Positions 1-64,000 of a stretch of 64,000 bases of DNA are shown one piece after another (position 1 is the stretch's first letter; every line of letters starts with the position of its first letter). The stretch lies in the NCBI GenBank assembly GCA_903938485.1, contig CAJADF010000040.1, positions 1 to 64,000 on the forward strand, read 5' to 3'. The position numbers and the translations under genes were made by a program. This DNA is from an uncultured Methylococcaceae bacterium (GTDB lineage Bacteria; Pseudomonadota; Gammaproteobacteria; Methylococcales; Methylomonadaceae). The notes beneath the pieces were generated by a model that did no database searches, was not told where the DNA came from, and saw only the letters and a list, made by a program, of their open reading frames with translations.

Positions 1-29
1 CGCAGGTTCGAGTCCTGCCAAGCGCGCCA
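1..29 (+). tRNA. 3' end of a tRNA (probably tRNA-Arg), cut by window edge
   Basis: The first bases form a T-arm (GCAGG, loop TTCGAGT, CCTGC), the 3' half of an acceptor stem (CAAGCGC), a G discriminator and an encoded CCA. The 5' part and the anticodon lie outside the window. The isotype is inferred only from position: in many gammaproteobacteria a tRNA-Arg gene directly precedes tRNA-His in one transcript. Confidence 0.8.
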
Positions 30-54
30 TTCAGTGAAAAAATCCAATATTATG

Positions 55-130
55 GTGAGCGTAGCTCAGTTGGTAGAGTCCCGGATTGTGATTCCGGTTG
101 TCGCGGGTTCGAGCCCCGTCGTTCACCCCA
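55..130 (+). tRNA. hisR: tRNA-His (GTG anticodon)
   Basis: A full cloverleaf is visible: acceptor GTGAGCG pairs with CGTTCAC with one G-T wobble. The D-arm contains AGCTCAGTTGGTAGAG, and the anticodon stem CCGGA/TCCGG encloses TTGTGAT with GTG at 88-90. The T-arm is CGGGTTCGAGCCCCG-like and CCA is encoded. A G sits at 54 opposite the C discriminator, matching the extra G-1 typical of tRNA-His. It lies 25 bp after the preceding tRNA, so the two are probably co-transcribed. Its 3' end is followed at once by an integrase remnant, so it was probably an attachment site. Confidence 0.95.
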
Positions 131-165
131 GTGATTTCAATTGCTTACGTCGTTTTATTATGTGG

Positions 166-790
166 TCAAAATACCCCGTGTAGTAAATTTGTCTCATAAG
201 TGTAGAAGACCAGTATATTTTTCGAGTCAGTTCGACTACCGGTATTTTTTAAACTAGCGTTCTCCGTGTATTCCTGAAGGTGATTACTGCTCAAATGAGC
301 GTACCGTAAAACCATCTTTAAATCCGCCCAACCCCCTAATTCTTTCAATACATGCAAAGGTGATCCGTTTTGTACATGCCAGTTCGCCCAAGTGTATCTT
401 AAGTCGTGCCATCTAAAATCACTTATCCCCGCTCTTAATAATGCTTTTTTGCCATGCGTCTGTATTTGCAAAATTAACAAGATAAAAGCGAGCCATGGCG
501 TTTAAGTGCTCTGGTAATTCGCTTGGCAGTCTGTCGGCTTGTTCGTGTGTTAACCAAGTCAATCGTCTGTTATTTTCAGGTAAGATTTTGATACTGGGTA
601 CTTGATATAGCCATTCCCAGCCATCTGTAGGGGATCTCAGTATTGCATGTAATAAAGCCAGCATCCAATTAACTGTTGCGTTTTTAACGCCACTGTTAAG
701 TTTAGCTAATCGAATGTCTTCGATTGTTTTCTTGCTTATTTCATTAATGTTTTTATCATTAAATTGCGTGTTAAGCCATCTAAAAATCAA
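166..790 (-). pseudogene. Broken tyrosine recombinase (integrase) next to tRNA-His
   Basis: Two overlapping minus-strand ORFs (419-790 and 166-480) are pieces of one phage/island-type tyrosine integrase. The first carries core-binding domain sequence up to LNAMARF. The second has the C-terminal catalytic motifs HDLRYTWAN and LGGW...RYAHLSS. The frames meet in a run of six T at 445-450 (AAAAAA on the coding strand): removing one base restores AWQKALLRAGISDFRWHDLR. The usual first catalytic box (an ATGLR-like stretch after MARF) and the region to the second box are absent, so there is also an internal deletion. The N-terminal arm-binding part is missing as well; the frame closes at a stop just upstream of 790. 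The enzyme cannot be functional. Confidence 0.85.
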
Positions 791-1404
791 TATTTATGCT
801 GTTGAATTGGTCCTGGTTGTCAGGGTAGTCATGGTTTTCATCATAGAAAGCTTCTAAGAGCTCATCCAGCTATTTTTGTGCTTGATAAATGTCTAGAATA
901 AAAAATAGTAATCCTGTTCAGGAAAGAAACAGATGCTGATTAACAGTTGGGGTATTTCGAATACATAACGTGATTTATTACTAACGCGGTTCATTTTTTT
1001 TAAGCTAACAGAACACTAGAAATCCATCATTCAGCAATGCGCTATTGCGATTGAACATTCCACTAAGTTGACAGACCATTTAGCAGGGTATTTAGAGTGC
1101 TAAGTTACTCTTTTTAAGCGTTGCAAAATAAACATCGCTTAGTTTTAATGACGCATGAATGGTTTGTTACATTGCTAGGGCAATCTGTCGTGTTAGCGGA
1201 GCATTCAGTCGTTTTGTAGGAGCACTCTGTTAACTTAGCTGAATACGGTAAAATGCTGCTTGAACGGTTCTTTATTATTTATAAGAAGGCATTTATCTTG
1301 GTAAGATGAACCTTAATAACAACTGAATGCTAGCCCGATGTAGTTAAGTTACTTTAATGTTGATTATTTAATGCTCATTTCAGCTTGTTGGCCTGTAAAT
1401 AACG
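791..1404. other. Degenerate non-coding stretch with coding remnants
   Basis: No intact gene lies in these 600 bases. On the + strand, an ATG at 1148 opens a frame reading THEWFVTLLGQSVVLAEHSVVL. It hits TAG at 1217-1219 and then continues in frame as EHSVNLAEYGKMLLERF. A second short piece in 1035-1103 reads AIAIEHSTKLTDHLAGYLEC then stop. The shared 'EHS..L' phrasing suggests both come from one helical protein, possibly phasin-like, but this is only an impression. The stretch fits decaying cargo between an integrase remnant and the core chromosome. Confidence 0.35.
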
Positions 1405-1806
1405 TTAGTCCAACACTTGTTTTTTACCCGTAAGGGGTAAACGATAACGAGCAAAAACAGTATAAAAAAATTCCATTAAGGGTAATAGCAACGGTATCTT
1501 TTCAATAATAGGCGCTAGCCGTCTGTAATAGGGCAGTTGCTTCCAGACTTGTAAAAAGCCAACAACGCCTGATTTAATTTGTTTGTTTTCGTCTATAACA
1601 TGCATACGATCCATGGTTTGTTTATAGGTGAGCCCTGCTGAAGCTAATGCGGCTTTGTCTTGGCTAATATCAACCCACTGAATGTTGCCTGCTGTATCTA
1701 GTTTTTTCATGGCATTGATTTCAATATTGCAGATGGGACATTCACCATCGTGAAAGCAAGTTACTTTAGATGTTGTGGTCGAATAAGTTTCAGTGCTTGT
1801 TTTCAT
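1405..1806 (-). CDS. DCC-family thiol-disulfide oxidoreductase-like protein (DUF393)
   Basis: A short protein with the family hallmark near the N-terminus, FHDGECPICN, containing a CPIC thioredoxin-like dithiol. It is followed by the long helical segment ending in a hydrophobic FARYRLPLTGK-type tail seen in YuxK/DUF393 proteins. It is probably a cytoplasmic or membrane-associated thiol redox protein with unknown partners. The track ORF begins 13 codons earlier, but the ATG at 1806 has a good AAGGAT Shine-Dalgarno and gives about 133 residues, the normal family size. It is transcribed towards the integrase scar and alone. The family is well supported; no specific substrate is known. Confidence 0.8.
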   Translation of the reverse strand: MKTSTETYSTTTSKVTCFHDGECPICNIEINAMKKLDTAGNIQWVDISQDKAALASAGLTYKQTMDRMHVIDENKQIKSGVVGFLQVWKQLPYYRRLAPIIEKIPLLLPLMEFFYTVFARYRLPLTGKKQVLD

Positions 1807-2077
1807 AGAAATATCCTTTAAAAATAATAATTTTCGCTGATTCAATGATGTATTATTATTATTATTTCTTTATAATAAACAATATGTTTCGAACTAGTGC
1901 TTGTATACAAATGAAATTTTAATATCAATTAATATATTATGTGTTGTTGTGTCTAGCTGAAAAGGGTGTATTGACAATTTTCACTGTGACTTTATAACTA
2001 ATTATGGCATTTCGTCTCTTTACTTTACTAGTACGAATTTATAGTACTGTAAACCAAAGATAATCACTGAATTTAAA

Positions 2078-3481
2078 ATGAAAAAAACTCCCTTTATGAT
2101 CAATTTTCGGTATTTCTCATTGTTATTTTTAGTATTTTTTTTTCCGTCGTTAGGCTTTGCCGAAGAGGCTATTAATAAACATTTTGATTTAAAAGAGCAG
2201 TTTGTTGGTTATCTTTCCCTCGTCGTAACGCTCTTGGCGTATGTCGGGGCAATGACAGAAGATGTGCATTTAATGAAAAAGTCTAAGCCAATGATTTTAG
2301 GTTCTGTGATCACTTGGTTTGCCATCTGTATTTATTATGGCTTACAGGGCCATGCTAAGGTAGCGTCTTTGGCTTTTGAGAGTAATTTACTCGCCTATAT
2401 AGAGCTTTTACTATTTATTTTAGTGTCTATGACTTATTTAAACACTTTAAACGAAAGAGGAGTCTTTGATGGGCTGAGAATTTATTTGTTAAATAAACAG
2501 TTCAGTTATCGGCAGTTATTTTGGATTACAGGTGGCTTAGCTTTTATACTGTCCACCATTGTTAATGGCTTAACAGTGGGGTTGTTGATGGGCTCTATCG
2601 CCGTTGCAGTAGGTAAGCGGCAGCCTAAGTTTGTTGCATTAGCCTGTATCAATATTATTGTGGCAGCTAATGCGGGTGGTACGATGAGTCCATTAGGGGG
2701 TATTTCAACCTTGTTTGTTTGGCAAAAGAATATTTTGCACTTTACCGAGTTTTTCTCCTTAACTATTCCGTGTTTAATTAACTTTATAGTGCCTGCGTGC
2801 ATTATGCATTTTTCTGTGCCTAAAGAAACACCCGCAGTTTCTCAGAGTAGCATTGCCTTAAAACGCGGCAGTAAGCGTATTGTAGGACTATTTATTTTAA
2901 CCTTGATTATTACGGTGTCTTCTAATGTTTTATTAGAGTTACCACCTGCCGCTGGTATGATGGCAGGATTGGCATTATTGCAGATGTTTAACTTTTATTT
3001 GACCAATACCGAAAAAGTCGGTTGCTTAGAGACTGAAAAAAGTTTCGATATTTTTAAAAGTATTGCCGATGTGGAATGGGACACCTTATTGTTTTTTTAT
3101 GGCGCAATGATGATTATTGGCGCAATCGGTTTTATAGGTTATTTGGATGCCTTGGCTTATTATTTATTTGGTGAAACCAATGTGACTATAGCTAATATTA
3201 TGATAGGTTTATCATCGGCTTTTGTTGATAATGGTACGTTGATGTTTGCTGTTTTAAGTATGCATCCTGATATTCCTAAAGTGCAGTGGTTGTTGTTAAC
3301 ATTAACCTTGGGTGTAGGTGGAAGTTTACTAGCGATTGGTTCTGCTCCGGGTGTTGGTTTGTTAGGCTTGGTAAAAGGAAAATATAGTTTTGGTGCGCAT
3401 TTAAGGTATATGCCCGCCATACTACTAGGTTTCTTTTTAAGCATTGGAGCTTTAGTTTTACTAAACCCAGGTAGTTTTTAA
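2078..3481 (+). CDS. nhaD: NhaD-type Na+/H+ antiporter paralogue with altered ion-site residues
   Basis: An integral membrane protein of the NhaD (ion transporter superfamily) type, with a cleavable-looking signal (FFPSLGFAEE) and many hydrophobic helices. Shared landmarks with the next gene are VSMTYLN, FSYRQLFWITG, ANAGG, FVWQKN, EWDTLLFFYG and SAFVDNGT. In canonical NhaD the segments DNLTT and FGDITT contribute essential polar residues. Here they read VNGLTVG (about 162-168) and LGGIST (206-211), so two conserved aspartates and one asparagine are lost. WDT and VDN are kept. It may therefore have changed ion selectivity, be a regulatory partner of the second copy, or be degenerating in function despite an intact frame. 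It sits 87 bp upstream of the second copy in the same direction, so a tandem duplication is likely. Confidence 0.85.
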   Translation: MKKTPFMINFRYFSLLFLVFFFPSLGFAEEAINKHFDLKEQFVGYLSLVVTLLAYVGAMTEDVHLMKKSKPMILGSVITWFAICIYYGLQGHAKVASLAFESNLLAYIELLLFILVSMTYLNTLNERGVFDGLRIYLLNKQFSYRQLFWITGGLAFILSTIVNGLTVGLLMGSIAVAVGKRQPKFVALACINIIVAANAGGTMSPLGGISTLFVWQKNILHFTEFFSLTIPCLINFIVPACIMHFSVPKETPAVSQSSIALKRGSKRIVGLFILTLIITVSSNVLLELPPAAGMMAGLALLQMFNFYLTNTEKVGCLETEKSFDIFKSIADVEWDTLLFFYGAMMIIGAIGFIGYLDALAYYLFGETNVTIANIMIGLSSAFVDNGTLMFAVLSMHPDIPKVQWLLLTLTLGVGGSLLAIGSAPGVGLLGLVKGKYSFGAHLRYMPAILLGFFLSIGALVLLNPGSF

Positions 3482-3568
3482 AAAACATTAACGCTAAGTC
3501 AGTTTAATAAACTTGTCATTAGCAGTGAGTTGGCAATTTTTTATAGATCTTTAAATTAATCTGAGTGG

Positions 3569-5056
3569 ATGATGCAAATAGTATTGATGTTAATAAGTGT
3601 TTTTTTTATACCTTCTTTGGCGTTAGCCTCGGAACAAATAAATAGTGTTGATCAAGCTCAGCCCCTAGATTTAACGAATCACTGGGCGGGTTACACAGCG
3701 TTGATAGTATTTGCTTTAGCGTATATCTTAGCCATGACCGAAGAGGTCACCGAGTTAAAAAAATCAAAGCCTATGGTATTTGCGGCTAGTTTAATTTGGA
3801 TATTAATTGCAATTGTCTATGTCAATGGGGGGATGCCGGAACAAGCGGGTTTAGCCTTTAGAAGTTCTTTAGAAGGTTACGCCGAATTATTCTTGTTTAT
3901 CATGGTGTCCATGACCTATTTAAATGCTATGGAAGATCGTGGGGTTTTTAATAGTTTACGGATTTGGTTGTTAAGTAAAAACTTTAGCTATAGACAGTTA
4001 TTCTGGATTACTGGCTTTCAATCTTTCTTTATTTCATCAGGCTGTAATAATCTTACAACAGCATTATTAATGGGTTCGGTTATCTTAGCCATGGGTAAAG
4101 ATAGTCCGCGCTTTGTTACACTTTCATGCATCAATGTGGTGGTTGCCTCGAATGCTGGTGGATCCTTTAGTCCTTTTGGAGATATCACGACTTTATTGGT
4201 TTGGCAAAAAGGCGTTGTGCCGTTTACAGATTTCTTTGCCTTATTGTTGCCCGCGATTGTAAATTTTGTGATCCCTGCGGCTATTATGAATTTCTTTATT
4301 CCTAAAGAACGCCCCGCCGCAGTGTTAGAGGCACAAGCGATGCAACGAGGTGGCTTGACCATTATCTTTTTATTCATCTTAACTATTATTACTTCGGCTT
4401 GTTTTGAGAACTATTTAAAACTACCTCCCGCGGCCGGCATGATGTTGGGTTTAACTTATCTTAAGTTTTTTAGTTTTTATTTACAAAAAACCCATGCGGC
4501 TAGTTCGAATGCGGCATCAACAGATTTAACTGATATTGATGCTAATTATTCCTATTCAGAAAAGTTAGCTTTTGAGTCTGATTTAGTATCAGATAAAAAA
4601 TCGGCTAATGATCAACCGTTCGATATCTTCCAAAAAGTTGCGAATTTAGAATGGGATACCTTGTTATTCTTTTATGGCGTCATGGTTGCGGTAGGAGGCT
4701 TAAATTTTATTGGTTATCTTGTTGTTGCTTCACATCATTTATACGGCAGTATAGATCCAACTTTGGCTAATATATTAGTAGGCGTCGCCTCTGCCTTTGT
4801 TGATAACGGAACAATCATGTTATCTGTATTGACTATGGCGCCGGAAATTTCTCAAGGTCAATGGTTATTAGTCACATTAACTGCGGGTGTTGGCGGTAGT
4901 TTATTGGCAGTTGGCTCCGCGGCTGGTGTGGGTTTAATGGGACAAGCTAAGGGCTTGTATACGTTTACTAGTCATTTAAAATGGACGCCAGTGATTGCTT
5001 TAGGTTATGCCGGAAGCATTTTGGTGCATTTCCTCATAAATGCTAGGTACTTCTAG
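3569..5056 (+). CDS. nhaD: NhaD-type Na+/H+ antiporter
   Basis: The second NhaD-family antiporter, expected to exchange Na+ or Li+ for protons across the inner membrane. It has an N-terminal signal-like helix (FFIPSLALA) and many membrane segments. The core motifs are SSGCNNLTTALLMGS (about 156-170), SNAGGSFSPFGDITT (194-208), EWDTLLFFYG and SAFVDNGT. It keeps the FGDITT aspartate (D205) lost in the upstream copy, but has NN where DN is usual. A hydrophilic loop of about 50 residues rich in Ser, Asp and Lys (about 312-360) is absent from the first copy. The ATG-ATG start has only a weak ribosome site. This is the copy more likely to be an active antiporter. Confidence 0.88.
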   Translation: MMQIVLMLISVFFIPSLALASEQINSVDQAQPLDLTNHWAGYTALIVFALAYILAMTEEVTELKKSKPMVFAASLIWILIAIVYVNGGMPEQAGLAFRSSLEGYAELFLFIMVSMTYLNAMEDRGVFNSLRIWLLSKNFSYRQLFWITGFQSFFISSGCNNLTTALLMGSVILAMGKDSPRFVTLSCINVVVASNAGGSFSPFGDITTLLVWQKGVVPFTDFFALLLPAIVNFVIPAAIMNFFIPKERPAAVLEAQAMQRGGLTIIFLFILTIITSACFENYLKLPPAAGMMLGLTYLKFFSFYLQKTHAASSNAASTDLTDIDANYSYSEKLAFESDLVSDKKSANDQPFDIFQKVANLEWDTLLFFYGVMVAVGGLNFIGYLVVASHHLYGSIDPTLANILVGVASAFVDNGTIMLSVLTMAPEISQGQWLLVTLTAGVGGSLLAVGSAAGVGLMGQAKGLYTFTSHLKWTPVIALGYAGSILVHFLINARYF

Positions 5057-5179
5057 CACGATTTAGATTATTATTAGGTCGGTTGAACGGTTTTTACAAA
5101 GTTGTGTGCTTGTGTAAAAATAAATTTCGATTAGATAGTAATAATATATAAAAATAATTATAAATACGAGGAGTTAGGT

Positions 5180-6025
5180 ATGTCAGACAATAAATTAACG
5201 CTCGCTGCTGTGTGGCGTTATCCTGTTAAATCAATGATGGGTGAAGAATTAAATGCCGCAGAAGTTTCTGAAAAAGGCATTGTTGGCGATAGAGCGTATG
5301 CAGTTGTAGACATTGAAAGCCATAAAGTCGTTAGCGCTAAAAATCCTAAAAAATGGCCAGAGATGTTTTATTTCTATGCAAGATATAATCAAACCCCAGT
5401 TAGTCAACAAGCTTTACCCAGTGTAGCGATTACTTTACCAAATGGTGATACCTTAAACAGTGACCAAGCGGATACCGACCAAGTCTTATCTGCGGCTTTT
5501 TCAAGACCCGTTAAATTAACTACACAAGCGCCTGCAAAAGCTACTTTAGAACAATACTGGCCAGAGTACGAAGGTGAAAATACTGAAATTAGTGAAGAAG
5601 CTATTTCTGGTGATGCGCATGAAGGTAGCTTTTTTGATTATGCCACTTTACATATCTTAACCACGGCCACAGTTTTAGAATTACAAAAATTGTATCCAGA
5701 GGGTAGAATTGAGCCGCGCCGGTTCCGTCCTAATTTAATTATTGCCACTAGCCCAGAGCAAACAGGTTTTGTAGAAAATGCTTGGGTGGGTAAAACCATA
5801 ACGATTGGTACGGTTAAATTATTAGTCACAGACCCTTGTCCACGCTGTGTGATGCCTTCTTTGGCGCAAGGGGATTTAGCAAAAGATGCTAAAATCTTAA
5901 AAACTATAGCGCAAAATATCGTGCATGTGCCGTTTGCTGATAAAGCCTTACCATCAGCAGGTATTTACGCTAAGGTGATTCAACCCGGTATTATTAAGCG
6001 AAATGATGAAGTGATCGTTGAATAA
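5180..6025 (+). CDS. MOSC domain-containing protein (YcbX-like)
   Basis: The N-terminal MOSC beta-barrel motif reads LAAVWRYPVKSMMGEELNAAEV, followed by GIVGDRAYAVVD. The C-terminal MOSC domain has RRFRPNLII and TDPCPRCVMP, where the cysteine is the presumed molybdenum-cofactor or sulfur-carrying residue. Such proteins bind or sulfurate the molybdenum cofactor, or act as N-hydroxylated-base reductases with electron partners. No ferredoxin domain is fused here (281 residues, against about 370 in E. coli YcbX), so an external reductase would be needed. The start has an excellent GAGGAG site. The gene is monocistronic and ends before a hairpin. Confidence 0.85.
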   Translation: MSDNKLTLAAVWRYPVKSMMGEELNAAEVSEKGIVGDRAYAVVDIESHKVVSAKNPKKWPEMFYFYARYNQTPVSQQALPSVAITLPNGDTLNSDQADTDQVLSAAFSRPVKLTTQAPAKATLEQYWPEYEGENTEISEEAISGDAHEGSFFDYATLHILTTATVLELQKLYPEGRIEPRRFRPNLIIATSPEQTGFVENAWVGKTITIGTVKLLVTDPCPRCVMPSLAQGDLAKDAKILKTIAQNIVHVPFADKALPSAGIYAKVIQPGIIKRNDEVIVE

Positions 6026-6074
6026 GATTATTATTCGCAGATTTTATAAATTTTAGTTCCTTCTTTACAAATAT

Positions 6075-6102
6075 CCAAGTCCTTAAGTAGTTTAGGGCTT
6101 GG
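6075..6102 (+). terminator. Hairpin after the MOSC gene
   Basis: CCAAGTCCTTAA pairs with TTTAGGGCTTGG around a GTAG loop (12 positions, one mismatch, one G-T). It is followed by a moderately T-rich TGTTATTGTCTT. A terminator is plausible but not strong. Confidence 0.5.
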
Positions 6103-6232
6103 TGTTATTGTCTTAAAATTTCAGCATTGCTGAAAAATCTTTGTTTGTGGGCTCTGCCTTTTTTCAAAATAATATGTTGCTTTAAGATGTCATGTTTGAC
6201 CACTAATTAAAACTAACCTTGAAGGTGTAACC

Positions 6233-8917
6233 ATGAGTGATGAACACCGAATTTCATTAGCAGAATTGGAACAGCGTTTAAACTGTTCTAGCTTAGGATT
6301 AACAAAGACTGATGCTATAACACGACAAAATCAATACGGTCTTAATAGTTTGCAAGTACGTAAAGATACCCCTGAAATCGTCAAATTCCTGCGTCAATTT
6401 ACTAATTTATTCGCTGTGTTATTAATGGCGGGTTCTGGTTTGGCTTTTATAGCTGAACACTTACAGCCAGAACAAGGCAATTTATACATTGCTATCGCTT
6501 TAATAGGGGTAGTGTTTTTAAATGCCTTGTTTACGTATACACAAGAATACGAAAGTGAACGCATTATGGAAAGCTTTCGGAACATGTTACCCACAAAAAT
6601 TAGCGTATTAAGATCAGAAGTTGTTAGCCAGATTGAAGCAAAATTTTTAGTCCCTGGAGATGTTATTTTGCTACAAGAGGGTGATAGGATCCCCGCTGAT
6701 GGCCGCTTAATAGAAGTTAATCAGTTAAAAGTCGATCATTCACCATTAACAGGAGAGAGTGAGCCTCAGTTACGCCTATTGGATTGCACACATAGTGCCT
6801 TGCTTGAGAGTCGTAATATGGTGTTTTCTGGTACTTTAGTTCAGAGTGGTAATGGCAAAGCCTTGGTTTATGCGACAGGTATGCACACTCAAATTGGTCG
6901 TATTGTGCAATTGACTAAAGAAATTGATCATACTGAAACGGCTATTCGGAAAGAGTTAAAGCATTTCTCTCAAATCATTTCCATTATTGGGATTTGTTTA
7001 GGGGTCTTGTTTTTTGCAATTAGTATCATGTTGGGAAAGCCATTAATATCGAGTTTGATATTTGCGATCGGTGTTATTGTCGCTAATGTCCCAGAAGGTT
7101 TATTGCCGACAGTGACTTTGGCATTATCCATGGCGTCTAAGCGTATGGCAAAAAATAAAGCGCTGATTCGTAATTTAGAAGCAGTAGAAACGTTAGGGTC
7201 AACTACGGTGATATGTACGGATAAAACAGGTACTATCACGCAAAATAGTATGAAGGTCAGTAGTATTGTGTTGGCTTACAAGGAGTGGTCTGCTTATCAA
7301 AATGGTCTGAGTGAAGCATCGGGTATACAAAAGGCCTTAGCTTGTATGGTGCTTTGTAATAATGCGCGCTTAACGGATAAGCATTATTTGGGAGATCCTA
7401 CCGAAGGGGCTTTATTATTATTTGCAAAACAACATCAATCAGTCACCGAACTGTTAACACAATGGCCACGACAGCACGAGAGTCCTTTTGATTCCATCAA
7501 TAAACGCATGATTACCAGTCACACTGATCAATCCGGTGCCGCTCTAAATTATATGAAAGGTGCGCCTGAGGTCGTGTTTAATAAGTGCAGTTATTATTTC
7601 CAGCAAGGACAATATGTCCCGGTTGATGAGGTTTTTAAAGCGCATATCACTGAGATTTATGAGCGCTTAGCCGCCAGGGGTGAGCGCGTCTTAGCCTTGG
7701 CTTATAAAACTGAAAGTTGTAATTCTTTGATTGAAGAAGATTTTGTTTATATCGGCTTAGTAGGGATGCTGGATCCACCCCGTCCTGAGATAGCTGCAGC
7801 GATTGATAAATGTCGTTCTGCAGGAATTCGAATATTTATGATTACGGGTGATTATCATGTCACGGCAGAGTCTATTGCTCGACAAGTAGGATTGTATACT
7901 GGTAAAGGTCAAGTCATATTAGGTTCTGAGTTAGCGCAAATGACTGAGGCGGAGTTTTCGATAGTATTAGATCAACAGGAGTTGGTGTTTGCCAGAACCT
8001 CTGCCTTACAAAAGCTTCAAATTGTTAAGGCCCTGCAAAAGAAAGGTGAGGTGGTGACGGTCACGGGTGACGGGGTTAACGATGCTCCCGCCTTAAAAAA
8101 TGCCGATATGGGGGTGGCAATGGGTTTATCTGGCACCGAAGTTGCAAAAGAGGCGGCTAATATTGTGTTAATGGATGATAACTTTGCCACCATTGTTAAA
8201 GCTATTGAAGAGGGCCGGACTATATACGCCAATATTAAAAAATTTATCGCCTATATTTTGAGCCATACCGTACCTGAAATGTTACCTTTCATCACATTTA
8301 TTGCTTTAGGGACACCGTTAGCTTTAACTGTTTTATTGATCTTAGTGATTGATTTGGGTACGGATATGTTGCCTGCTTTAGGGTTGGGTAAAGAACCTCC
8401 AGATAATGACGTAATGAGTTTGCCACCGCGTAAGCGTTCGGAAAGATTACTCACTAAACATATTTTAATTAGAAGTTATGGCGTGGTTGGTCTATTAGAA
8501 GCAGCGGCCGGTTTTTTTGCTTTTTTTGTGATTTTGCATCAAGGCGGTTGGACGTGGGGAACTGCGGTAGCCGAATCAACCGTGTTGTATAAAACAGCGG
8601 TCACTGGTTTTTTTGCCGCCGTAATACTTTGTCAGGTTGTTAATGTTTTAATTTGCAGTGTGCATACGCGAAGTATCTTTACTAAAAGGTTGTTTTATAA
8701 CCACTTGATGTGGATAGGGATTTTTTTTGAATTAAGTCTGCTGGCTGCTCTTGCATATGTGCCTAGTTTACAAGTTTTTTTTGGAACGGCTCCTTTAACT
8801 TGGTCACAGAGTTTATTGGGCTTGCCTTTCGCACTCTGCCTTTTAGGTGCAGATGAAATAAGAAGGGGATTATTACGCCATAAAACGCCATGGGCTTTGA
8901 GGTTCTTAAATAATTGA
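6233..8917 (+). CDS. P-type cation ATPase, Na,K-ATPase alpha-like (P2 type)
   Basis: An 894-residue inner-membrane ion pump. Visible in order are an N-terminal cation-ATPase domain, actuator motif LTGES (172-176), M4 motif ANVPEGLLPTVTLALS (about 284-299), phosphorylation loop CTDKTGT with D330, a hinge TGDGVNDAPALKNADMG, and a C-terminal membrane block. The M5-M6 region (SHTVPEMLPFITF and IDLGTDMLPALGL) and the RNLEAVETLGST stretch closely follow animal Na,K/H,K-ATPase alpha subunits rather than Ca2+ pumps. I therefore read it as a bacterial IIC-like pump exporting Na+ or exchanging Na+ and K+. No beta-subunit gene is nearby, as expected for bacterial members. Its position after two NhaD genes supports a sodium-homeostasis role. 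The exact ion is inferred. Confidence 0.88.
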   Translation: MSDEHRISLAELEQRLNCSSLGLTKTDAITRQNQYGLNSLQVRKDTPEIVKFLRQFTNLFAVLLMAGSGLAFIAEHLQPEQGNLYIAIALIGVVFLNALFTYTQEYESERIMESFRNMLPTKISVLRSEVVSQIEAKFLVPGDVILLQEGDRIPADGRLIEVNQLKVDHSPLTGESEPQLRLLDCTHSALLESRNMVFSGTLVQSGNGKALVYATGMHTQIGRIVQLTKEIDHTETAIRKELKHFSQIISIIGICLGVLFFAISIMLGKPLISSLIFAIGVIVANVPEGLLPTVTLALSMASKRMAKNKALIRNLEAVETLGSTTVICTDKTGTITQNSMKVSSIVLAYKEWSAYQNGLSEASGIQKALACMVLCNNARLTDKHYLGDPTEGALLLFAKQHQSVTELLTQWPRQHESPFDSINKRMITSHTDQSGAALNYMKGAPEVVFNKCSYYFQQGQYVPVDEVFKAHITEIYERLAARGERVLALAYKTESCNSLIEEDFVYIGLVGMLDPPRPEIAAAIDKCRSAGIRIFMITGDYHVTAESIARQVGLYTGKGQVILGSELAQMTEAEFSIVLDQQELVFARTSALQKLQIVKALQKKGEVVTVTGDGVNDAPALKNADMGVAMGLSGTEVAKEAANIVLMDDNFATIVKAIEEGRTIYANIKKFIAYILSHTVPEMLPFITFIALGTPLALTVLLILVIDLGTDMLPALGLGKEPPDNDVMSLPPRKRSERLLTKHILIRSYGVVGLLEAAAGFFAFFVILHQGGWTWGTAVAESTVLYKTAVTGFFAAVILCQVVNVLICSVHTRSIFTKRLFYNHLMWIGIFFELSLLAALAYVPSLQVFFGTAPLTWSQSLLGLPFALCLLGADEIRRGLLRHKTPWALRFLNN

Positions 8918-9027
8918 ACAATTTCTTCTTGCAATGTAAGGCATTTAATTAAATAGTCATACTCGTGATGTATCTTTTACCATTATAATTGTAATGAATT
9001 GTTCAATCATTAACTCCTCTTTTTAAC

Positions 9028-10908
9028 ATGTCTGATATTAAAAACACGTTCGTTGATCCGTATGAAAATCTTTTAAAAGACATTCTAGTTGAAGTTTCTA
9101 ACTTACGTGAACAGATTGCGTTGCATGCAAATGAACGCTTAATACAATATCAAGATAATTATCTTGAAGGGCAATTTACTGAAAGTGCAATTAATTTGGC
9201 GCATTATTTAGCTATGCGGCAGTTTGATTTACGACATTTACAAGATCGATTAGCTCAATCCGCTTTAACTTCATTAGGCAGGGCAGAAGCTTCTGTTTTA
9301 TCAACCTTTGATATCCTGATCGATATTTTGCAACGCTCGACAGATAAAACTTATGTGTCTAGTCAAAATAATATCAGTGCTCAAAGTTTTAATCGCGGTC
9401 AATTTTTACTGAAACAACATACTAAAGATTTGTTTGGCTCTAGTCATGGACAAGGTAAAGCGCATGTCATGGTGACTTTGTCCACAGAAGCTTCATGGGA
9501 TTACGCTCTAATAAAAGCACTGTTTGAAAAAGGTATGACATGCGCTCGAATTAATTGTGCTCATGATGATGAACATGTATGGGACGCAATGATTAAAAAT
9601 ATAAGGCGTGCTGAAATAGAAACGGGTCATTCATGTCGAGTATTAATGGATTTAGCGGGTCATAAGATTCGTACTGCCGAAATTTTGCCAGGACCGGCTA
9701 TACATCATATTCGCGTCCCAAAAAATTCTACGGGTAAAGTACTTGCTCCGGTGTTTTTATTGTTAACTACCGATATTAATAGTGCTAGTGCTGATAATGC
9801 GTTATTTAGAGTAGGTATTCCTAAAGCAGCAATTAAATATTTAGTGCCTGGACAAATATTTAGCTTTATTGATAATCAGAAAAAAACTCGATACTTAAAA
9901 GTTGAAAAGAAGCTCTCTGAACATGATTGGTTAGTGAGTTCTGAAAAAAGTGCTTATCTGATTTCTGGTTGCAAACTTAGTGTTATTAAAAAACAAAAAA
10001 ATAAGAAGCACAGTACTGATGATGAATTTAATCTGGGAGAATTTTTGGGGGCTCCTTTAGAAATCAGGTTATTTAAAAAACAATTACTACTGCTAACCAC
10101 TGAAGAGGTATTAGGTAAGCCTGCTGAGTTTAAAGGGGATGAGTTAATTCATCCCGCTCAAATAGGCTGTACATTATCCTCAGCTATTTCTAAACTTAAA
10201 GTGGGGCAACAAGTCTGGATTGATGACGGCAAGTTAGGCGCAGTCGTTCAAGAACTAACCGCACAAGGCGCCTTATTGTTAGTTACAGTGGCAAAGCCGA
10301 GTGGCGTTAAAATACAAAGTGATAAGGGCATTAATTTTCCTGATGCTCTGTTTGATTTGTCACCACTAACCGAAAAAGATTTATGTGACTTAGGTTTTGT
10401 ATGTGCTCACGCTGATTTGGTCGGGTTTTCTTTTGTGGAAACGCTAGCTGATATGGATTATTTAATAAAAGAACTAGAAAAGCGAAGTTCATCTGCTATG
10501 CCTATAATTGCAAAAATTGAAACGAATTTAGCTGTTAAAAATCTACCCGAGATTATTCTGGGTACTATTGGTCGACACAATTTAGGAATTATGATTGCTC
10601 GAGGCGATTTAGCTGTTGAGTTGGGCAGTGCTCGTTTGGCGGAAATACAAGAAGAGTTATTGTGGTTATGTGAAGCTGCGCATGTACCAGTCATTTGGGC
10701 AACCCAGGTGCTTGAATCAATAGCTAAAAAAGGTACTAGGTCTAGGCCAGAATTTACTGATGCGGCAATGGCTGTTAGAGCAGAATGTGTGATGCTTAAT
10801 AAAGGCCCTTATATTGTCGATGCGATTGAAGCCTTGGTTAATGTCATGTTACGTATGCATGAACATCAGAGAAAGAAGTTTTCTCGATTAAGAGCGCTCC
10901 ATTGGTAA
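9028..10908 (+). CDS. Pyruvate kinase family protein with N-terminal extension and altered motifs
   Basis: The conserved core starts near residue 145 (AHVMVTLSTEASWD), preceded by a 140-residue helical extension not found in typical pyruvate kinases (about 470 residues). Recognisable sites are CARINCAHD (Arg174, Asn176), MDLAGHKIRT, IIAKIETN, MIARGDLAVE with its metal-binding acid, and WATQVLESI. Departures include RINCAHD for RLNFSHG, DLAGHKIRT for DTKGPEIRT, and MLNKGPY where MLSGETA is expected. The N/B-domain section (about 230-440) is larger than usual and contains a Lys-rich stretch. It may be an enzyme of the long pyruvate kinase branch, or one with a different phosphoryl acceptor. It stands alone between the pump and birA. 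The family is secure; the reaction is inferred. Confidence 0.75.
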   Translation: MSDIKNTFVDPYENLLKDILVEVSNLREQIALHANERLIQYQDNYLEGQFTESAINLAHYLAMRQFDLRHLQDRLAQSALTSLGRAEASVLSTFDILIDILQRSTDKTYVSSQNNISAQSFNRGQFLLKQHTKDLFGSSHGQGKAHVMVTLSTEASWDYALIKALFEKGMTCARINCAHDDEHVWDAMIKNIRRAEIETGHSCRVLMDLAGHKIRTAEILPGPAIHHIRVPKNSTGKVLAPVFLLLTTDINSASADNALFRVGIPKAAIKYLVPGQIFSFIDNQKKTRYLKVEKKLSEHDWLVSSEKSAYLISGCKLSVIKKQKNKKHSTDDEFNLGEFLGAPLEIRLFKKQLLLLTTEEVLGKPAEFKGDELIHPAQIGCTLSSAISKLKVGQQVWIDDGKLGAVVQELTAQGALLLVTVAKPSGVKIQSDKGINFPDALFDLSPLTEKDLCDLGFVCAHADLVGFSFVETLADMDYLIKELEKRSSSAMPIIAKIETNLAVKNLPEIILGTIGRHNLGIMIARGDLAVELGSARLAEIQEELLWLCEAAHVPVIWATQVLESIAKKGTRSRPEFTDAAMAVRAECVMLNKGPYIVDAIEALVNVMLRMHEHQRKKFSRLRALHW

Positions 10909-10998
10909 TGGGGCTTTAGTGATTAAGTTTATCAGTAGATGATTTAAGTTTATTCGGGCATATCGTATAATTCTGTTTTTTAATAAAAGACGCCTGCC

Positions 10999-12000
10999 GT
11001 GTTGATTTCTGATAAACAAAAACAAATACTTGCCTTATTAGCGGATGGCGAATTCCACTCTGGGACAGAATTAGCAGAATTATTGGGGGTAAGTCGTTCA
11101 GCAATTTGTAAGCAATTAAACGGTTTAGCAGTTTTAGGTTTACAACACGCCGCAATCAGTGGAAAAGGTTATCGGTTAGAAAAGCCTATAGAATTACTCG
11201 ATTATTCCAAAATAAAATCGCTAGTTTCTGAAGTTAATCATGCGTATCTTACGCATTTAGAAGTTCACGATACTTTACCCTCAACAAATAGTTATTTAGC
11301 AGACTTGGCGCAAAATCAAGCACCCTCAGGATTTGCTTGTTTTGCAGAACATCAAACGGCTGGAAAGGGTAGGCGGGGGCGGCAATGGATTTCGCCTTAT
11401 GGTTGTAATTTATATTTATCATTGTTATGGCGATTTCAGCAAGGCGGTATCGCCAGCACTTCGGGTTTAAGTTTAGCGATTGGAGTAGCCATTATTCGAG
11501 TGTTAAAGTCTCAAGGTTATACAGATGTCGGTTTAAAATGGCCTAACGATATTTATGCGCAAGGTAAAAAATTAGGAGGCATTCTAATAGAAGTATCAGG
11601 TGAATCTGATGGACCTTGTGCAGTCGTTGTTGGTTTGGGCTTGAATTTATATTTAAGTGAAGCACAAGGTCAAGAAATTACACAAGATTGGATTGATTTA
11701 ACCCAACTAACTCCTTCTGGCCAGACTATAGGTAGAAATAAGTTGGCCTCTGCTGTTTTAAATGAATTGTTGATAATAGTTAATAATTATGAGCTTGTGG
11801 GTATACAGCCTTATTTAGCAGAATGGCGAAGTTATGATTGTCTAATGGGTATGCCTGCTGTTTTGCATGTGGGTCAAAATACGGTAGATGGTGTGGTTGA
11901 GGGTATAAATGAGCAAGGTTTGTTATTGTTTAAAAAAACTGATGGTAGTCTGCAAGCTTATGCTTCAGGTGAGGTTAGCTTTAGTGCCACTCACTTATGA
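10999..12000 (+). CDS. birA: Bifunctional biotin-protein ligase / biotin operon repressor BirA
   Basis: An N-terminal winged helix (LLADGEFHSGTELAELLGVSRSAICKQL) is followed by the catalytic domain with GKGRRGRQWISPYGCNLYLS, the biotinyl-AMP binding loop, and KWPNDIY with GGILIE. The C-terminal SH3-like domain contains VVEGINEQGLLLFKK. It activates biotin and attaches it to the acetyl-CoA carboxylase carrier protein; the HTH suggests it also represses biotin genes. The length of 333 residues is normal. The start is GTG at 10999. It overlaps coaX by 4 bp (ATGA), so the two are translationally coupled. Confidence 0.95.
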   Translation: MLISDKQKQILALLADGEFHSGTELAELLGVSRSAICKQLNGLAVLGLQHAAISGKGYRLEKPIELLDYSKIKSLVSEVNHAYLTHLEVHDTLPSTNSYLADLAQNQAPSGFACFAEHQTAGKGRRGRQWISPYGCNLYLSLLWRFQQGGIASTSGLSLAIGVAIIRVLKSQGYTDVGLKWPNDIYAQGKKLGGILIEVSGESDGPCAVVVGLGLNLYLSEAQGQEITQDWIDLTQLTPSGQTIGRNKLASAVLNELLIIVNNYELVGIQPYLAEWRSYDCLMGMPAVLHVGQNTVDGVVEGINEQGLLLFKKTDGSLQAYASGEVSFSATHL

Positions 12001-12743
12001 AATTACTCATTGATAGTGGCAATAGTCGCCTAAAATGGGCCATATTAAATGCGAAAGGCCAGTTAAGTATATTTGTAGTGGATAATCAAGAGGTAACGCA
12101 GAATTATTTATTTGCAGAATGGTCTACTTACCCACCTCCCGAACAAGTATTAATAGCCAGTGTTGCTACGCACACCTTAGTTTCGGTTCTGTTGAATGCG
12201 CTCGATAAAATTTGGCCGGGTGTGCAAATCAGTCTGCTTAAATCACAGGCTTTAGCTTATGGCGTCATTAATTGTTATGAGCAAGCTGATAAATTAGGTG
12301 TCGATCGCTGGTTGGCATTAATAGCGGCTCATCATTATTACGCGGGTGCTAGTTGTATTGTTGATTGTGGAACGGCTATTACTGTTGATGTTATAACTGC
12401 AGGCGGTGTGCACAAAGGCGGCTTAATTTCGCCTGGCATAGCCTTAATGAAGAAAGCCTTAGCTGTAGAAACAGCTAATTTATTTTATAAAAACTCGGCA
12501 TACCCCATTGGTTTGGCAACAGTAACAGAGTCGGCTATTTATAATGGTACTTTATACGCCGGTTTGGGCTTAATAGAGCGGGTATTAACCCAGCTATCGC
12601 CTGATACCCAACTTATTTTAACAGGAGGCGATGCTGCGTTAATAGCGGCACAGTTATCTACGCCTTTTATAATCGATACAGAGTTAGTGTTTAAAGGGTT
12701 AAGCATTATTGCTAAGCATTCAAATGTTAGCGCATCTAATTAA
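11997..12743 (+). CDS. coaX: Type III pantothenate kinase
   Basis: It phosphorylates pantothenate in the first step of coenzyme A synthesis. The ASKHA-fold signatures are visible: LLIDSGNSRLKWA at the N-terminus, LGVDRWLALIAAHH, VDCGTAITVDVI, and GGLISPGIALMKKAL, with LTGGDA near the end. Its 248 residues fit the family. It starts inside the birA stop (ATGA), an arrangement common in gammaproteobacteria. No Bvg/SPOR extension is present. Confidence 0.95.
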   Translation: MKLLIDSGNSRLKWAILNAKGQLSIFVVDNQEVTQNYLFAEWSTYPPPEQVLIASVATHTLVSVLLNALDKIWPGVQISLLKSQALAYGVINCYEQADKLGVDRWLALIAAHHYYAGASCIVDCGTAITVDVITAGGVHKGGLISPGIALMKKALAVETANLFYKNSAYPIGLATVTESAIYNGTLYAGLGLIERVLTQLSPDTQLILTGGDAALIAAQLSTPFIIDTELVFKGLSIIAKHSNVSASN

Positions 12744-12789
12744 AATGATTGATATTAAAACTGCTAGGTAAGAAGCAGGGAGTCTTAGT

Positions 12790-13803
12790 TTGTTAAATAA
12801 AAGTTTTTTAAAAATATTAATTTGCTCAGGCGCAGCGGTGCTAAGTCTGTTAGTTTTGTTGGCGGTATTTATTCGTTATCAAGGCTTTCAGTATTGGGCA
12901 GCTTACACTGATAGAGGTTTTGCCACTGCATTGCCTTTAGCCTCAGCGTATCCGATAACAGAGGCTAATCGATCAGCGACCTGTAACAGCGGTGACCTTA
13001 AAGTATTGACGTTTAATGTTGAATACGGTTCAGAATTGATAGAAAGTATGGCGGCCCGATTTAATAAGGGTAGTACTGGCGGCGCATTGCCTTGGTCTGT
13101 ACGAGCACCCGAAATCCGAGAGCGTATTAAAGGTTATGAACCTGATTTGATTGGTTTTCAAGAAACGCATACGGATAAGGATATTGCGACTATTTTATCA
13201 GTGACAGACTATGGCTTAATAAGTTATCACATGGGAAGTTTTGAGTATGGTGATGCAGCTCTTGCTTATAAAGTAGCTCGTTTTGAGGTTTTAGATAAAG
13301 GTCAAATGTGGTTAGGGCCTAATCCTGAGCTTCCCATGAGTTTTGGTTTTAAACCTCTAGCGATGATACGTTATGTAAATTGGGCTGTTTTAAAAGAAAA
13401 GTCAAATGGATTTACGTTTATGTATGTTAATACCCATTTTGATAATGCTGGGGTAAATAAAGATCCCAGTGCTATTTTGTTTTATGAGCGTATTACCCAA
13501 TTGGCCCAAGGCTTACCGATGATAGTTACTGGAGATTTTAATACCACAGGCGATAGTGAGCGCTATCGAAAAATTATTGGTGCTGATAAGCCCGTGCAAT
13601 TATTGCAAAATACCTATGTGTTGGCAGGGCAACCTAAAGTATCTCCTGAGTTGCACCCTGATAAACGCATTGATCATATCTTTGTGGGTGGACCTTGTCA
13701 TGCTAAAGCAGGCCATTGGTTTATTGATCCTCAGCCATTAATGAATGGTGAGCGAATGTCCGATCATTTACCGATTTTGGTTAGTATACAATTTAATTCT
13801 TAA
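12790..13803 (+). CDS. Endonuclease/exonuclease/phosphatase family protein, membrane-anchored or exported
   Basis: A single N-terminal hydrophobic helix (about 5-30) is followed by an EEP fold: LKVLTFNVEYG, DLIGFQETH (metal-binding Glu), VNTHFDN, IVTGDFNTT, and RIDHIFV with SDHLPILV as the catalytic His end. The substrate could be a phosphodiester, an inositol phosphate or a nucleic acid; this cannot be read from sequence. The TTG start at 12790 has GGGAG about 8 bp upstream. It follows coaX by 46 bp, and its stop overlaps the convergent ybiB-like gene by 4 bp. Confidence 0.8.
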   Translation: MLNKSFLKILICSGAAVLSLLVLLAVFIRYQGFQYWAAYTDRGFATALPLASAYPITEANRSATCNSGDLKVLTFNVEYGSELIESMAARFNKGSTGGALPWSVRAPEIRERIKGYEPDLIGFQETHTDKDIATILSVTDYGLISYHMGSFEYGDAALAYKVARFEVLDKGQMWLGPNPELPMSFGFKPLAMIRYVNWAVLKEKSNGFTFMYVNTHFDNAGVNKDPSAILFYERITQLAQGLPMIVTGDFNTTGDSERYRKIIGADKPVQLLQNTYVLAGQPKVSPELHPDKRIDHIFVGGPCHAKAGHWFIDPQPLMNGERMSDHLPILVSIQFNS

Positions 13804-14819
13804 GAAAATTTTTGCTTATCTCGGCTTAACCAATAATCAGTCGCAAGTTGATAGGCCGCTATTTGGGTATCAGCTTTGCCTAGTAATTTAAGGGCAATAG
13901 CCGTGGTACCCAAGATGGTTTGTTCGGCATATTCATTTTGCAGGTCACCTTGCCAGATTAAGGCTAGGTGGCTTGGATCCATTTCTTCATCTTTAACATG
14001 ACGGCGCGTGAAAAGCGCTGGCCAGTTTTCGTCTGCTAGCTCGCCGTTGTGTACGCTTTGTACTAAGCAATCTACATCGGGATTGCGTTCAGTTTCGCCA
14101 CCTTCACCTTTTAATACGGCAGCATGGGGTTGTTGTAATAAAGCAGCGGCTTCTTGATGGACAGGGCGATAGCCAGGGTGAAAAATGCCTTGAATACTAT
14201 GAGTTGCATTAAAAGGATTAATTAAACGGACTAGCGTGTGTACAGGTGATCGTAACCCTAATAAGGGTCTGAGTTCTATAATCTCATACAGTTTTGGACA
14301 AAAGTGTTCTAGAGATAAATAGCTAAAATGTGTGTCTTTCAGTTGTTGTTTAGCTTCTGTAACGGAAGTAGCGGGGTTGATACCCAAATATTTAAGCATA
14401 TCTTGTGTGTAGAGTCGCCCAGAGGTATGTCCACCAGCGCCGTGCATAAATACATTAATGCCTTTATCAGCTAATAACAAAGCTGATAATAAAAACCAAG
14501 GTAAATGTCGACGTTTACCCGCATAAGACGACCAATCAAGATCAACAAGGTCATGGTCTGCACTTAACTTAGCTGATTCTCGTGCGGCTAAGACGAATCC
14601 TGCTAATTCTTCTGGTGTTTCTTCTTTAACACGCATTAACATTAAAAAAGCGCCTAGTTGGATAGGCTCAACTTCATTCGTTAATATTAAGCGCATGGCT
14701 GTATATGCTTCTGCTTTAGTTAATGGCCGTGAGCCTTTTTTGCCTTTACCAATTATGCGAATGTATTGAGCAAAAGCATGTTCAGGGCTTGGTGTTTGCT
14801 CGTGGTGCGTTAGTTTCAT
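13800..14819 (-). CDS. ybiB: YbiB/TrpD2-like member of the anthranilate phosphoribosyltransferase family
   Basis: The N-terminal helical domain (KAEAYTAMRLILTNEVEPIQLGAFLMLMRVKEETPEE) and the glycosyltransferase-family-3 body match the TrpD fold. The glycine-rich PRPP loop of true TrpD (GTGGD) is not seen; FMHGAGGHTSGR occupies the region. It lacks trp neighbours, so I assign it to the TrpD2/YbiB group, whose E. coli member binds nucleic acid rather than making tryptophan. The length is 339 residues. It lies 5 bp downstream of cyoE in the same direction, suggesting one transcript. Confidence 0.75.
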   Translation of the reverse strand: MKLTHHEQTPSPEHAFAQYIRIIGKGKKGSRPLTKAEAYTAMRLILTNEVEPIQLGAFLMLMRVKEETPEELAGFVLAARESAKLSADHDLVDLDWSSYAGKRRHLPWFLLSALLLADKGINVFMHGAGGHTSGRLYTQDMLKYLGINPATSVTEAKQQLKDTHFSYLSLEHFCPKLYEIIELRPLLGLRSPVHTLVRLINPFNATHSIQGIFHPGYRPVHQEAAALLQQPHAAVLKGEGGETERNPDVDCLVQSVHNGELADENWPALFTRRHVKDEEMDPSHLALIWQGDLQNEYAEQTILGTTAIALKLLGKADTQIAAYQLATDYWLSRDKQKFS

Positions 14820-14824
14820 AGCAA

Positions 14825-15721
14825 TTATTTTAAGTAATGATCTATTAAGAGCGCCGCAAATAGCAAGGTAATATACACAATCGAATAAACGAAGGTTTTC
14901 ATCGCTGTTTTATTATCTTTTTTACGCATCATCTGCACGGCATAATAAATAAATATGCTATCCAAAATAACGGCAGAGACTAAATACAGCAGGTTACTCA
15001 TGCGCGTTAAATAAGGCAGTAGCGTGACGATTAATAATAAAATCGTATACAACAATATTTGTAAGCGTGTAAAAGCGGGGCCATGTGTTACGGGTAACAT
15101 AGGAATATTGACTTTAGCGTATTCTTCTCGTCTAGCAATGGCTAAGGCCCAAAAGTGTGGAGGTGTCCAAACATAAATTATTAAGGCTAATAATAAACCA
15201 TACGGATGTACTTCTCCGGTCATTGCGCACCAGCCTAATAAAGGGGGGGTAGCGCCAAATAATCCACCAATCACAATATTTTGCGGCGTGGCTCTTTTAA
15301 GATATAAGGTATAGATAATTGCATAACCAAACAAAGATAAAAAAGTTAATACAGCCGTTAAGGTATTCACTAAGAACACCAAGATTAACATAGCTGTCAC
15401 ACCTAATATTGCTGCAAAAGTCAGGACATTAACGCTACTTAAATTCCCAGTTGGTAAGGGGCGATTTTCGGTACGAGTCATTTGCGCGTCTGCTTTGCGA
15501 TCAATAAAGTGATTGATGGCTGCGGCAGAAGAGGCCGCTAAGGCAATGCCAATAGACCCATAGATAAAAAGTCCGAAGTCAGGTATGCCGGGTACCGCCA
15601 AGAGCATGCCCACGATTGCAGTGAACATCATTTCTGCAACTACGTTGGGTTTACAGAGTGTGAGGTAATTTTTCCAAGAAAGTGTGGAGGATTTGCTAGG
15701 CATTATGTAATTAGATTCCAA
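14825..15721 (-). CDS. cyoE: Protoheme IX farnesyltransferase (heme O synthase)
   Basis: A UbiA-family polytopic prenyltransferase that makes heme O for terminal oxidases. Motifs: NHFIDRKADAQMTRTENRPLPTG (aspartate-rich prenyl-PP site), YTLYLKRATPQNIVIGGLFGATPPLLGW, and the second site WTPPHFWALAIARREEYAKVNIPMLPV. About nine membrane helices are expected. The length is 298 residues. No oxidase genes adjoin it. The start could also be the Met seven residues in (MPSKSS). Confidence 0.93.
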   Translation of the reverse strand: MESNYIMPSKSSTLSWKNYLTLCKPNVVAEMMFTAIVGMLLAVPGIPDFGLFIYGSIGIALAASSAAAINHFIDRKADAQMTRTENRPLPTGNLSSVNVLTFAAILGVTAMLILVFLVNTLTAVLTFLSLFGYAIIYTLYLKRATPQNIVIGGLFGATPPLLGWCAMTGEVHPYGLLLALIIYVWTPPHFWALAIARREEYAKVNIPMLPVTHGPAFTRLQILLYTILLLIVTLLPYLTRMSNLLYLVSAVILDSIFIYYAVQMMRKKDNKTAMKTFVYSIVYITLLFAALLIDHYLK

Positions 15722-15803
15722 CTTTTATAATATTGTATAGAATACAGTGAACTTTTGATTATTGAAATAGTCAGACGCGCTTATCACCATTAAAGAGGGA
15801 GTT

Positions 15804-17156
15804 ATGAAAAATCGATTACTGTGCACAGTTTTACTGTGTTTACCTGCAATGAGTTTACATGCAGAAGCTAAAGTTTTTGAAAAAACGTTAAAGAATGGTT
15901 TAAAAGTGTTAGTTAAAGAAGATCACCGCTCTCCCATTGCGGTATCTCAAGTTTGGTATAAAGTCGGTTCAAGTTATGAGCCAGGTGGTATCACTGGCGT
16001 TTCACACATGTTAGAACACATGATGTTTAAAGGGACTGATAAACATGCTGCCGGTGAGTTTTCGAGAATCATCGCTGAAAATGGAGGTGAAGAGAATGCC
16101 TTTACGGGTCAAGATTACACTGCCTATTTTCAAACGATGGAAGCGTCACGTTTACCGGTCAGTTTTGAGTTAGAAGCGGATCGGATGCGTGGTTTACATT
16201 TACTCGCTGAAGAATTAAAAAAAGAATTACAAGTGGTCACAGAAGAACGTCGAATGCGGACTGATGATAATCCACAAGCTAAAATGAACGAACATTTTAT
16301 GGCGATGGTTTATGCCAATAGTTCTTATAAAAATCCTGTGATTGGCTGGCCAGCTGATATTGCTAATTACACAGTAGAAGATTTACAAGCGTGGTATCAA
16401 CGTTGGTATGCACCCAATAATGCTACCTTAGTAGTAGTTGGGGATGTACAACCCAATGCGGTATTTGCTTTGGCAGAACAGTATTTTGGGGAGTTAAAGC
16501 CCAGTGAAATTAAACCGTTAAAACCGCAAACTGAAATTGAGCAATTAGGTGTTCGCTATATGACTGTTAAGGTACCTGCTAAATTGCCGTCAGTAGTTTT
16601 AGCCTATAAAGTGCCCTCTCTTAAAACAGCCATTGATGAAAATGAAGCTTATGCTTTAGAAGTGTTAGCGGGGGTATTAGACGGCGGAAACAGCGCCCGT
16701 TTATCATCAACACTGATACGTGGACAACAAATTGCGGTGTCAACGGGGGCCTCTTACGATTTAAATTCAAGACTATCGTCTTTATTTGAACTGGAAGCGA
16801 CCCCAGCGGAACACAAATCTGTCAATGATTTAGAAGCGGCTTTAAAAGTTGAAGTGACTAAGCTGCAAAAAGACTTGATTACTAGCAATGAGTTGCAACG
16901 CATTAAGGCTCAGGTATTAGCCACTGATATCTATCAAAAAGACTCGGCTTTTTATCAAGCAATGGAGTTAGGGACTTTTGAGACTGTTGGTTTAGGTTGG
17001 CAAAAAGCCGGGGAATATGTGGCTAAAATTAATCAAGTAACACCTGAGCAAGTGCGAGCAGTGGCGCAAAAGTATTTAATTGAAGATCATTTAAATATTG
17101 CTTATTTAGAACCGCAAACCATAAAGACTAGTTCAGACAAGAAGGGAGCTCACTAA
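15804..17156 (+). CDS. M16-family zinc protease, catalytic subunit, exported
   Basis: A signal peptide (LLCTVLLCLPAMSLHAEA) precedes a pitrilysin-type domain with the inverted zinc motif HMLEHMMFKGT (HxxEH) and the downstream glutamate in VVTEERRMRTDDNP. The C-terminal M16 half includes DGGNSARLSSTLIRG. It should degrade peptides in the periplasm. It works with the next gene, whose start overlaps its stop by one base (TAATG), as in the many bacterial M16 pairs where one partner carries zinc and the other shapes the chamber. The start has GAGGGAG upstream. Confidence 0.93.
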   Translation: MKNRLLCTVLLCLPAMSLHAEAKVFEKTLKNGLKVLVKEDHRSPIAVSQVWYKVGSSYEPGGITGVSHMLEHMMFKGTDKHAAGEFSRIIAENGGEENAFTGQDYTAYFQTMEASRLPVSFELEADRMRGLHLLAEELKKELQVVTEERRMRTDDNPQAKMNEHFMAMVYANSSYKNPVIGWPADIANYTVEDLQAWYQRWYAPNNATLVVVGDVQPNAVFALAEQYFGELKPSEIKPLKPQTEIEQLGVRYMTVKVPAKLPSVVLAYKVPSLKTAIDENEAYALEVLAGVLDGGNSARLSSTLIRGQQIAVSTGASYDLNSRLSSLFELEATPAEHKSVNDLEAALKVEVTKLQKDLITSNELQRIKAQVLATDIYQKDSAFYQAMELGTFETVGLGWQKAGEYVAKINQVTPEQVRAVAQKYLIEDHLNIAYLEPQTIKTSSDKKGAH

Positions 17157-18577
17157 TGCGTATTAGTTTTAAGCAGTCAAAAATCATAGCGACTAGTTGT
17201 GTCTTAGCTAGTAGTGTTTTACTCAGCGCTTGTGATCCAATGTATGAAGTAAAGCCGGATAACACGCCTGTTGCAGTTACCCCAAGTACTCCTGATATTA
17301 AGCAAAGTGCGGTGCATGTCACGAGTAAAATTGAGCATTGGCAAACTTCTCAAGGCAGCCGCGTGTATTTTGTCCATGCGGATGGGTTGCCTATGGCTGA
17401 TATCCAAGTGCTATTTAATGCGGGAAGTGCAAATGATGGAGCGAAATTTGGCTTAGCCGAATTAACCGCAGGCCTGCTGGATACGGGTGCAGGAACTTGG
17501 AATGCTGATGAAATTGCTCAACGTTTTGAAAATATCGGTGCGCAGTTTGGCGTTTCCAGTTCTATGGAAATGGCGACTTTATCACTAAGAACGTTAACTG
17601 ATCCCAGTTTGTTCAATAAAGCCATTGATACAGTGCAAGTCATTTTGACTCAGCCCTTGTTTAAAGAAGCCGATTTTAAACGCGAAAAAACCCGTACTTT
17701 GGCAGGCTTAAAACAACAGGAAGAATCACCGGCTGCCCAAGCAAGTATCGCGTTTTATAAAGCACTCTACGGTGACCATCCTTATGGGCATCCTGGTTCT
17801 GGTACACTTAAAACGGTATCAGAATTTAAAGTGGCGGATGTACGCGAGTTCTATAAAAAATACTATGTAGCTGCCAATGCAATTGTCGTGATTGTCGGTG
17901 ATTTATCAACAGCGCAAGCGGAACAAACGGCTGAAAAGGTATTGTCTGGTCTGCCGATTGGTAAAAAAGCTGAGGTTTTACCAGAAGTTAGTTTACCAAC
18001 CCATGCAGAACAGCAGCACATTGATTTTCCATCGTCTCAAACCCACGTCTTAGTAGGCTTACCAGGTAGTTATCGTAAAGATCCGGATTATTTTAATCTT
18101 TATGTCGGTAATCATATTTTGGGTGGCAGTGGTTTGGTTTCTAAGTTATTTGATGAAGTACGTGAAAAGAGAGGCTTAGCTTATACGGCTTCAAGTAGTT
18201 TTTTACCGTTAGCTAAGCCCGGGCCATTTTTGATTAGTTTACAAACTCGTAATGATCAAAAAGATCAAGCATTACAAGTCTTGAATCAAACGTTAGCGGA
18301 TTTTATTAATAAAGGCCCCACTGAAGCTGAATTAAGCGCAGCTAAGAAAAACATTACTGGTGGCTTTGCTTTGCGATCAGATACGAATAAAAAATTGGCT
18401 AATTATGTGGGTATGATTGGTTTTTATGATATGCCGTTAGATTATCTCGATACTTTTCAGCAAAATGTGGAGAATGTCACCGTGGCATCTATCACCGATG
18501 CTTTTAAGCGTAGAGTTAAGCTAAACTTATTGCAAACGGTCACTGTTGGTAAGGTAGCAGAACCGAGTGGCAAATAA
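17156..18577 (+). CDS. M16-family non-catalytic partner, predicted lipoprotein
   Basis: An N-terminal lipobox (VLLSAC, Cys at about residue 26) predicts membrane anchoring. The M16 fold is clear (FNAGSANDG...FGLAELTAGLLDTGAG and VGDLSTAQAEQTAE). However, where the zinc-binding HxxEH should be, the sequence is LAELT, and the Arg/Tyr pair RGLAYTASSSF is retained for substrate binding. It is therefore predicted to be inactive alone and to form a heterodimer with the upstream protease. Its stop overlaps the rsmD start by 11 bp. Confidence 0.9.
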   Translation: MRISFKQSKIIATSCVLASSVLLSACDPMYEVKPDNTPVAVTPSTPDIKQSAVHVTSKIEHWQTSQGSRVYFVHADGLPMADIQVLFNAGSANDGAKFGLAELTAGLLDTGAGTWNADEIAQRFENIGAQFGVSSSMEMATLSLRTLTDPSLFNKAIDTVQVILTQPLFKEADFKREKTRTLAGLKQQEESPAAQASIAFYKALYGDHPYGHPGSGTLKTVSEFKVADVREFYKKYYVAANAIVVIVGDLSTAQAEQTAEKVLSGLPIGKKAEVLPEVSLPTHAEQQHIDFPSSQTHVLVGLPGSYRKDPDYFNLYVGNHILGGSGLVSKLFDEVREKRGLAYTASSSFLPLAKPGPFLISLQTRNDQKDQALQVLNQTLADFINKGPTEAELSAAKKNITGGFALRSDTNKKLANYVGMIGFYDMPLDYLDTFQQNVENVTVASITDAFKRRVKLNLLQTVTVGKVAEPSGK

Positions 18578-19121
18578 ACTTAAGATTATTGGCGGAGACT
18601 GGCGTAGTCGATCAATTCATTTTGAAGATGCGCCAGGTTTAAGACCTACTCCCGTTCGAGTCAGAGAAACGCTATTTAATTGGTTGCGCAATGACATTTT
18701 AAGTAGCCGTTGCCTGGATTTATATGCAGGTAGCGGTGCTTTAAGTTTTGAGGCTGCCTCAAGAGGTGCTAAATCTGTTGTGCAAGTTGAAAATAATCCC
18801 TTAGCTTGTCGGGCATTAAAAGAAAATACCGTGTCTTTAGAAGCTAAACAGATAAAAATTGTGCAATCGGAGGTATTTCGTTATCTAGCAGGTGATGCAG
18901 ACATTTTTGATGTGGTGTTTATCGATCCACCTTTTCATCAAGGCTTAGGTGTGCAGACTTGTCAATGGTTAGAAGATAAAGGCTGGTTAAGTTCGCACGC
19001 AAAAATATATGTGGAAGTTGAGAGTACCTTAAAACTAAATGATATACCAGTCAATTGGTTACCGCTTAAAAGTAAAGTAGCGGGGGAGGTGGGTTATCAT
19101 TTGTTTGAGCGGCAAGGCTAA
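18567..19121 (+). CDS. rsmD: 16S rRNA (guanine966-N2)-methyltransferase RsmD
   Basis: It methylates G966 of 16S rRNA using SAM. Motifs: KIIGGDWRSR, RPTPVRVRETLFNWL, CLDLYAGSGALSFEAASRGA (SAM site), and FIDPPFHQG (catalytic DPPF). Its 184 residues are normal. It overlaps the M16 lipoprotein gene, and the protease-rsmD order is frequent in gammaproteobacteria. The downstream intergenic region (about 70 bp) separates it from a convergent gene. Confidence 0.95.
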   Translation: MANKLKIIGGDWRSRSIHFEDAPGLRPTPVRVRETLFNWLRNDILSSRCLDLYAGSGALSFEAASRGAKSVVQVENNPLACRALKENTVSLEAKQIKIVQSEVFRYLAGDADIFDVVFIDPPFHQGLGVQTCQWLEDKGWLSSHAKIYVEVESTLKLNDIPVNWLPLKSKVAGEVGYHLFERQG

Positions 19122-19188
19122 GTTGTTTTTAATCGTGATACAGCTAAAGCATAAAATTCAATGAGCTATGAAATGTTGTTTAGTTAGA

Positions 19189-20325
19189 TTATAGCTTTTC
19201 TTTAAAAGGTAAATAACTTACCGCGTTTTCCTTATATTGCTGTATTGCAATTTTTTCTCGTTGTAAAAATCGTGTAATTGCATCGGCAAAGCCAGTGTCC
19301 TTTATCCAATGTGCTGAATACGTGGTTACAGGTTCGAAGCCACGGGCTATTTTATGTTCGCCTTGTGCGCCAGAATCAAAACGTTTCAGCTGGTTTTCTA
19401 TACAATAATCTATGCCTTGATAGTAGCAAGTTTCAAAATGTAGACTGTGATATTCTTCGTAACAGCCCCAGTAGCGGCCGTATAAAGTATCTGAACCTAA
19501 AAAACTTAAGGCAGCCGCAACAGGTCTTTGATCATTTAAGGCGAAGACCAATAATAATTGCTCACCCATTGTTCTGGCTATATTTAAAAAGAACTCTAGC
19601 GTTAAATAGGGCTCTGAGCCTTTTTTTAAATAAGTCATCGTATAGAAATTAAAGAACGTTTCCCATTGCGTCGAAGAGGCTTCTGCGCCATTGAATTGAA
19701 CTAATTTAACGCCTTGTTCAGCAATTCTTTTGCGTTCACGTTTGATCATCTTGCGTTTGTTGGCTGTTAACGCGGATAAGAAGTCATCAAAGTTTTGGTA
19801 GTCTCTATTAAACCATTGAAACTGTACGCCCTCACGAATTTGAATATTTAGAGATTTGAATAATTCGACTTGTTCATCTAAAGGAAATAAGCAATGCCAA
19901 GAGGAAATATTTTGGGCATTAGTTAATTCTTGAATTGTAGATATAAAAAGTTTATTAATTTCAATAAGGTTATAGCCGGTATTAACACAAATCCTAGGTC
20001 CTTGGCAGGGTGTAAATGGAATGGCTGTTAAGTATTTAGGGTAGTAGTCTATGCCATTTTGTTGATAAGCTGAGGCCCATTGGTGATCAAATACGTATTC
20101 CCCCCACGAATGAGCTTTAACGTATAAGGGCATAAAAGCAATGATCTCTTCGTCATTAGTTATAATGAGATGTGCTGGTAACCAGCCAGTTTCTTTAGAT
20201 ACGGCTGAAGTGTGTTCAAGTGCTGCTAAAAACTCATGCCTTAAAAATGGGTAATCTATGCCTGCGAGACTATTTAAAGCTGGGGCATCAATATCTGAAA
20301 TACTTGAAATTTGTCTAATTTCCAT
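19189..20325 (-). CDS. FemAB/GNAT-like protein of the DUF482 (peptidogalycan biosynthesis) family
   Basis: Characteristic stretches are LAGIDYPFLRHEFLAALE at the N-terminus, TPCQGPRI, NKRKMIKRERKRIAEQG, LSFLGSDTLYGRYWGCYEEYHSLHFE and FDSGAQGEHKIARGFEPV. These mark the COG3146 family of GNAT-fold proteins. The family is annotated as putative acyl- or aminoacyl-transferases; its substrate is not established. At 378 residues it is full length. It is a single gene transcribed convergently with rsmD, and its promoter region faces the PepSY-like gene. Confidence 0.85.
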   Translation of the reverse strand: MEIRQISSISDIDAPALNSLAGIDYPFLRHEFLAALEHTSAVSKETGWLPAHLIITNDEEIIAFMPLYVKAHSWGEYVFDHQWASAYQQNGIDYYPKYLTAIPFTPCQGPRICVNTGYNLIEINKLFISTIQELTNAQNISSWHCLFPLDEQVELFKSLNIQIREGVQFQWFNRDYQNFDDFLSALTANKRKMIKRERKRIAEQGVKLVQFNGAEASSTQWETFFNFYTMTYLKKGSEPYLTLEFFLNIARTMGEQLLLVFALNDQRPVAAALSFLGSDTLYGRYWGCYEEYHSLHFETCYYQGIDYCIENQLKRFDSGAQGEHKIARGFEPVTTYSAHWIKDTGFADAITRFLQREKIAIQQYKENAVSYLPFKEKL

Positions 20326-20524
20326 TGAAATAAATCGACAAGCTAAAAAGTTAGCATAACACTACTTATTAAAGTGACAATTAATTATTGGCTTTAAGTA
20401 AAAAAAATTATAGAATTTTTTTGAAAAAATGCTATAACGACACAAGGCAAAAATAATGTGCTTTAAGGCATAGGCTCACATAATAAAAATAAACTAATAA
20501 TCATAATAATAGGTAAATAAGCTA

Positions 20525-20998
20525 ATGCGTAACAAATTTTTAAGTCTAGGTTTAATAGTGTTATCAATGTCATCAGCTTCAGTTTATGCTGAAGTTTTAA
20601 CAAAAGACGCAATACCTGCTGCTGTTTTAGACCAGTTTTATAAAAAACATCCCAATGCTTTAGATATCATAGCGGAGAAAAAAACGCACTTTAAACAACC
20701 TTTAATTCAAATTAGCTATAATGAAGAAAAAGATAAAGAGAGATTCATTGCTTTATACAGAACTAACGGTCGTATTTTTGTTAGTGCTGATGATGTAACA
20801 ACAGCAAACTTAATGCCGGCAGTAGCACATGATAATTTAAAAGCAATTTTTAATACATTCGCTATCAAAAAAGCCATTTTAGTAGTCAACCCTAATGGTG
20901 TGGGTGAAGATTACGATTTATTAATTAATGCTTCAGGCGTTGATTGGAATGTAGTGGTAGATTACAAAGGTAATATTATTCAGAAAGAGCGCAATTAA
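20525..20998 (+). CDS. Exported PepSY-like protein of unknown function
   Basis: A signal peptide (LGLIVLSMSSASVYA) is followed by a 135-residue domain. Its beginning, DAIPAAVLDQFYKKHPNA, resembles the amphipathic helix of PepSY-like/BLIP-like repeats. The end, DWNVVVDYKGNIIQKE, is the matching beta-hairpin. Two such units seem present (the second starts at AVAHDNLKAIFNTF). Such periplasmic domains often bind or inhibit peptidases or sense ligands. It is monocistronic with a terminator hairpin after it. Confidence 0.65.
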   Translation: MRNKFLSLGLIVLSMSSASVYAEVLTKDAIPAAVLDQFYKKHPNALDIIAEKKTHFKQPLIQISYNEEKDKERFIALYRTNGRIFVSADDVTTANLMPAVAHDNLKAIFNTFAIKKAILVVNPNGVGEDYDLLINASGVDWNVVVDYKGNIIQKERN

Positions 20999-21015
20999 AT
21001 TATGATGTATGGTTT

Positions 21016-21050
21016 AAGGTATAAAGCACAAACTTTATACCTTTCTTGTT
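21016..21050 (+). terminator. Rho-independent terminator after PepSY-like gene
   Basis: The perfect 11-bp stem AAGGTATAAAG / CTTTATACCTT around CACAAA is followed by TCTTGTTGTTG. It isolates the upstream gene from the sdh operon. Confidence 0.75.
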
Positions 21051-21112
21051 GTTGTTTGATTTGCTTGCGTATAAAAATTTAAATTTTTACATAACAACAA
21101 CTGGAAATTAAG

Positions 21113-21490
21113 ATGGTAAAAAAAAATAGTAGGCCTATTTCTCCTCATCTACAAGTCTATCGATTACCTTTAACAGGCATCATTTCAATTACCCATCGTA
21201 TGACAGGAGTCATGTTATCGGTTGGTTTAATCTTTTTTGTTTACTTACTTAACGTTATATTGGCAGGCTCGGGATCATATTTAGCCATGCAAGATTTTAT
21301 GAACCATGGGTTTTTTAAGTTCATGTATTGGGGCTTTATTTACGCACTGCTTTTTCATTGTTGTCATGGCTTTAGGCATCTGATATGGGATACAGGCAAG
21401 GGGTTTGGACGTGAGACGCTCAATCAATTCGCTATGATAGAATTATTAGTGTCTTTGATGGTTACCTTAATAATATTTCTTTTTGTTTAA
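21113..21490 (+). CDS. sdhC: Succinate dehydrogenase cytochrome b556 subunit
   Basis: The first gene of the succinate dehydrogenase operon; one of two membrane anchors holding heme b and the quinone site. It has RPISPHLQVYRLPLTGIISITHRMTG (quinone-site Ser/Arg region) and FHCCHGFRHLIWDTGKG with the heme-ligand histidine, plus three transmembrane helices. Its 125 residues are typical. sdhD follows after 14 bp. Confidence 0.95.
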   Translation: MVKKNSRPISPHLQVYRLPLTGIISITHRMTGVMLSVGLIFFVYLLNVILAGSGSYLAMQDFMNHGFFKFMYWGFIYALLFHCCHGFRHLIWDTGKGFGRETLNQFAMIELLVSLMVTLIIFLFV

Positions 21491-21504
21491 TTAAAAGGCC
21501 CTTT

Positions 21505-21885
21505 ATGCAATACAGATCTCCCTTAGCAAATGTGCGTGGTTTGGGTTCTGCTAAAACAGGACTTTTTCATTGGTGGATGCAGCGTATTACAGCGGTCACT
21601 TTAATTCCTTTATCTTTTTGGCTAATTATTTTTTTAGATTTGAGTTTACATGCAACTTGGCGGGATACGGTTGCTTGGTTAACTTCGCCTTTAAATACCT
21701 TATGCATCGTCGCTTGGATACTTGCCGTTTTTTATCATGCCGCCTTGGGTTTGCAGGTGGTCATTGAAGACTATGTGGCTAGGGAATCAGCAAAAATCAT
21801 TGCAGTCTGGACAGTCAATTTAGTTTTTATATTTTTAGCATTGGCTGCATTAATTGCCGTGTTTCGTATTATATCAATAGGATAA
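21505..21885 (+). CDS. sdhD: Succinate dehydrogenase hydrophobic membrane anchor subunit
   Basis: The second membrane anchor, with three hydrophobic helices. It begins SPLANVRGLGSAKTGLFHWWMQRITAV and carries FYHAALGLQVVIEDYV, the segment holding the heme-proximal histidine and the quinone-site tyrosine/aspartate. Its 126 residues are normal. It lies between sdhC and sdhA, with only 3 bp to sdhA. Confidence 0.95.
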   Translation: MQYRSPLANVRGLGSAKTGLFHWWMQRITAVTLIPLSFWLIIFLDLSLHATWRDTVAWLTSPLNTLCIVAWILAVFYHAALGLQVVIEDYVARESAKIIAVWTVNLVFIFLALAALIAVFRIISIG

Positions 21886-21888
21886 TTC

Positions 21889-23673
21889 ATGCCGGCAGAC
21901 TATAAAATTATTGAGCATTCTTACGATGTCGTCGTTGTAGGGGCGGGTGGTGCCGGTCTCCGTGCAACATTTGGAATGGCAGAGAAAGGTTTAAAAACGG
22001 CTTGTTTAACTAAAGTATTTCCGACCCGTAGTCATACCGTAGCGGCACAAGGGGGTATTAGTGCCGCCTTAGGTAATATGGGTGAAGATGACTGGCGTTT
22101 TCATATGTACGACACCATCAAAGGCTCTGACTGGCTAGGCGATCAAGATGCTATTGAATATATGTGTCGTGAAGCTATTCCCGCGGTTATAGAGCTTGAA
22201 CATTATGGCGTGCCATTCTCTAGAACAGAAGACGGAAAAATTTATCAAAGAGCCTTTGGCGGCATGACTACCCATTATGGTAAAGGCCAAGCTCAAAGAA
22301 CCTGTGCTGCAGCGGATAAAACCGGGCATGCCATATTGCATACTTTGTATCAGCAAGCATTAAAACATAATGCAGAGTTTTTTGTTGAATACATCGTACT
22401 CGATTTAATCATGGAAAATGGCGAATGCCGTGGGGTGTTAGCATGGTGTTTAGACGATGGTTCTCTGCATTTATTTAAAGCCCATGTGACTGTGTTGGCA
22501 ACAGGCGGTTATGGTCGAAGCTATTTTTCTTGTACCTCTGCACATACGGTTACCGGTGATGGGAACGCAATGGTTTTACGTGCAGGTCTACCTTTACAAG
22601 ATATGGAATTTATCCAATTTCATCCCACCGGTATTTATGGCTCAGGTTGTTTGATTACCGAAGGCGTAAGAGGTGAAGGTGGTTATTTAACCAACTCGGA
22701 AGGGGAGCGATTTATGGAAAGATACGCCCCGCATGCAAAAGACTTAGCCTCACGCGATGTGGTCAGTCGTGCGATGACCATTGAGATACAAGAGGGTCGG
22801 GGCGTAGGTAAGGATAAAGATCATATTTATTTACATATCGAACATTTAGACCCTGCCTTAATCAACGAACGCTTACCCGGCATTGCAGAAACCTCTAAAA
22901 TATTTGCGGGTGTAGATGTTACCAAAGAACCTATCCCCGTTTTACCGACTGTGCATTACAACATGGGAGGTATTCCCACTAACTATAAAGCCGAAGTAGT
23001 GACCTTAGAAGAGGGTAATCCCGATAAAGTCGTACCCGGTTTAATGGCGATTGGGGAAGCGGCGTGTGTATCTGTACATGGTGCTAATCGTTTAGGTTCA
23101 AACTCGTTATTAGATTTAGTGGTATTTGGTCGATCAGCGGCGATTCGATGTGCTGAATTGATTAAACCGGGTACAGCTCAAAAACCTTTGGCGAAAGATG
23201 CGTGTGATAAAGCCTTAGCACGTTTTGATAAGATTCGAAATGCTAATGGCCCTAGAAGCACCTCTGATATTCGATTGAGTATGCAAAAAACCATGCAGAC
23301 TAAAGCGGCTGTCTTTAGAACTAAAGCGACCTTGGATGAAGGTATTGCCGCCATGGCCGATATTAAAAGATCATTTTCTGAAGTGGGCATAAAAGATAAA
23401 TCACTTATTTGGAATACAGATTTAGTCGAAACATTAGAGTTAGATAATCTGTTATGCCAAGCCAATGTCACCATTAATGCGGCCGGTAATCGACATGAAA
23501 GTCGGGGTGGGCATGCCAGAGAAGATTATCCCTTGCGTGATGATGATCAGTGGTTAAAGCACACTTTAACGTGGATGGACGGGGATGGGGTTAAAATTGA
23601 TTATCGACCGGTGCATTTATACACCTTAACAGACGAAGTAGCGGCTATCCCACCTAAAGAGAGGGTTTACTAA
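21889..23673 (+). CDS. sdhA: Succinate dehydrogenase flavoprotein subunit
   Basis: It oxidises succinate to fumarate in the TCA cycle and passes electrons to SdhB. The N-terminal dinucleotide fold [12 protein letters not shown] is followed by the flavinylation motif [11 protein letters not shown] (covalent FAD on His). Active-site segments are [21 protein letters not shown] and [13 protein letters not shown], with [20 protein letters not shown] later. The length of 594 residues is normal. Its stop overlaps the sdhB start by one base. Confidence 0.97.
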
Positions 23674-24458
23674 TGGCAGAGTTCACCTTACCTAAAAATT
23701 CAACCTTAATTAAGGGTAATACCTACAAGGCTTCAGAAGCGGCTACGAATGTACGTCGATTTGAAGTGTATCGCTGGGACCCAGAGACACAAGAAAATCC
23801 TCGTATTGATATCTATGAGTTAGATATGGATGACTGCGGTCCTATGGTGTTGGATGCTATTCTCAAAATCAAAAATGATATTGATACCAGCTTAACGTTT
23901 AGACGTTCATGCAGAGAAGGCGTATGTGGTTCTTGTGCAATGAATGTTAATGGTAAAAATACCTTGGTGTGTACAAAAGCGATTGATGCTTATCCAGACA
24001 CTATAAAAATATTCCCTTTACCTCATATGGCCGTTGTAAAAGACTTAGTGCCGGATATGACTCATTTTTATGCGCAATATGCCTCAATCAAACCGTGGAT
24101 AGAAACACAAACGCCAGCGCCGTCAGATACTGAACGCTTACAAAGTAAAGAAGATCGAGAAGTATTAGATGGTTTATATGAATGTGTTTTATGCGCATGT
24201 TGCTCAACAAGTTGTCCAAGTTATTGGTGGAATGGCGAGCGTTATTTAGGGCCTGCTGTCTTATTGCAAGCGTATCGATGGTTAGTGGATAGTCGTGATG
24301 AAAATACCGGAGAGCGACTTGATGAATTAGAAGATCCTTTTAAATTATATCGTTGTCATACGATTATGAATTGTACGGATACGTGTCCCAAAGGTTTGAA
24401 TCCAGCCAAAGCCATTGCAGAAACCAAAAAGCTCTTAGTACAAAGAAAATTGGGTTAA
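23673..24458 (+). CDS. sdhB: Succinate dehydrogenase iron-sulfur subunit
   Basis: It carries electrons from SdhA to quinone through three Fe-S clusters. The [2Fe-2S] ligands lie in [22 protein letters not shown]. The [4Fe-4S] and [3Fe-4S] ligands are in [17 protein letters not shown] and [17 protein letters not shown]. At 261 residues it is about 20 longer than E. coli SdhB, with the extra length mainly at the N-terminus. It overlaps sdhE by one base (TAATG). Confidence 0.97.
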
Positions 24459-24649
24459 TGCAAGAACTTGCTAAACTTAAATGGCAGTGCAGGAGAGGCA
24501 CTAAAGAGTTAGATTTACTTTTAATGGATTATTTGGAAACCCGTTATCCAACATCCTCTCCACAAAAGAAATCCCAATTTATTCAGCTATTAGCATTAGA
24601 AGATGATGAGCTAATGGCTGTGTTAATGGATTTTATCAATACGGTTTAA
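24458..24649 (+). CDS. sdhE: FAD assembly factor SdhE (short form)
   Basis: A small protein that promotes covalent attachment of FAD to SdhA. The RGxxE signature is visible in WQCRRGTKELDLLL, followed by the helical body ending LMAVLMDFINTV. The track ORF starts 35 codons earlier inside sdhB; the ATG at 24458 fused to the sdhB stop is the natural start. At 63 residues it is shorter than E. coli SdhE (88) and lacks the C-terminal tail. Its place at the end of sdhCDAB supports the assignment. Confidence 0.9.
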   Translation: MQELAKLKWQCRRGTKELDLLLMDYLETRYPTSSPQKKSQFIQLLALEDDELMAVLMDFINTV

Positions 24650-24760
24650 ATTCTTATTCATAAATGGCTATGCTAATATAGCACTCCAAATAAAATGATC
24701 GCATGGGTTTAAATATAAGCCCTTTTGTGTCGAGATTGATCAACAAAAATTAAGGTTACT

Positions 24761-25351
24761 ATGGAAGAGCTATTTTTAGAATTGCTTAAGGAATATGGTT
24801 ATGTCATTTTGTACCTTTGGGGCATTCTTGAAGGTGAAATGGGCCTCATTATGGGAGGCATCCTGTCTCATACAGGAGATCTGCAATACTTAATGACCAT
24901 ATTTGTGGCTGGATTAGGTGGCTTTACCGGCGATCAGATTTATTTTTATGTGGGTCGATTTAATAAAGGCTATATACAGCGCAAACTTCAAAAACAACGT
25001 CTTAAATTTGCCATCGCACATTTGTTGTTAAAGAAATATGGTTGGCCTATTATTTTTGTTCAGCGTTACATGTATGGACTTCGTACAGTAATTCCTATGT
25101 CAATTGGCATCACTAAATACTCGGCCAAAAAATTCGCTATCATTAATCTTTTAAGCGCTTGGGTTTGGGCGGCAATTACTGTGACGCCTGCTTACTTTTA
25201 TGGTGCAGAGATTTTAGAGTTATTGGGTTACGCAAAAGCCCATTGGTATTTTGCTTTACCCATTGCCGGTGGATTTCTGTACGGCTTGTATTACTACTTC
25301 AATAAACTTGAGATGTATTTCTTAGAGAAGAGAAAAGCACGCTTCCAATAG
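24761..25351 (+). CDS. DedA-family membrane protein
   Basis: A polytopic inner-membrane protein of the DedA/SNARE-associated family, thought to be proton-coupled lipid-carrier or phospholipid flippases. It shows GEMGLIMGGILSHTG (acidic re-entrant residue), GGFTGDQIYFYVGR, and FVQRYMYGLRTVIPMSIGITK with the conserved arginines. Its 196 residues are typical. It is monocistronic and followed by a strong bidirectional terminator. Confidence 0.88.
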   Translation: MEELFLELLKEYGYVILYLWGILEGEMGLIMGGILSHTGDLQYLMTIFVAGLGGFTGDQIYFYVGRFNKGYIQRKLQKQRLKFAIAHLLLKKYGWPIIFVQRYMYGLRTVIPMSIGITKYSAKKFAIINLLSAWVWAAITVTPAYFYGAEILELLGYAKAHWYFALPIAGGFLYGLYYYFNKLEMYFLEKRKARFQ

Positions 25352-25383
25352 TTGCTTTCAGTCATAAGAAAACATCTCTAGAC

Positions 25384-25418
25384 AAAAAAGCCTTACATGA
25401 AGATGTAAGGCTTTTTTT
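25384..25418. terminator. Bidirectional rho-independent terminator between dedA and nadB
   Basis: AAGCCTTACA / TGTAAGGCTT form a perfect 10-bp stem around TGAAGA, flanked by an A-run on the left and TTTTTT on the right. It can therefore stop transcription from both converging genes. Confidence 0.9.
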
Positions 25419-25466
25419 ATGTCTAAATAAGTTGATTAATAAACCGATGGTTTTGGTATTAAAAGT

Positions 25467-27068
25467 CTAGGGTTTAAGAATGGTATTGGCGGGTGGTTTA
25501 GTATTATCGGTTTCAGGATAATCTAATGTGTAATGTAGACCACGACTTTCTTTGCGTTGTAACGCACAGCGGATGATTAATTCCGCCACAATCACTAGAT
25601 TACGTAACTCCAATAAGTCGCTGGTTACTCTAAAGTTACTGTAATAATCAGCAATTTCTTTTTTCAGTAATTTAACGCGGTTAAGCGCACGCATTAAACG
25701 TTTATCGGTTCTAACTATTCCAACATAGTCCCACATGAAATGCCTTAGTTCATTCCAGTTATGAGATACCACCACTTCTTCATCGGAATCACTTACTTGA
25801 GACTCATCCCAATCCGGTATGGTGCATGTGATTTGGATATCTGGAAGTTTTTCTAATATGTTTTCACTGGCGCGTTCTGCAAAAACTAAACATTCTAGTA
25901 AAGAATTGCTGGCCATGCGATTGGCGCCATGTAAACCAGTACAGGCCACTTCCCCAACTGCATATAGATTATCAATATCGGTACGAGCATAGTTATCGGT
26001 AACAACGCCACCGCAGGTGTAATGAGCAGCCGGCACAACAGGAATGGGTTGTTTTGTGATGTCAATATCAAATTCAAGACATTGTTGATAGATGGTAGGA
26101 AAGTGTTCTTTAATAAATTCTGCGGGTTTATGGCTAATATCAAGGTAGACGCATTCTATACCACGTTTTTTCATTTCATGATCTATGGCTCTAGCTACAA
26201 TATCCCTAGGCGCTAATTCGCCACGCTCATCAAATTTATGCATAAAAGACGAGCCATCACCTAGCACTAATTTACCACCTTCACCTCTTAATGCTTCGCT
26301 GATTAAAAAATTGCGGGCTTCAGGGTGATAAAGGCAAGTGGGGTGAAATTGCATAAATTCCATATTGCTCACTTGGCAACCTGCCCGCCAAGCTAAAGCT
26401 ATGCCATCACCAGTTGAGCTGTGTGGATTAGTGCTATAATTGTATGCCATATTAGCGCCGCCCGTAGCCAATACCACGACTTTAGCTTTAATGGTTTTGA
26501 CATGGTTAGATTCTGAATCTAAAACATAAGCCCCAATGACTTGTTTTTTGTTAATATCCTTTTGTTTTTGGGTGATTAACTCAATAACACTGTGGTCTTC
26601 TAATAAATCAATATTAGTGTGTTCTTTCGCTCTTTCAATTAATGACAATGATACGGCTTTACCGGTAGCATCAGCAGAGTGGACAATTCGACGATGCGAG
26701 TGACCACCTTCTCGGTTTAAATGTAGTTGGATTTCACCTGCTAAATTTTGTTCTTCGGTAAAAACGACACCTTGTTCTAATAACCATTCTATGGAACTTT
26801 TACCATGAGCTACTGTCAGTCTTACAATGTCTGGGTCACACAGTCCAGCTCCGGCATCAAGCGTATCGGCGATATGAGATTCTAAAGAATCACCTTCATC
26901 AAATACTGCAGAAATGCCACCTTGAGCGTAGTAGGTGCTGGATGAGGTGAGTGCAAATTTAGATAAAACTGCGATGTTGTTGATTTGCTCTGCAAGTCTA
27001 AGCGCTAAACTAAGACCTGCTCCACCACTGCCAATGATAAGAACGTCATAATTTATTGAGTTGGGCAT
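25467..27068 (-). CDS. nadB: L-aspartate oxidase
   Basis: It converts L-aspartate to iminoaspartate with FAD, the first step of de novo NAD synthesis. Motifs: [93 protein letters not shown], and the C-terminal helical domain. The track ORF begins 39 codons earlier, but the Met at 27068 places the FAD motif right at the N-terminus. It gives 533 residues, the usual size, and leaves about 135 bp for promoters shared with the divergent rpoE. nadA and nadC are not adjacent. The C-terminal 25 residues ([13 protein letters not shown]...) are ordinary. Confidence 0.93.
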
Positions 27069-27204
27069 ATTTATAATTGTTGTAGAGTTGTAGCTTAGTC
27101 GAACGTGATTAGGGATAATAACGCTTTTTATAGCGATAACACAATTTTGTATTGCAAAGAACTTTATGAAATTGTTTTTGTCCATTAGTTTATGAAGAGT
27201 TTCA

Positions 27205-27792
27205 GTGGCCCAACATATTAAATTTAGTGAACAATCAGACGAAGATTTGGTAACGCTTGTTCAGCAGGGTAATAAATCGGCATTTGATTTTTTGGTGCTT
27301 AAATATCAGCACAGAATAGTACAATTGGTTAATGGCTATGTTAAAGACACTTCTGAAGCGCAAGACGTGGCTCAAGAGTCGTTTATTAAGGCTTATCGTG
27401 CTTTAGGAAGCTTTAGAGGGGACGCCGCTTTTTATACTTGGCTGTATAGAATTGCAATTAATACGGCAAAAAATTATTGCTTAGCAAAATCTAGACGTAG
27501 TGCATCTCAAGAAGTTGACATACAAGACGCTGAAGCCATAGAGCATGCGCCGCAATTACATGGATTAGAATCGCCTGAGCGGTTGTTATTAACTCAAGAA
27601 ATTATGGATACCATTAAAACAGCTTTAGCCACATTGCCAGAAGAAATGCGTGTAGCCATTGAGTTGCGTGAATTTGATGGTTTAAGTTATGAAGAAATTG
27701 CAGAGGCAATGGATTGTCCAGTGGGTACGGTACGTTCGCGCATTTTCAGGGCGCGGGCAACAATCGATAATATGATAAATCCTTTGTTATAA
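27205..27792 (+). CDS. rpoE: RNA polymerase sigma-E factor (RpoE/AlgU)
   Basis: An ECF sigma factor for envelope stress. Region 2 is [41 protein letters not shown], with [18 protein letters not shown] as region 2.4. Region 4 is [41 protein letters not shown]. The start is GTG at 27205. It heads a three-gene unit with its anti-sigma factor and a MucD protease. Divergence from nadB is conserved in gammaproteobacteria. It is likely autoregulated, though I could not fix a sigma-E promoter with confidence. Confidence 0.95.
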
Positions 27793-27802
27793 CTGGGAGA
27801 TC

Positions 27803-28369
27803 TTGATGAATGAAGAATTAAATCAAAAACTGTCTCTATATATTGATAACGAATTAGAGGCTAAAGAGCTATTAGCGTTTAAAAAAGAGTTGCTACAAAA
27901 TTCTGATTTGCAAGCGCGATTAAAGCGTTATCAGTTAATTGGCAAAGGCATTAAGTCTGCCTCAAATGTCGTTTCAAGTGCAGGATTTTTAGAGTCAATA
28001 AAAGTTCAGTTAGAACAAGAACCTATTTATTTATTGCCAAAACAAAAAACGAAGCAAAAATACTATAAGCAATTAGCTTTAGCGGCTTCTATTATGACAG
28101 TAGCCGTAATATCGGCGTATTCAGTTAAGTTTATTCAACAAGGCCCTCAAGAAATTGCGGTGTTGCAAGAAGCTAAAAATGCAGCCGCAAAAACGCCGGT
28201 TGACAAAATGGTGGCGGATAAAACACAACCAAATTCGTCGTCCACATTTGAGTATCCTTTAAATAAACAAATTAATGATTATTTGCAGGCTCATAATGAT
28301 GGTTTAAAGACCACTCCTGACTTAACTTATCAGCCTTATACTCAGTTAAGTTCATATAATCAGCGATAA
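27803..28369 (+). CDS. rseA: Anti-sigma-E factor RseA/MucA-like
   Basis: The N-terminal cytoplasmic domain LNQKLSLYIDNELEAKELLAFKKEL (sigma-binding fold) is followed by a single membrane helix (about 88-107, LALAASIMTVAVISAYSV). A 75-residue periplasmic tail rich in Ala, Lys and Gln follows and would be cut by site-1 protease. It holds RpoE inactive until envelope stress. It begins 10 bp after rpoE behind a GGGAG site. No RseB/MucB gene follows; the next gene is the MucD-like protease. Confidence 0.85.
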   Translation: MMNEELNQKLSLYIDNELEAKELLAFKKELLQNSDLQARLKRYQLIGKGIKSASNVVSSAGFLESIKVQLEQEPIYLLPKQKTKQKYYKQLALAASIMTVAVISAYSVKFIQQGPQEIAVLQEAKNAAAKTPVDKMVADKTQPNSSSTFEYPLNKQINDYLQAHNDGLKTTPDLTYQPYTQLSSYNQR

Positions 28370-28405
28370 CTATAAGTTTTATTTATCTTTATTAATGGAG
28401 TTTTT

Positions 28406-29818
28406 ATGTTTAAGAAATTAGGATGGAGTGTTTTTCTAATATTTCTATTTAATCAAAATGGTTTTGCACAATTGCCTGATTTTACCCAAATGGTAAAAAC
28501 CAATGGTGTAGCAGTTGTTAACATTAGTACGACTCAAAAAACCAAATCCGAATTACCCGATGCTCAAAAACAACCGCCATTGCCTGAGGGTATGCCACCA
28601 GAGATGGAAGAGTTGTTTAAACATTTTTATAATAATCCAGATGGTGGTAATGGCGGAGGTAACGGCGGAGAAGCTCAGTCATTAGGTTCTGGTTTTATTA
28701 TCTCTAAAGATGGTTATGTATTAACCAATCACCACGTTGTAAAAGACGCGGATGAAATTATTGTTAAATTTTCAGATAGACGAGAATTAGTGGCCAAATT
28801 AATTGGTTCAGATGAGCGTACTGATGTAGCTGTTTTAAAAGTAGACGCTAATGATTTACCTGCTGTGTCTATTGGTGATCCTAATAAACTGCAAGTGGGT
28901 GAGTGGGTTTTAGCGATTGGTTCTCCGTTTGGTTTTGAGCAATCGGTTACTGCAGGTATTGTTAGCGCCAAAGGCCGTAGTTTACCTGGTGGGAATTATG
29001 TGCCTTTTATACAAACGGATGTGGCCATTAATCCAGGCAATTCAGGTGGCCCATTATTTAACATGGAAGGTCAAGTTGTCGGTATCAACTCACAAATTTA
29101 TAGCCGTACAGGTGGTTTCATGGGGCTATCATTCTCTATACCCATGGATGTGGTAATGAATGTAGTTAATCAAATTAAATCTAATGGCAAAGCTGCTCAT
29201 GGTTGGTTAGGCGTGCAAATTCAGGATGTAACGCGTGAACTTGCCGAATCATTTGGGATGAAAAAACCACAAGGGGCTTTAGTTTCAAAGATTATGCCAG
29301 GTAGTCCAGCAGAAAAAGCAGCCATACAAATTGGTGACATTATTATTGAATTTAATGGTTTATCTATCGATAAATCAGGTGATTTACCGCCAATGGTGGG
29401 TATGACGCCTATTAATGATAAAGCAACCCTTAAGATATTACGCCAAGGTTCTGAAAAAACAGTAAATTTTGATATTGGTTTACTTCCAGACCAAGCGGGT
29501 AAAGTGGAACCTAATAAAGTTGAAAAAGCAAAAGTAGCTGATCGCATTGGTTTAACTGTTTCTGATTTGAAACCGGAAGAAAAAGAAGCCTTACAAATTA
29601 CTAAAGGTGGTGTATTGGTTCAAATTGTTGCTAATGGTGCCGCTAAAAATGCTGGGATTTTACAAGGTGATGTTATCTTACGTATTGCTAATGTAGTAAT
29701 TTCTGATGTGGCAAGTTTTGAGAAAGCCGTAAAAGATATTCCGGTGGGTAAATCAGTGGCTTTATTGATTCAGCGACGAGGAAGTCCCGCTTTTATAGCG
29801 CTTAAAATAGATAAGTAG
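28406..29818 (+). CDS. mucD: Periplasmic serine protease MucD/DegP-type (HtrA)
   Basis: A signal peptide (FLIFLFNQNGFAQ) precedes the trypsin-like domain with LTNHHVV (His), DVAVLK (Asp) and NPGNSGGPLF (Ser). Two PDZ domains follow, starting near AHGWLGVQIQDV and IGLTVSDLKPEE. A Gly/Asn-rich linker (DGGNGGGNGGEAQ) lies in the LA-loop position. It degrades misfolded periplasmic proteins and in the rpoE-mucA-mucD arrangement also dampens sigma-E signalling. Its 470 residues are typical. A terminator follows. Confidence 0.95.
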   Translation: MFKKLGWSVFLIFLFNQNGFAQLPDFTQMVKTNGVAVVNISTTQKTKSELPDAQKQPPLPEGMPPEMEELFKHFYNNPDGGNGGGNGGEAQSLGSGFIISKDGYVLTNHHVVKDADEIIVKFSDRRELVAKLIGSDERTDVAVLKVDANDLPAVSIGDPNKLQVGEWVLAIGSPFGFEQSVTAGIVSAKGRSLPGGNYVPFIQTDVAINPGNSGGPLFNMEGQVVGINSQIYSRTGGFMGLSFSIPMDVVMNVVNQIKSNGKAAHGWLGVQIQDVTRELAESFGMKKPQGALVSKIMPGSPAEKAAIQIGDIIIEFNGLSIDKSGDLPPMVGMTPINDKATLKILRQGSEKTVNFDIGLLPDQAGKVEPNKVEKAKVADRIGLTVSDLKPEEKEALQITKGGVLVQIVANGAAKNAGILQGDVILRIANVVISDVASFEKAVKDIPVGKSVALLIQRRGSPAFIALKIDK

Positions 29819-29842
29819 TTTTATTAAGTCGATTAAAAAACT

Positions 29843-29872
29843 AAAGCCCTACACCAAAGTGTGGGGCTTTTT
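29843..29872 (+). terminator. Rho-independent terminator of the rpoE operon
   Basis: AAAGCCCTACAC / GTGTGGGGCTTT (12 positions, one T-G wobble) closes on CAAA and ends in TTTTT. It separates mucD from prmB. Confidence 0.88.
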
Positions 29873-29956
29873 GCTGTAAACATTCCACAGTTTTGCTTAT
29901 TTAGTTTAAAATCGTCGGACTTATTTGGCACCGATTTTTTTAAGATAAATAATAAA

Positions 29957-30889
29957 ATGCAAACCCCTGCAAGTGAAATCATATCCACCTTATCAACCGT
30001 TCGAGATTATATTCGTTGGGCATCAAGTCGTTTTACAGAAGCGCAAATAAGCTTTGGTCAGGGCACTGTTGCTGCACTGGATGAAGCTGCAGCTTTAGTA
30101 TTATTTACGCTGCATCAGCCTTATAACTTATCTGAAGAGTATTTTGATTGTGTGTTAACCCTTCAAGAGCGCCAAGCCGTCATTGATATTGTTGATAGAC
30201 GCATTAATGATAGAATTCCGGCCGCGTATTTAACCAACGAATCTATTTTTGCGGGTTTGTCTTTTTATGTAGATTCTAGAGTATTAGTGCCTAGGTCACC
30301 TATTGCCGAACTCATTGAACAACGCTTTGCGCCTTGGGTAGAAGAAGAGAGCGTAACGCGCATTTTAGATTTATGTACGGGTAGTGCCTGCATTGCCTGT
30401 GCTTGTGCTTATGCTTTTCCCCAGGCTTGGGTCGATGCAGTTGATTTATCTGCAGATGCCTTGGCTGTCGCTGAGATTAATGTTCAAAATCATCAATTAG
30501 AAGATTCGGTGACTTTATATCAATCCGATTTATTTACCGATTTAATTGTTCACCCCTACGATATTATTGTTAGCAATCCACCTTATGTCGCTCAGCAAGA
30601 ATGGGAACAGTTGCCACAAGAATATCATTTGGAACCTGATATGGCCTTTAAAGGGGGCGTGACGGGTTTAGATTTAGTGATACGCATTCTGGTAGATGCT
30701 AATGCGTATTTAGCAGAGCAGGGCATTTTAGTAGTTGAAGTAGGTAGCAGTGCCCAAACATTACAAGATACTTTCCCAGATGTGCCGTTTTATTGGTTAA
30801 CCTTTGAAAGAGGCGGAGATGGTGTGTTCTTATTAACAGCAGAACAAGTTGATCATTATCACGAATTATTTTTAGCGGCTTTAGGTTAA
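29957..30889 (+). CDS. prmB: Ribosomal protein L3 N5-glutamine methyltransferase
   Basis: It methylates a glutamine of ribosomal protein L3 with SAM. The SAM motif is [20 protein letters not shown] and the catalytic motif is NPPYV, followed by [15 protein letters not shown]. The track ORF starts at 29861 inside the terminator. The ATG at 29957 (MQTPASEI) gives 310 residues, about the E. coli PrmB length. aroC starts 1 bp after the stop, as in E. coli where prmB precedes aroC. Confidence 0.93.
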
Positions 30890-30890
30890 T

Positions 30891-31979
30891 ATGTCAGGAA
30901 ATACATTAGGAAAACTTTTTACCGTCACCTCTTTTGGGGAGAGTCATGGTCCAGCGATTGGTTGTATTGTTGATGGTTGCCCTCCAGGAATGTCTTTATC
31001 GGAAGCCGATTTACAAGAAGATTTAGATCGCAGGAAACCCGGTACCTCAAGGCATACTACGCAACGTCGTGAGGCGGATGAAGTTAAAATATTATCCGGT
31101 GTGTTTGAAGGTAAAACCACGGGTACACCGATTAGTTTAATCATTGAGAATACCGATCAGCGTTCTAAAGATTATTCAAAAATTGCTGAAACTTTTAGAC
31201 CCGGTCATGCCGATTATACCTATCAACAAAAATATGGTTTTAGAGATTACCGGGGCGGTGGTCGTTCATCGGCAAGAGAAACGGCCATGCGTGTTGCGGC
31301 GGGCGGTATTGCAAAGAAATATTTAAAAGAGCAATTTGATATTGAGATTCGCGGCTATTTGTCGCAACTCGGTCCCATCAAAATTGAGAAATTAGATTGG
31401 TCTATTATTGATAGTAATCCGTTTTTCTGTCCAGATGCCGACAAAGTTCCAGAGATGGAAGCTTATATGGATGCCTTGCGTAAGGAAGGTGAATCTATAG
31501 GCGCAAGAATTGAAGTGGTTGCAACTAACGTGCCTCCGGGTTTGGGTGAACCTATATTTGATCGTTTAGATGCAGACTTAGCGCATGCTTTGATGAGTAT
31601 TAATGCCGTTAAAGGTGTGGAGATTGGTGATGGTTTTGCCTGTATCGATACTAAAGGCACTCAGTTTAGAGATGAAATTACGCCAGATGGTTTTTTAAGT
31701 AATCATGCCGGCGGAATCTTAGGCGGAATTTCTAGCGGTCAAAATGTGGTGGCTAGTATTGCACTGAAACCTACCGCGAGTTTAAGGTTATCTGGTAAAA
31801 GTATTAATGTGCATGGCGAAGCCATTGATGTTGTGACGGAAGGTCGTCATGATCCTTGTGTGGGGATTCGAGCAACTCCTATTGCAGAAGCGATGATGGC
31901 TTTAGTTTTAATGGATCATTTATTACGACATCGCGCACAAAATACTAACGTTAGATCTGGTTTAGCTATTCTTCGTTAA
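30891..31979 (+). CDS. aroC: Chorismate synthase
   Basis: It forms chorismate from EPSP using reduced FMN, the last common step of aromatic synthesis. All three family signatures are present: [37 protein letters not shown] and [17 protein letters not shown]. Its 362 residues are normal. It is coupled to prmB and followed by a long hairpin. Confidence 0.97.
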
Positions 31980-31984
31980 GCACT

Positions 31985-32014
31985 TATAGGGTAACCATTA
32001 CTGGTTGCCCTATA
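31985..32014. terminator. Long hairpin between aroC and the MFS gene, no U-tract
   Basis: TATAGGGTAACCA pairs with TGGTTGCCCTATA (13 bp, one G-T) around TTAC. The following bases are GGCAGGGATT, not a T-run. It could be an attenuating or mRNA-stabilising structure rather than a simple terminator. Confidence 0.5.
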
Positions 32015-32043
32015 GGCAGGGATTATTATTACCCGAAACAATC

Positions 32044-33207
32044 ATGACTATTCCATACTGGCGTTTATCCGCTTTATATTTTTTTTATTTTGCCAGCGTA
32101 GGTGCTTTTGTACCCTATTGGAGCTTATATCTAAAGCATAGTGGTTTTAATCCGGCTGAAATAGGCCAACTTTCTGCAATGATGTTAAGTACAAAAATTA
32201 TTGCGCCTAATGTATGGGGGTGGATAGCAGATCACAGCGGTAGAAGTTTACGCATGATTCGCCTAGCGTCAATACTTACTGCAGTATTCTTTACGGGTTT
32301 TTTGTGGGTGGAGCAGTATGTATGGTTTGCTGTTTTAATTATCATGTTTAGTTTTTTTTGGAATGCTGTATTACCTCAGTTTGAAGCCATAACACTTTAT
32401 CATTTAAGAGCCCAATCTTATCGTTATAGTCAAATAAGGTTATGGGGGTCGGTGGGTTTTATCCTAACAGTACTGGGCTTAGGTTGGTTTTTTGAGCAGC
32501 AGTCTATCCAAGGTTTGGTGCACTGTTTGTTAGGTTTATTAGTCTTAAGTGCAATAACGACCTTAACTAAACTAGAAGTAAAGCTGAATAAATCAGAAAC
32601 AATTTCCTTAAAAATATTGCCAATACTAAAAAAGCCAGAAGTATTAGTGTTTTTATTAGTAAATATCTTAGTGCAGATTTCTCATGCTCCGTATTATGTT
32701 TTTTACTCTATTTATCTTAAACATCATCAATATGGATCAACTTTAATTGGTGCGCTTTGGGCCCTGGGTGTAGGCGCTGAAATAGTGTTGTTTATCTTTA
32801 TGAAGCCTCTATTAACAGAATTTTCATTGAGATCCATTTTATTATTAAGTTTATTTCTTGCAGTTGTGCGATGGTTACTTATTGCATGGTTTCCTGAACA
32901 GTTGCCTATTTTAGTGTTTGGACAATTGTTGCATGCCGCAACTTTTGGCGGGACTCATGTGGTGGCTATACATTTTGTTCATCAATACTTTGGAGATCAT
33001 CATCAAGGCAAAGGGCAGGCTATATACAATAGTTTAAGTTTTGGTATTGGTGGAGTCTTAGGCAGTTTTTATAGTGGATACTACTGGGAGTATTTGGGCG
33101 GTAATGTGATATTTTCTATTGCGGCTAGTTGTTGTGTATTGGCTTTTTTAAGCACTTATTTGGGAATAGGAAGGAAAAATAAGCAGCTTAAGCAGGTCTT
33201 AGGATAA
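32044..33207 (+). CDS. MFS transporter (HcaT / MFS_1-like)
   Basis: A twelve-helix major facilitator carrier. The N-terminus YWRLSALYFFYFASVGAFVPYWSLYLKHSGFNPAEIGQL and the loop IRLWGSVGFILTVLGLGWFFEQ match the HcaT-like group (nucleoside-/phenylpropionate-permease type). The substrate cannot be read from the sequence. The track start at 32005 is a TTG inside the upstream hairpin; the ATG at 32044 gives 387 residues and is preferred. It stands 33 bp before lpxK, where many relatives have msbA. Confidence 0.82.
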   Translation: MTIPYWRLSALYFFYFASVGAFVPYWSLYLKHSGFNPAEIGQLSAMMLSTKIIAPNVWGWIADHSGRSLRMIRLASILTAVFFTGFLWVEQYVWFAVLIIMFSFFWNAVLPQFEAITLYHLRAQSYRYSQIRLWGSVGFILTVLGLGWFFEQQSIQGLVHCLLGLLVLSAITTLTKLEVKLNKSETISLKILPILKKPEVLVFLLVNILVQISHAPYYVFYSIYLKHHQYGSTLIGALWALGVGAEIVLFIFMKPLLTEFSLRSILLLSLFLAVVRWLLIAWFPEQLPILVFGQLLHAATFGGTHVVAIHFVHQYFGDHHQGKGQAIYNSLSFGIGGVLGSFYSGYYWEYLGGNVIFSIAASCCVLAFLSTYLGIGRKNKQLKQVLG

Positions 33208-33240
33208 AATACCTAAGATTATTGCCATTTAATAAACATC

Positions 33241-34236
33241 ATGAATAAAACTTTTACGCGTTGGATAACTGATGTTTGGTACGAGGATCATTTTATCGGT
33301 GCATGGTTAATGCCCTTTGGTTTTTTATTTAGCGATGTGGTTAAGTTTAGAAAGTTTCTATATCGCATAGGGATTTTAAAGCGACATAAACTTTCTGTGC
33401 CTGTTGTGGTGGTGGGTAATATTACCGTAGGGGGAACAGGGAAGACCCCGTTGACAATTTGGTTGGCTAAGTTGCTTCAAGAGTCAGGATTTAAACCCGG
33501 TATTATTAGTCGAGGCTATGGTGGTCAAGCTGAAGTTTGGCCACAACGCGTAACTGCCGAGAGCGATCCTCATTTTATTGGTGATGAGGCTTTATTAATG
33601 GCAAAACAAACTGGTTGTCCTATTGCAGTAGGTCCTGTGCGAGTGGACGCAGCAAAATTGTTAATTTCTGAAGCGGGTTGTGACCTTATTATTTCTGATG
33701 ATGGTTTGCAGCATTATGCGTTAAATAGGGATATAGAGATTGCAGTCGTTGATGGTGAACGTCGTTTTGGCAATGGTTATTGTTTACCCGCTGGGCCATT
33801 ACGTGAACCCATTGATCGATTAAGAAGCGTTGATTTTGTTATGGTCAACGGCGAAACTTATGAGGAAAACGAATTAGCGATGCGCTTAATCGGTGATGAG
33901 TTGGTTAATTGTCGTACGGGTACAATAAAAAAATTATCTGATTTTAAAGGGGTTGATTGTCACGCCTTAGCTGGTATTGGTAATCCGAAGCGTTTTTTTA
34001 ACGCGCTGGAATTAGCGGGCATCAAATGCAAAGCCCATGGTTTTCCTGATCATCATCAATATCAGTCTAATGAAATAGTTTTCGGTGATGATAAACCCAT
34101 TCTTATGACCGAAAAAGATGCCGTAAAATGTATGGGTTTTGCCAGTGAACAGCATTGGTATTTGCCGGTAAAAGTCGTTCCTGATTCTTCGTTTTCAGAA
34201 CAATTCTTAAATTTATTAAAGAGAAAAGCATGTTAG
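33241..34236 (+). CDS. lpxK: Tetraacyldisaccharide 4'-kinase
   Basis: It phosphorylates lipid A disaccharide at the 4' position on the inner membrane. The N-terminal membrane-associated helix ([14 protein letters not shown]) and P-loop [16 protein letters not shown] are clear. The family signature [21 protein letters not shown] and late MTEKDAVKC complete the match. Its 331 residues are typical. It overlaps the trm112-like gene by 7 bp. Confidence 0.96.
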
Positions 34237-34424
34237 ATACTAAATTACTGGATATTTTGGCTTGTCCGCTTTGCAAGAGTTCCTTGTATTATGATAAGGC
34301 TAAAGATGAATTAATTTGCCGTGCTGACCGTTTAGCATTTCCTGTTAGAGATGGCATTCCTGTAATGCTTGAAGATGAAGCTCGTGCGCTAAGTAGCGAA
34401 GAAACAGACGCTTTATATAAATGA
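34230..34424 (+). CDS. ycaR: Trm112 family protein (YcaR)
   Basis: A 64-residue zinc-ribbon-like protein: [17 protein letters not shown], then [21 protein letters not shown]. The E. coli homologue sits in the same lpxK-ycaR-kdsB cluster. Trm112 proteins act as small partners of methyltransferases in other organisms; the bacterial role is unsettled. Only the first CxxC is complete, and the second site has a single Cys. It overlaps both neighbours. Confidence 0.92.
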
Positions 34425-35188
34425 GTGTGGCGTACAAAGTAGTTATTCCGGCTCGGTTTGCCTCGACACGCTTACCAGGCAAACCTCTACTTGATCTCGC
34501 GGGTAAACCAATGATCGCTCATGTTTGTGAGCGTGCGCAAGAAGCCGGTGCTGAAGAAATTGTAGTAGCTACCGATAATGTGCAGATACAAAAAGTTGTC
34601 AGTGCTTTAGGTATTCGGGTAGTTATGACAAACCCTAATCATCAGAGTGGCACCGAAAGAATTGCCGAAGTGGCAAAGTTATGTGGCTGGAGTGCCGATC
34701 AAATCATTGTTAATTTACAAGGTGATGAACCTTTAATTCCACCCCGCTTAATTAGCCAAGTTGCTCAGGCTCTAGCGAACCAAAAATTAGCCGGAGTTGC
34801 GACTTTAGCCGCTAAAATTAAAAATGCCGAAGAGATATTTAACCCAAATGCGGTTAAAGTAGTGCTCAATAAGCTAGGTTATGCTTTATATTTTAGTCGT
34901 GCACCGATTCCTTGGGAGCGTGATTGTTTTTTGCTTTCAGGAGCTGAGCCTTCCGGTAAAATAGACTATCTACGCCATATTGGTATGTATGCTTATACCG
35001 TAAGTTTTTTAGAGCGCTATTGTGCTTGGCAGCCTTCTACATTAGAAACTATAGAAGCCTTAGAGCAGCTCAGAATTCTTTGGCAGGGTGAAGCCATTGC
35101 GGTTAGCGTGGTTGATAAAACACCACAAGCAGGTGTTGATACGCCAGAAGACTTAGCCAGAGTCTCAAAAATATTAGCTTTAAATTAA
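34421..35188 (+). CDS. kdsB: 3-deoxy-manno-octulosonate cytidylyltransferase
   Basis: It activates KDO with CTP for lipopolysaccharide core synthesis. Signatures: [54 protein letters not shown] and [15 protein letters not shown]. Its 255 residues are normal. It overlaps the ycaR stop by 4 bp and ends the lpxK-ycaR-kdsB unit. Confidence 0.96.
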
Positions 35189-35384
35189 ACAGCTTTTAAT
35201 TTAAAGAATCTATTAAATTGATAGAGTTACTGAACATATTAAGCCTAAATGGTGCTAATATTTGACATTAAAGATTAATATCAGTAACTTAAGTTGTTTT
35301 TTTGTAACTTTCTGGATTATTTAGCTGTAATGGGAGTTACTTTTTTTTAATCTTACTCATACTTGGGTTGTTCAAGAACTGTTA

Positions 35385-36569
35385 ATGCAAGAATTTCATA
35401 GAATAAGTCGTTTACCTCCCTACGTTTTTAATATTGTAAATGAATTAAAAGCCAAAGCCAGAGCCGCTGGTGAGGATATCATTGATTTTGGTATGGGAAA
35501 TCCGGATCAACCGACGCCTCAACACATTGTTGATAAATTAATAGAAGCAGTACAACGTCCCGATACCCATCGTTATTCAGTTTCAAAAGGTATTCCGCGT
35601 TTAAGAAAAGCTATTTGCAATTGGTACAAAACTCGTTTTGATGTAGATTTAGATCCAGAAACAGAAGCGATAGTTACCATTGGTTCTAAAGAAGGTTTAG
35701 CGCATTTAGCGTTAGCTACATTAGGCCCGGGTGATGTGGTTTTGGTGCCCAATCCGGCTTATCCTATTCATCCTTATGGTGTTGTAATTGCCGGCGCTGA
35801 TTTGCGCCATGTGCCTATGGTTCCGGGTGGTGACTTTTTTGAAGAACTTCAAAAAGCCATTGTTGATTCATGGCCTAAACCTAAGATGCTCATCTTAAAT
35901 TTTCCAGGTAATCCTACAACGCAGTGTGTCGAGTTAGATTTCTTTGAGAAAATTGTTGCGGTTGCTAAACAGCATAATATATGGGTAGTGCAAGATATTG
36001 CCTATGCAGATATCGTGTTTGACGGATATAAAACGCCTTCTATTTTGCAAGTTGAAGGCGCAAAAGATATCGCAGTGGAATTTTTCTCCATGTCTAAAAG
36101 TTATAACATGCCGGGATGGCGAGTCGGCTTTATGTGCGGTAATAAAGAATTAGTGTCTGCTTTAGCACGTATTAAATCGTATCTTGATTATGGGACTTTT
36201 GCTCCCATTCAGATTGCTGCTATCGCTGCCTTAGAAGGACCACAAGACTGTGTTGCTGAGATCGCTGAGATGTATAAAAAGCGTCGCGATGTGTTATGTG
36301 AAGGTTTAAATGCGGCGGGTTGGCCTGTAGAAAAACCAAAAGCAACGATGTTTGTCTGGGCAAAAATACCTGACGCTTATTTAGCAATGGGTTCTTTAGA
36401 GTTTTCTAAAAAACTACTATTAGAAGCAAAAGTGGCCGTGGCACCGGGTGTTGGATTTGGTAATTATGGTGATGATCATGTGCGCTTTGGTTTAATTGAA
36501 AATGAACATCGTACTCGCCAAGCGGTTAGAGGCATAAGAATGATGATGAAAAAAGACGGTGTTATTTAG
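35385..36569 (+). CDS. alaC: Alanine/glutamate-pyruvate aminotransferase (AlaC-like)
   Basis: A class I PLP aminotransferase. It has [11 protein letters not shown], the substrate segment [12 protein letters not shown], and the PLP lysine motif [17 protein letters not shown], with [24 protein letters not shown] at the end. This set matches the AlaC branch that precedes hom in many proteobacteria. Its 394 residues are typical. It is probably co-transcribed with hom (65 bp gap). Confidence 0.9.
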
Positions 36570-36634
36570 GACGACTGCACTAGCAACTGTCTCAATCACT
36601 TTGGAATGTGAACGAATTTTAACTGGAGCTTAAC

Positions 36635-37945
36635 TTGAAACCCGTAAAAGTAGGTGTATTAGGACTCGGTACTGTCGGTGGCGGTACTGTTAATGTCTTA
36701 AAGCGCAACGTTGTAGAGATTGCCCGTCGTGCTGGTAGAGAAATAGTAATTACTCGGGCTTCTGCAAAAGATTTAAATAAAGCGCGGATTTGTGATACTC
36801 AAGGTATTCTTTTAAGTAATGATCCCATGGACATTATCAATGATCCTGAGATTGAGATAGTTTTAGAATTAATTGGTGGTGCCGGCCCTGTTAAAGAATG
36901 GGTGTTAAAAGCCTTAGAAAACGGAAAACATGTGGTTACTGCTAATAAATCTTTAATTGCCTTACATGGTAATGAGATTTTTGCTAAAGCCAGTGAGAAA
37001 GGCGTCATCGTGGCATTTGAAGCCGCTGTAGCCGGCGGTATTCCAATTATTAAAGCCATACGTGAAGGTTTAAGTGGTAATGAGATTGAATGGTTAGCCG
37101 GTATTATTAACGGCACGGGTAATTTTATTCTTACCGAAATGCGTGATAAAGGTCGCGATTTTTCTGATGTCTTAGCTGAAGCCCAGGCTTTAGGTTATGC
37201 AGAAGCCGATCCTACGTTTGATGTTGAAGGTATTGACGCGGGCCATAAATTAACTATTTTAGCGTCAATTGCGTTTGGCATTCCTTTACAATTTGATAAA
37301 GTATTCACTGAAGGTATTACGCAAATAACACGTCTTGATGTGGAATATGCTGAACAATTAGGTTATCGCATTAAACATTTAGGCATTGCCAGAAAAACAG
37401 CAGAGGGCATTGAGCTAAGAGTCCATCCTACTTTAATCCCTGAGCGTCGCTTAATTGCTAATGTTAATGGCGTGATGAACGCTGTGCTAGTTAAAGGTGA
37501 TGCCGTGGGAGCTACGCTTTATTATGGCGCGGGTGCGGGTGCAGAACCGACTGCTTCTGCTGTTGTGGCTGATGTGGTTGATGTCGTAAGAGCTCTAACT
37601 TCTGATCCAGAGAATAGAGTGCCACATTTAGCTTTTCAAGCCGACGCCATCGCAGATATCCCCGTATTAAGCTCTGAGAGTTTTAAAACGTCTTATTACC
37701 TTCGTTTAAATGCAGAAGATAAACCAGGCGTATTAGCTGATGTTACTCGAATTTTGGCGCATCACAATATCAGTATTGAAGCCATCATTCAAAAAGAACC
37801 CCCACGTGACGAAACTAACATCCCCATAATTTTGCTAACCCAAATTACTTTAGAAAAAGAAATGAACGCGGCGATTGCAGAAATCGAAGCTTTAAAAACA
37901 GTGACTGGAAAAGTCAATCGCATCCGCCTAGAAACCTTAGGATAA
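36635..37945 (+). CDS. hom: Homoserine dehydrogenase
   Basis: It reduces aspartate semialdehyde to homoserine for threonine and methionine synthesis. The N-terminal NAD(P) fold is VGVLGLGTVGGGTVNVL. The catalytic region is AGIINGTGNFILTEM...AQALGYAEADPTFDVEGIDAGHKL. A C-terminal ACT domain (YYLRLNAEDKPGVLADVTRILAHHNISIEAI) indicates threonine feedback. It starts at TTG (36635) with TGGAG upstream. It is not fused to aspartokinase. thrC follows after 9 bp. Confidence 0.96.
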   Translation: MKPVKVGVLGLGTVGGGTVNVLKRNVVEIARRAGREIVITRASAKDLNKARICDTQGILLSNDPMDIINDPEIEIVLELIGGAGPVKEWVLKALENGKHVVTANKSLIALHGNEIFAKASEKGVIVAFEAAVAGGIPIIKAIREGLSGNEIEWLAGIINGTGNFILTEMRDKGRDFSDVLAEAQALGYAEADPTFDVEGIDAGHKLTILASIAFGIPLQFDKVFTEGITQITRLDVEYAEQLGYRIKHLGIARKTAEGIELRVHPTLIPERRLIANVNGVMNAVLVKGDAVGATLYYGAGAGAEPTASAVVADVVDVVRALTSDPENRVPHLAFQADAIADIPVLSSESFKTSYYLRLNAEDKPGVLADVTRILAHHNISIEAIIQKEPPRDETNIPIILLTQITLEKEMNAAIAEIEALKTVTGKVNRIRLETLG

Positions 37946-37954
37946 TTACATATT

Positions 37955-39028
37955 ATGCATAAACATTACACTGGATTAATTGAGCGTTACAAAGATCGTT
38001 TACCGGTTAGCGCAAGCACTCGCATTATTAGCTTGAATGAAGGCAATACGCCGCTGATTCAATTACAAAACATTCCTAGAATGTTAGGTAAAGACGTTGA
38101 TATTTATGTAAAGTTTGAAGGTTTAAATCCAACAGGTTCATTTAAAGACCGTGGTATGACCATGGCTGTTACCAAAGCGGTTGAAGAGGGTAGTCAAGCG
38201 ATTATCTGTGCTTCAACAGGTAACACTTCTGCTTCTGCAGCGGCTTATGCCGCACGTGCAGGCATTAAAGCTTTTGTATTGATTCCTGATGGCAAGATTG
38301 CTTTAGGAAAGTTGGCGCAAACGCTGATGTACAACGCGACCATTATTCAGATTAATGGTAACTTTGACCAAGGTATGGAATTGGTTAAAGAAGTTGCTAA
38401 CCATGCGCCAGTAACCATCGTTAACTCAATTAACCCATTCAGATTAGAAGGTCAAAAAACCGCTGCATTTGAAATTGTAGATGATCTAGGTTTTGCGCCT
38501 GATTATCACTGTTTACCTGTGGGTAACGCCGGTAATATTTCGGCTTATTGGAAAGGTTATAAAGAATACGCTTTAGATAGAGTTTGTGGTAATCGCCCAG
38601 TCATGTGTGGTTATCAAGCGGCAGGCGCTGCGCCATTTGTCGCGGGACATCCTATCGAAAATCCTGAAACTTTAGCTACAGCGATTCGTATTGGTAATCC
38701 CCAATCTTGGGATTTTGCTTGGGCTGCTCAACAAGAATCAGGTGGCTGGTTTGATAAATTTTCTGATGCGGAAATCTTAGTCGCGCAAAAGATGTTATCG
38801 CAATATGAAGGTATCTTTTGTGAACCCGCATCTGCCACTTCATTAGCCGGTGCCATTCAAGACATTAAGTCCGGTAAAATTCCTGAAGGTAGCAAAATAG
38901 TCTGTACTTTAACAGGCAACGGTATTAAAGATCCTGAAATTGCTATGCAACAATGTGCTGACTCTAAACCATTCACTATTGATGCAGACCTTGATGCTGT
39001 TAAACGCGCTATCTTAGATAGTTTATAA
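37955..39028 (+). CDS. thrC: Threonine synthase
   Basis: A PLP enzyme converting O-phosphohomoserine to threonine. The PLP-lysine motif is PTGSFKDRGMTMAV, with ASTGNTSASAAAYAARAG and VGNAGNISAYWKG as phosphate-binding segments. At 357 residues it is of the short class common in bacteria with a separate hom. It is coupled to hom. Confidence 0.96.
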   Translation: MHKHYTGLIERYKDRLPVSASTRIISLNEGNTPLIQLQNIPRMLGKDVDIYVKFEGLNPTGSFKDRGMTMAVTKAVEEGSQAIICASTGNTSASAAAYAARAGIKAFVLIPDGKIALGKLAQTLMYNATIIQINGNFDQGMELVKEVANHAPVTIVNSINPFRLEGQKTAAFEIVDDLGFAPDYHCLPVGNAGNISAYWKGYKEYALDRVCGNRPVMCGYQAAGAAPFVAGHPIENPETLATAIRIGNPQSWDFAWAAQQESGGWFDKFSDAEILVAQKMLSQYEGIFCEPASATSLAGAIQDIKSGKIPEGSKIVCTLTGNGIKDPEIAMQQCADSKPFTIDADLDAVKRAILDSL

Positions 39029-39071
39029 ATCTAGTCACCTAAATATTTTGCAATTGAGAAGAATTAACCTA

Positions 39072-40259
39072 ATGAAATTGAGTTCCACAATAGTTTTTTG
39101 TTTGATCTTACTAGGCGTAAGTCAGGCTAACGCGGCAGTCTATAAATTGCCGGCAAAAAAAGGAGATAGGGTTGTTGCTCTGGTTCCAGAAGAAACGCTG
39201 ACCGTTAAGGCCGATCATGATCAAACCTTATTAGATATCGCTAGACGATTTAATCTGGGTCAAACAGAAATTGTTACTCTTAATCCTAAATTAGATCGTT
39301 GGTTGATTAAAACAGGTACCGAAATTCGTTTACCTAATAGACGCATTTTGCCTGATAGTCCCCATGATGGCATTACACTTAACATTGCTGAGTATCGTAT
39401 GTATTATTATCCAGCGAGTGCTCCGGGTATTGTTCGGTCTTATGCACATGGTGTGGGTCGTCAAGATTGGCAAACGCCATTGGGCAGAACGACTGTTGCT
39501 AAAAAAGTAAAAGATCCTGCTTGGCATCCACCTGAGTCTATTAGACGAGAACATGCGGCTAATGGCGATTTCTTACCTGAGATTGTGCCGCCCGGCATAC
39601 ATAATCCTTTAGGGGCTTATGCCTTATATTTAAACTTACCCGGTGATTATCGTATTCATGGGACTGATATCGATAAGATATTTGGTATTGGTATGCAAAT
39701 CACGCATGGTTGTGTCCGTATGTATCCTGAAGATATTGATGCTTTGTATCATTCAGCAGAAATTGGTACACCCGTTTATATCGTTAAACAACCGATTAAA
39801 GTGGGATGGCTAAATAATTCGCTTTATGTAGAAGCTCACCCTGATTTAGAAGGGGAAGAAAAAACGCAAGATCAACGTTTTGCGATAGCCTTAGCTTTAA
39901 TTCAAAAAATTAATGGCGGTGAAACACCTGAGTTTGATCAGGTAGCTTTAAATAAAGCTTTAGCAGATTTAGATGGTGTACCGGTAGAGATTTATGAAGG
40001 TGTTCCTCCTTTATATGTAGATCCAACCCCTGTGCCAGATCTTGCCAAAGGCAAAGTATCCAGTAGTAAAAAAGGCGCTAAAAAAGCGAATAAGTCTGCA
40101 AAAGCTGATACAGTAAAAACAGCCGCTAAATCTGCTAAAGTTACGCATGCCGCTGATAAAAAAGTTGCAGAAAAAGTAACTAAAGATAAGTCTACTAAAG
40201 AAAAAACCGTGATTAAAGCACAGAGCGGTACTAAAGGTGGTTATTATCACGGCGATTAA
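39072..40259 (+). CDS. L,D-transpeptidase (ErfK/YbiS type) with LysM-like domain and Lys/Ala tail
   Basis: An exported enzyme that crosslinks peptidoglycan or attaches lipoproteins. It has a signal peptide (FCLILLGVSQANAA), a LysM-like motif (VKADHDQTLLDIARRFNLGQTEIVTLNP), and a YkuD domain with YRIHGTD and the catalytic HGCVRMYPEDIDALY. The last 70 residues form a low-complexity, highly basic Lys/Ala/Ser tail, unusual for the family. The ATG at 39072 is chosen over the upstream TTG because it begins the signal peptide and has GAGAAG upstream. It follows thrC by about 43 bp. Confidence 0.92.
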   Translation: MKLSSTIVFCLILLGVSQANAAVYKLPAKKGDRVVALVPEETLTVKADHDQTLLDIARRFNLGQTEIVTLNPKLDRWLIKTGTEIRLPNRRILPDSPHDGITLNIAEYRMYYYPASAPGIVRSYAHGVGRQDWQTPLGRTTVAKKVKDPAWHPPESIRREHAANGDFLPEIVPPGIHNPLGAYALYLNLPGDYRIHGTDIDKIFGIGMQITHGCVRMYPEDIDALYHSAEIGTPVYIVKQPIKVGWLNNSLYVEAHPDLEGEEKTQDQRFAIALALIQKINGGETPEFDQVALNKALADLDGVPVEIYEGVPPLYVDPTPVPDLAKGKVSSSKKGAKKANKSAKADTVKTAAKSAKVTHAADKKVAEKVTKDKSTKEKTVIKAQSGTKGGYYHGD

Positions 40260-40307
40260 AACTAGATTTTTAGCCAGATTATTTACCTGTGGTTTGTATA
40301 ATAAATC

Positions 40308-41681
40308 ATGAGTAAAAAAATAAAAATTGCCTATGTGTGCGACCAATGCGGTGCTGATTATCCGCGTTGGGGTGGGCAATGCACCAGTTGTGGTGAATGG
40401 AATACCATTAAAGAAGTACGCTTAGGATCGACTAGTTCAGAACGTAGTAGTCGTTCTGGTTATGCCGGTAGCCGGTCAGAAGTTAAACTTTTAGCCAATG
40501 TTAATTTAACGCAAGCTGAACGTATTTCTACAGGCATATCAGAATTTGATAGGGTTTTAGGCGGTGGCATAGTCTGTGGTAGTGTCGTCTTAATTGGTGG
40601 TGCGCCCGGAGCTGGTAAAAGTACCTTATTATTACAGGCCATCGCTAACATTGCAGACCGAGGTGTACAAGTTCTGTATGTTTCTGGCGAAGAATCCTTA
40701 CAACAAATAGCCGAACGCGCCTTCCGTTTAAAATTACCCGCCGAAAAAATCATGATGCTGATGGAAACATCCGTTCAACGCATTTGCGATGTCTTAGATG
40801 AAGTTAAGCCTCAAATATTAGTGATTGATTCTATCCAAGTTATGCACACCCAAGAGGCTGAGTCTGCGCCCGGTTCTGTGTCTCAAGTGCGAGAGTCTGC
40901 GAGTTATCTGACTCAATATGCTAAAAAACACCAGGTTTCAATTTTTATGGTCGGTCATGTGACTAAAGATCAATCTTTAGCCGGGCCTATGACCTTAAGC
41001 CATATTGTTGATACGCAAGTGATGCTAGGGTCTACTGATGATGCACGCTTTAGGGTTTTAAGAGCCGATAAAAATCGCTTTGGCAGTGTGGGTGAGTTAG
41101 GTTTTTTTGCTATGGATAGCACGGGATTAAAAGAAGTAAAGAACCCTTCTGCCATGTTTTTAAATAGAGCAGAAAAGCCTTCATCAGGGAGCGTGGTCAC
41201 CGTACTATGGGAAGGCACTAGGCCTTTATTAGTTGAGATTCAAGCCTTAGTCGTCGACTGCCAATACGGCAATCCTAGACGCTTAGCCGTGGGCTTTGAT
41301 CAAAATCGCTTGGCAATGTTGCTGGCAGTATTGCATCGACATGGCGGTGTCTTTACGGCTCAAGATGAAATATATGCCAATGTGGTGGGGGGCATAAAAG
41401 TCACTGAAACCAGTTCTGATTTAGCCATTGTAATAGGCATAGTCTCTAGCTTAAAAGATAGAGTTATACCGCATGATGCGTTCTTTTTTGGTGAGATTGG
41501 TTTAAGTGGCGAAATTAGACCGGTTGCTAATGGTCATGCACGTTTGAATGATGCTGCTAAACATGGCTTTAAAAAAGCCATTATCCCTAAAGCGAATGTA
41601 CCCAAAACCCCAATTAAAGGCTTGCAGATTTATGGGGTTGCTACTTTATCTGAAGCATTAACTATCTCGGCTGAATTATAA
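40308..41681 (+). CDS. radA: DNA repair protein RadA
   Basis: A RecA-like ATPase helping branch migration in recombinational repair. The order of motifs is: C4 zinc finger CDQCGADYPRWGGQCTSCGEW, Walker A GGAPGAGKST, Walker B ILVIDSIQ, the RadA-specific KNRFG (ADKNRFGSVGELGFF), and the Lon-like C-terminal domain (DLAIVIGIVSSL...GEIGLSGEIRPV). Its 457 residues are normal. Confidence 0.97.
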   Translation: MSKKIKIAYVCDQCGADYPRWGGQCTSCGEWNTIKEVRLGSTSSERSSRSGYAGSRSEVKLLANVNLTQAERISTGISEFDRVLGGGIVCGSVVLIGGAPGAGKSTLLLQAIANIADRGVQVLYVSGEESLQQIAERAFRLKLPAEKIMMLMETSVQRICDVLDEVKPQILVIDSIQVMHTQEAESAPGSVSQVRESASYLTQYAKKHQVSIFMVGHVTKDQSLAGPMTLSHIVDTQVMLGSTDDARFRVLRADKNRFGSVGELGFFAMDSTGLKEVKNPSAMFLNRAEKPSSGSVVTVLWEGTRPLLVEIQALVVDCQYGNPRRLAVGFDQNRLAMLLAVLHRHGGVFTAQDEIYANVVGGIKVTETSSDLAIVIGIVSSLKDRVIPHDAFFFGEIGLSGEIRPVANGHARLNDAAKHGFKKAIIPKANVPKTPIKGLQIYGVATLSEALTISAEL

Positions 41682-41752
41682 CCAGCCTTTCTCACTCATT
41701 ACCATAGCGCCATATTCTGCTGCTGTTTTGGTATTACAAGCAGTTAATACGA

Positions 41753-42643
41753 TTAAGAGGAAGCTTTTTCAGGATAAACGCTGTATTCAAATCCTAAGGT
41801 TTCTTCCCATTTATACAGCATAGCGATAGTCACAGAATGGGCTAAATCTAAAGCCGTAATACCAGATCCTACTTCAGCATTAGCCTCTTCAGATAAAATA
41901 TCCGCAGCAATTAACTTAGCACCTAGTTTGTGGGCATCAACGACTTTTTGGTGGCCATTTTTAATATAAATAAAACCGTTACACACAAAAACTTTAACCG
42001 CGTCATTTTCTGCCAAGGAATCGTCTTCAGCTAACTCTTTGATGGATTGGGTTGGTAACAATTTTTTGGGGGTGACCCAAAGTTGTGCGAATATGTGTGC
42101 TTTTAACCATAAATCAAAGCAATCTTTAATCTTTTGAGCAATCACTTCTGGCGTGGTAAAAGAGGTATCAATGACCAAATCGTAGTTGCTGTATTTTCTG
42201 AACTGGACATTGTAAAGATGATTAAAGCGCTGATCTTCTATACTCTGGCGTTTTAGATTGTTTTCTAGAGTTACTGCTAGGGATGGGTTATGTTCGTCCC
42301 CTCTAGCGGCGTTAAAGACTCTTTCTGCACCAACTACAGTATCTACTGCTAAAAACACTTTGAAGGCATTCGGTATAAAGTGCCAAGCTAAACGCGAATC
42401 TAAAATTAATTGCTCTTGAGTTTTGCCCAATTCAACCACATAAGCATCAATTTCATCATCAATACTACGATCAGTTTGAGATATTTTGTTCAACTCAAGC
42501 GTAGTGACACCGCGGCGCGTAGCAATTTCTCTTTGGATGGTGCCGGTGCCAATAATATCAAACTGCGTGAGATCTTTTAGTGCTTTGGCTACCGAGGATT
42601 TGCCACTGCCGATATCGCCAGACATTACAATAATATTCTTCAT
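41753..42643 (-). CDS. Cytidylate-kinase-like protein with C-terminal ParB/Srx-like segment
   Basis: The N-terminal 185 residues form a nucleoside-monophosphate-kinase-like P-loop protein. It has VMSGDIGSGKSSVAKAL (P-loop), LILDSRLAWHFIPNAFKVFLAVD (NMP-kinase core) and a LID-like RQSIEDQRFNHLY. The remaining 110 residues are not part of CMP kinase. WVTPKKLLPTQSIKELAED followed by IYIKNGHQKVVDAHKLGA resembles the start and the GHxR-type motif of ParB/sulfiredoxin-fold domains, some of which are free-serine kinases or nucleotide-binding switches. The two-domain reading is my inference. The gene faces radA convergently and is alone. Confidence 0.6.
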   Translation of the reverse strand: MKNIIVMSGDIGSGKSSVAKALKDLTQFDIIGTGTIQREIATRRGVTTLELNKISQTDRSIDDEIDAYVVELGKTQEQLILDSRLAWHFIPNAFKVFLAVDTVVGAERVFNAARGDEHNPSLAVTLENNLKRQSIEDQRFNHLYNVQFRKYSNYDLVIDTSFTTPEVIAQKIKDCFDLWLKAHIFAQLWVTPKKLLPTQSIKELAEDDSLAENDAVKVFVCNGFIYIKNGHQKVVDAHKLGAKLIAADILSEEANAEVGSGITALDLAHSVTIAMLYKWEETLGFEYSVYPEKASS

Positions 42644-42715
42644 AATCAGTGTGCTTGTTTATCCAAGTTAATTAGTGGGGATTTTAGCATTAAACTTTAA
42701 TATAGGGCAGTCTAG

Positions 42716-43558
42716 CTACTCTGTAATTAAGGTTTTAATACGAAAATGTCCTGCACCCTCAATACCTAGCGTATTTGCTAAGTAAGGCAGAGTGTTTTGT
42801 AATTCGGCAGCTAATTTCCAGGGCGGATTAATAACAATCATACCGCTAGCTGTCATGCCATGCCCTGTGGTGTCAGCTTTTATGCCCAATTCATAAAGCT
42901 GTACATTTTTAAGCGGGCTGGCTTTAAGAGCATTTTCTAGTTGAATATTTCTGCTCCGATCAACGACGGGATACCACAACGCAAAAGTACCCTGAGCAAA
43001 GCGTTTATAAAACTTAAATAAAGACGCTACGACCTTATCGTAATCACTTTTAATCTCGTAAGACGGATCAATTAATACTAAGCCTCGATTAGGTTTCGGT
43101 GGTAATAGCCCAAGCGTGTTTTTTAAACCATCGGTGTGTTGAAGGGTAATGCGCTTATCTTTTTTGATGGCTTGCTTTAATAGATTAATTTCGGTGGGAT
43201 GCAGTTCATGCGCAAATAAATGATCTTGCTGACGAAGATAAAGCTGAATAATTAAGGGTGAACCAGGATAGATAGTTAGTTTATCCGTAGGATTAAAACT
43301 TTTAATGACCTTAACGTAATCTGCCACCGCATCTGGCAAATTATCTAACTCCCATAATGCGCCTATGCCATTATCAAATTCTTTATTTTTTTGCGCATAA
43401 TCACTATTTAATTGATAGCCACCCGCACCCGCGTGCGTATCAATACAACAAAAGGGTTTGTCTTTAGTGTTTAAGTGCTTAAGAATTTTAATTAAAACTA
43501 AATGTTTTAAAACATCGGCAAAATTGCCCGCATGAAAAGAGTGTCTGTAACTGAGCAT
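42716..43558 (-). CDS. rlmJ: 23S rRNA (adenine2030-N6)-methyltransferase RlmJ
   Basis: The N-terminus MLSYRHSFHAGNFADVLKHLVL is diagnostic of RlmJ. IDTHAGAGGY is the SAM loop and LVLIDPSYE is the catalytic DPSYE-type motif. It methylates A2030 of 23S rRNA. At 280 residues it equals the E. coli enzyme. It begins at the stop of the upstream RMD1-family gene, so the two are coupled. Confidence 0.95.
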   Translation of the reverse strand: MLSYRHSFHAGNFADVLKHLVLIKILKHLNTKDKPFCCIDTHAGAGGYQLNSDYAQKNKEFDNGIGALWELDNLPDAVADYVKVIKSFNPTDKLTIYPGSPLIIQLYLRQQDHLFAHELHPTEINLLKQAIKKDKRITLQHTDGLKNTLGLLPPKPNRGLVLIDPSYEIKSDYDKVVASLFKFYKRFAQGTFALWYPVVDRSRNIQLENALKASPLKNVQLYELGIKADTTGHGMTASGMIVINPPWKLAAELQNTLPYLANTLGIEGAGHFRIKTLITE

Positions 43559-44352
43559 TAAGAAAGTTTACTAGCGATGGTCATACCAATTTCGAAAGCG
43601 ATTAACCAGATGATGATCCATTCTAAAATAGTTGAGTGGCGATGTTTTTGTTCATCCGCTAACATTTCGAATAACTCATGAATCGTTTCAAGTTTTTTAG
43701 ATAACACTTGGGTGCGGGGCGCTATTTCTAAATATTTTGCTGTGATGGTATAAAAAGATTCATATTCTGGATATTCCCAAAAGAAATCCGGCGTATCTAA
43801 CAAATCGTAATTTAAAATGATATCGCTCTTCGTTAAGAACAATTGCCCGCGTATTTTGGCAATTTTATAGCGACTGAGTTTGATGCGACCATTTTCTGCT
43901 AATGATTTAGGAATATAGCTGGTGTTATTAATGGTAGTAATGGCATTGGTTTCAAATGAGGCCAATTTAATAGACTGCGCCATGCCTTGAGACAAGGCGA
44001 ATATTAAAATGGGATCAGACGATTCAATTTCAATATGATCTTCAATAATACGGGTAATAGGGCAGTTAAGTGCAAATGTAAAGAAATCTTCTTCTATTAT
44101 GGCTAATGGGAATTCTGCGTGTTCTAATAACAATTGATGTAATTTTGTTTGCGCTTCTTGGCTAACATTCCAGTGCACAACAGCGCCATAGGCAAATACC
44201 ACTGACCAAGAATTATCATCTTCTATTAATAACGCGCCTTTAATAATACGAATTAGCGTTGATTCAGAGAGTAGCGCCGCTAATTCGTTAATATCAAAAC
44301 GTAATGCCAGACAAAATGCGGCACATTTTTGGGTAGAGCTAGTTGATGACAT
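43558..44352 (-). CDS. RMD1/DUF155 family membrane-anchored protein
   Basis: A helical/beta domain (SIKLASFETNAITTIN, ENGRIKLSRYKIAKIRGQLFLTKSDIILNYDLLDTPDFFWEYPE) matches the DUF155 (RMD1/YagE) family. It ends with the family's C-terminal membrane helix (TILEWIIIWLIAFEIGMTIA). Eukaryotic relatives are mitochondrial inner-membrane proteins tied to ribosome tethering and translation; the bacterial role is unknown. The track ORF begins 22 codons earlier, overlapping the preceding gene. The ATG at 44352 gives 264 residues and is preferred, though its ribosome site is weak. Confidence 0.82.
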   Translation of the reverse strand: MSSTSSTQKCAAFCLALRFDINELAALLSESTLIRIIKGALLIEDDNSWSVVFAYGAVVHWNVSQEAQTKLHQLLLEHAEFPLAIIEEDFFTFALNCPITRIIEDHIEIESSDPILIFALSQGMAQSIKLASFETNAITTINNTSYIPKSLAENGRIKLSRYKIAKIRGQLFLTKSDIILNYDLLDTPDFFWEYPEYESFYTITAKYLEIAPRTQVLSKKLETIHELFEMLADEQKHRHSTILEWIIIWLIAFEIGMTIASKLS

Positions 44353-44374
44353 AGGGGTCAAATTAAATCCATGA

Positions 44375-44794
44375 TTATTTATCAACGATATTAAGTAACC
44401 AGCCACTTTCTGCTTCACATTCTGAATACTTGGCTTTAACTTTTATATTGATACGCGCATAAGTGTCATGTAGAGATGCCGGCAGTTTACTCTTAATAAT
44501 GTAATAAGGATCTTTAAATTCAGCCTCAAACTCTACCGGTATATTTTTAACCGTGATAGAAATTAAATCTGCATTAAGGATGTTGTGGGCAATAAATGAA
44601 AACTCAGCCCCAGGAATAACGGTAGTTAAATGTGCTGGGATAAATTTACTTAATTGTGGTTTACAAACACCCATCCCGCTGCTGCTGCCTTTGGGGCCAC
44701 CCATATGACCACTGTGATGTTCTGCTGCTTGAGTTGATAGATTAACTGATAACGACAAAATCGAAGATAAAGCGAGTAATGTTATTTTTTTCAT
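44375..44794 (-). CDS. Small exported protein of unknown function
   Basis: A signal peptide (LALSSILSLSVNLSTQAAE) precedes a short His/Gly/Ser-rich segment (HHSGHMGGPKGSSSGMG) and a beta-rich domain with two cysteines (Cys of MGVCKPQ and of YSECEAE). The His-rich start hints at metal binding. FSFIAHNILNADLISITVKNIPVEFE reads like an Ig-type beta-sandwich. I do not recognise the family. It lies 22 bp upstream of the RMD1 gene and may share its transcript. Confidence 0.6.
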   Translation of the reverse strand: MKKITLLALSSILSLSVNLSTQAAEHHSGHMGGPKGSSSGMGVCKPQLSKFIPAHLTTVIPGAEFSFIAHNILNADLISITVKNIPVEFEAEFKDPYYIIKSKLPASLHDTYARINIKVKAKYSECEAESGWLLNIVDK

Positions 44795-45934
44795 TGATAT
44801 GCTCTTTATTATTAATTAACACTGGATGCTTTTAATATAAATATTAAGGGTTAATCGCTTAACACCTATATTATGTCTATATTATCAAAGCCTGTTTAAC
44901 TAAGTCGAGAAAAAGCTTTAAATCGAGGGAAATCTTTAAGTTATGTATTTTGATGGTAGGTGTTCGGTTTGGCTTATGGGCTATTTATCTAATTCAGGGG
45001 TTGCACTTGAAAAAGATAATATTTATATGCGCCTTGTAACTAAAGATGAGATAACGATGGATTATTCTTTATGTGATACTGGTATTGTATAGTTTGCTTA
45101 GGATAATGATGTATTAGCGAGGTAAAATGTTATTAAGTCGCTGATAAGGGTTTATTGAGTCTAAATCAGGGCGATCTACGACAAATATTTAATTGTTAGA
45201 AGCAGTTATTGTTGTATCCATTCTAAATTGTCCTGCTTTGAAGTTAATATAATGATATCTTCTCAAGAGCGTGCGGTTTTAAAGCGAGTATTTACATAAC
45301 AGTCTATTGCGGCCCGATTAGGAGTAAATACATCTTTATTTGCTCTAAACGGTGCTGCATTTGCAGTAAAAAATGATGTATTAGTGCTGTATACACATAT
45401 ATCTATGGTTTATTAAATGTTATCATAAATTAGTGTCTTATATAAATTACGCTGTAAAATATAAAACTATTTTCACAAAACTTATTATTTATAGTGCGCC
45501 TTTATATTACTCACATCGCTAGCTAAAATGCTTAGATTATCAGCGATAGTTTAGATATTGCCATACTATAGCCATCCATTTTTAAGCTTACGCTGACTAG
45601 TTTTGCGATAGGGCTTATGATAACAAGCTATGAATTGACTTTTGCTACGCAAATAATAAAAGCGTTAATGAGTTGACTATGTAGGGTTTTTATAAAATTG
45701 ATAGTTATTTATGCGTTAGAGTAGATAATAAGTGTTTTCGGGAACAATTTAACGAAGAGCCAAGTATAGAAGCTTCTTGCATATGGTAAGTACTCAGAAT
45801 TATCAAAGGATATAGAGGGTGCTATTTATCAAACTGTATTTAGTATTTGCTGCCACTTAGGTAATAACGCTGTATTACTGTAAAATGTCTGCTATTAGAT
45901 AGATAGTCATACGTTTTTAAATACCCTCTATACC
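44795..45934. other. Gene-poor, AT-rich stretch with gene remnants
   Basis: No complete gene is visible over 1.1 kb, a large gap for this otherwise tightly packed region. Two remnants can be read. One is a SET-like scrap at 44943-45092. The other starts at 45252 (ISSQERAVLKRVFT), stops, and continues in frame as QSIAARLGVNTSLFALNGAAFAVKNDVLVL, possibly an old HTH-type protein. The rest (45430-45930) has stops in all frames and no RNA gene I can recognise. It includes the promoter region of the 45935 gene. Confidence 0.5.
44943..45092 (+). pseudogene. Possible remnant of a SET-domain protein
   Basis: A 49-codon frame ends KDEITMDYSLCDTGIV then TAG. The pattern of alternating hydrophobics, then 'DEIT-DY', then a Cys is typical of the C-terminal core of bacterial SET-domain lysine methyltransferases (…GEELTIDYA…). 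Just downstream, in another frame, RGKMLLSR could correspond to the post-SET CRG segment. The upstream NHSCxPN motif is gone. This is a weak, by-eye assignment. Confidence 0.3.
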
Positions 45935-47536
45935 ATGTTAAGAATTACCGAACTTAAACTCCCCTTAGACCATTCAGAAGCCGATCTTAAAGATGCCATT
46001 CTTAAAAGGTTAGGAATTAAAGTTGAACAACTGGTTTCTTTCACTGTTTTTCGTCAGGGTCATGATGCTAGAAAAAAATCCGAAATTTATATGGTTTATA
46101 CATTAGACGTTGATATCAGCAATCAAGCCGCTTATTTAGCCCAGTTAGATACGGAATCCAATATTGCTATAACGCCTGATACTACTTATAAATTTGTCGC
46201 ACAAGCGCCCGAACAGTTATCAGGCAGGCCGATTGTCATTGGTATGGGGCCCTGTGGTTTATTTGTGGGTTTAATTTTGGCGCAAATGGGTTTTAACCCC
46301 ATTATTTTAGAGCGTGGTAAAGAAGTAAGAGAGCGTACTAAAGATACCTTCGGTTTATGGCGCAAAAGCATTTTTAATCCTGAGTCTAATGTGCAATTTG
46401 GTGAGGGTGGGGCAGGTACTTTTTCTGACGGTAAACTTTATACCCAAATCAAAGACCCTCATCATTACGGCAGAAAAGTATTAACCGAGTTTGTTAAAGC
46501 CGGCGCTCCTGCTGAGATTCTGCATGTGAGTAAGCCCCATATTGGTACTTTTAAATTAGTGTCTATGGTTGAGCAGATGCGCGCGACTATTGAATCACTG
46601 GGTGGTGAGATACGTTTTCAGAGCCGGGTAGATACACTTAATATTGAGCTAGGGCAAGTGACGGGCGTTACGTTATCAAATGGTGAAACGTTAACAAGTC
46701 AGCATGTCGTATTGGCTGTAGGGCACAGTGCGCGGGATACCTTCAAGATGCTCTATGAACAAGGTGTATATATTGAAGCTAAACCATTTTCTGTTGGGTT
46801 TAGAATTGAACATCCCCAATCATTGATTGATAAATGTCGGTTTGGAAGTAATGCCGGTCATCCTTTGCTGGGGGCGGCTGACTATAAATTAGTGCATCAC
46901 TGTAAGAATGGTCGAGCAGTGTATAGTTTTTGTATGTGCCCTGGCGGTACAGTGGTAGCCGCAACGTCAGAAGTAGGTCATGTAGTGACTAACGGAATGA
47001 GTCAGTATTCGCGTAATGAGCGTAATGCGAACAGTGGTATTGTGGTGGGCATTACGCCAGAGGATTATCCGGGTCACCCATTAGCAGGTATTGATTTACA
47101 GAGGCAATTAGAGGCCAGGGCTTATGTCTTAGGCGGCGAAACTTATCAAGCGCCCGGTCAATTAGTGGGTGATTTTATTGCTAATAAACCTTCCACAAAG
47201 TTAGGTTCCGTTCAGCCTTCTTATACTCCGGGTGTTAGGTTAGGTGATTTGAGTACAGCTTTACCTGATTATGCCATTGAGGCAATACGGGAAGCTTTAC
47301 CTGCGTTTGATAGAAAAATAAAAGGTTTTGCAATGGCTGATGCGGTATTAACAGGGGTTGAGACGCGTACCTCATCGCCTATTCGTATAAAACGTAATGA
47401 GCATTTTCAAAGTGTTAACACAAAGGGCTTGTATCCTGCTGGTGAAGGCGCTGGTTACGCTGGGGGTATATTATCTGCAGCGGTGGATGGTATAAAAGTG
47501 GCTGAAGCGGTGGCTTTGTCGATACTTAACAAATAA
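45935..47536 (+). CDS. FAD-dependent oxidoreductase of the COG2509 family
   Basis: A dinucleotide-binding flavoprotein of 533 residues. An N-terminal alpha/beta domain (MLRITELKLPLDHSEADLKDAIL) precedes the FAD motif VIGMGPCGLFVGLILAQMGFNPIILERG. The family hallmark VQFGEGGAGTFSDGKLYTQIKD and a C-terminal AGEGAGYAGGILSAAVDG follow. The substrate is unknown; annotations vary between 'NAD(FAD)-utilizing dehydrogenase' and geranylgeranyl-reductase-like. It converges on phoR, with only 0 to 1 bp between the stops. Confidence 0.88.
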   Translation: MLRITELKLPLDHSEADLKDAILKRLGIKVEQLVSFTVFRQGHDARKKSEIYMVYTLDVDISNQAAYLAQLDTESNIAITPDTTYKFVAQAPEQLSGRPIVIGMGPCGLFVGLILAQMGFNPIILERGKEVRERTKDTFGLWRKSIFNPESNVQFGEGGAGTFSDGKLYTQIKDPHHYGRKVLTEFVKAGAPAEILHVSKPHIGTFKLVSMVEQMRATIESLGGEIRFQSRVDTLNIELGQVTGVTLSNGETLTSQHVVLAVGHSARDTFKMLYEQGVYIEAKPFSVGFRIEHPQSLIDKCRFGSNAGHPLLGAADYKLVHHCKNGRAVYSFCMCPGGTVVAATSEVGHVVTNGMSQYSRNERNANSGIVVGITPEDYPGHPLAGIDLQRQLEARAYVLGGETYQAPGQLVGDFIANKPSTKLGSVQPSYTPGVRLGDLSTALPDYAIEAIREALPAFDRKIKGFAMADAVLTGVETRTSSPIRIKRNEHFQSVNTKGLYPAGEGAGYAGGILSAAVDGIKVAEAVALSILNK

Positions 47537-48811
47537 TTAACAAAGTCTTCTGACGGGAAAGTGACAACTAAAACAACTGCCGACAGATAATTCACTGGTA
47601 ATATTAAGATGCGCATCATGTCGCATCAGCACATGTTTAACTATCGCTAAGCCGAGACCTGTGCCGTTCACTTTTCTTTGGCGTTTGGTTTCGACTCGAT
47701 AGAATCGTTCGGTAATTCTTGGGATATCTGCTTTTGAAATTCCTTCACCATTATCTTCAACAGCTAAAACTAAGAAGTAAGTGTCTTGATACCAACGTAC
47801 TTTTACGATAGAGTCTTCTGTCGAATATTTAAGCGCATTGTTTATCAAATTACTAAAAGCACTCCTTAATTCTTGTTCTTCTCCGACTATATTGGCGTTT
47901 GATTCTAAAGAAAGTTGAATGCGGGTGTTTGATTTTCCTAGTGCATCGCCTTCATTACAAATTTGCGTCAATAGGGCGGGGACATTGACGCAACTGGTTT
48001 TATTCTGTTGGGTTTCTAAACGGGCTAATAATAATAAATCATCAACCAAATGTTGCATGCGCTCAGTTTGGCCTTGCATTTGGATGAATGAATTGGTTAA
48101 GAGCTGAGAATGCTCGTCATCCATGTCTTGTAGCGTTTCTATGTATCCCTTAAGCACAGTCAGTGGTGTTCTAAGTTCATGAGAAACATTAGCTACGAAA
48201 TCCTTACGCATACGCTCCATTTTTTTAAATTGAGTAATGTCTTGGGCTATCATTAGGCGTAAGCCAGCGCCATAGGAAATTACTTTAACTTCAAGTGCAA
48301 CTCTATTGTCTACAGGTGAGGGTAAAATGACGGATTCTTTGTAGTTTTTTGATCTTAAATAGCGGTTAAACTCTGGAAAACGAATTAAGTTGGGTATGCG
48401 TTGACCTTTGTCAGAAGTCTTTAAGCCAAATACTTCTCTAGCTGATTTATTAGCCCAGTCAATTTCATCATGGGGGCCTAAGATGATAACGGCGTTTGGG
48501 AGTGCTTCTGTAGATTGTCTAAATTGATCGATAATGTTGCGGAGTTTCTTTTTACGGCGTTTTTCACTTTTCTTAATTCGGTAGACGTGATAATAAATGT
48601 CTTCCCAAACACCTTTTGTTTTTGGATATTGACCACGTCCACCCGCTCTAATCCATTTTTCAAAACGATTAATTTGCAGGAATTGAGTAATGATAATCCC
48701 CAGCATTAATAAAAATAAAAAGACAATAAAATGTCCTGTTATTCCACCTACTATCACTGAAATAAGCAATAGTAGGATAACTGCGGTTATTTCTCTTTCC
48801 CAAACACGCAT
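47537..48811 (-). CDS. phoR: Phosphate regulon sensor histidine kinase PhoR
   Basis: Two N-terminal membrane helices (ITAVILLLLISVIVGGITGHFIVFLFLLMLGIII) lack a large periplasmic domain, as in E. coli PhoR. A PAS domain (about 90-195), the phospho-acceptor box FVANVSHELRTPLTVLKGY and ATPase motifs (NLINNALKYS, VEDNGEGI, GTGLGLAIVKHVL) follow. It senses phosphate status through the Pst/PhoU complex and phosphorylates PhoB. It begins 3 bp after phoB. No pst or phoU genes are in the window. Confidence 0.95.
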   Translation of the reverse strand: MRVWEREITAVILLLLISVIVGGITGHFIVFLFLLMLGIIITQFLQINRFEKWIRAGGRGQYPKTKGVWEDIYYHVYRIKKSEKRRKKKLRNIIDQFRQSTEALPNAVIILGPHDEIDWANKSAREVFGLKTSDKGQRIPNLIRFPEFNRYLRSKNYKESVILPSPVDNRVALEVKVISYGAGLRLMIAQDITQFKKMERMRKDFVANVSHELRTPLTVLKGYIETLQDMDDEHSQLLTNSFIQMQGQTERMQHLVDDLLLLARLETQQNKTSCVNVPALLTQICNEGDALGKSNTRIQLSLESNANIVGEEQELRSAFSNLINNALKYSTEDSIVKVRWYQDTYFLVLAVEDNGEGISKADIPRITERFYRVETKRQRKVNGTGLGLAIVKHVLMRHDAHLNITSELSVGSCFSCHFPVRRLC

Positions 48812-48814
48812 GTT

Positions 48815-49507
48815 TTATTCGACTAATGAGAACCGATAGCCAAAGCCTCTAACAGTTTGAACTAAATCTTCACGGCCATGTTCTTCAAGTATTTTTCTTA
48901 AGCGGCGGATATGTACGTCGATAGTGCGTTCTTCAATATAGACACTCCGTCCCCAAACTTGATCAAGTAATTGGGTACGAGTATAGACTTTGTCTGGGTG
49001 CGTCATAAAGAAATGCATGAGACGGAATTCTGTGGGGCTCACTTCTAATTGTTTATCGCCGATAGTGAGTCTGTGCTGCTCTATATCAAGTGTTAAATCA
49101 CCCAAGAATATTTGAGCTTGGCCTTGAATCTTTCCACTTCTACGCAATACCGCTCTAATTCTTGCGATAAGTTCTTTGGGGGAGAAGGGTTTAGTCATGT
49201 AATCATCAGCCCCTATTTCTAGGCCTTTGACTTTATCTTCTTCTTCACCTCGCGCGGTTAATAAAATAATAGGAATGTCTTTGTATACGGATTCTTTTTT
49301 TAAGCGTCTTGCCCATTCAACACCACTAATGCCGGGTAGCATCCAATCTAGTAAAATAAGGTCGTGGGCTCTGTCATCTAGGCATTTTTGAGCTTCTTCA
49401 GCATCAGCTGCAGCAAAGGGCAGAAATCCCGCTTGCTCTAATACCATCAATAACATTTCTCTGATGGCGTCTTCATCTTCAACAACAAGAATATTAAAAT
49501 TAGACAT
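48815..49507 (-). CDS. phoB: Phosphate regulon response regulator PhoB
   Basis: The receiver domain has acidic residues VVEDED, the phosphorylated Asp in [10 protein letters not shown], and the switch Lys in [10 protein letters not shown]. It is joined to an OmpR-type winged helix ([52 protein letters not shown]). It binds Pho boxes to activate phosphate-starvation genes. Its 230 residues are normal. The upstream 130 bp, shared with the divergent DUF5710 gene, would hold its promoter; I could not identify a convincing Pho box. Confidence 0.96.
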
Positions 49508-49637
49508 AATTATTAAAATTAAACACAGGAGAGTTCCATTATACCAAACAGCCTATTACTCTATTATGACAATATGGCGACTTAGATAGCTATCATTTAC
49601 AATAGCAGACATTACATAAAATTATCTATCCTTAATC

Positions 49638-49943
49638 ATGAATAATACTAAAACCTATCTTAATGTCAGTTATGCTCAAAAAGATGTGGTTAAAGCATTA
49701 GGTGCTAGATGGGATCCTGCACATAAAAAATGGTATGTGCCTGCAAATATTGATTTAGGATTATTTGACGCTTGGCGTTTGCCTAGCGGAAGTGAGGTTC
49801 TTGAATCTAACAGTTTAGCTGTTAATAAATCCGCTAGTCCTTCAACAAGAACAAATAAAGATAAAAGTGCGGCTGGCGTTATTACGTTTCCGGCAGATAA
49901 AAGTTTTGTAGCTTATGATGGCCAAAAGCCACCTTGGGAATAG
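49638..49943 (+). CDS. DUF5710 domain small protein
   Basis: Residues 1-50 (TKTYLNVSYAQKDVVKALGARWDPAHKKWYVP) form the DUF5710 motif, usually found as a short module in primases, TraC-like proteins and other DNA-associated proteins. The second half is a Ser/Lys linker ending with FPADKSFVAYDGQKPPWE. Here it is a free-standing 101-residue protein, divergent from phoB and 7 bp before the YgjP-like gene, so probably co-expressed with it. Its function is unknown. Confidence 0.75.
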   Translation: MNNTKTYLNVSYAQKDVVKALGARWDPAHKKWYVPANIDLGLFDAWRLPSGSEVLESNSLAVNKSASPSTRTNKDKSAAGVITFPADKSFVAYDGQKPPWE

Positions 49944-49950
49944 TCCTGCG

Positions 49951-50454
49951 ATGGAAATTTTAAAGTATCTTGCTGGTTATTCTGAAAATATACAAAACCA
50001 AGTCATAAAAATGATTGATTCAGATAAACTAAACGATTATTTGTTAAATAAATATCATTTTAGTCATGAAATTAAAACGGATAAGGCTTTATATCAATAT
50101 GTAATGGACTTAAAAAATCAATATTTAAAACAATCTAATCCGCTCAGCAAAGTGATTTTTGATGATAAAATTGACTTGGTTCATCAGGCTTTAGGTCTAC
50201 ACACTTTTGTCTCAAGGGTGCAAGGTAGTCAATTAAAGTCTAAAAATGAAATACGAATAGGCTCTGTTTTTAAAAAGTGCCCTGTTGAGTTTTTAAGAAT
50301 GATTGCCGTTCATGAATTAGCACATCTTAGAGAAAAAGATCATAACAAGGCTTTTTATAAGTTATGTGTCTATATGGAGCCTGGTTATCATCAATTAGAG
50401 TTTGATATGCGCTTATATTTAACTCAGGTGGATTTGTTCGGTAAAACCAATTAA
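49951..50454 (+). CDS. YgjP-type zinc metallopeptidase-like protein (DUF45)
   Basis: It carries VHELAHLREKDHNKAFYKL, a HExxH zinc motif followed by the H of DHNKAF, then MEPGYHQLEFDMRLYL, the ending of the YgjP/M48-like family. Its 167 residues match the size of E. coli YgjP. The track places the start 12 codons upstream inside the DUF5710 gene; I prefer the ATG at 49951 just after that stop. It is a predicted cytosolic metallopeptidase of unknown substrate. Its stop overlaps the convergent aldolase by 4 bp. Confidence 0.8.
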   Translation: MEILKYLAGYSENIQNQVIKMIDSDKLNDYLLNKYHFSHEIKTDKALYQYVMDLKNQYLKQSNPLSKVIFDDKIDLVHQALGLHTFVSRVQGSQLKSKNEIRIGSVFKKCPVEFLRMIAVHELAHLREKDHNKAFYKLCVYMEPGYHQLEFDMRLYLTQVDLFGKTN

Positions 50455-51125
50455 CTTTCGTAACTCAGTTTATTGCCAAATACCGTTTTCCAGTCATTTT
50501 CAAATTGATTAACGGCGGGTTGCACAGCTGGGTGTGTGAAAAGTTGTTCAGCAACTTCTGGTGCTAAAGTAATCGCACCTACACCTAACTTTAGTATTTC
50601 CATGACTTGTTGAGTGTTCTTAAAGCTAGCGGGTAATAAAATTGAGTTTAGCTGATGTTGATCAATAAGTTGTTGTATATCTGCTACGACAGCAATGCCA
50701 TTAGTGCCCATGGCGTCTATTCGGTTGACATAGGGTGCAAGATAATCAGCACCCGCTAGTGCGGCAAGAAAGCCTTGTTGAACAGAATAAATAGCCGTTG
50801 CAAGGACTTTAATGGGGGTTGTTTTTAGGTGATTTATGGCCGTCAGACCTATTTCTGTTGCCGGTATTTTGACGACTATATCGTAAGGTAAGGTATTTAA
50901 TTGTTCTGCTTCTTTAATAATATCCTCATAAGTATTGCTAATTGTTTGAACATGAAATCGAGCAGTTGGCCCTAAAATCTTGACACAATGACTTAAATTT
51001 TCTTTAAGACCAAGCCCTGACTTAGCGATGATAGTAGGGTTGGTGGTAATACCTTTTAGAGGTAAAGCCTTATTAAAGCGCTCAAGTTGCACGGTATTTG
51101 TGGTGTCTAGATAAAGCTCAAACAT
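50451..51125 (-). CDS. Fructose-6-phosphate aldolase / small transaldolase-like protein
   Basis: The N-terminus FELYLDTTNTVQLERFNKALPLKGITTNPTII, the Schiff-base lysine in IVVKIPATEIGL, and GADYLAPYVNRIDAMGTNGI follow E. coli FsaA/TalC residue by residue. The last helix also matches (PAVQPAVNQFENDWKTVFG). At 224 residues it is of the short, decameric type. The sugar-phosphate substrate (F6P cleavage or transaldol transfer) is inferred from family. It is monocistronic. Confidence 0.88.
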   Translation of the reverse strand: MFELYLDTTNTVQLERFNKALPLKGITTNPTIIAKSGLGLKENLSHCVKILGPTARFHVQTISNTYEDIIKEAEQLNTLPYDIVVKIPATEIGLTAINHLKTTPIKVLATAIYSVQQGFLAALAGADYLAPYVNRIDAMGTNGIAVVADIQQLIDQHQLNSILLPASFKNTQQVMEILKLGVGAITLAPEVAEQLFTHPAVQPAVNQFENDWKTVFGNKLSYES

Positions 51126-51227
51126 CTTTATATTCCTAAATGAGTAGCGGGTAATTTTAACAATTCAAGCCTTAAACAGCTAAATTTTCTTTACAAACAC
51201 ATTCAATAATACCGCTTGAGAACATAA

Positions 51228-52256
51228 ATGCATTCAAAAGAATCTAAGTTTAAAGATCAGACTGTCCGGCTGGCTCATGGAAATGGTGGGCGGTTAATGC
51301 GAGAATTAATTCAACAAGTTTTTGCAAAACACTTACAGAATGACCTATTGGATATAAATACTGATGCAGCTTACTTGCCATTAAATGTTGCTGCCGGTGA
51401 CATAATGATTAGCACCGATGGTTTTACTGTTGAGCCCCTAGAGTTTCCTGGAGGCAATATTGGTAGTTTAGCTGTTCATGGTACTGTAAATGATTTGGCG
51501 GTATCGGGCGCTAAGCCCTTGTATTTAACATTAACTGCGTTTATCGAAGAAGGTTTTGAAATATCAGTACTGGATAGGATAATTGCAAGTATGGCTCAAG
51601 CCTCTGTTGAGTGTGGTGTTAAAATTGTTACAGGTGATACTAAGGTTTTAAGACGTGGTCAAGGTGGTGGAATTTATTTTGCCACATCAGGCATCGGACA
51701 ACGGTTAACTAAGCATGCTCTAGGATTAAATAATATTCAAATTGGCGATGTGCTCGTATTAAGTGGAACGGCGGGTGATCATGGTACTTCCGTGTTATTA
51801 GCTAGAGAGCAGTTTGGCTTAATGGGGTCTTTAAAATCTGATTCCGCTTCCGTTTTTCCAATTACAGAAGCTTTAATCAAACTTGAGGGTTTACGTTTTA
51901 TGCGTGATCCAACTCGTGGTGGTGTTGCTACAATTGCTCATGAGATTTCCCAAGTAATCAATCAGTCTGTGCGTCTATATGAAGCCACCATTCCTTATAA
52001 TGAGCAAACACATGTGCTTTGTGATTTGTTAGGTTATGATCCACTTTATATGGCTTGTGAAGGTAGAGTGCTTGCTGTTTTTGCCCCTGAATTTGCTGAG
52101 CTTGCAGTTAGTAAATTGCATGAACTGGGTTATGTCGATGCAAGTATTGTCGGTAGAGTAGAGCAGGGACGTCCGCATGTTTTCTTAGAAACACAATTAG
52201 GCGGCGAGCGAATTTTACAAGAGTTGGAAGATGACCCTTTACCGAGAATTTGTTAA
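51228..52256 (+). CDS. hypE: Hydrogenase maturation factor HypE
   Basis: It dehydrates the thiocarbamate made with HypF to supply cyanide ligands for [NiFe] hydrogenase. An AIR-synthase-like fold is seen with HGNGGRLMRELI, the ATP-site segment TDGFTVEPLEFPGGNIGSLAVHGTVNDLAVSGAKP, and MRDPTRGGVATI. It ends with the required C-terminal cysteine tail PRIC. Its 342 residues are full length. No other hyp or hydrogenase gene is within the window, so it is an orphan here. Confidence 0.95.
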   Translation: MHSKESKFKDQTVRLAHGNGGRLMRELIQQVFAKHLQNDLLDINTDAAYLPLNVAAGDIMISTDGFTVEPLEFPGGNIGSLAVHGTVNDLAVSGAKPLYLTLTAFIEEGFEISVLDRIIASMAQASVECGVKIVTGDTKVLRRGQGGGIYFATSGIGQRLTKHALGLNNIQIGDVLVLSGTAGDHGTSVLLAREQFGLMGSLKSDSASVFPITEALIKLEGLRFMRDPTRGGVATIAHEISQVINQSVRLYEATIPYNEQTHVLCDLLGYDPLYMACEGRVLAVFAPEFAELAVSKLHELGYVDASIVGRVEQGRPHVFLETQLGGERILQELEDDPLPRIC

Positions 52257-52396
52257 ATTATATTTTATTAGTGTTGAGGTTAATGTTATTATTACAATAA
52301 CTTGTAAGTAGTTTTCTAGATAATTTTAAGATTTATGCAAGATAAGGGTTGTTGTTATGGATTTGCTATAAATATATTCACAATATTGGATTAAGT

Positions 52397-54247
52397 GTGC
52401 AAATAAATTTTATTAAGAAATTTGGGTATTCTTGCGAGTTATTTATACTGGCTTTACTATTGAATTGTTTTGTTCAATTCAATGTTTATGCTGATGTTGA
52501 TAGTGCTTTGCCATTAGTGGATAAATTAAAAAAAGCCATAATTTCGCTTGATATTGAGCAAGCAACTGCTGATGAAATAAAAGCCGTATTAAAAACAAAA
52601 CAAAATTCTTACTTAAAACGATCTAATTTTCAAAATCGCTCCGAGGATATAACTAAGTTATACGAGTTTTCCGGAAATAAGTTATTGTGGGTTTCAAATC
52701 CAGACGCTGAAAAAAAGGCGTTAGAAGTGATTGGTTTGATTAGTGCAGCAAGCGAGAATGGTCTTAATCCTGAAGATTATGAACTTAGTAATTTAATGCG
52801 TTTGCAAGCAAAATCAAAAATAACGGCAATTGATAATTACAAAGAATTAGCGCTTTATGACACTGCAATTAGTGTGTCATTATTAAGATATTTACATGAT
52901 TTGCATTATGGTCGAATTAATCCAAAATCAATAAATTTTAATCTTAAATTAAGAGATAAAAAAATAATTGATATCCCTCGACTTATCAATACCGCCATTA
53001 ATAAATTAAGCATCCTAGAACTTGACGACTTATCTCAACCCCAATTAAAGCAATATCAAAAACTAAAGCAAGAATTGGCTATTTATCGAGTGCTTGCTGC
53101 TGAAGGATTAGTCTTACACCTGCCATTTATTGAAAAAGTTAACCCAAATGAAAATTTATCTATGGCAAATGCCTTAACTCATTTTTTAATTGGATTGGGT
53201 GATTTATCAAAGGATTCTGATGCTTCTTACAAAAACGCTACTATTTATGATGATAAATTAGTTGCCGGAGTTAAAAAATTCCAATTACGGCATGGGATTG
53301 AAGTGGATGGTGTATTGGGTCAGCGTACGGTTGCAGAACTTAATGTCCCAATTTTTGAGAGAATTAGTCAGCTTGAGTTAGCAATGGAGCGTTTACGTTG
53401 GTTGCCAGAGTTAACTAATGGTGCCTCAATCATTGTTAATATTCCTGCTTTTCAGTTGTGGGCTTTTGATGATGTTAATGAGATAAACGCGAATATGCCA
53501 AATATGCGTGTTGTTGTAGGTAAAGCACTAAAAAATGAAACGCCAGTATTAATGGCAGAGATGCGTTTTATTGATTTTATGCCCTATTGGAATGTGCCTT
53601 ATAATATTGTTAAGAAAGAGATTGTACCTAAACTTATTAAAAACCCTAGTTACCTAGTGGGTGAAAATATGGAAATGGTTGCAACGGACCAGGGAGAGAC
53701 TAAAATTGTACCTTTCTCTGGAGCAACATTAGTAGGATTAAACCAAGGTACTATTAGGATTAGACAACGACCAGGGCAGAAGAATGCCTTAGGGAAAGTT
53801 AAGTTTATGTTTCCTAATAAAAACGATGTATATCTTCATGATACGCCATCACATGCTTTGTTTAGTCGTGCGAGACGTGATTTTAGCCATGGATGCGTTC
53901 GAGTTGAAAAACCTGATCAATTAGCTGAGTTCGTTTTGAAAAACCAATTAAGCAAAGAAGCAATTAATGATGCTATGCAAACGCAAAAATCACGTCGAAT
54001 CATGCTTAAGAAATCTATACCGGTATTGTTTTTCTATACGACAGCCTTTGTTGATCATAACAATGTTTTGAGTTTTTATGCGGATATCTATGGCTATGAT
54101 GAAGTTTTGAAAGCAGAACTTAAAAAATTACAAGACGTACCTGATCAGGTTTTATTTTCGCCACCTGAAGAAATTGTTCCTACGGAAGTTGCCACTAGCA
54201 ATACTGAGTTATCAAATTTAACTACTGAATCTGATAAACAGCCTTAA
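52397..54247 (+). CDS. YcbB/LdtD-type L,D-transpeptidase
   Basis: A large periplasmic transpeptidase making 3-3 crosslinks in peptidoglycan. The order is: signal segment (LFILALLLNCFVQFNVYA), a helical scaffold domain, a peptidoglycan-binding domain (VAGVKKFQLRHGIEVDGVLGQRTVAELN), then the YkuD catalytic domain with YLHDTP and SHGCVRVEKPDQLAEFVL (catalytic Cys). The track start at 52349 is a TTG with no spacing to a ribosome site. The GTG at 52397, with GGA six bases upstream, begins the signal and is preferred, but this is uncertain. The C-terminus is a Ser/Thr/Glu tail. Confidence 0.92.
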   Translation: MQINFIKKFGYSCELFILALLLNCFVQFNVYADVDSALPLVDKLKKAIISLDIEQATADEIKAVLKTKQNSYLKRSNFQNRSEDITKLYEFSGNKLLWVSNPDAEKKALEVIGLISAASENGLNPEDYELSNLMRLQAKSKITAIDNYKELALYDTAISVSLLRYLHDLHYGRINPKSINFNLKLRDKKIIDIPRLINTAINKLSILELDDLSQPQLKQYQKLKQELAIYRVLAAEGLVLHLPFIEKVNPNENLSMANALTHFLIGLGDLSKDSDASYKNATIYDDKLVAGVKKFQLRHGIEVDGVLGQRTVAELNVPIFERISQLELAMERLRWLPELTNGASIIVNIPAFQLWAFDDVNEINANMPNMRVVVGKALKNETPVLMAEMRFIDFMPYWNVPYNIVKKEIVPKLIKNPSYLVGENMEMVATDQGETKIVPFSGATLVGLNQGTIRIRQRPGQKNALGKVKFMFPNKNDVYLHDTPSHALFSRARRDFSHGCVRVEKPDQLAEFVLKNQLSKEAINDAMQTQKSRRIMLKKSIPVLFFYTTAFVDHNNVLSFYADIYGYDEVLKAELKKLQDVPDQVLFSPPEEIVPTEVATSNTELSNLTTESDKQP

Positions 54248-54260
54248 GCTTAGATAAGGT

Positions 54261-54962
54261 TTACCAAGTCCTAATATCACCAGTATCTAGGTGTACAAAG
54301 TTACTTTCTGGATAATAACCTACCCCACCTTTTGCCATTGTTAGCGCTGCTTTTTTGATGGTTTGTGCGTGTATGCCTTCAATTCTGATATCTATAGCAC
54401 GTCCTTGTATATGAAAGCTATGCTCAGCTACACCGGAATTTTTTTTTCTTAATGTCGCGTTTGTTATAGGTGCTCTGTAAGCAGAAACAACTTGAATCGG
54501 CTTGTTTATTGATAATCTTTGGTTAAGTTCAAAGAGTTGATCTAATAATGCTGTATCAATAGGGTGTATTTCATTACTGTGGTAATCACGTAGTAAGTGA
54601 TTTATTTCTTTAAGCGCCCCTTTAACGTAACGACCTTGTTCAAAGTAGGTTATCTTTAATTTGTCACCTGTTTGAGAGTGAACTAAGTGCAGTGATTTAT
54701 TGACAGCAATTTGTTGGGAAGGATGTACGATTTTTCTATTCAAGGTACTATGAATAATACGTTTATTAACTTCTTTATGGGGAGGATATGCTCGGCCATG
54801 CCCATAATGGTGAGGTTCTAGGATGGGCCTTACTTTAGCTGAGGCAATATCAGAAACTGCTAATGAAATTAGAGATCCATATGCAAGTTTTTTAAGGAAG
54901 TTGCGTCTTTCAGATATCTCTATTTCCTCATCGTTAATAGTCTGTGTTTTTATAGTGTCCAT
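54261..54962 (-). CDS. YcbK-type murein endopeptidase-like protein (DUF882, M15-like)
   Basis: A Tat-like leader (SERRNFLKKLAYGSLISLAVSDIASA) precedes a zinc-peptidase fold with VVSAYRAPITNATLR, SGVAEHSFHIQGRAIDIRI (His and Asp ligands) and FVHLDTG (last His). Such proteins trim peptidoglycan peptides. In E. coli ycbK follows ycbB (ldtD); here the homologues face each other tail to tail, 13 bp apart. The Met four residues into the ORF (54962) is chosen; the upstream one is also possible. Confidence 0.85.
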   Translation of the reverse strand: MDTIKTQTINDEEIEISERRNFLKKLAYGSLISLAVSDIASAKVRPILEPHHYGHGRAYPPHKEVNKRIIHSTLNRKIVHPSQQIAVNKSLHLVHSQTGDKLKITYFEQGRYVKGALKEINHLLRDYHSNEIHPIDTALLDQLFELNQRLSINKPIQVVSAYRAPITNATLRKKNSGVAEHSFHIQGRAIDIRIEGIHAQTIKKAALTMAKGGVGYYPESNFVHLDTGDIRTW

Positions 54963-55179
54963 AACTAATTCCAAATTGACGCGTTGAGTTAAGTATCCCT
55001 ATTTAGTCTTAAAATAATCTTAAGTTTTATAAAAAAATGTTAAATAAATTGTATTGATAGATTTATTTATGAAAACAATTATTTTATCAGTTGATGTCTG
55101 CGTCTTGATTCTGCTATATATATGCTGAAGTTGTGTAAATAAATTGTCGCTAACGATACATTACTAACGGAAGATAAGC

Positions 55180-56466
55180 ATGAGTAACAAAATCGTTAAA
55201 CCATCAACATATTTAACAGAAGTTAAAGCGTTGTCTGATCGTATTGTTAAAGCCCAACAACCTATTCGAATATTGGATGCTATTAAATGGGATGATGGTA
55301 TTAAACAAACATTTTTCAATGAAAAATGTAAGAATCCTCCTAAAGTCACTATTGATTATTATAAAAATAGGCCCTTAGGATTTGATACAGCAGATAAGAA
55401 ATTAGAGTTTTATCAAATTGAGCGAGATTTAGTTCGAAAATTAGGTCAACTAAATCCTCTCAGTGTAATTATGCGACGAATCTGCAGAGAGTATCAGGAT
55501 GTTGTTAGTATGCTAGATGCTAGAGGTACGCCCTTATTTTCTAATATTTCCCAAGAACTATATGGTTCTTCACAAGATGTTTTTCATGTTGGTGATCCGA
55601 CTATTGCTGAATTAGGCAGTATGATGGAGTTAACATTAGATCCTCTTATTCAGCTTGATTGCGAGGAACCAAAGACCATCGGAGCTAAAGAGGCCGTCGC
55701 TATTCTTAATGAGAAAATAGAAAATGTATTTCCAGGTGATGGGCTTCGTGCGATGTTAAGTGATGGTATTATTGCTGATGCTGCAGCGGGAACTGATTAT
55801 ATTAAGTTGCGATCTGATGCGATGTTTAACATGCGTGATTTAAGAGTTCTTGAGGTTCATGAGATTTGGGTGCATCTAGGTACCACACTTAATGGTATGG
55901 CCCAGCCTTATTGTACTTTTTTGGGTAAGGGTCCACCATCGGCTACGGTTACACAAGAGGGTTTGGCTGTATTGATGGAAATTTTAACCTTCAGTTCTAC
56001 ACCTCATAGATTGATGCGCTTAATTAACCGAGTCCGTGCCATTACATTAATAGAAGAAGGTGCTGACTTTATGGATATTTTTAAGTTTTTTCAAGAGAAA
56101 GGTTTAGATGATGAAGATAGTTATGCTTTTACTAGTCGTGTTTTTAGAGGAACCACCTATAATGGTATGCCTTTTACAAAAGACTTAACTTATATTAAGG
56201 GCTTTGTTCTTACCTACAATTTTATGCGACTGGCTGTTATAAAGGGCAAGCCAGATCGTATCCCACTATTATTTTGTGGTAAGACGATGATTGAAGACAT
56301 GAAAGTTTTAGCTGATTTAGTGGAAGAAGGAACTGTTATTCCCCCACACTTTTTGCCACCACAATTTAAAGATTTAATGGGGCTAGCTGCTTGGTTAAGT
56401 TTTAGCCGTTTTATGACGTCGTTGAACTTTAGGCAATTAGAACAGGATTATGCCAACATTCTTTGA
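55180..56466 (+). CDS. DUF1704 'QEGLA motif' protein, predicted metallocarboxypeptidase-like
   Basis: It carries TVTQEGLAVLMEILTF (QEGLA motif, about 259-263) and EVHEIWVHLGTTLNG (HExxxH, 227-232), the two hallmarks of the DUF1704 family. The family is annotated as 'flavohemoglobin expression-modulating' in bacteria, while eukaryotic relatives are the MATCAP tubulin tyrosine carboxypeptidases. The QEGLA glutamate is the likely third zinc ligand. At 428 residues it is full length. It stands just upstream of a giant SNF2 gene in the same direction (125 bp, with a hairpin between). The substrate is unknown. Confidence 0.85.
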   Translation: MSNKIVKPSTYLTEVKALSDRIVKAQQPIRILDAIKWDDGIKQTFFNEKCKNPPKVTIDYYKNRPLGFDTADKKLEFYQIERDLVRKLGQLNPLSVIMRRICREYQDVVSMLDARGTPLFSNISQELYGSSQDVFHVGDPTIAELGSMMELTLDPLIQLDCEEPKTIGAKEAVAILNEKIENVFPGDGLRAMLSDGIIADAAAGTDYIKLRSDAMFNMRDLRVLEVHEIWVHLGTTLNGMAQPYCTFLGKGPPSATVTQEGLAVLMEILTFSSTPHRLMRLINRVRAITLIEEGADFMDIFKFFQEKGLDDEDSYAFTSRVFRGTTYNGMPFTKDLTYIKGFVLTYNFMRLAVIKGKPDRIPLLFCGKTMIEDMKVLADLVEEGTVIPPHFLPPQFKDLMGLAAWLSFSRFMTSLNFRQLEQDYANIL

Positions 56467-56539
56467 GTGAGCTGTTTGGGAAGTTGATTATATTTATATC
56501 AATTTCATATCGTTTTATAGAAGTTAATGCTATAAAAAA

Positions 56540-56563
56540 CTACACCTTATTTAAAAGGTGTAG
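56540..56563 (-). terminator. Hairpin between DUF1704 and SNF2 genes
   Basis: CTACACCTT / AAGGTGTAG (9 bp) around ATTTAA. The T-run lies on the minus-strand side (AAAAAA precedes it on the + strand). It is thus a good terminator only for minus-strand transcription, or a weak structure for the + strand operon. Confidence 0.5.
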
Positions 56564-56591
56564 ATGTCAAGTGTTATAAAATTACGTATCA

Positions 56592-59500
56592 ATGAAAGAT
56601 AAATTTATTAGTTTTTTTAATGCTTTAAGTAAAGATGAACAACAGGTTTTACTTGTATTAGCTGTCGTATATGCGCCTATTGTACAGTCAAATTTACAAG
56701 CTTTATTGAAGTTACTTGCTTGTGTTGAACCTAAAAAATTAGCCCTTATTGATAGGCATTTAGGCGAGAAGTTACAGCAATCAGGTGTGGTTTTAGTAAA
56801 TGCAGATGGTTGGCAGTGCAATAAAAAAATTGCTGAGCATTTAATGCGTATAGCGGTGAATGAGCCTTGGTTTAATAAGTTAGTTCAATATTTAATAGCT
56901 CAGCCAAGTTATTACTATCCAGTGAGGCTTGATGTTTTTCACGCTATTAAACAATTGCGAATTTTTTTATATCAAGAAAATATTGCTGCATTTTCTGCAA
57001 ACATCGATTATTTTTATAACTCATATCCTCAGCACTTTACTGAGGCGATGAATGATATATTCTTTAATGAATATCAGTCTATTTGGTTTACTGCTTTACC
57101 AGATGAAATCAAAAGCACGGTTTTAAAATACTATTTAAAAGATAGTTATTTCTACTTAATTGATGATTCTTTCCAATATAAGCTTCTAGAGTCTTTCTTT
57201 GGTAAAAAAAGACATAAAAATCAAAATATTGTTCATGTGATACTTTCTGAACGTTTGGTTAGAGGCGTATTTAAAGATGCTGAAACATGGTTAGTAGGAG
57301 ATTATTCTTATGAAGGTTTAAAGCTATTAGCCACATTAAGGTTTTTGGAAAATAAGAATGACGAAGCTATCATTTACTTTCAGACTGCTCTGAAGGTTTT
57401 AAAAAAAGAGTCTGGTAAACGAAACGTAGTTATTGAGGGGTTAGAAGGTTATTTTTATAACTTAGCATTACTTAAAAGCCGACAGTTACCTAATTTGGTT
57501 TTACTCAGGCAACAATTGAAGGTTGCACAAAAGCAAGGGAGCTCAAGTCCCTTTAATGGTTTAAATTTGATGCTGTTAGAAGTTGTTGATATTTATCAGG
57601 GGCGACTCAATATTGAGCAAAGTGTTTTTTTAATAATTAAAAAAACCTCAGCCTATGAGCATTTGTTTCAGGGTTTACTTTTATATTGGTTGTCTGTTTT
57701 AGATGTGTTGACGCAAGGTGATAATAATCAATTTGTTATAAAGTTAGCTGAGTATTGTCAAAAGGCTCATCAGTTAAGTTATGGTTGGTTTGCTTGTCTT
57801 AGCGCCGCATTTTTGGTGAGAATTGAATATAAACATGATTCATGTGAGAAGATTTTTAATCAAAGTGCTCAACTACCTTTTTGTGAATTGATTGATTTAT
57901 TGCCGCAAGTATCTTCATGGCAAAGAGCTTTAGACGCACTAACACAGTTAACTACTCATCCAGAGGAATCTGCACACAAGGAGTTGCGAATCATTTGGTC
58001 GTTAGAACTACAAAAAGATAAAATAATTTTAGAGCCTAAAGAGCAACGATTAGGCTTGGGCGGGAGATGGACTAAAGGCAGAATAATAGCTTTAAAAAAA
58101 CTGCACAATAATATTGATGAATTTGATTTTTTATCAGAGCAGGATAAACGTATTTGCGCCCATATACAGATCACTAAAGAAAATGATTATTATGGCTATT
58201 CATCAAGAGAAAAATACATATTATCAAGCTACGCAATTACTGAATTAGTAGGGCATCCTGCAGTATTTTGGTCACATCAAGAGGCATATGATCATCCGAT
58301 AGATATCAAGCTGTTTGAGCCACAATTATTGGTAAAAGAGGTACAAGATAAATTACATATTTCTTTGCTTCCTCCAATTGCACAAGAAAAAATAATAGTG
58401 CAGAAGACAGCAAATAATGGTTTGCAGGTTTATGTTATTAATGATTCTCATCGACAAGTTGCTGAAATATTGGGTCAGGAGGGTTTAATCGTCCCAATAT
58501 CTGCACGACAACAGGTCATTGATTCTATTTCCTCAATAGCATCTATGCTAACGGTGCAATCTGATATTGGCGGTACTTCAAGCTCTGCAACAACAGTAGA
58601 GGCTGATAGTCGTCTACACATTCATTTACAACCTGTGGGTCAAGGTATTCAGGTTGATATTTTTGTGCAACCATTTTTAGAGGGTGGACCTCTTTATATA
58701 CCTTGTTCTGGAGGATCAACTGTACTTGCAGAAATAGACGGTAAGCAGTACCAAACAACTCGTGATATCGATTTGGAAAATCAATATTTGAATCAAGTTA
58801 TAGAGCAGTGTCCCGAGTTGTATTCTGTTAAAGAGCCAAGGTGGAAGTTAGATGATGCTGAATCTTCTTTGGAGGCATTGTTGCAACTGCAAAATTTGGG
58901 TGATTATGTTTTATTGGAATGGCCTAAAGATAAGAAAATTAAGTTGAGTCGTGAGACAGGATTATCTCGAGCGCAATTTTCAGTGCGTAAAGAAAAGGAT
59001 TGGTTTAGTGTTGAGGGTAACGTAGAAGTCGATAACGGTGAAGTGTTGGATATGCAGCGTTTAATGACCTTGTTAAATGGCACAACCAGTCGGTTTCTGC
59101 AGCTTGAAGATGGTCAGATTATCGCTTTAACCCGGGAATTAAGACAGCGTTTAGATGATCTTTCGGGTATCGGAGAACTGCATAAAGATCAAGTTCGTTT
59201 TCATCCCTTGGCGGCTTTGGCCTTGGATGAAATAACCTCAGGTATGGCTGTTACCGCCAGTCAACCGTGGTTAGACCAGCTTACTCGCTTAAATGAAATG
59301 GGCGATTTAAATCCTAAGCCCCCTTCGACCTTAAAAGGCGAATTGCGCGATTATCAACACGAAGGCTTTCAATGGATGATGCGTTTGGCACATTGGGGAG
59401 CTGGAGCCTGTTTAGCCGATGACATGGGTTTGGGTAAGACGATTCAGGCAATTGCTTTAATTTTGGCAAGAGCGCCACAAGGCCCGACCTTAATTTTAGC

Positions 59501-60716
59501 TCCCACTTCTGTGTGCATTAACTGGTTAGAAGAAGTGGAACGCTTTGCCCCCACTTTGAATGTTTATCAATTTGGGGCGGGTGACAGGCAAGAAATGGTT
59601 GATAATGCTGGGCCATTTGATTTAATCGTGTCTAGTTATGGCCTGTTACAAACAGAGGCGGATCGTTTAGTGACAAAACGCTGGCATACCTTAGTGGCTG
59701 ATGAGGCTCATGCCATTAAGAACGCGTTAACTAAGCGTTCTAAAGCGGCAATGGCATTACAGGCGGATTTTAAATTAATAACGACCGGTACTCCTATTGA
59801 GAATCATTTAGGTGAATTATGGAATTTATTTAATTTTATTAATCCTGGTTTGTTGGGGTCATTACAAAACTTTAATCATCGTTATGCCCAAGCCATAGAA
59901 AATAATAAAGATCATGAGTTGCAGCAAAGGCTTAGAAAATTATTACGACCTTTTATATTGCGTAGACTTAAGACCGATGTATTAACTGAGTTGCCGCCTA
60001 GAACAGAAGTGACTCTGCATATTGAGTTAAGTCCGGGTGAACGATCTTTTTATGAGGCCTTACGAAGGGATGCAATGAATGCTTTGCTTTCTAATAATGA
60101 TAAGTCTGAGCATAAACAACTTAAAATTCTAGCAGAAATAATGAAGTTAAGGCGGGCATGTTGCCATCCTAGCTTAGTCATGGAGGGTAGTACTTTAAGT
60201 AGTTCTAAACTACAGGCTTTTGAAGAGTTAGTTGATGAATTACTGGCTAATAATCACAAAGCGTTGGTGTTTAGTCAGTTTGTTGGTCATCTTAGTATCA
60301 TTAGACAATTCCTAGATAAAAAAGGGATTTCTTATCATTATCTAGATGGCTCAACGCCTGTGCCAAAGCGAAAAATTGCGGTTAATTCTTTTCAGGCTGG
60401 TGATGGTGATTTGTTTTTAATTAGTTTAAAAGCTGGTGGCACGGGTTTAAATCTTACTGCGGCTGATTATGTGATTCATATGGATCCTTGGTGGAATCCA
60501 GCAGTTGAAGATCAGGCCTCCGATCGTGCTCATAGGATGGGTCAAATACGACCTGTGACAGTTTATCGTTTGGTAGCAAAAGATACTATTGAAGATAAGA
60601 TTGTTGAGTTACATAAACATAAGCGTGATTTGGCTAGTAGTTTGCTTGAAGGTGGTGAAGTGAGTGGTAAGATGTCGGTTGAAGAAATGATGGAATTAAT
60701 CAAAGATATTGTGTAG
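56592..60716 (+). CDS. SNF2-family DEAD/H-box ATPase with long N-terminal region
   Basis: A 1374-residue protein. The last 500 residues form a Swi2/Snf2 translocase: ADDMGLGKTIQAIAL (Walker A, about 941), VADEAHAIKN (Walker B, about 1035), TGTPIENHLGELWNLFNFI, VFSQFVGHL, LKAGGTGLNLTAADYVIHMDPWWNPAVEDQASDRAHRMGQ. The first 900 residues have helical repeat-like character up to about 470, then a beta-rich part (SRLHIHLQPVGQGIQVDIFVQPFLEGGPLY) of the kind preceding bacterial SNF2 cores. No nuclease, zinc finger or methylase domain is recognisable. It may remodel protein-DNA or RNA-polymerase complexes. Confidence 0.9.
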   Translation: MKDKFISFFNALSKDEQQVLLVLAVVYAPIVQSNLQALLKLLACVEPKKLALIDRHLGEKLQQSGVVLVNADGWQCNKKIAEHLMRIAVNEPWFNKLVQYLIAQPSYYYPVRLDVFHAIKQLRIFLYQENIAAFSANIDYFYNSYPQHFTEAMNDIFFNEYQSIWFTALPDEIKSTVLKYYLKDSYFYLIDDSFQYKLLESFFGKKRHKNQNIVHVILSERLVRGVFKDAETWLVGDYSYEGLKLLATLRFLENKNDEAIIYFQTALKVLKKESGKRNVVIEGLEGYFYNLALLKSRQLPNLVLLRQQLKVAQKQGSSSPFNGLNLMLLEVVDIYQGRLNIEQSVFLIIKKTSAYEHLFQGLLLYWLSVLDVLTQGDNNQFVIKLAEYCQKAHQLSYGWFACLSAAFLVRIEYKHDSCEKIFNQSAQLPFCELIDLLPQVSSWQRALDALTQLTTHPEESAHKELRIIWSLELQKDKIILEPKEQRLGLGGRWTKGRIIALKKLHNNIDEFDFLSEQDKRICAHIQITKENDYYGYSSREKYILSSYAITELVGHPAVFWSHQEAYDHPIDIKLFEPQLLVKEVQDKLHISLLPPIAQEKIIVQKTANNGLQVYVINDSHRQVAEILGQEGLIVPISARQQVIDSISSIASMLTVQSDIGGTSSSATTVEADSRLHIHLQPVGQGIQVDIFVQPFLEGGPLYIPCSGGSTVLAEIDGKQYQTTRDIDLENQYLNQVIEQCPELYSVKEPRWKLDDAESSLEALLQLQNLGDYVLLEWPKDKKIKLSRETGLSRAQFSVRKEKDWFSVEGNVEVDNGEVLDMQRLMTLLNGTTSRFLQLEDGQIIALTRELRQRLDDLSGIGELHKDQVRFHPLAALALDEITSGMAVTASQPWLDQLTRLNEMGDLNPKPPSTLKGELRDYQHEGFQWMMRLAHWGAGACLADDMGLGKTIQAIALILARAPQGPTLILAPTSVCINWLEEVERFAPTLNVYQFGAGDRQEMVDNAGPFDLIVSSYGLLQTEADRLVTKRWHTLVADEAHAIKNALTKRSKAAMALQADFKLITTGTPIENHLGELWNLFNFINPGLLGSLQNFNHRYAQAIENNKDHELQQRLRKLLRPFILRRLKTDVLTELPPRTEVTLHIELSPGERSFYEALRRDAMNALLSNNDKSEHKQLKILAEIMKLRRACCHPSLVMEGSTLSSSKLQAFEELVDELLANNHKALVFSQFVGHLSIIRQFLDKKGISYHYLDGSTPVPKRKIAVNSFQAGDGDLFLISLKAGGTGLNLTAADYVIHMDPWWNPAVEDQASDRAHRMGQIRPVTVYRLVAKDTIEDKIVELHKHKRDLASSLLEGGEVSGKMSVEEMMELIKDIV

Positions 60717-60750
60717 TTTAAATTTAACGAGTGGATATTGAGGAGGATTA

Positions 60751-61143
60751 ATGAATAAACAAAAAAATAATACCATAGAAAAATTGATTGTCTTTTCTAT
60801 GGTATTAATATCAGTTAGTTATAGTGGTATTGGTCTTGCTCAAGGTACCGTAGAGAAGGCTCTATTATTAGAAAAGCAAGTTGAGTTACCTAGCGAACAT
60901 ATAAACTCAAAAGTAATGCGTATTAAGTTTTCACCTGGTTTTAAAACGCCGTGGCATACCCATGAAGGGCCGGGGCCTCGTTATGTGGTAAAAGGTCAGT
61001 TAACTGTTGTAGAAAATGGTAAAACCAATGTTTATAAAGCAGGTGAGGTATTTTGGGAAACCGGTGCGCTTATGTCAGTAGAGAACACTGGAGTTGATTT
61101 TGCTGAATTGATTATTTTTGAATTAGGTCCTTTAAAAAAATAG
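60751..61143 (+). CDS. Exported cupin-domain protein
   Basis: A signal peptide (VFSMVLISVSYSGIGLAQ) is followed by a single cupin: FSPGFKTPWHTHEGPGPRYVVKGQLTVVENG (first motif with His-x-His) and AGEVFWETGALMSVENTG (second motif). The second-motif histidine is replaced, so metal binding may be partial. Such periplasmic cupins are often uncharacterised. The start has GAGGAG at good spacing. It lies 34 bp after the SNF2 gene, possibly co-transcribed, and ends before a strong hairpin. Confidence 0.82.
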   Translation: MNKQKNNTIEKLIVFSMVLISVSYSGIGLAQGTVEKALLLEKQVELPSEHINSKVMRIKFSPGFKTPWHTHEGPGPRYVVKGQLTVVENGKTNVYKAGEVFWETGALMSVENTGVDFAELIIFELGPLKK

Positions 61144-61167
61144 CTGTAAATACCCTTTAAGTTTAAT

Positions 61168-61195
61168 CCTTAAACCTTTATGTAAAGGTTTAAGG
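61168..61195 (+). terminator. Terminator-like hairpin after the cupin gene
   Basis: A perfect 12-bp inverted repeat, CCTTAAACCTTT / AAAGGTTTAAGG, around ATGT. No long T-run follows (TTGATCATTG), so strength is uncertain. Confidence 0.6.
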
Positions 61196-61683
61196 TTGAT
61201 CATTGCTAATTATCACTTGGCTTTCAATTTGATAATTAATGCTTCTAACTGTTAAAGCTTATAGTTTGTTCCTTCGTATTCTAATTATTTCAATTGTTAC
61301 AAGAAAAGCTTTGTCACACTAAAGTTGTACAAAATAAAATCCCTGTACAGTATTGTTGTGATGAGAGTGGGTGTTGATTTTATTTTTTATAAAACAGTAG
61401 CTTGTGTGTTTTTGTATGTATTATTTTTATATTTATTGAGTCGATATAATACGTAATAATTATTTTTGTACATGTTTTGTAAAACTTTACTTTGACAAGT
61501 CTGTTTCTTATTGTTACATTATTGTGAAATGATTAGTAAACAAATGACGAACTAATTCTTATTCAGGTTTTGGAAAGTCATGAGTTTCTAATCGTATAAA
61601 GTAAGGTAGTTTGCAATCTTGATGACTGGGTGATTGAGGCTACTAAAATAATTATAAGAACATGTTTGCGAGGATTTAGTGCT
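61196..61683 (+). promoter_or_regulatory. Long AT-rich leader upstream of the sigma factor gene
   Basis: This stretch of nearly 500 bases has no gene. Its length and AT-richness suggest a long promoter or 5' leader for the sigma factor gene. I see no hairpin or operator I would name. A small RNA cannot be excluded. Confidence 0.35.
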
Positions 61684-63066
61684 ATGGCTTATTTAAATAC
61701 GCAGTTTTCAAAACAAGAGCTAACTTATGTTGTCGATAGTGTTGCGCTACCAAAATCGCAGCCTAAACTAAGGAATACCGAATCAGTTGAATTGACTGAA
61801 AATAGTAATTTTTACATTGCAAGTCAGTTAAAGGATGAGAAGCAGAAATTAATAAGTTCAATTGCCCAGTTTCCAGTAACCGCATTATGGATATTGAGAC
61901 AATACGAGCAAACAGAGAACCTTAGCATACAAGATGAAGACGGCATCATAGATGCTGAGATTACTAATGAATTAAGTGCTGTTCGTCAATGTTTTGATGT
62001 GTTAATTGATAAATACAATGTTGAAGCAAGTAGCGGTGTAATTAAACAAAATTTGATTAATGCTTTACAAGAATTTCCTTTAACATTTAGTGACTTAACT
62101 AAATTAGTTGATCTAATTGTTTACGCTTATAAATACAGGGGGCTATGTTATCAGCCAAATGCACATCATGGTCATAAAAAATCAGATTTGATCATTAAAA
62201 GACTTGAAGGCATCAACAGAAGAAATACTGTTAATCAAAATAAATTAAGTGACTTAATGCTTGATTATGATGAGCAGTTTTTGTTTTTATCAAGTGCAGA
62301 TATGCACAAATATTTCGCTGATGTGGTGTTTGCTGAAAACCGTTGGTTAGATCTTAGACAGCAAATTGCTTCGGCAAACTCAAGACTGGTTTTGTTTATT
62401 GCTAATCAATACAAAGGTAATTTCTTAGACTTTGATGACTTAGTGCAAGAAGGCCATACTGGTTTATTGAAAGCCGTAGACAAATTTGATTTTAGATTAG
62501 GATTTCAGTTTTCAACTTATGCGGGTTATTGGATAAGGCAAGCTATTTCAAGAGCTTTATCTCGTAATGAAAGAGTAGTCAGAGTTCCATGTGGGCAAGT
62601 TGCAAATATTAATAAGGTATTTCGTTGTAAAGATCAATTTCTAAATAAAGAAGGTAGAGAACCCAGTGCTCAAGAACTGGCTGAAGTCACAAAGCTATCT
62701 GTAGATGAGGTTAACAATTTACTCGCTATTTCTCAATCCGCAACAGCATTAGAAGGTTACGAGGATGAAGGTGAAGTTGCATTTGCTCCAATTGATTACA
62801 TAGAACAAAACGTATTTACTTCGTCATATAAGCAAATTGCTAAATCTGATCTAGAAGGTCTTCTAACTAAAGCAATTAGTGGTTTAAATGATAGGGAAGC
62901 TAAGGTTATTTGTAGTCATTTTGGTGTAGATGTTGATGAAGCAATGACTCTGCAAGAAATTGGTGTCGAGCTTAATTTAACCCGTGAAAGAGTTCGTCAA
63001 ATTCAAGTGATAGCACTTGAAAAAATTAGACGTAGTTTGGGCGATGAATTAGAAGTTTTTTTGTAA
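61684..63066 (+). CDS. Divergent sigma-70 family RNA polymerase sigma factor
   Basis: Regions 2 to 4 are clear. Region 2 has QQIASANSRLVLFIANQYKGNFLDFDDLVQEGHTGLLKAVDKFDFRLGFQFSTYAGYWIRQAISRAL, with RVVRVPCG at the 2.4/3.0 boundary. Region 3 is EGREPSAQELAEVTKLSVDEV. Region 4 is MTLQEIGVELNLTRERVRQIQVIALEKIRRSL. The N-terminal 210 residues do not show a standard sigma 1.1/1.2 and lack the RpoD non-conserved insert. It is best seen as a group 2 or atypical RpoD paralogue. The ATG at 61684 (MAYLNTQF), with GAGGA upstream, is preferred over the GTG at 61630, giving 460 residues. ftsH follows. Confidence 0.85.
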   Translation: MAYLNTQFSKQELTYVVDSVALPKSQPKLRNTESVELTENSNFYIASQLKDEKQKLISSIAQFPVTALWILRQYEQTENLSIQDEDGIIDAEITNELSAVRQCFDVLIDKYNVEASSGVIKQNLINALQEFPLTFSDLTKLVDLIVYAYKYRGLCYQPNAHHGHKKSDLIIKRLEGINRRNTVNQNKLSDLMLDYDEQFLFLSSADMHKYFADVVFAENRWLDLRQQIASANSRLVLFIANQYKGNFLDFDDLVQEGHTGLLKAVDKFDFRLGFQFSTYAGYWIRQAISRALSRNERVVRVPCGQVANINKVFRCKDQFLNKEGREPSAQELAEVTKLSVDEVNNLLAISQSATALEGYEDEGEVAFAPIDYIEQNVFTSSYKQIAKSDLEGLLTKAISGLNDREAKVICSHFGVDVDEAMTLQEIGVELNLTRERVRQIQVIALEKIRRSLGDELEVFL

Positions 63067-63163
63067 TGTACAAAGTTGTTAAAGATAGATAAGATGAAAT
63101 TCTACTGAAAACGTAGGAAAGAATAATTTAAGACTGATGACAGGGTAACGTGGAAACATCGAG

Positions 63164-63193
63164 TTTTGAATAATGATTTAGGTAACCCCAACG
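63164..63193 (+). promoter_or_regulatory. Possible heat-shock (sigma-32-type) promoter for ftsH
   Basis: TTTTGAA (63164-63170) and CCCCAACG (63186-63193) are separated by 15 bp. They resemble the sigma-32 elements CTTGAAA and CCCCATNT. It lies 38 bp before the ftsH start, and ftsH is a heat-shock gene in E. coli. The -10 element departs at two positions. Confidence 0.4.
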
Positions 63194-63231
63194 CTACTAT
63201 TGATCTTTATTTAAGATCAGGAGATTAAACC

Positions 63232-64000
63232 ATGAAAAAATATATACTCAATACACTTCTTTGGAGTGTTGTTTTAGCCGGAGCCTTTTTAATATTCAAT
63301 CGCGTAAATACTGCTCCGCCGGTTGATGACTCAATCGCGTATTCAGACTTTATTGTTAAAGTAAAAAATAAATTAGTTGATCGTGTTGAAATGACTGGAT
63401 CTATGATTAAGTTGCGAACTAACGATGGTCAAAATTTAGAAACATACAATCCAAATGATCCGCATTTAATTGATGATCTTTTAAGTGCCGGTGTGCAAGT
63501 AAGAACAAAACCACCTGCTCAGCAATCATTACTCATGCAAATGTTTATTTCATGGTTCCCTATGTTGCTATTAATAGCCGTATGGATTATCTACATGCGT
63601 AGAAGTCAAGGTGGTGGCATGGGTGCTAATTCTTTCGGTAAAAGCAAAGCTAAATTACTTGAAGAAGATAAATTAACCGCAACCTTTGCTGATGTAGCTG
63701 GCTGTGAAGAAGCTAAAGAAGAAGTAACCGAGTTAGTAGACTTCTTAGCGGATCCACAAAAATTCCAAAAATTGGGTGGCAAAATCCCCCGCGGCATCTT
63801 AATGGTAGGCCCTCCAGGTACTGGTAAAACTTTATTAGCTAGAGCAATCGCAGGTGAAGCGGGTGTTAAATTCTTCACAGTCTCTGGTTCTGATTTCGTT
63901 GAAATGTTCGTGGGTGTTGGTGCATCTCGTGTTAGAGACATGTTTGCCCAAGCTAAAGAACATGCACCTTGTATCATCTTTATAGATGAAATTGACGCAG
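63232..64000 (+). CDS. ftsH: ATP-dependent zinc metalloprotease FtsH (N-terminal part, cut by window edge)
   Basis: It is missing from the ORF track because its stop is beyond the window. It degrades membrane proteins and short-lived regulators. Visible are the first membrane helix ([15 protein letters not shown]), a periplasmic domain beginning [13 protein letters not shown], the second helix ([20 protein letters not shown]) and the AAA domain. The AAA domain shows [21 protein letters not shown], Walker [25 protein letters not shown] and Walker [10 protein letters not shown]. The start at 63232 has AGGAG at ideal spacing. A small hairpin (TGATCTT/AAGATCA, 63201-63219) abuts the ribosome site. 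The protease domain lies outside the window. Confidence 0.95.

Follow-up and report, generated by a model that had tools for sequence, protein, structure and literature searches.

The window, a stretch of 64,000 nucleotides from an uncultured Methylococcaceae bacterium, carries a gene whose product joins a nucleoside monophosphate (NMP) kinase domain of the CMP-kinase type to a C-terminal domain with the predicted fold of ParB and sulfiredoxin (ParB/Srx). On balance, we consider the kinase to be the core function of this protein and the ParB/Srx-fold domain to be an accessory part, probably regulatory or structural. Both domain families are known and their combination appears to be undescribed; as an earlier note on this DNA had supposed, no paper describing the pairing was found in the open-access literature searched.

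The gene and its kinase domain

The gene, its kinase domain and the neighbouring genes are arranged as follows.

41753..42643, minus strand: gene for the CMP-kinase-like and ParB/Srx-fold protein; whole ORF, ATG start, 296 aa, intact
42098..42643, minus strand: NMP (CMP)-kinase-like domain, residues 1-182 (Cytidylate_kin2, TIGR02173, Foldseek)
42596..42619, minus strand: P-loop GDIGSGKS, residues 9-16, with the Gly-x-Gly-Lys-Ser core
42716-43558, minus strand: rlmJ, upstream of the kinase gene
43558-44418, minus strand: DUF155 gene, upstream of the kinase gene beyond rlmJ
40308-41681, strand opposite to the kinase gene: radA
39048-40259, strand opposite to the kinase gene: L,D-transpeptidase gene

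The extent of the ORF agrees exactly with that given in the earlier note, to which the strand is added here, and both sequence stretches quoted there, VTPKKLLPT...IKELAE and NGHQKVVDAHKLGAKLIAADIL, are present in the 296-aa protein. Intact homologues with 65-92% identity were detected in most searched genomes of the Methylobacter-like genus, and the gene order DUF155-rlmJ-kinase-(convergent)-radA is kept in the nearest genomes of the genus. Values of dN/dS lie at 0.01-0.08 in the kinase part and at 0.07-0.35 in the C-terminal one. Because of the intact homologues, the conserved gene order and these dN/dS values, the ORF is a real gene with both domains under purifying selection.

Two observations concern the surroundings of the gene. 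The ORF at 44375-44794, adjacent to the gene for DUF155, encodes 139 aa with a signal-like sequence at the N-terminus; its product matches no Pfam or NCBIfam family, yet is conserved at this place across the genus with about 60-90% identity. In one genome (G013), a broken second copy of the kinase gene (L070:3286-3585, contig C115) follows rlmJ, the usual site in the genus, and an intact long-form copy is located elsewhere, which points to relocation or duplication.

The N-terminal part is cytidylate-kinase-like, as proposed before. Cytidylate_kin2 (PF13189) matches residues 4-161 (6e-10; 40 bits, with the gathering score at 28) and TIGR02173, the archaeal-type (d)CMP kinase, matches residues 4-174 with an E-value of 1.2e-25; all 30 members of our sequence set A1 are matched by TIGR02173 as well. 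A search for a single family spanning the full length revealed none that covers it. With the full-length model (pLDDT 88.3, pTM 0.87), Foldseek placed the putative kinases 3hdt and 3fdi on top, followed by shikimate and CMP kinases including 2cmk. Since the window protein, with 90.4 bits, stays below the curated equivalog cut-off of TIGR02173 (102.1), which the Parabacteroides relative described below passes with 106.6 bits, its specificity for CMP is putative.

The Gly-x-Gly-Lys-Ser core of the P-loop is retained family-wide with minor changes. The P-loop residue K15 as well as R38, D82-S-R84, R132, R139 and D155 are retained in relatives across three phyla, and most of them are also found in a haloarchaeal Cmk. 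Conserved among these are K15, R38, R84, R132 and R139, which we take, from general knowledge of NMP kinases, to be the P-loop Lys and the substrate and lid arginines. A separate canonical Cmk (PF02224; G000:C113) is encoded in the same genome. From these findings we infer that the window protein is an active NMP kinase other than this housekeeping enzyme.

The predicted fold of the C-terminal domain

The C-terminal domain and its motif residues are located at the following positions.

41756..42085, minus strand: ParB/Srx-fold domain, residues 187-296 (AlphaFold2, Foldseek, HMM)
42047..42055, minus strand: PTQ, residues 197-199, end of the first conserved ParB/Srx stretch (alignment, tally)
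41945..41956, minus strand: G230-H-Q-K233, equivalent of the P-motif (canonical GxxR), Arg replaced by Lys
41804..41809, minus strand: W279-E280 in the C-terminal helix, a family-specific invariant (33 of 33 long forms)

According to structural models, the C-terminal domain has the ParB/Srx fold. The earlier assignment of this part to the fold was thereby borne out: structure prediction and fold search returned ParB/Srx and no unrelated fold, and a family HMM gave matches to ParB-like domains. AlphaFold2, run for residues 185-296 on 24 sequences, reached a pLDDT of 87.1 and a pTM of 0.82. ParB, Noc, sulfiredoxin, SerK and SbnI dominate the Foldseek matches in the PDB, and the best 50 listed also include PadC, KorB and the Pyrococcus protein 1vk1. 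Probabilities are mostly 0.9-1.0, with E-values of 3.5e-3 at best and TM-scores of about 0.4-0.5. The top match is Atu1540, which is uncharacterised going by its title.

Sequence searches of Pfam, NCBIfam and the PDB with the C-terminal domain delivered nothing useful, and the ParB-type Pfam families including ParB_N (PF02195) gave no match up to an E-value of 10 for the window domain and 26 relatives. The search with PF08857 gave no match either, and its positive control likewise gave none. A profile comparison with canonical ParB_N resulted in a probability of 29% and a score of 25, compared to 20.6 at most in 40 column-shuffled controls, which is supportive but weak evidence for the fold. 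When the family HMM of the domain was run on 301 genomes from the order, it additionally picked up two RHS proteins and a phage-like polyvalent protein, each at the C-terminus. These proteins for their part show matches to ParB_N or ParBc_2 that range from weak to significant (2.9e-7 with ParB_N for one of them). An HMM built solely from the Methylobacter-type sequences matches two RHS ParB-like domains with E-values of 1e-4 to 4e-4 and 18-20 bits; 3000 shuffled controls reached 10.7 bits at most against this HMM. The similarity of the C-terminal domain to the RHS ParB-like domains is greater than chance.

Distribution and variation of the C-terminal domain

In the order, the methanotrophs with the long form belong to the genus of the window, to a small number of further genera in the family and to one other family. 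As the samples of the phylum (399 genomes) and of the class (369 genomes) yielded just the window's own gene, the distribution of the family looks patchy. Phyla beyond that of the window were reached solely via a plasmid collection, in which a search for the same architecture detected full-length two-domain relatives with 31-35% identity on plasmids of Rhodococcus and Parabacteroides (WP_195207923.1 in the latter). These are annotated only as (d)CMP kinase, cytidylate kinase or cytidylate kinase family protein. Searches of viral contigs and phage records detected no relatives.

A maximum-likelihood tree was built for the kinase part; five proteins of only 181-185 aa (short forms) group there in one supported subclade nested among the long forms of the genus. 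In two genomes (L030 in G033 and L068 in G017), the DNA 3' of the short gene still encodes pieces of the C-terminal helices out of frame, as exemplified by 'ELTTNDIAHGISNKRLQDWEQALDFKYKHY' in L030. The tree position and these remnants show that this subclade lost the C-terminal domain and retained the kinase. Other short forms (L058, L064, L065) branch deeper in the kinase tree; a further short homologue (L057) was left out, since its contig ends there.

According to a 2025 survey, ParB-CTPase-fold proteins require the Arg of the GxxR P-motif to bind NTP, and its replacement by Ala abolished NTP binding in the ParB-fold proteins tested (PMC12704722). The corresponding motif of the window protein is GHQK and thus without this Arg. 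The 33 long forms are mutually related sequences, so that residue counts among them are not independent; at the Arg position they carry R (10), Q (8), K (5), L (5), E (2), G (2) or H (1); 31 of them retain GH, and none of the 33 lacks WE. Arg is also gone in Rhodococcus, where the motif reads GHDA. By its sequence, the C-terminus of the Parabacteroides relative (L-x-PTE ... NGYYFIWDGHKRCSAA ... YVPVQVI, with complete DGHKR) is the most canonical ParB/Srx-like version seen. It follows from the Arg counts together with the dN/dS values that the domain is constrained, though not for the canonical nucleotide grip.

This pattern bears on what the domain might do. A purely structural, ligand-free domain, used for dimerisation or as a lid, would be in line with the conservation of GH, WE and F-x-Y whereas catalytic positions vary, and with the subclade that does without the domain. 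Nevertheless, we regard it as unlikely, because the domain is retained from Bacteroidota to Methylococcales and the retained Gly-His of the phosphate loop suggests a kept pocket. The earlier note had considered a two-step nucleotide function conceivable. Such a protein of two enzymes, in which a nucleotide is produced by the kinase and the second domain then hydrolyses NTP or phosphorylates a small molecule, for example serine, finds some backing in the SerK and SbnI kinases and the CTPases of the fold family, in the near-complete motif set of the Parabacteroides member (PTE and DGHKR) and in those 10 Methylococcales-type long forms in which Arg is present. However, the idea did not hold up well and appears quite improbable: Arg is absent in the other 23 long forms including the window protein (Lys233) and in Rhodococcus, its replacement by Ala abolishes NTP binding in the tested proteins, one subclade lost the domain yet keeps the kinase, and the dN of the domain is about five times that of the kinase domain.

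The neighbourhoods outside the order differ from each other. The Rhodococcus plasmid copies (L108, L109, L110) lie beside genes for Rv2632c-like dsRBD-fold, universal stress and Clp N-domain proteins, with Hsp20 and LigD close to one of them (L108), a gene group that is stress- or dormancy-like. The Parabacteroides copy belongs to a run (L107:8612-13619) with genes for a P-loop ATP-binding protein, a radical SAM protein, a medium-chain dehydrogenase and a hypoxanthine phosphoribosyltransferase (hpt), adjoining polysaccharide genes; this run might represent a nucleotide-linked pathway. A role of the protein in a modified-nucleotide or stress pathway instead of CMP recycling, as these plasmid neighbours and the additional canonical Cmk could indicate, is very unlikely, since the neighbourhoods are lineage-specific, with housekeeping genes (rlmJ, radA) in Methylobacter, and no common pathway emerged from them.

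Proposed function and comparison with known systems

In the preferred reading, with the kinase as core and the C-terminal domain as accessory, the window protein would be a (d)NMP kinase that belongs to the archaeal-type branch of CMP kinases and is present alongside the housekeeping Cmk. With ATP as phosphate donor, it would phosphorylate CMP/dCMP or a related nucleoside monophosphate, perhaps a modified one or one from salvage. The ParB/Srx domain would pack on the kinase, and the pTM of the full model suggests that this packing is fixed. By domain logic, the accessory domain would derive from an NTP-binding ancestor and would most likely be ligand-sensing or regulatory; in most Methylobacter versions, in which Arg is lost, it is probably structural or binds its ligand in another way. 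Because the nucleotide-gripping Arg is often lost, a tail that regulates or supports the kinase is more likely than a second enzyme. A more specific version, in which the domain binds the end product, e.g. CTP, and switches the attached enzyme as a CTP- or NTP-responsive kinase, is a rather doubtful one. If true, it would be a self-regulated nucleotide kinase, with a ParB-type switch acting on metabolism and not on DNA.

The CTP switches of the ParB type were discovered recently, and the 2025 survey asks about other roles of the fold. The partner domains that it lists, HTH, HNH, methyltransferase, CBS and others, refer to proteins detected with PF02195, and the word 'cytidylate' is absent from its main text (PMC12704722). 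Since PF02195 fails to detect the window domain, the family may have escaped this survey. The natural variants with the P-motif Arg kept, with the Arg lost and with the domain absent make the function of the fold directly testable. Moreover, names like '(d)CMP kinase' or 'cytidylate kinase family protein' can mask an unannotated second domain.

The kinase part shares with the (d)CMP kinases of TIGR02173 and PF13189 the P-loop, the TG-x-I-x-R segment, (D/E)SR-(L/M)-A, R...R-(Y/F)...Y and YDLV-x-(D/N)T, with an HMM match over the full domain; the window protein differs by its additional C-terminal domain of about 110 aa. With the housekeeping Cmk of the same genome it has the NMP kinase superfamily in common, but Cmk is of another family, has its own gene and consists of a single domain. 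ParB, Noc, sulfiredoxin, SerK and SbnI (PF02195, PF08857) share the predicted fold of the C-terminal domain, and the GH loop preceding a helix and L-x-P-T in the first segment are also common to them. In contrast to these proteins, the window domain lacks an HTH, is placed C-terminal to a P-loop kinase and belongs to a family in which the Arg of GxxR is not conserved. SerK is a free serine kinase with ADP/serine chemistry and, going by PDB titles, E30 as catalytic Glu. The nearest HMM matches outside the family are the ParB-like ends of the RHS proteins (L101, L102) and of the phage-like polyvalent protein (L103). They differ from the window family in that they retain DGHHR and in their fusion partners, which are RHS-repeat or phage-like modules. 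In the two methanotroph RHS-repeat proteins, these C-terminal ends with their intact DGHHR are possibly the tips of polymorphic toxins.
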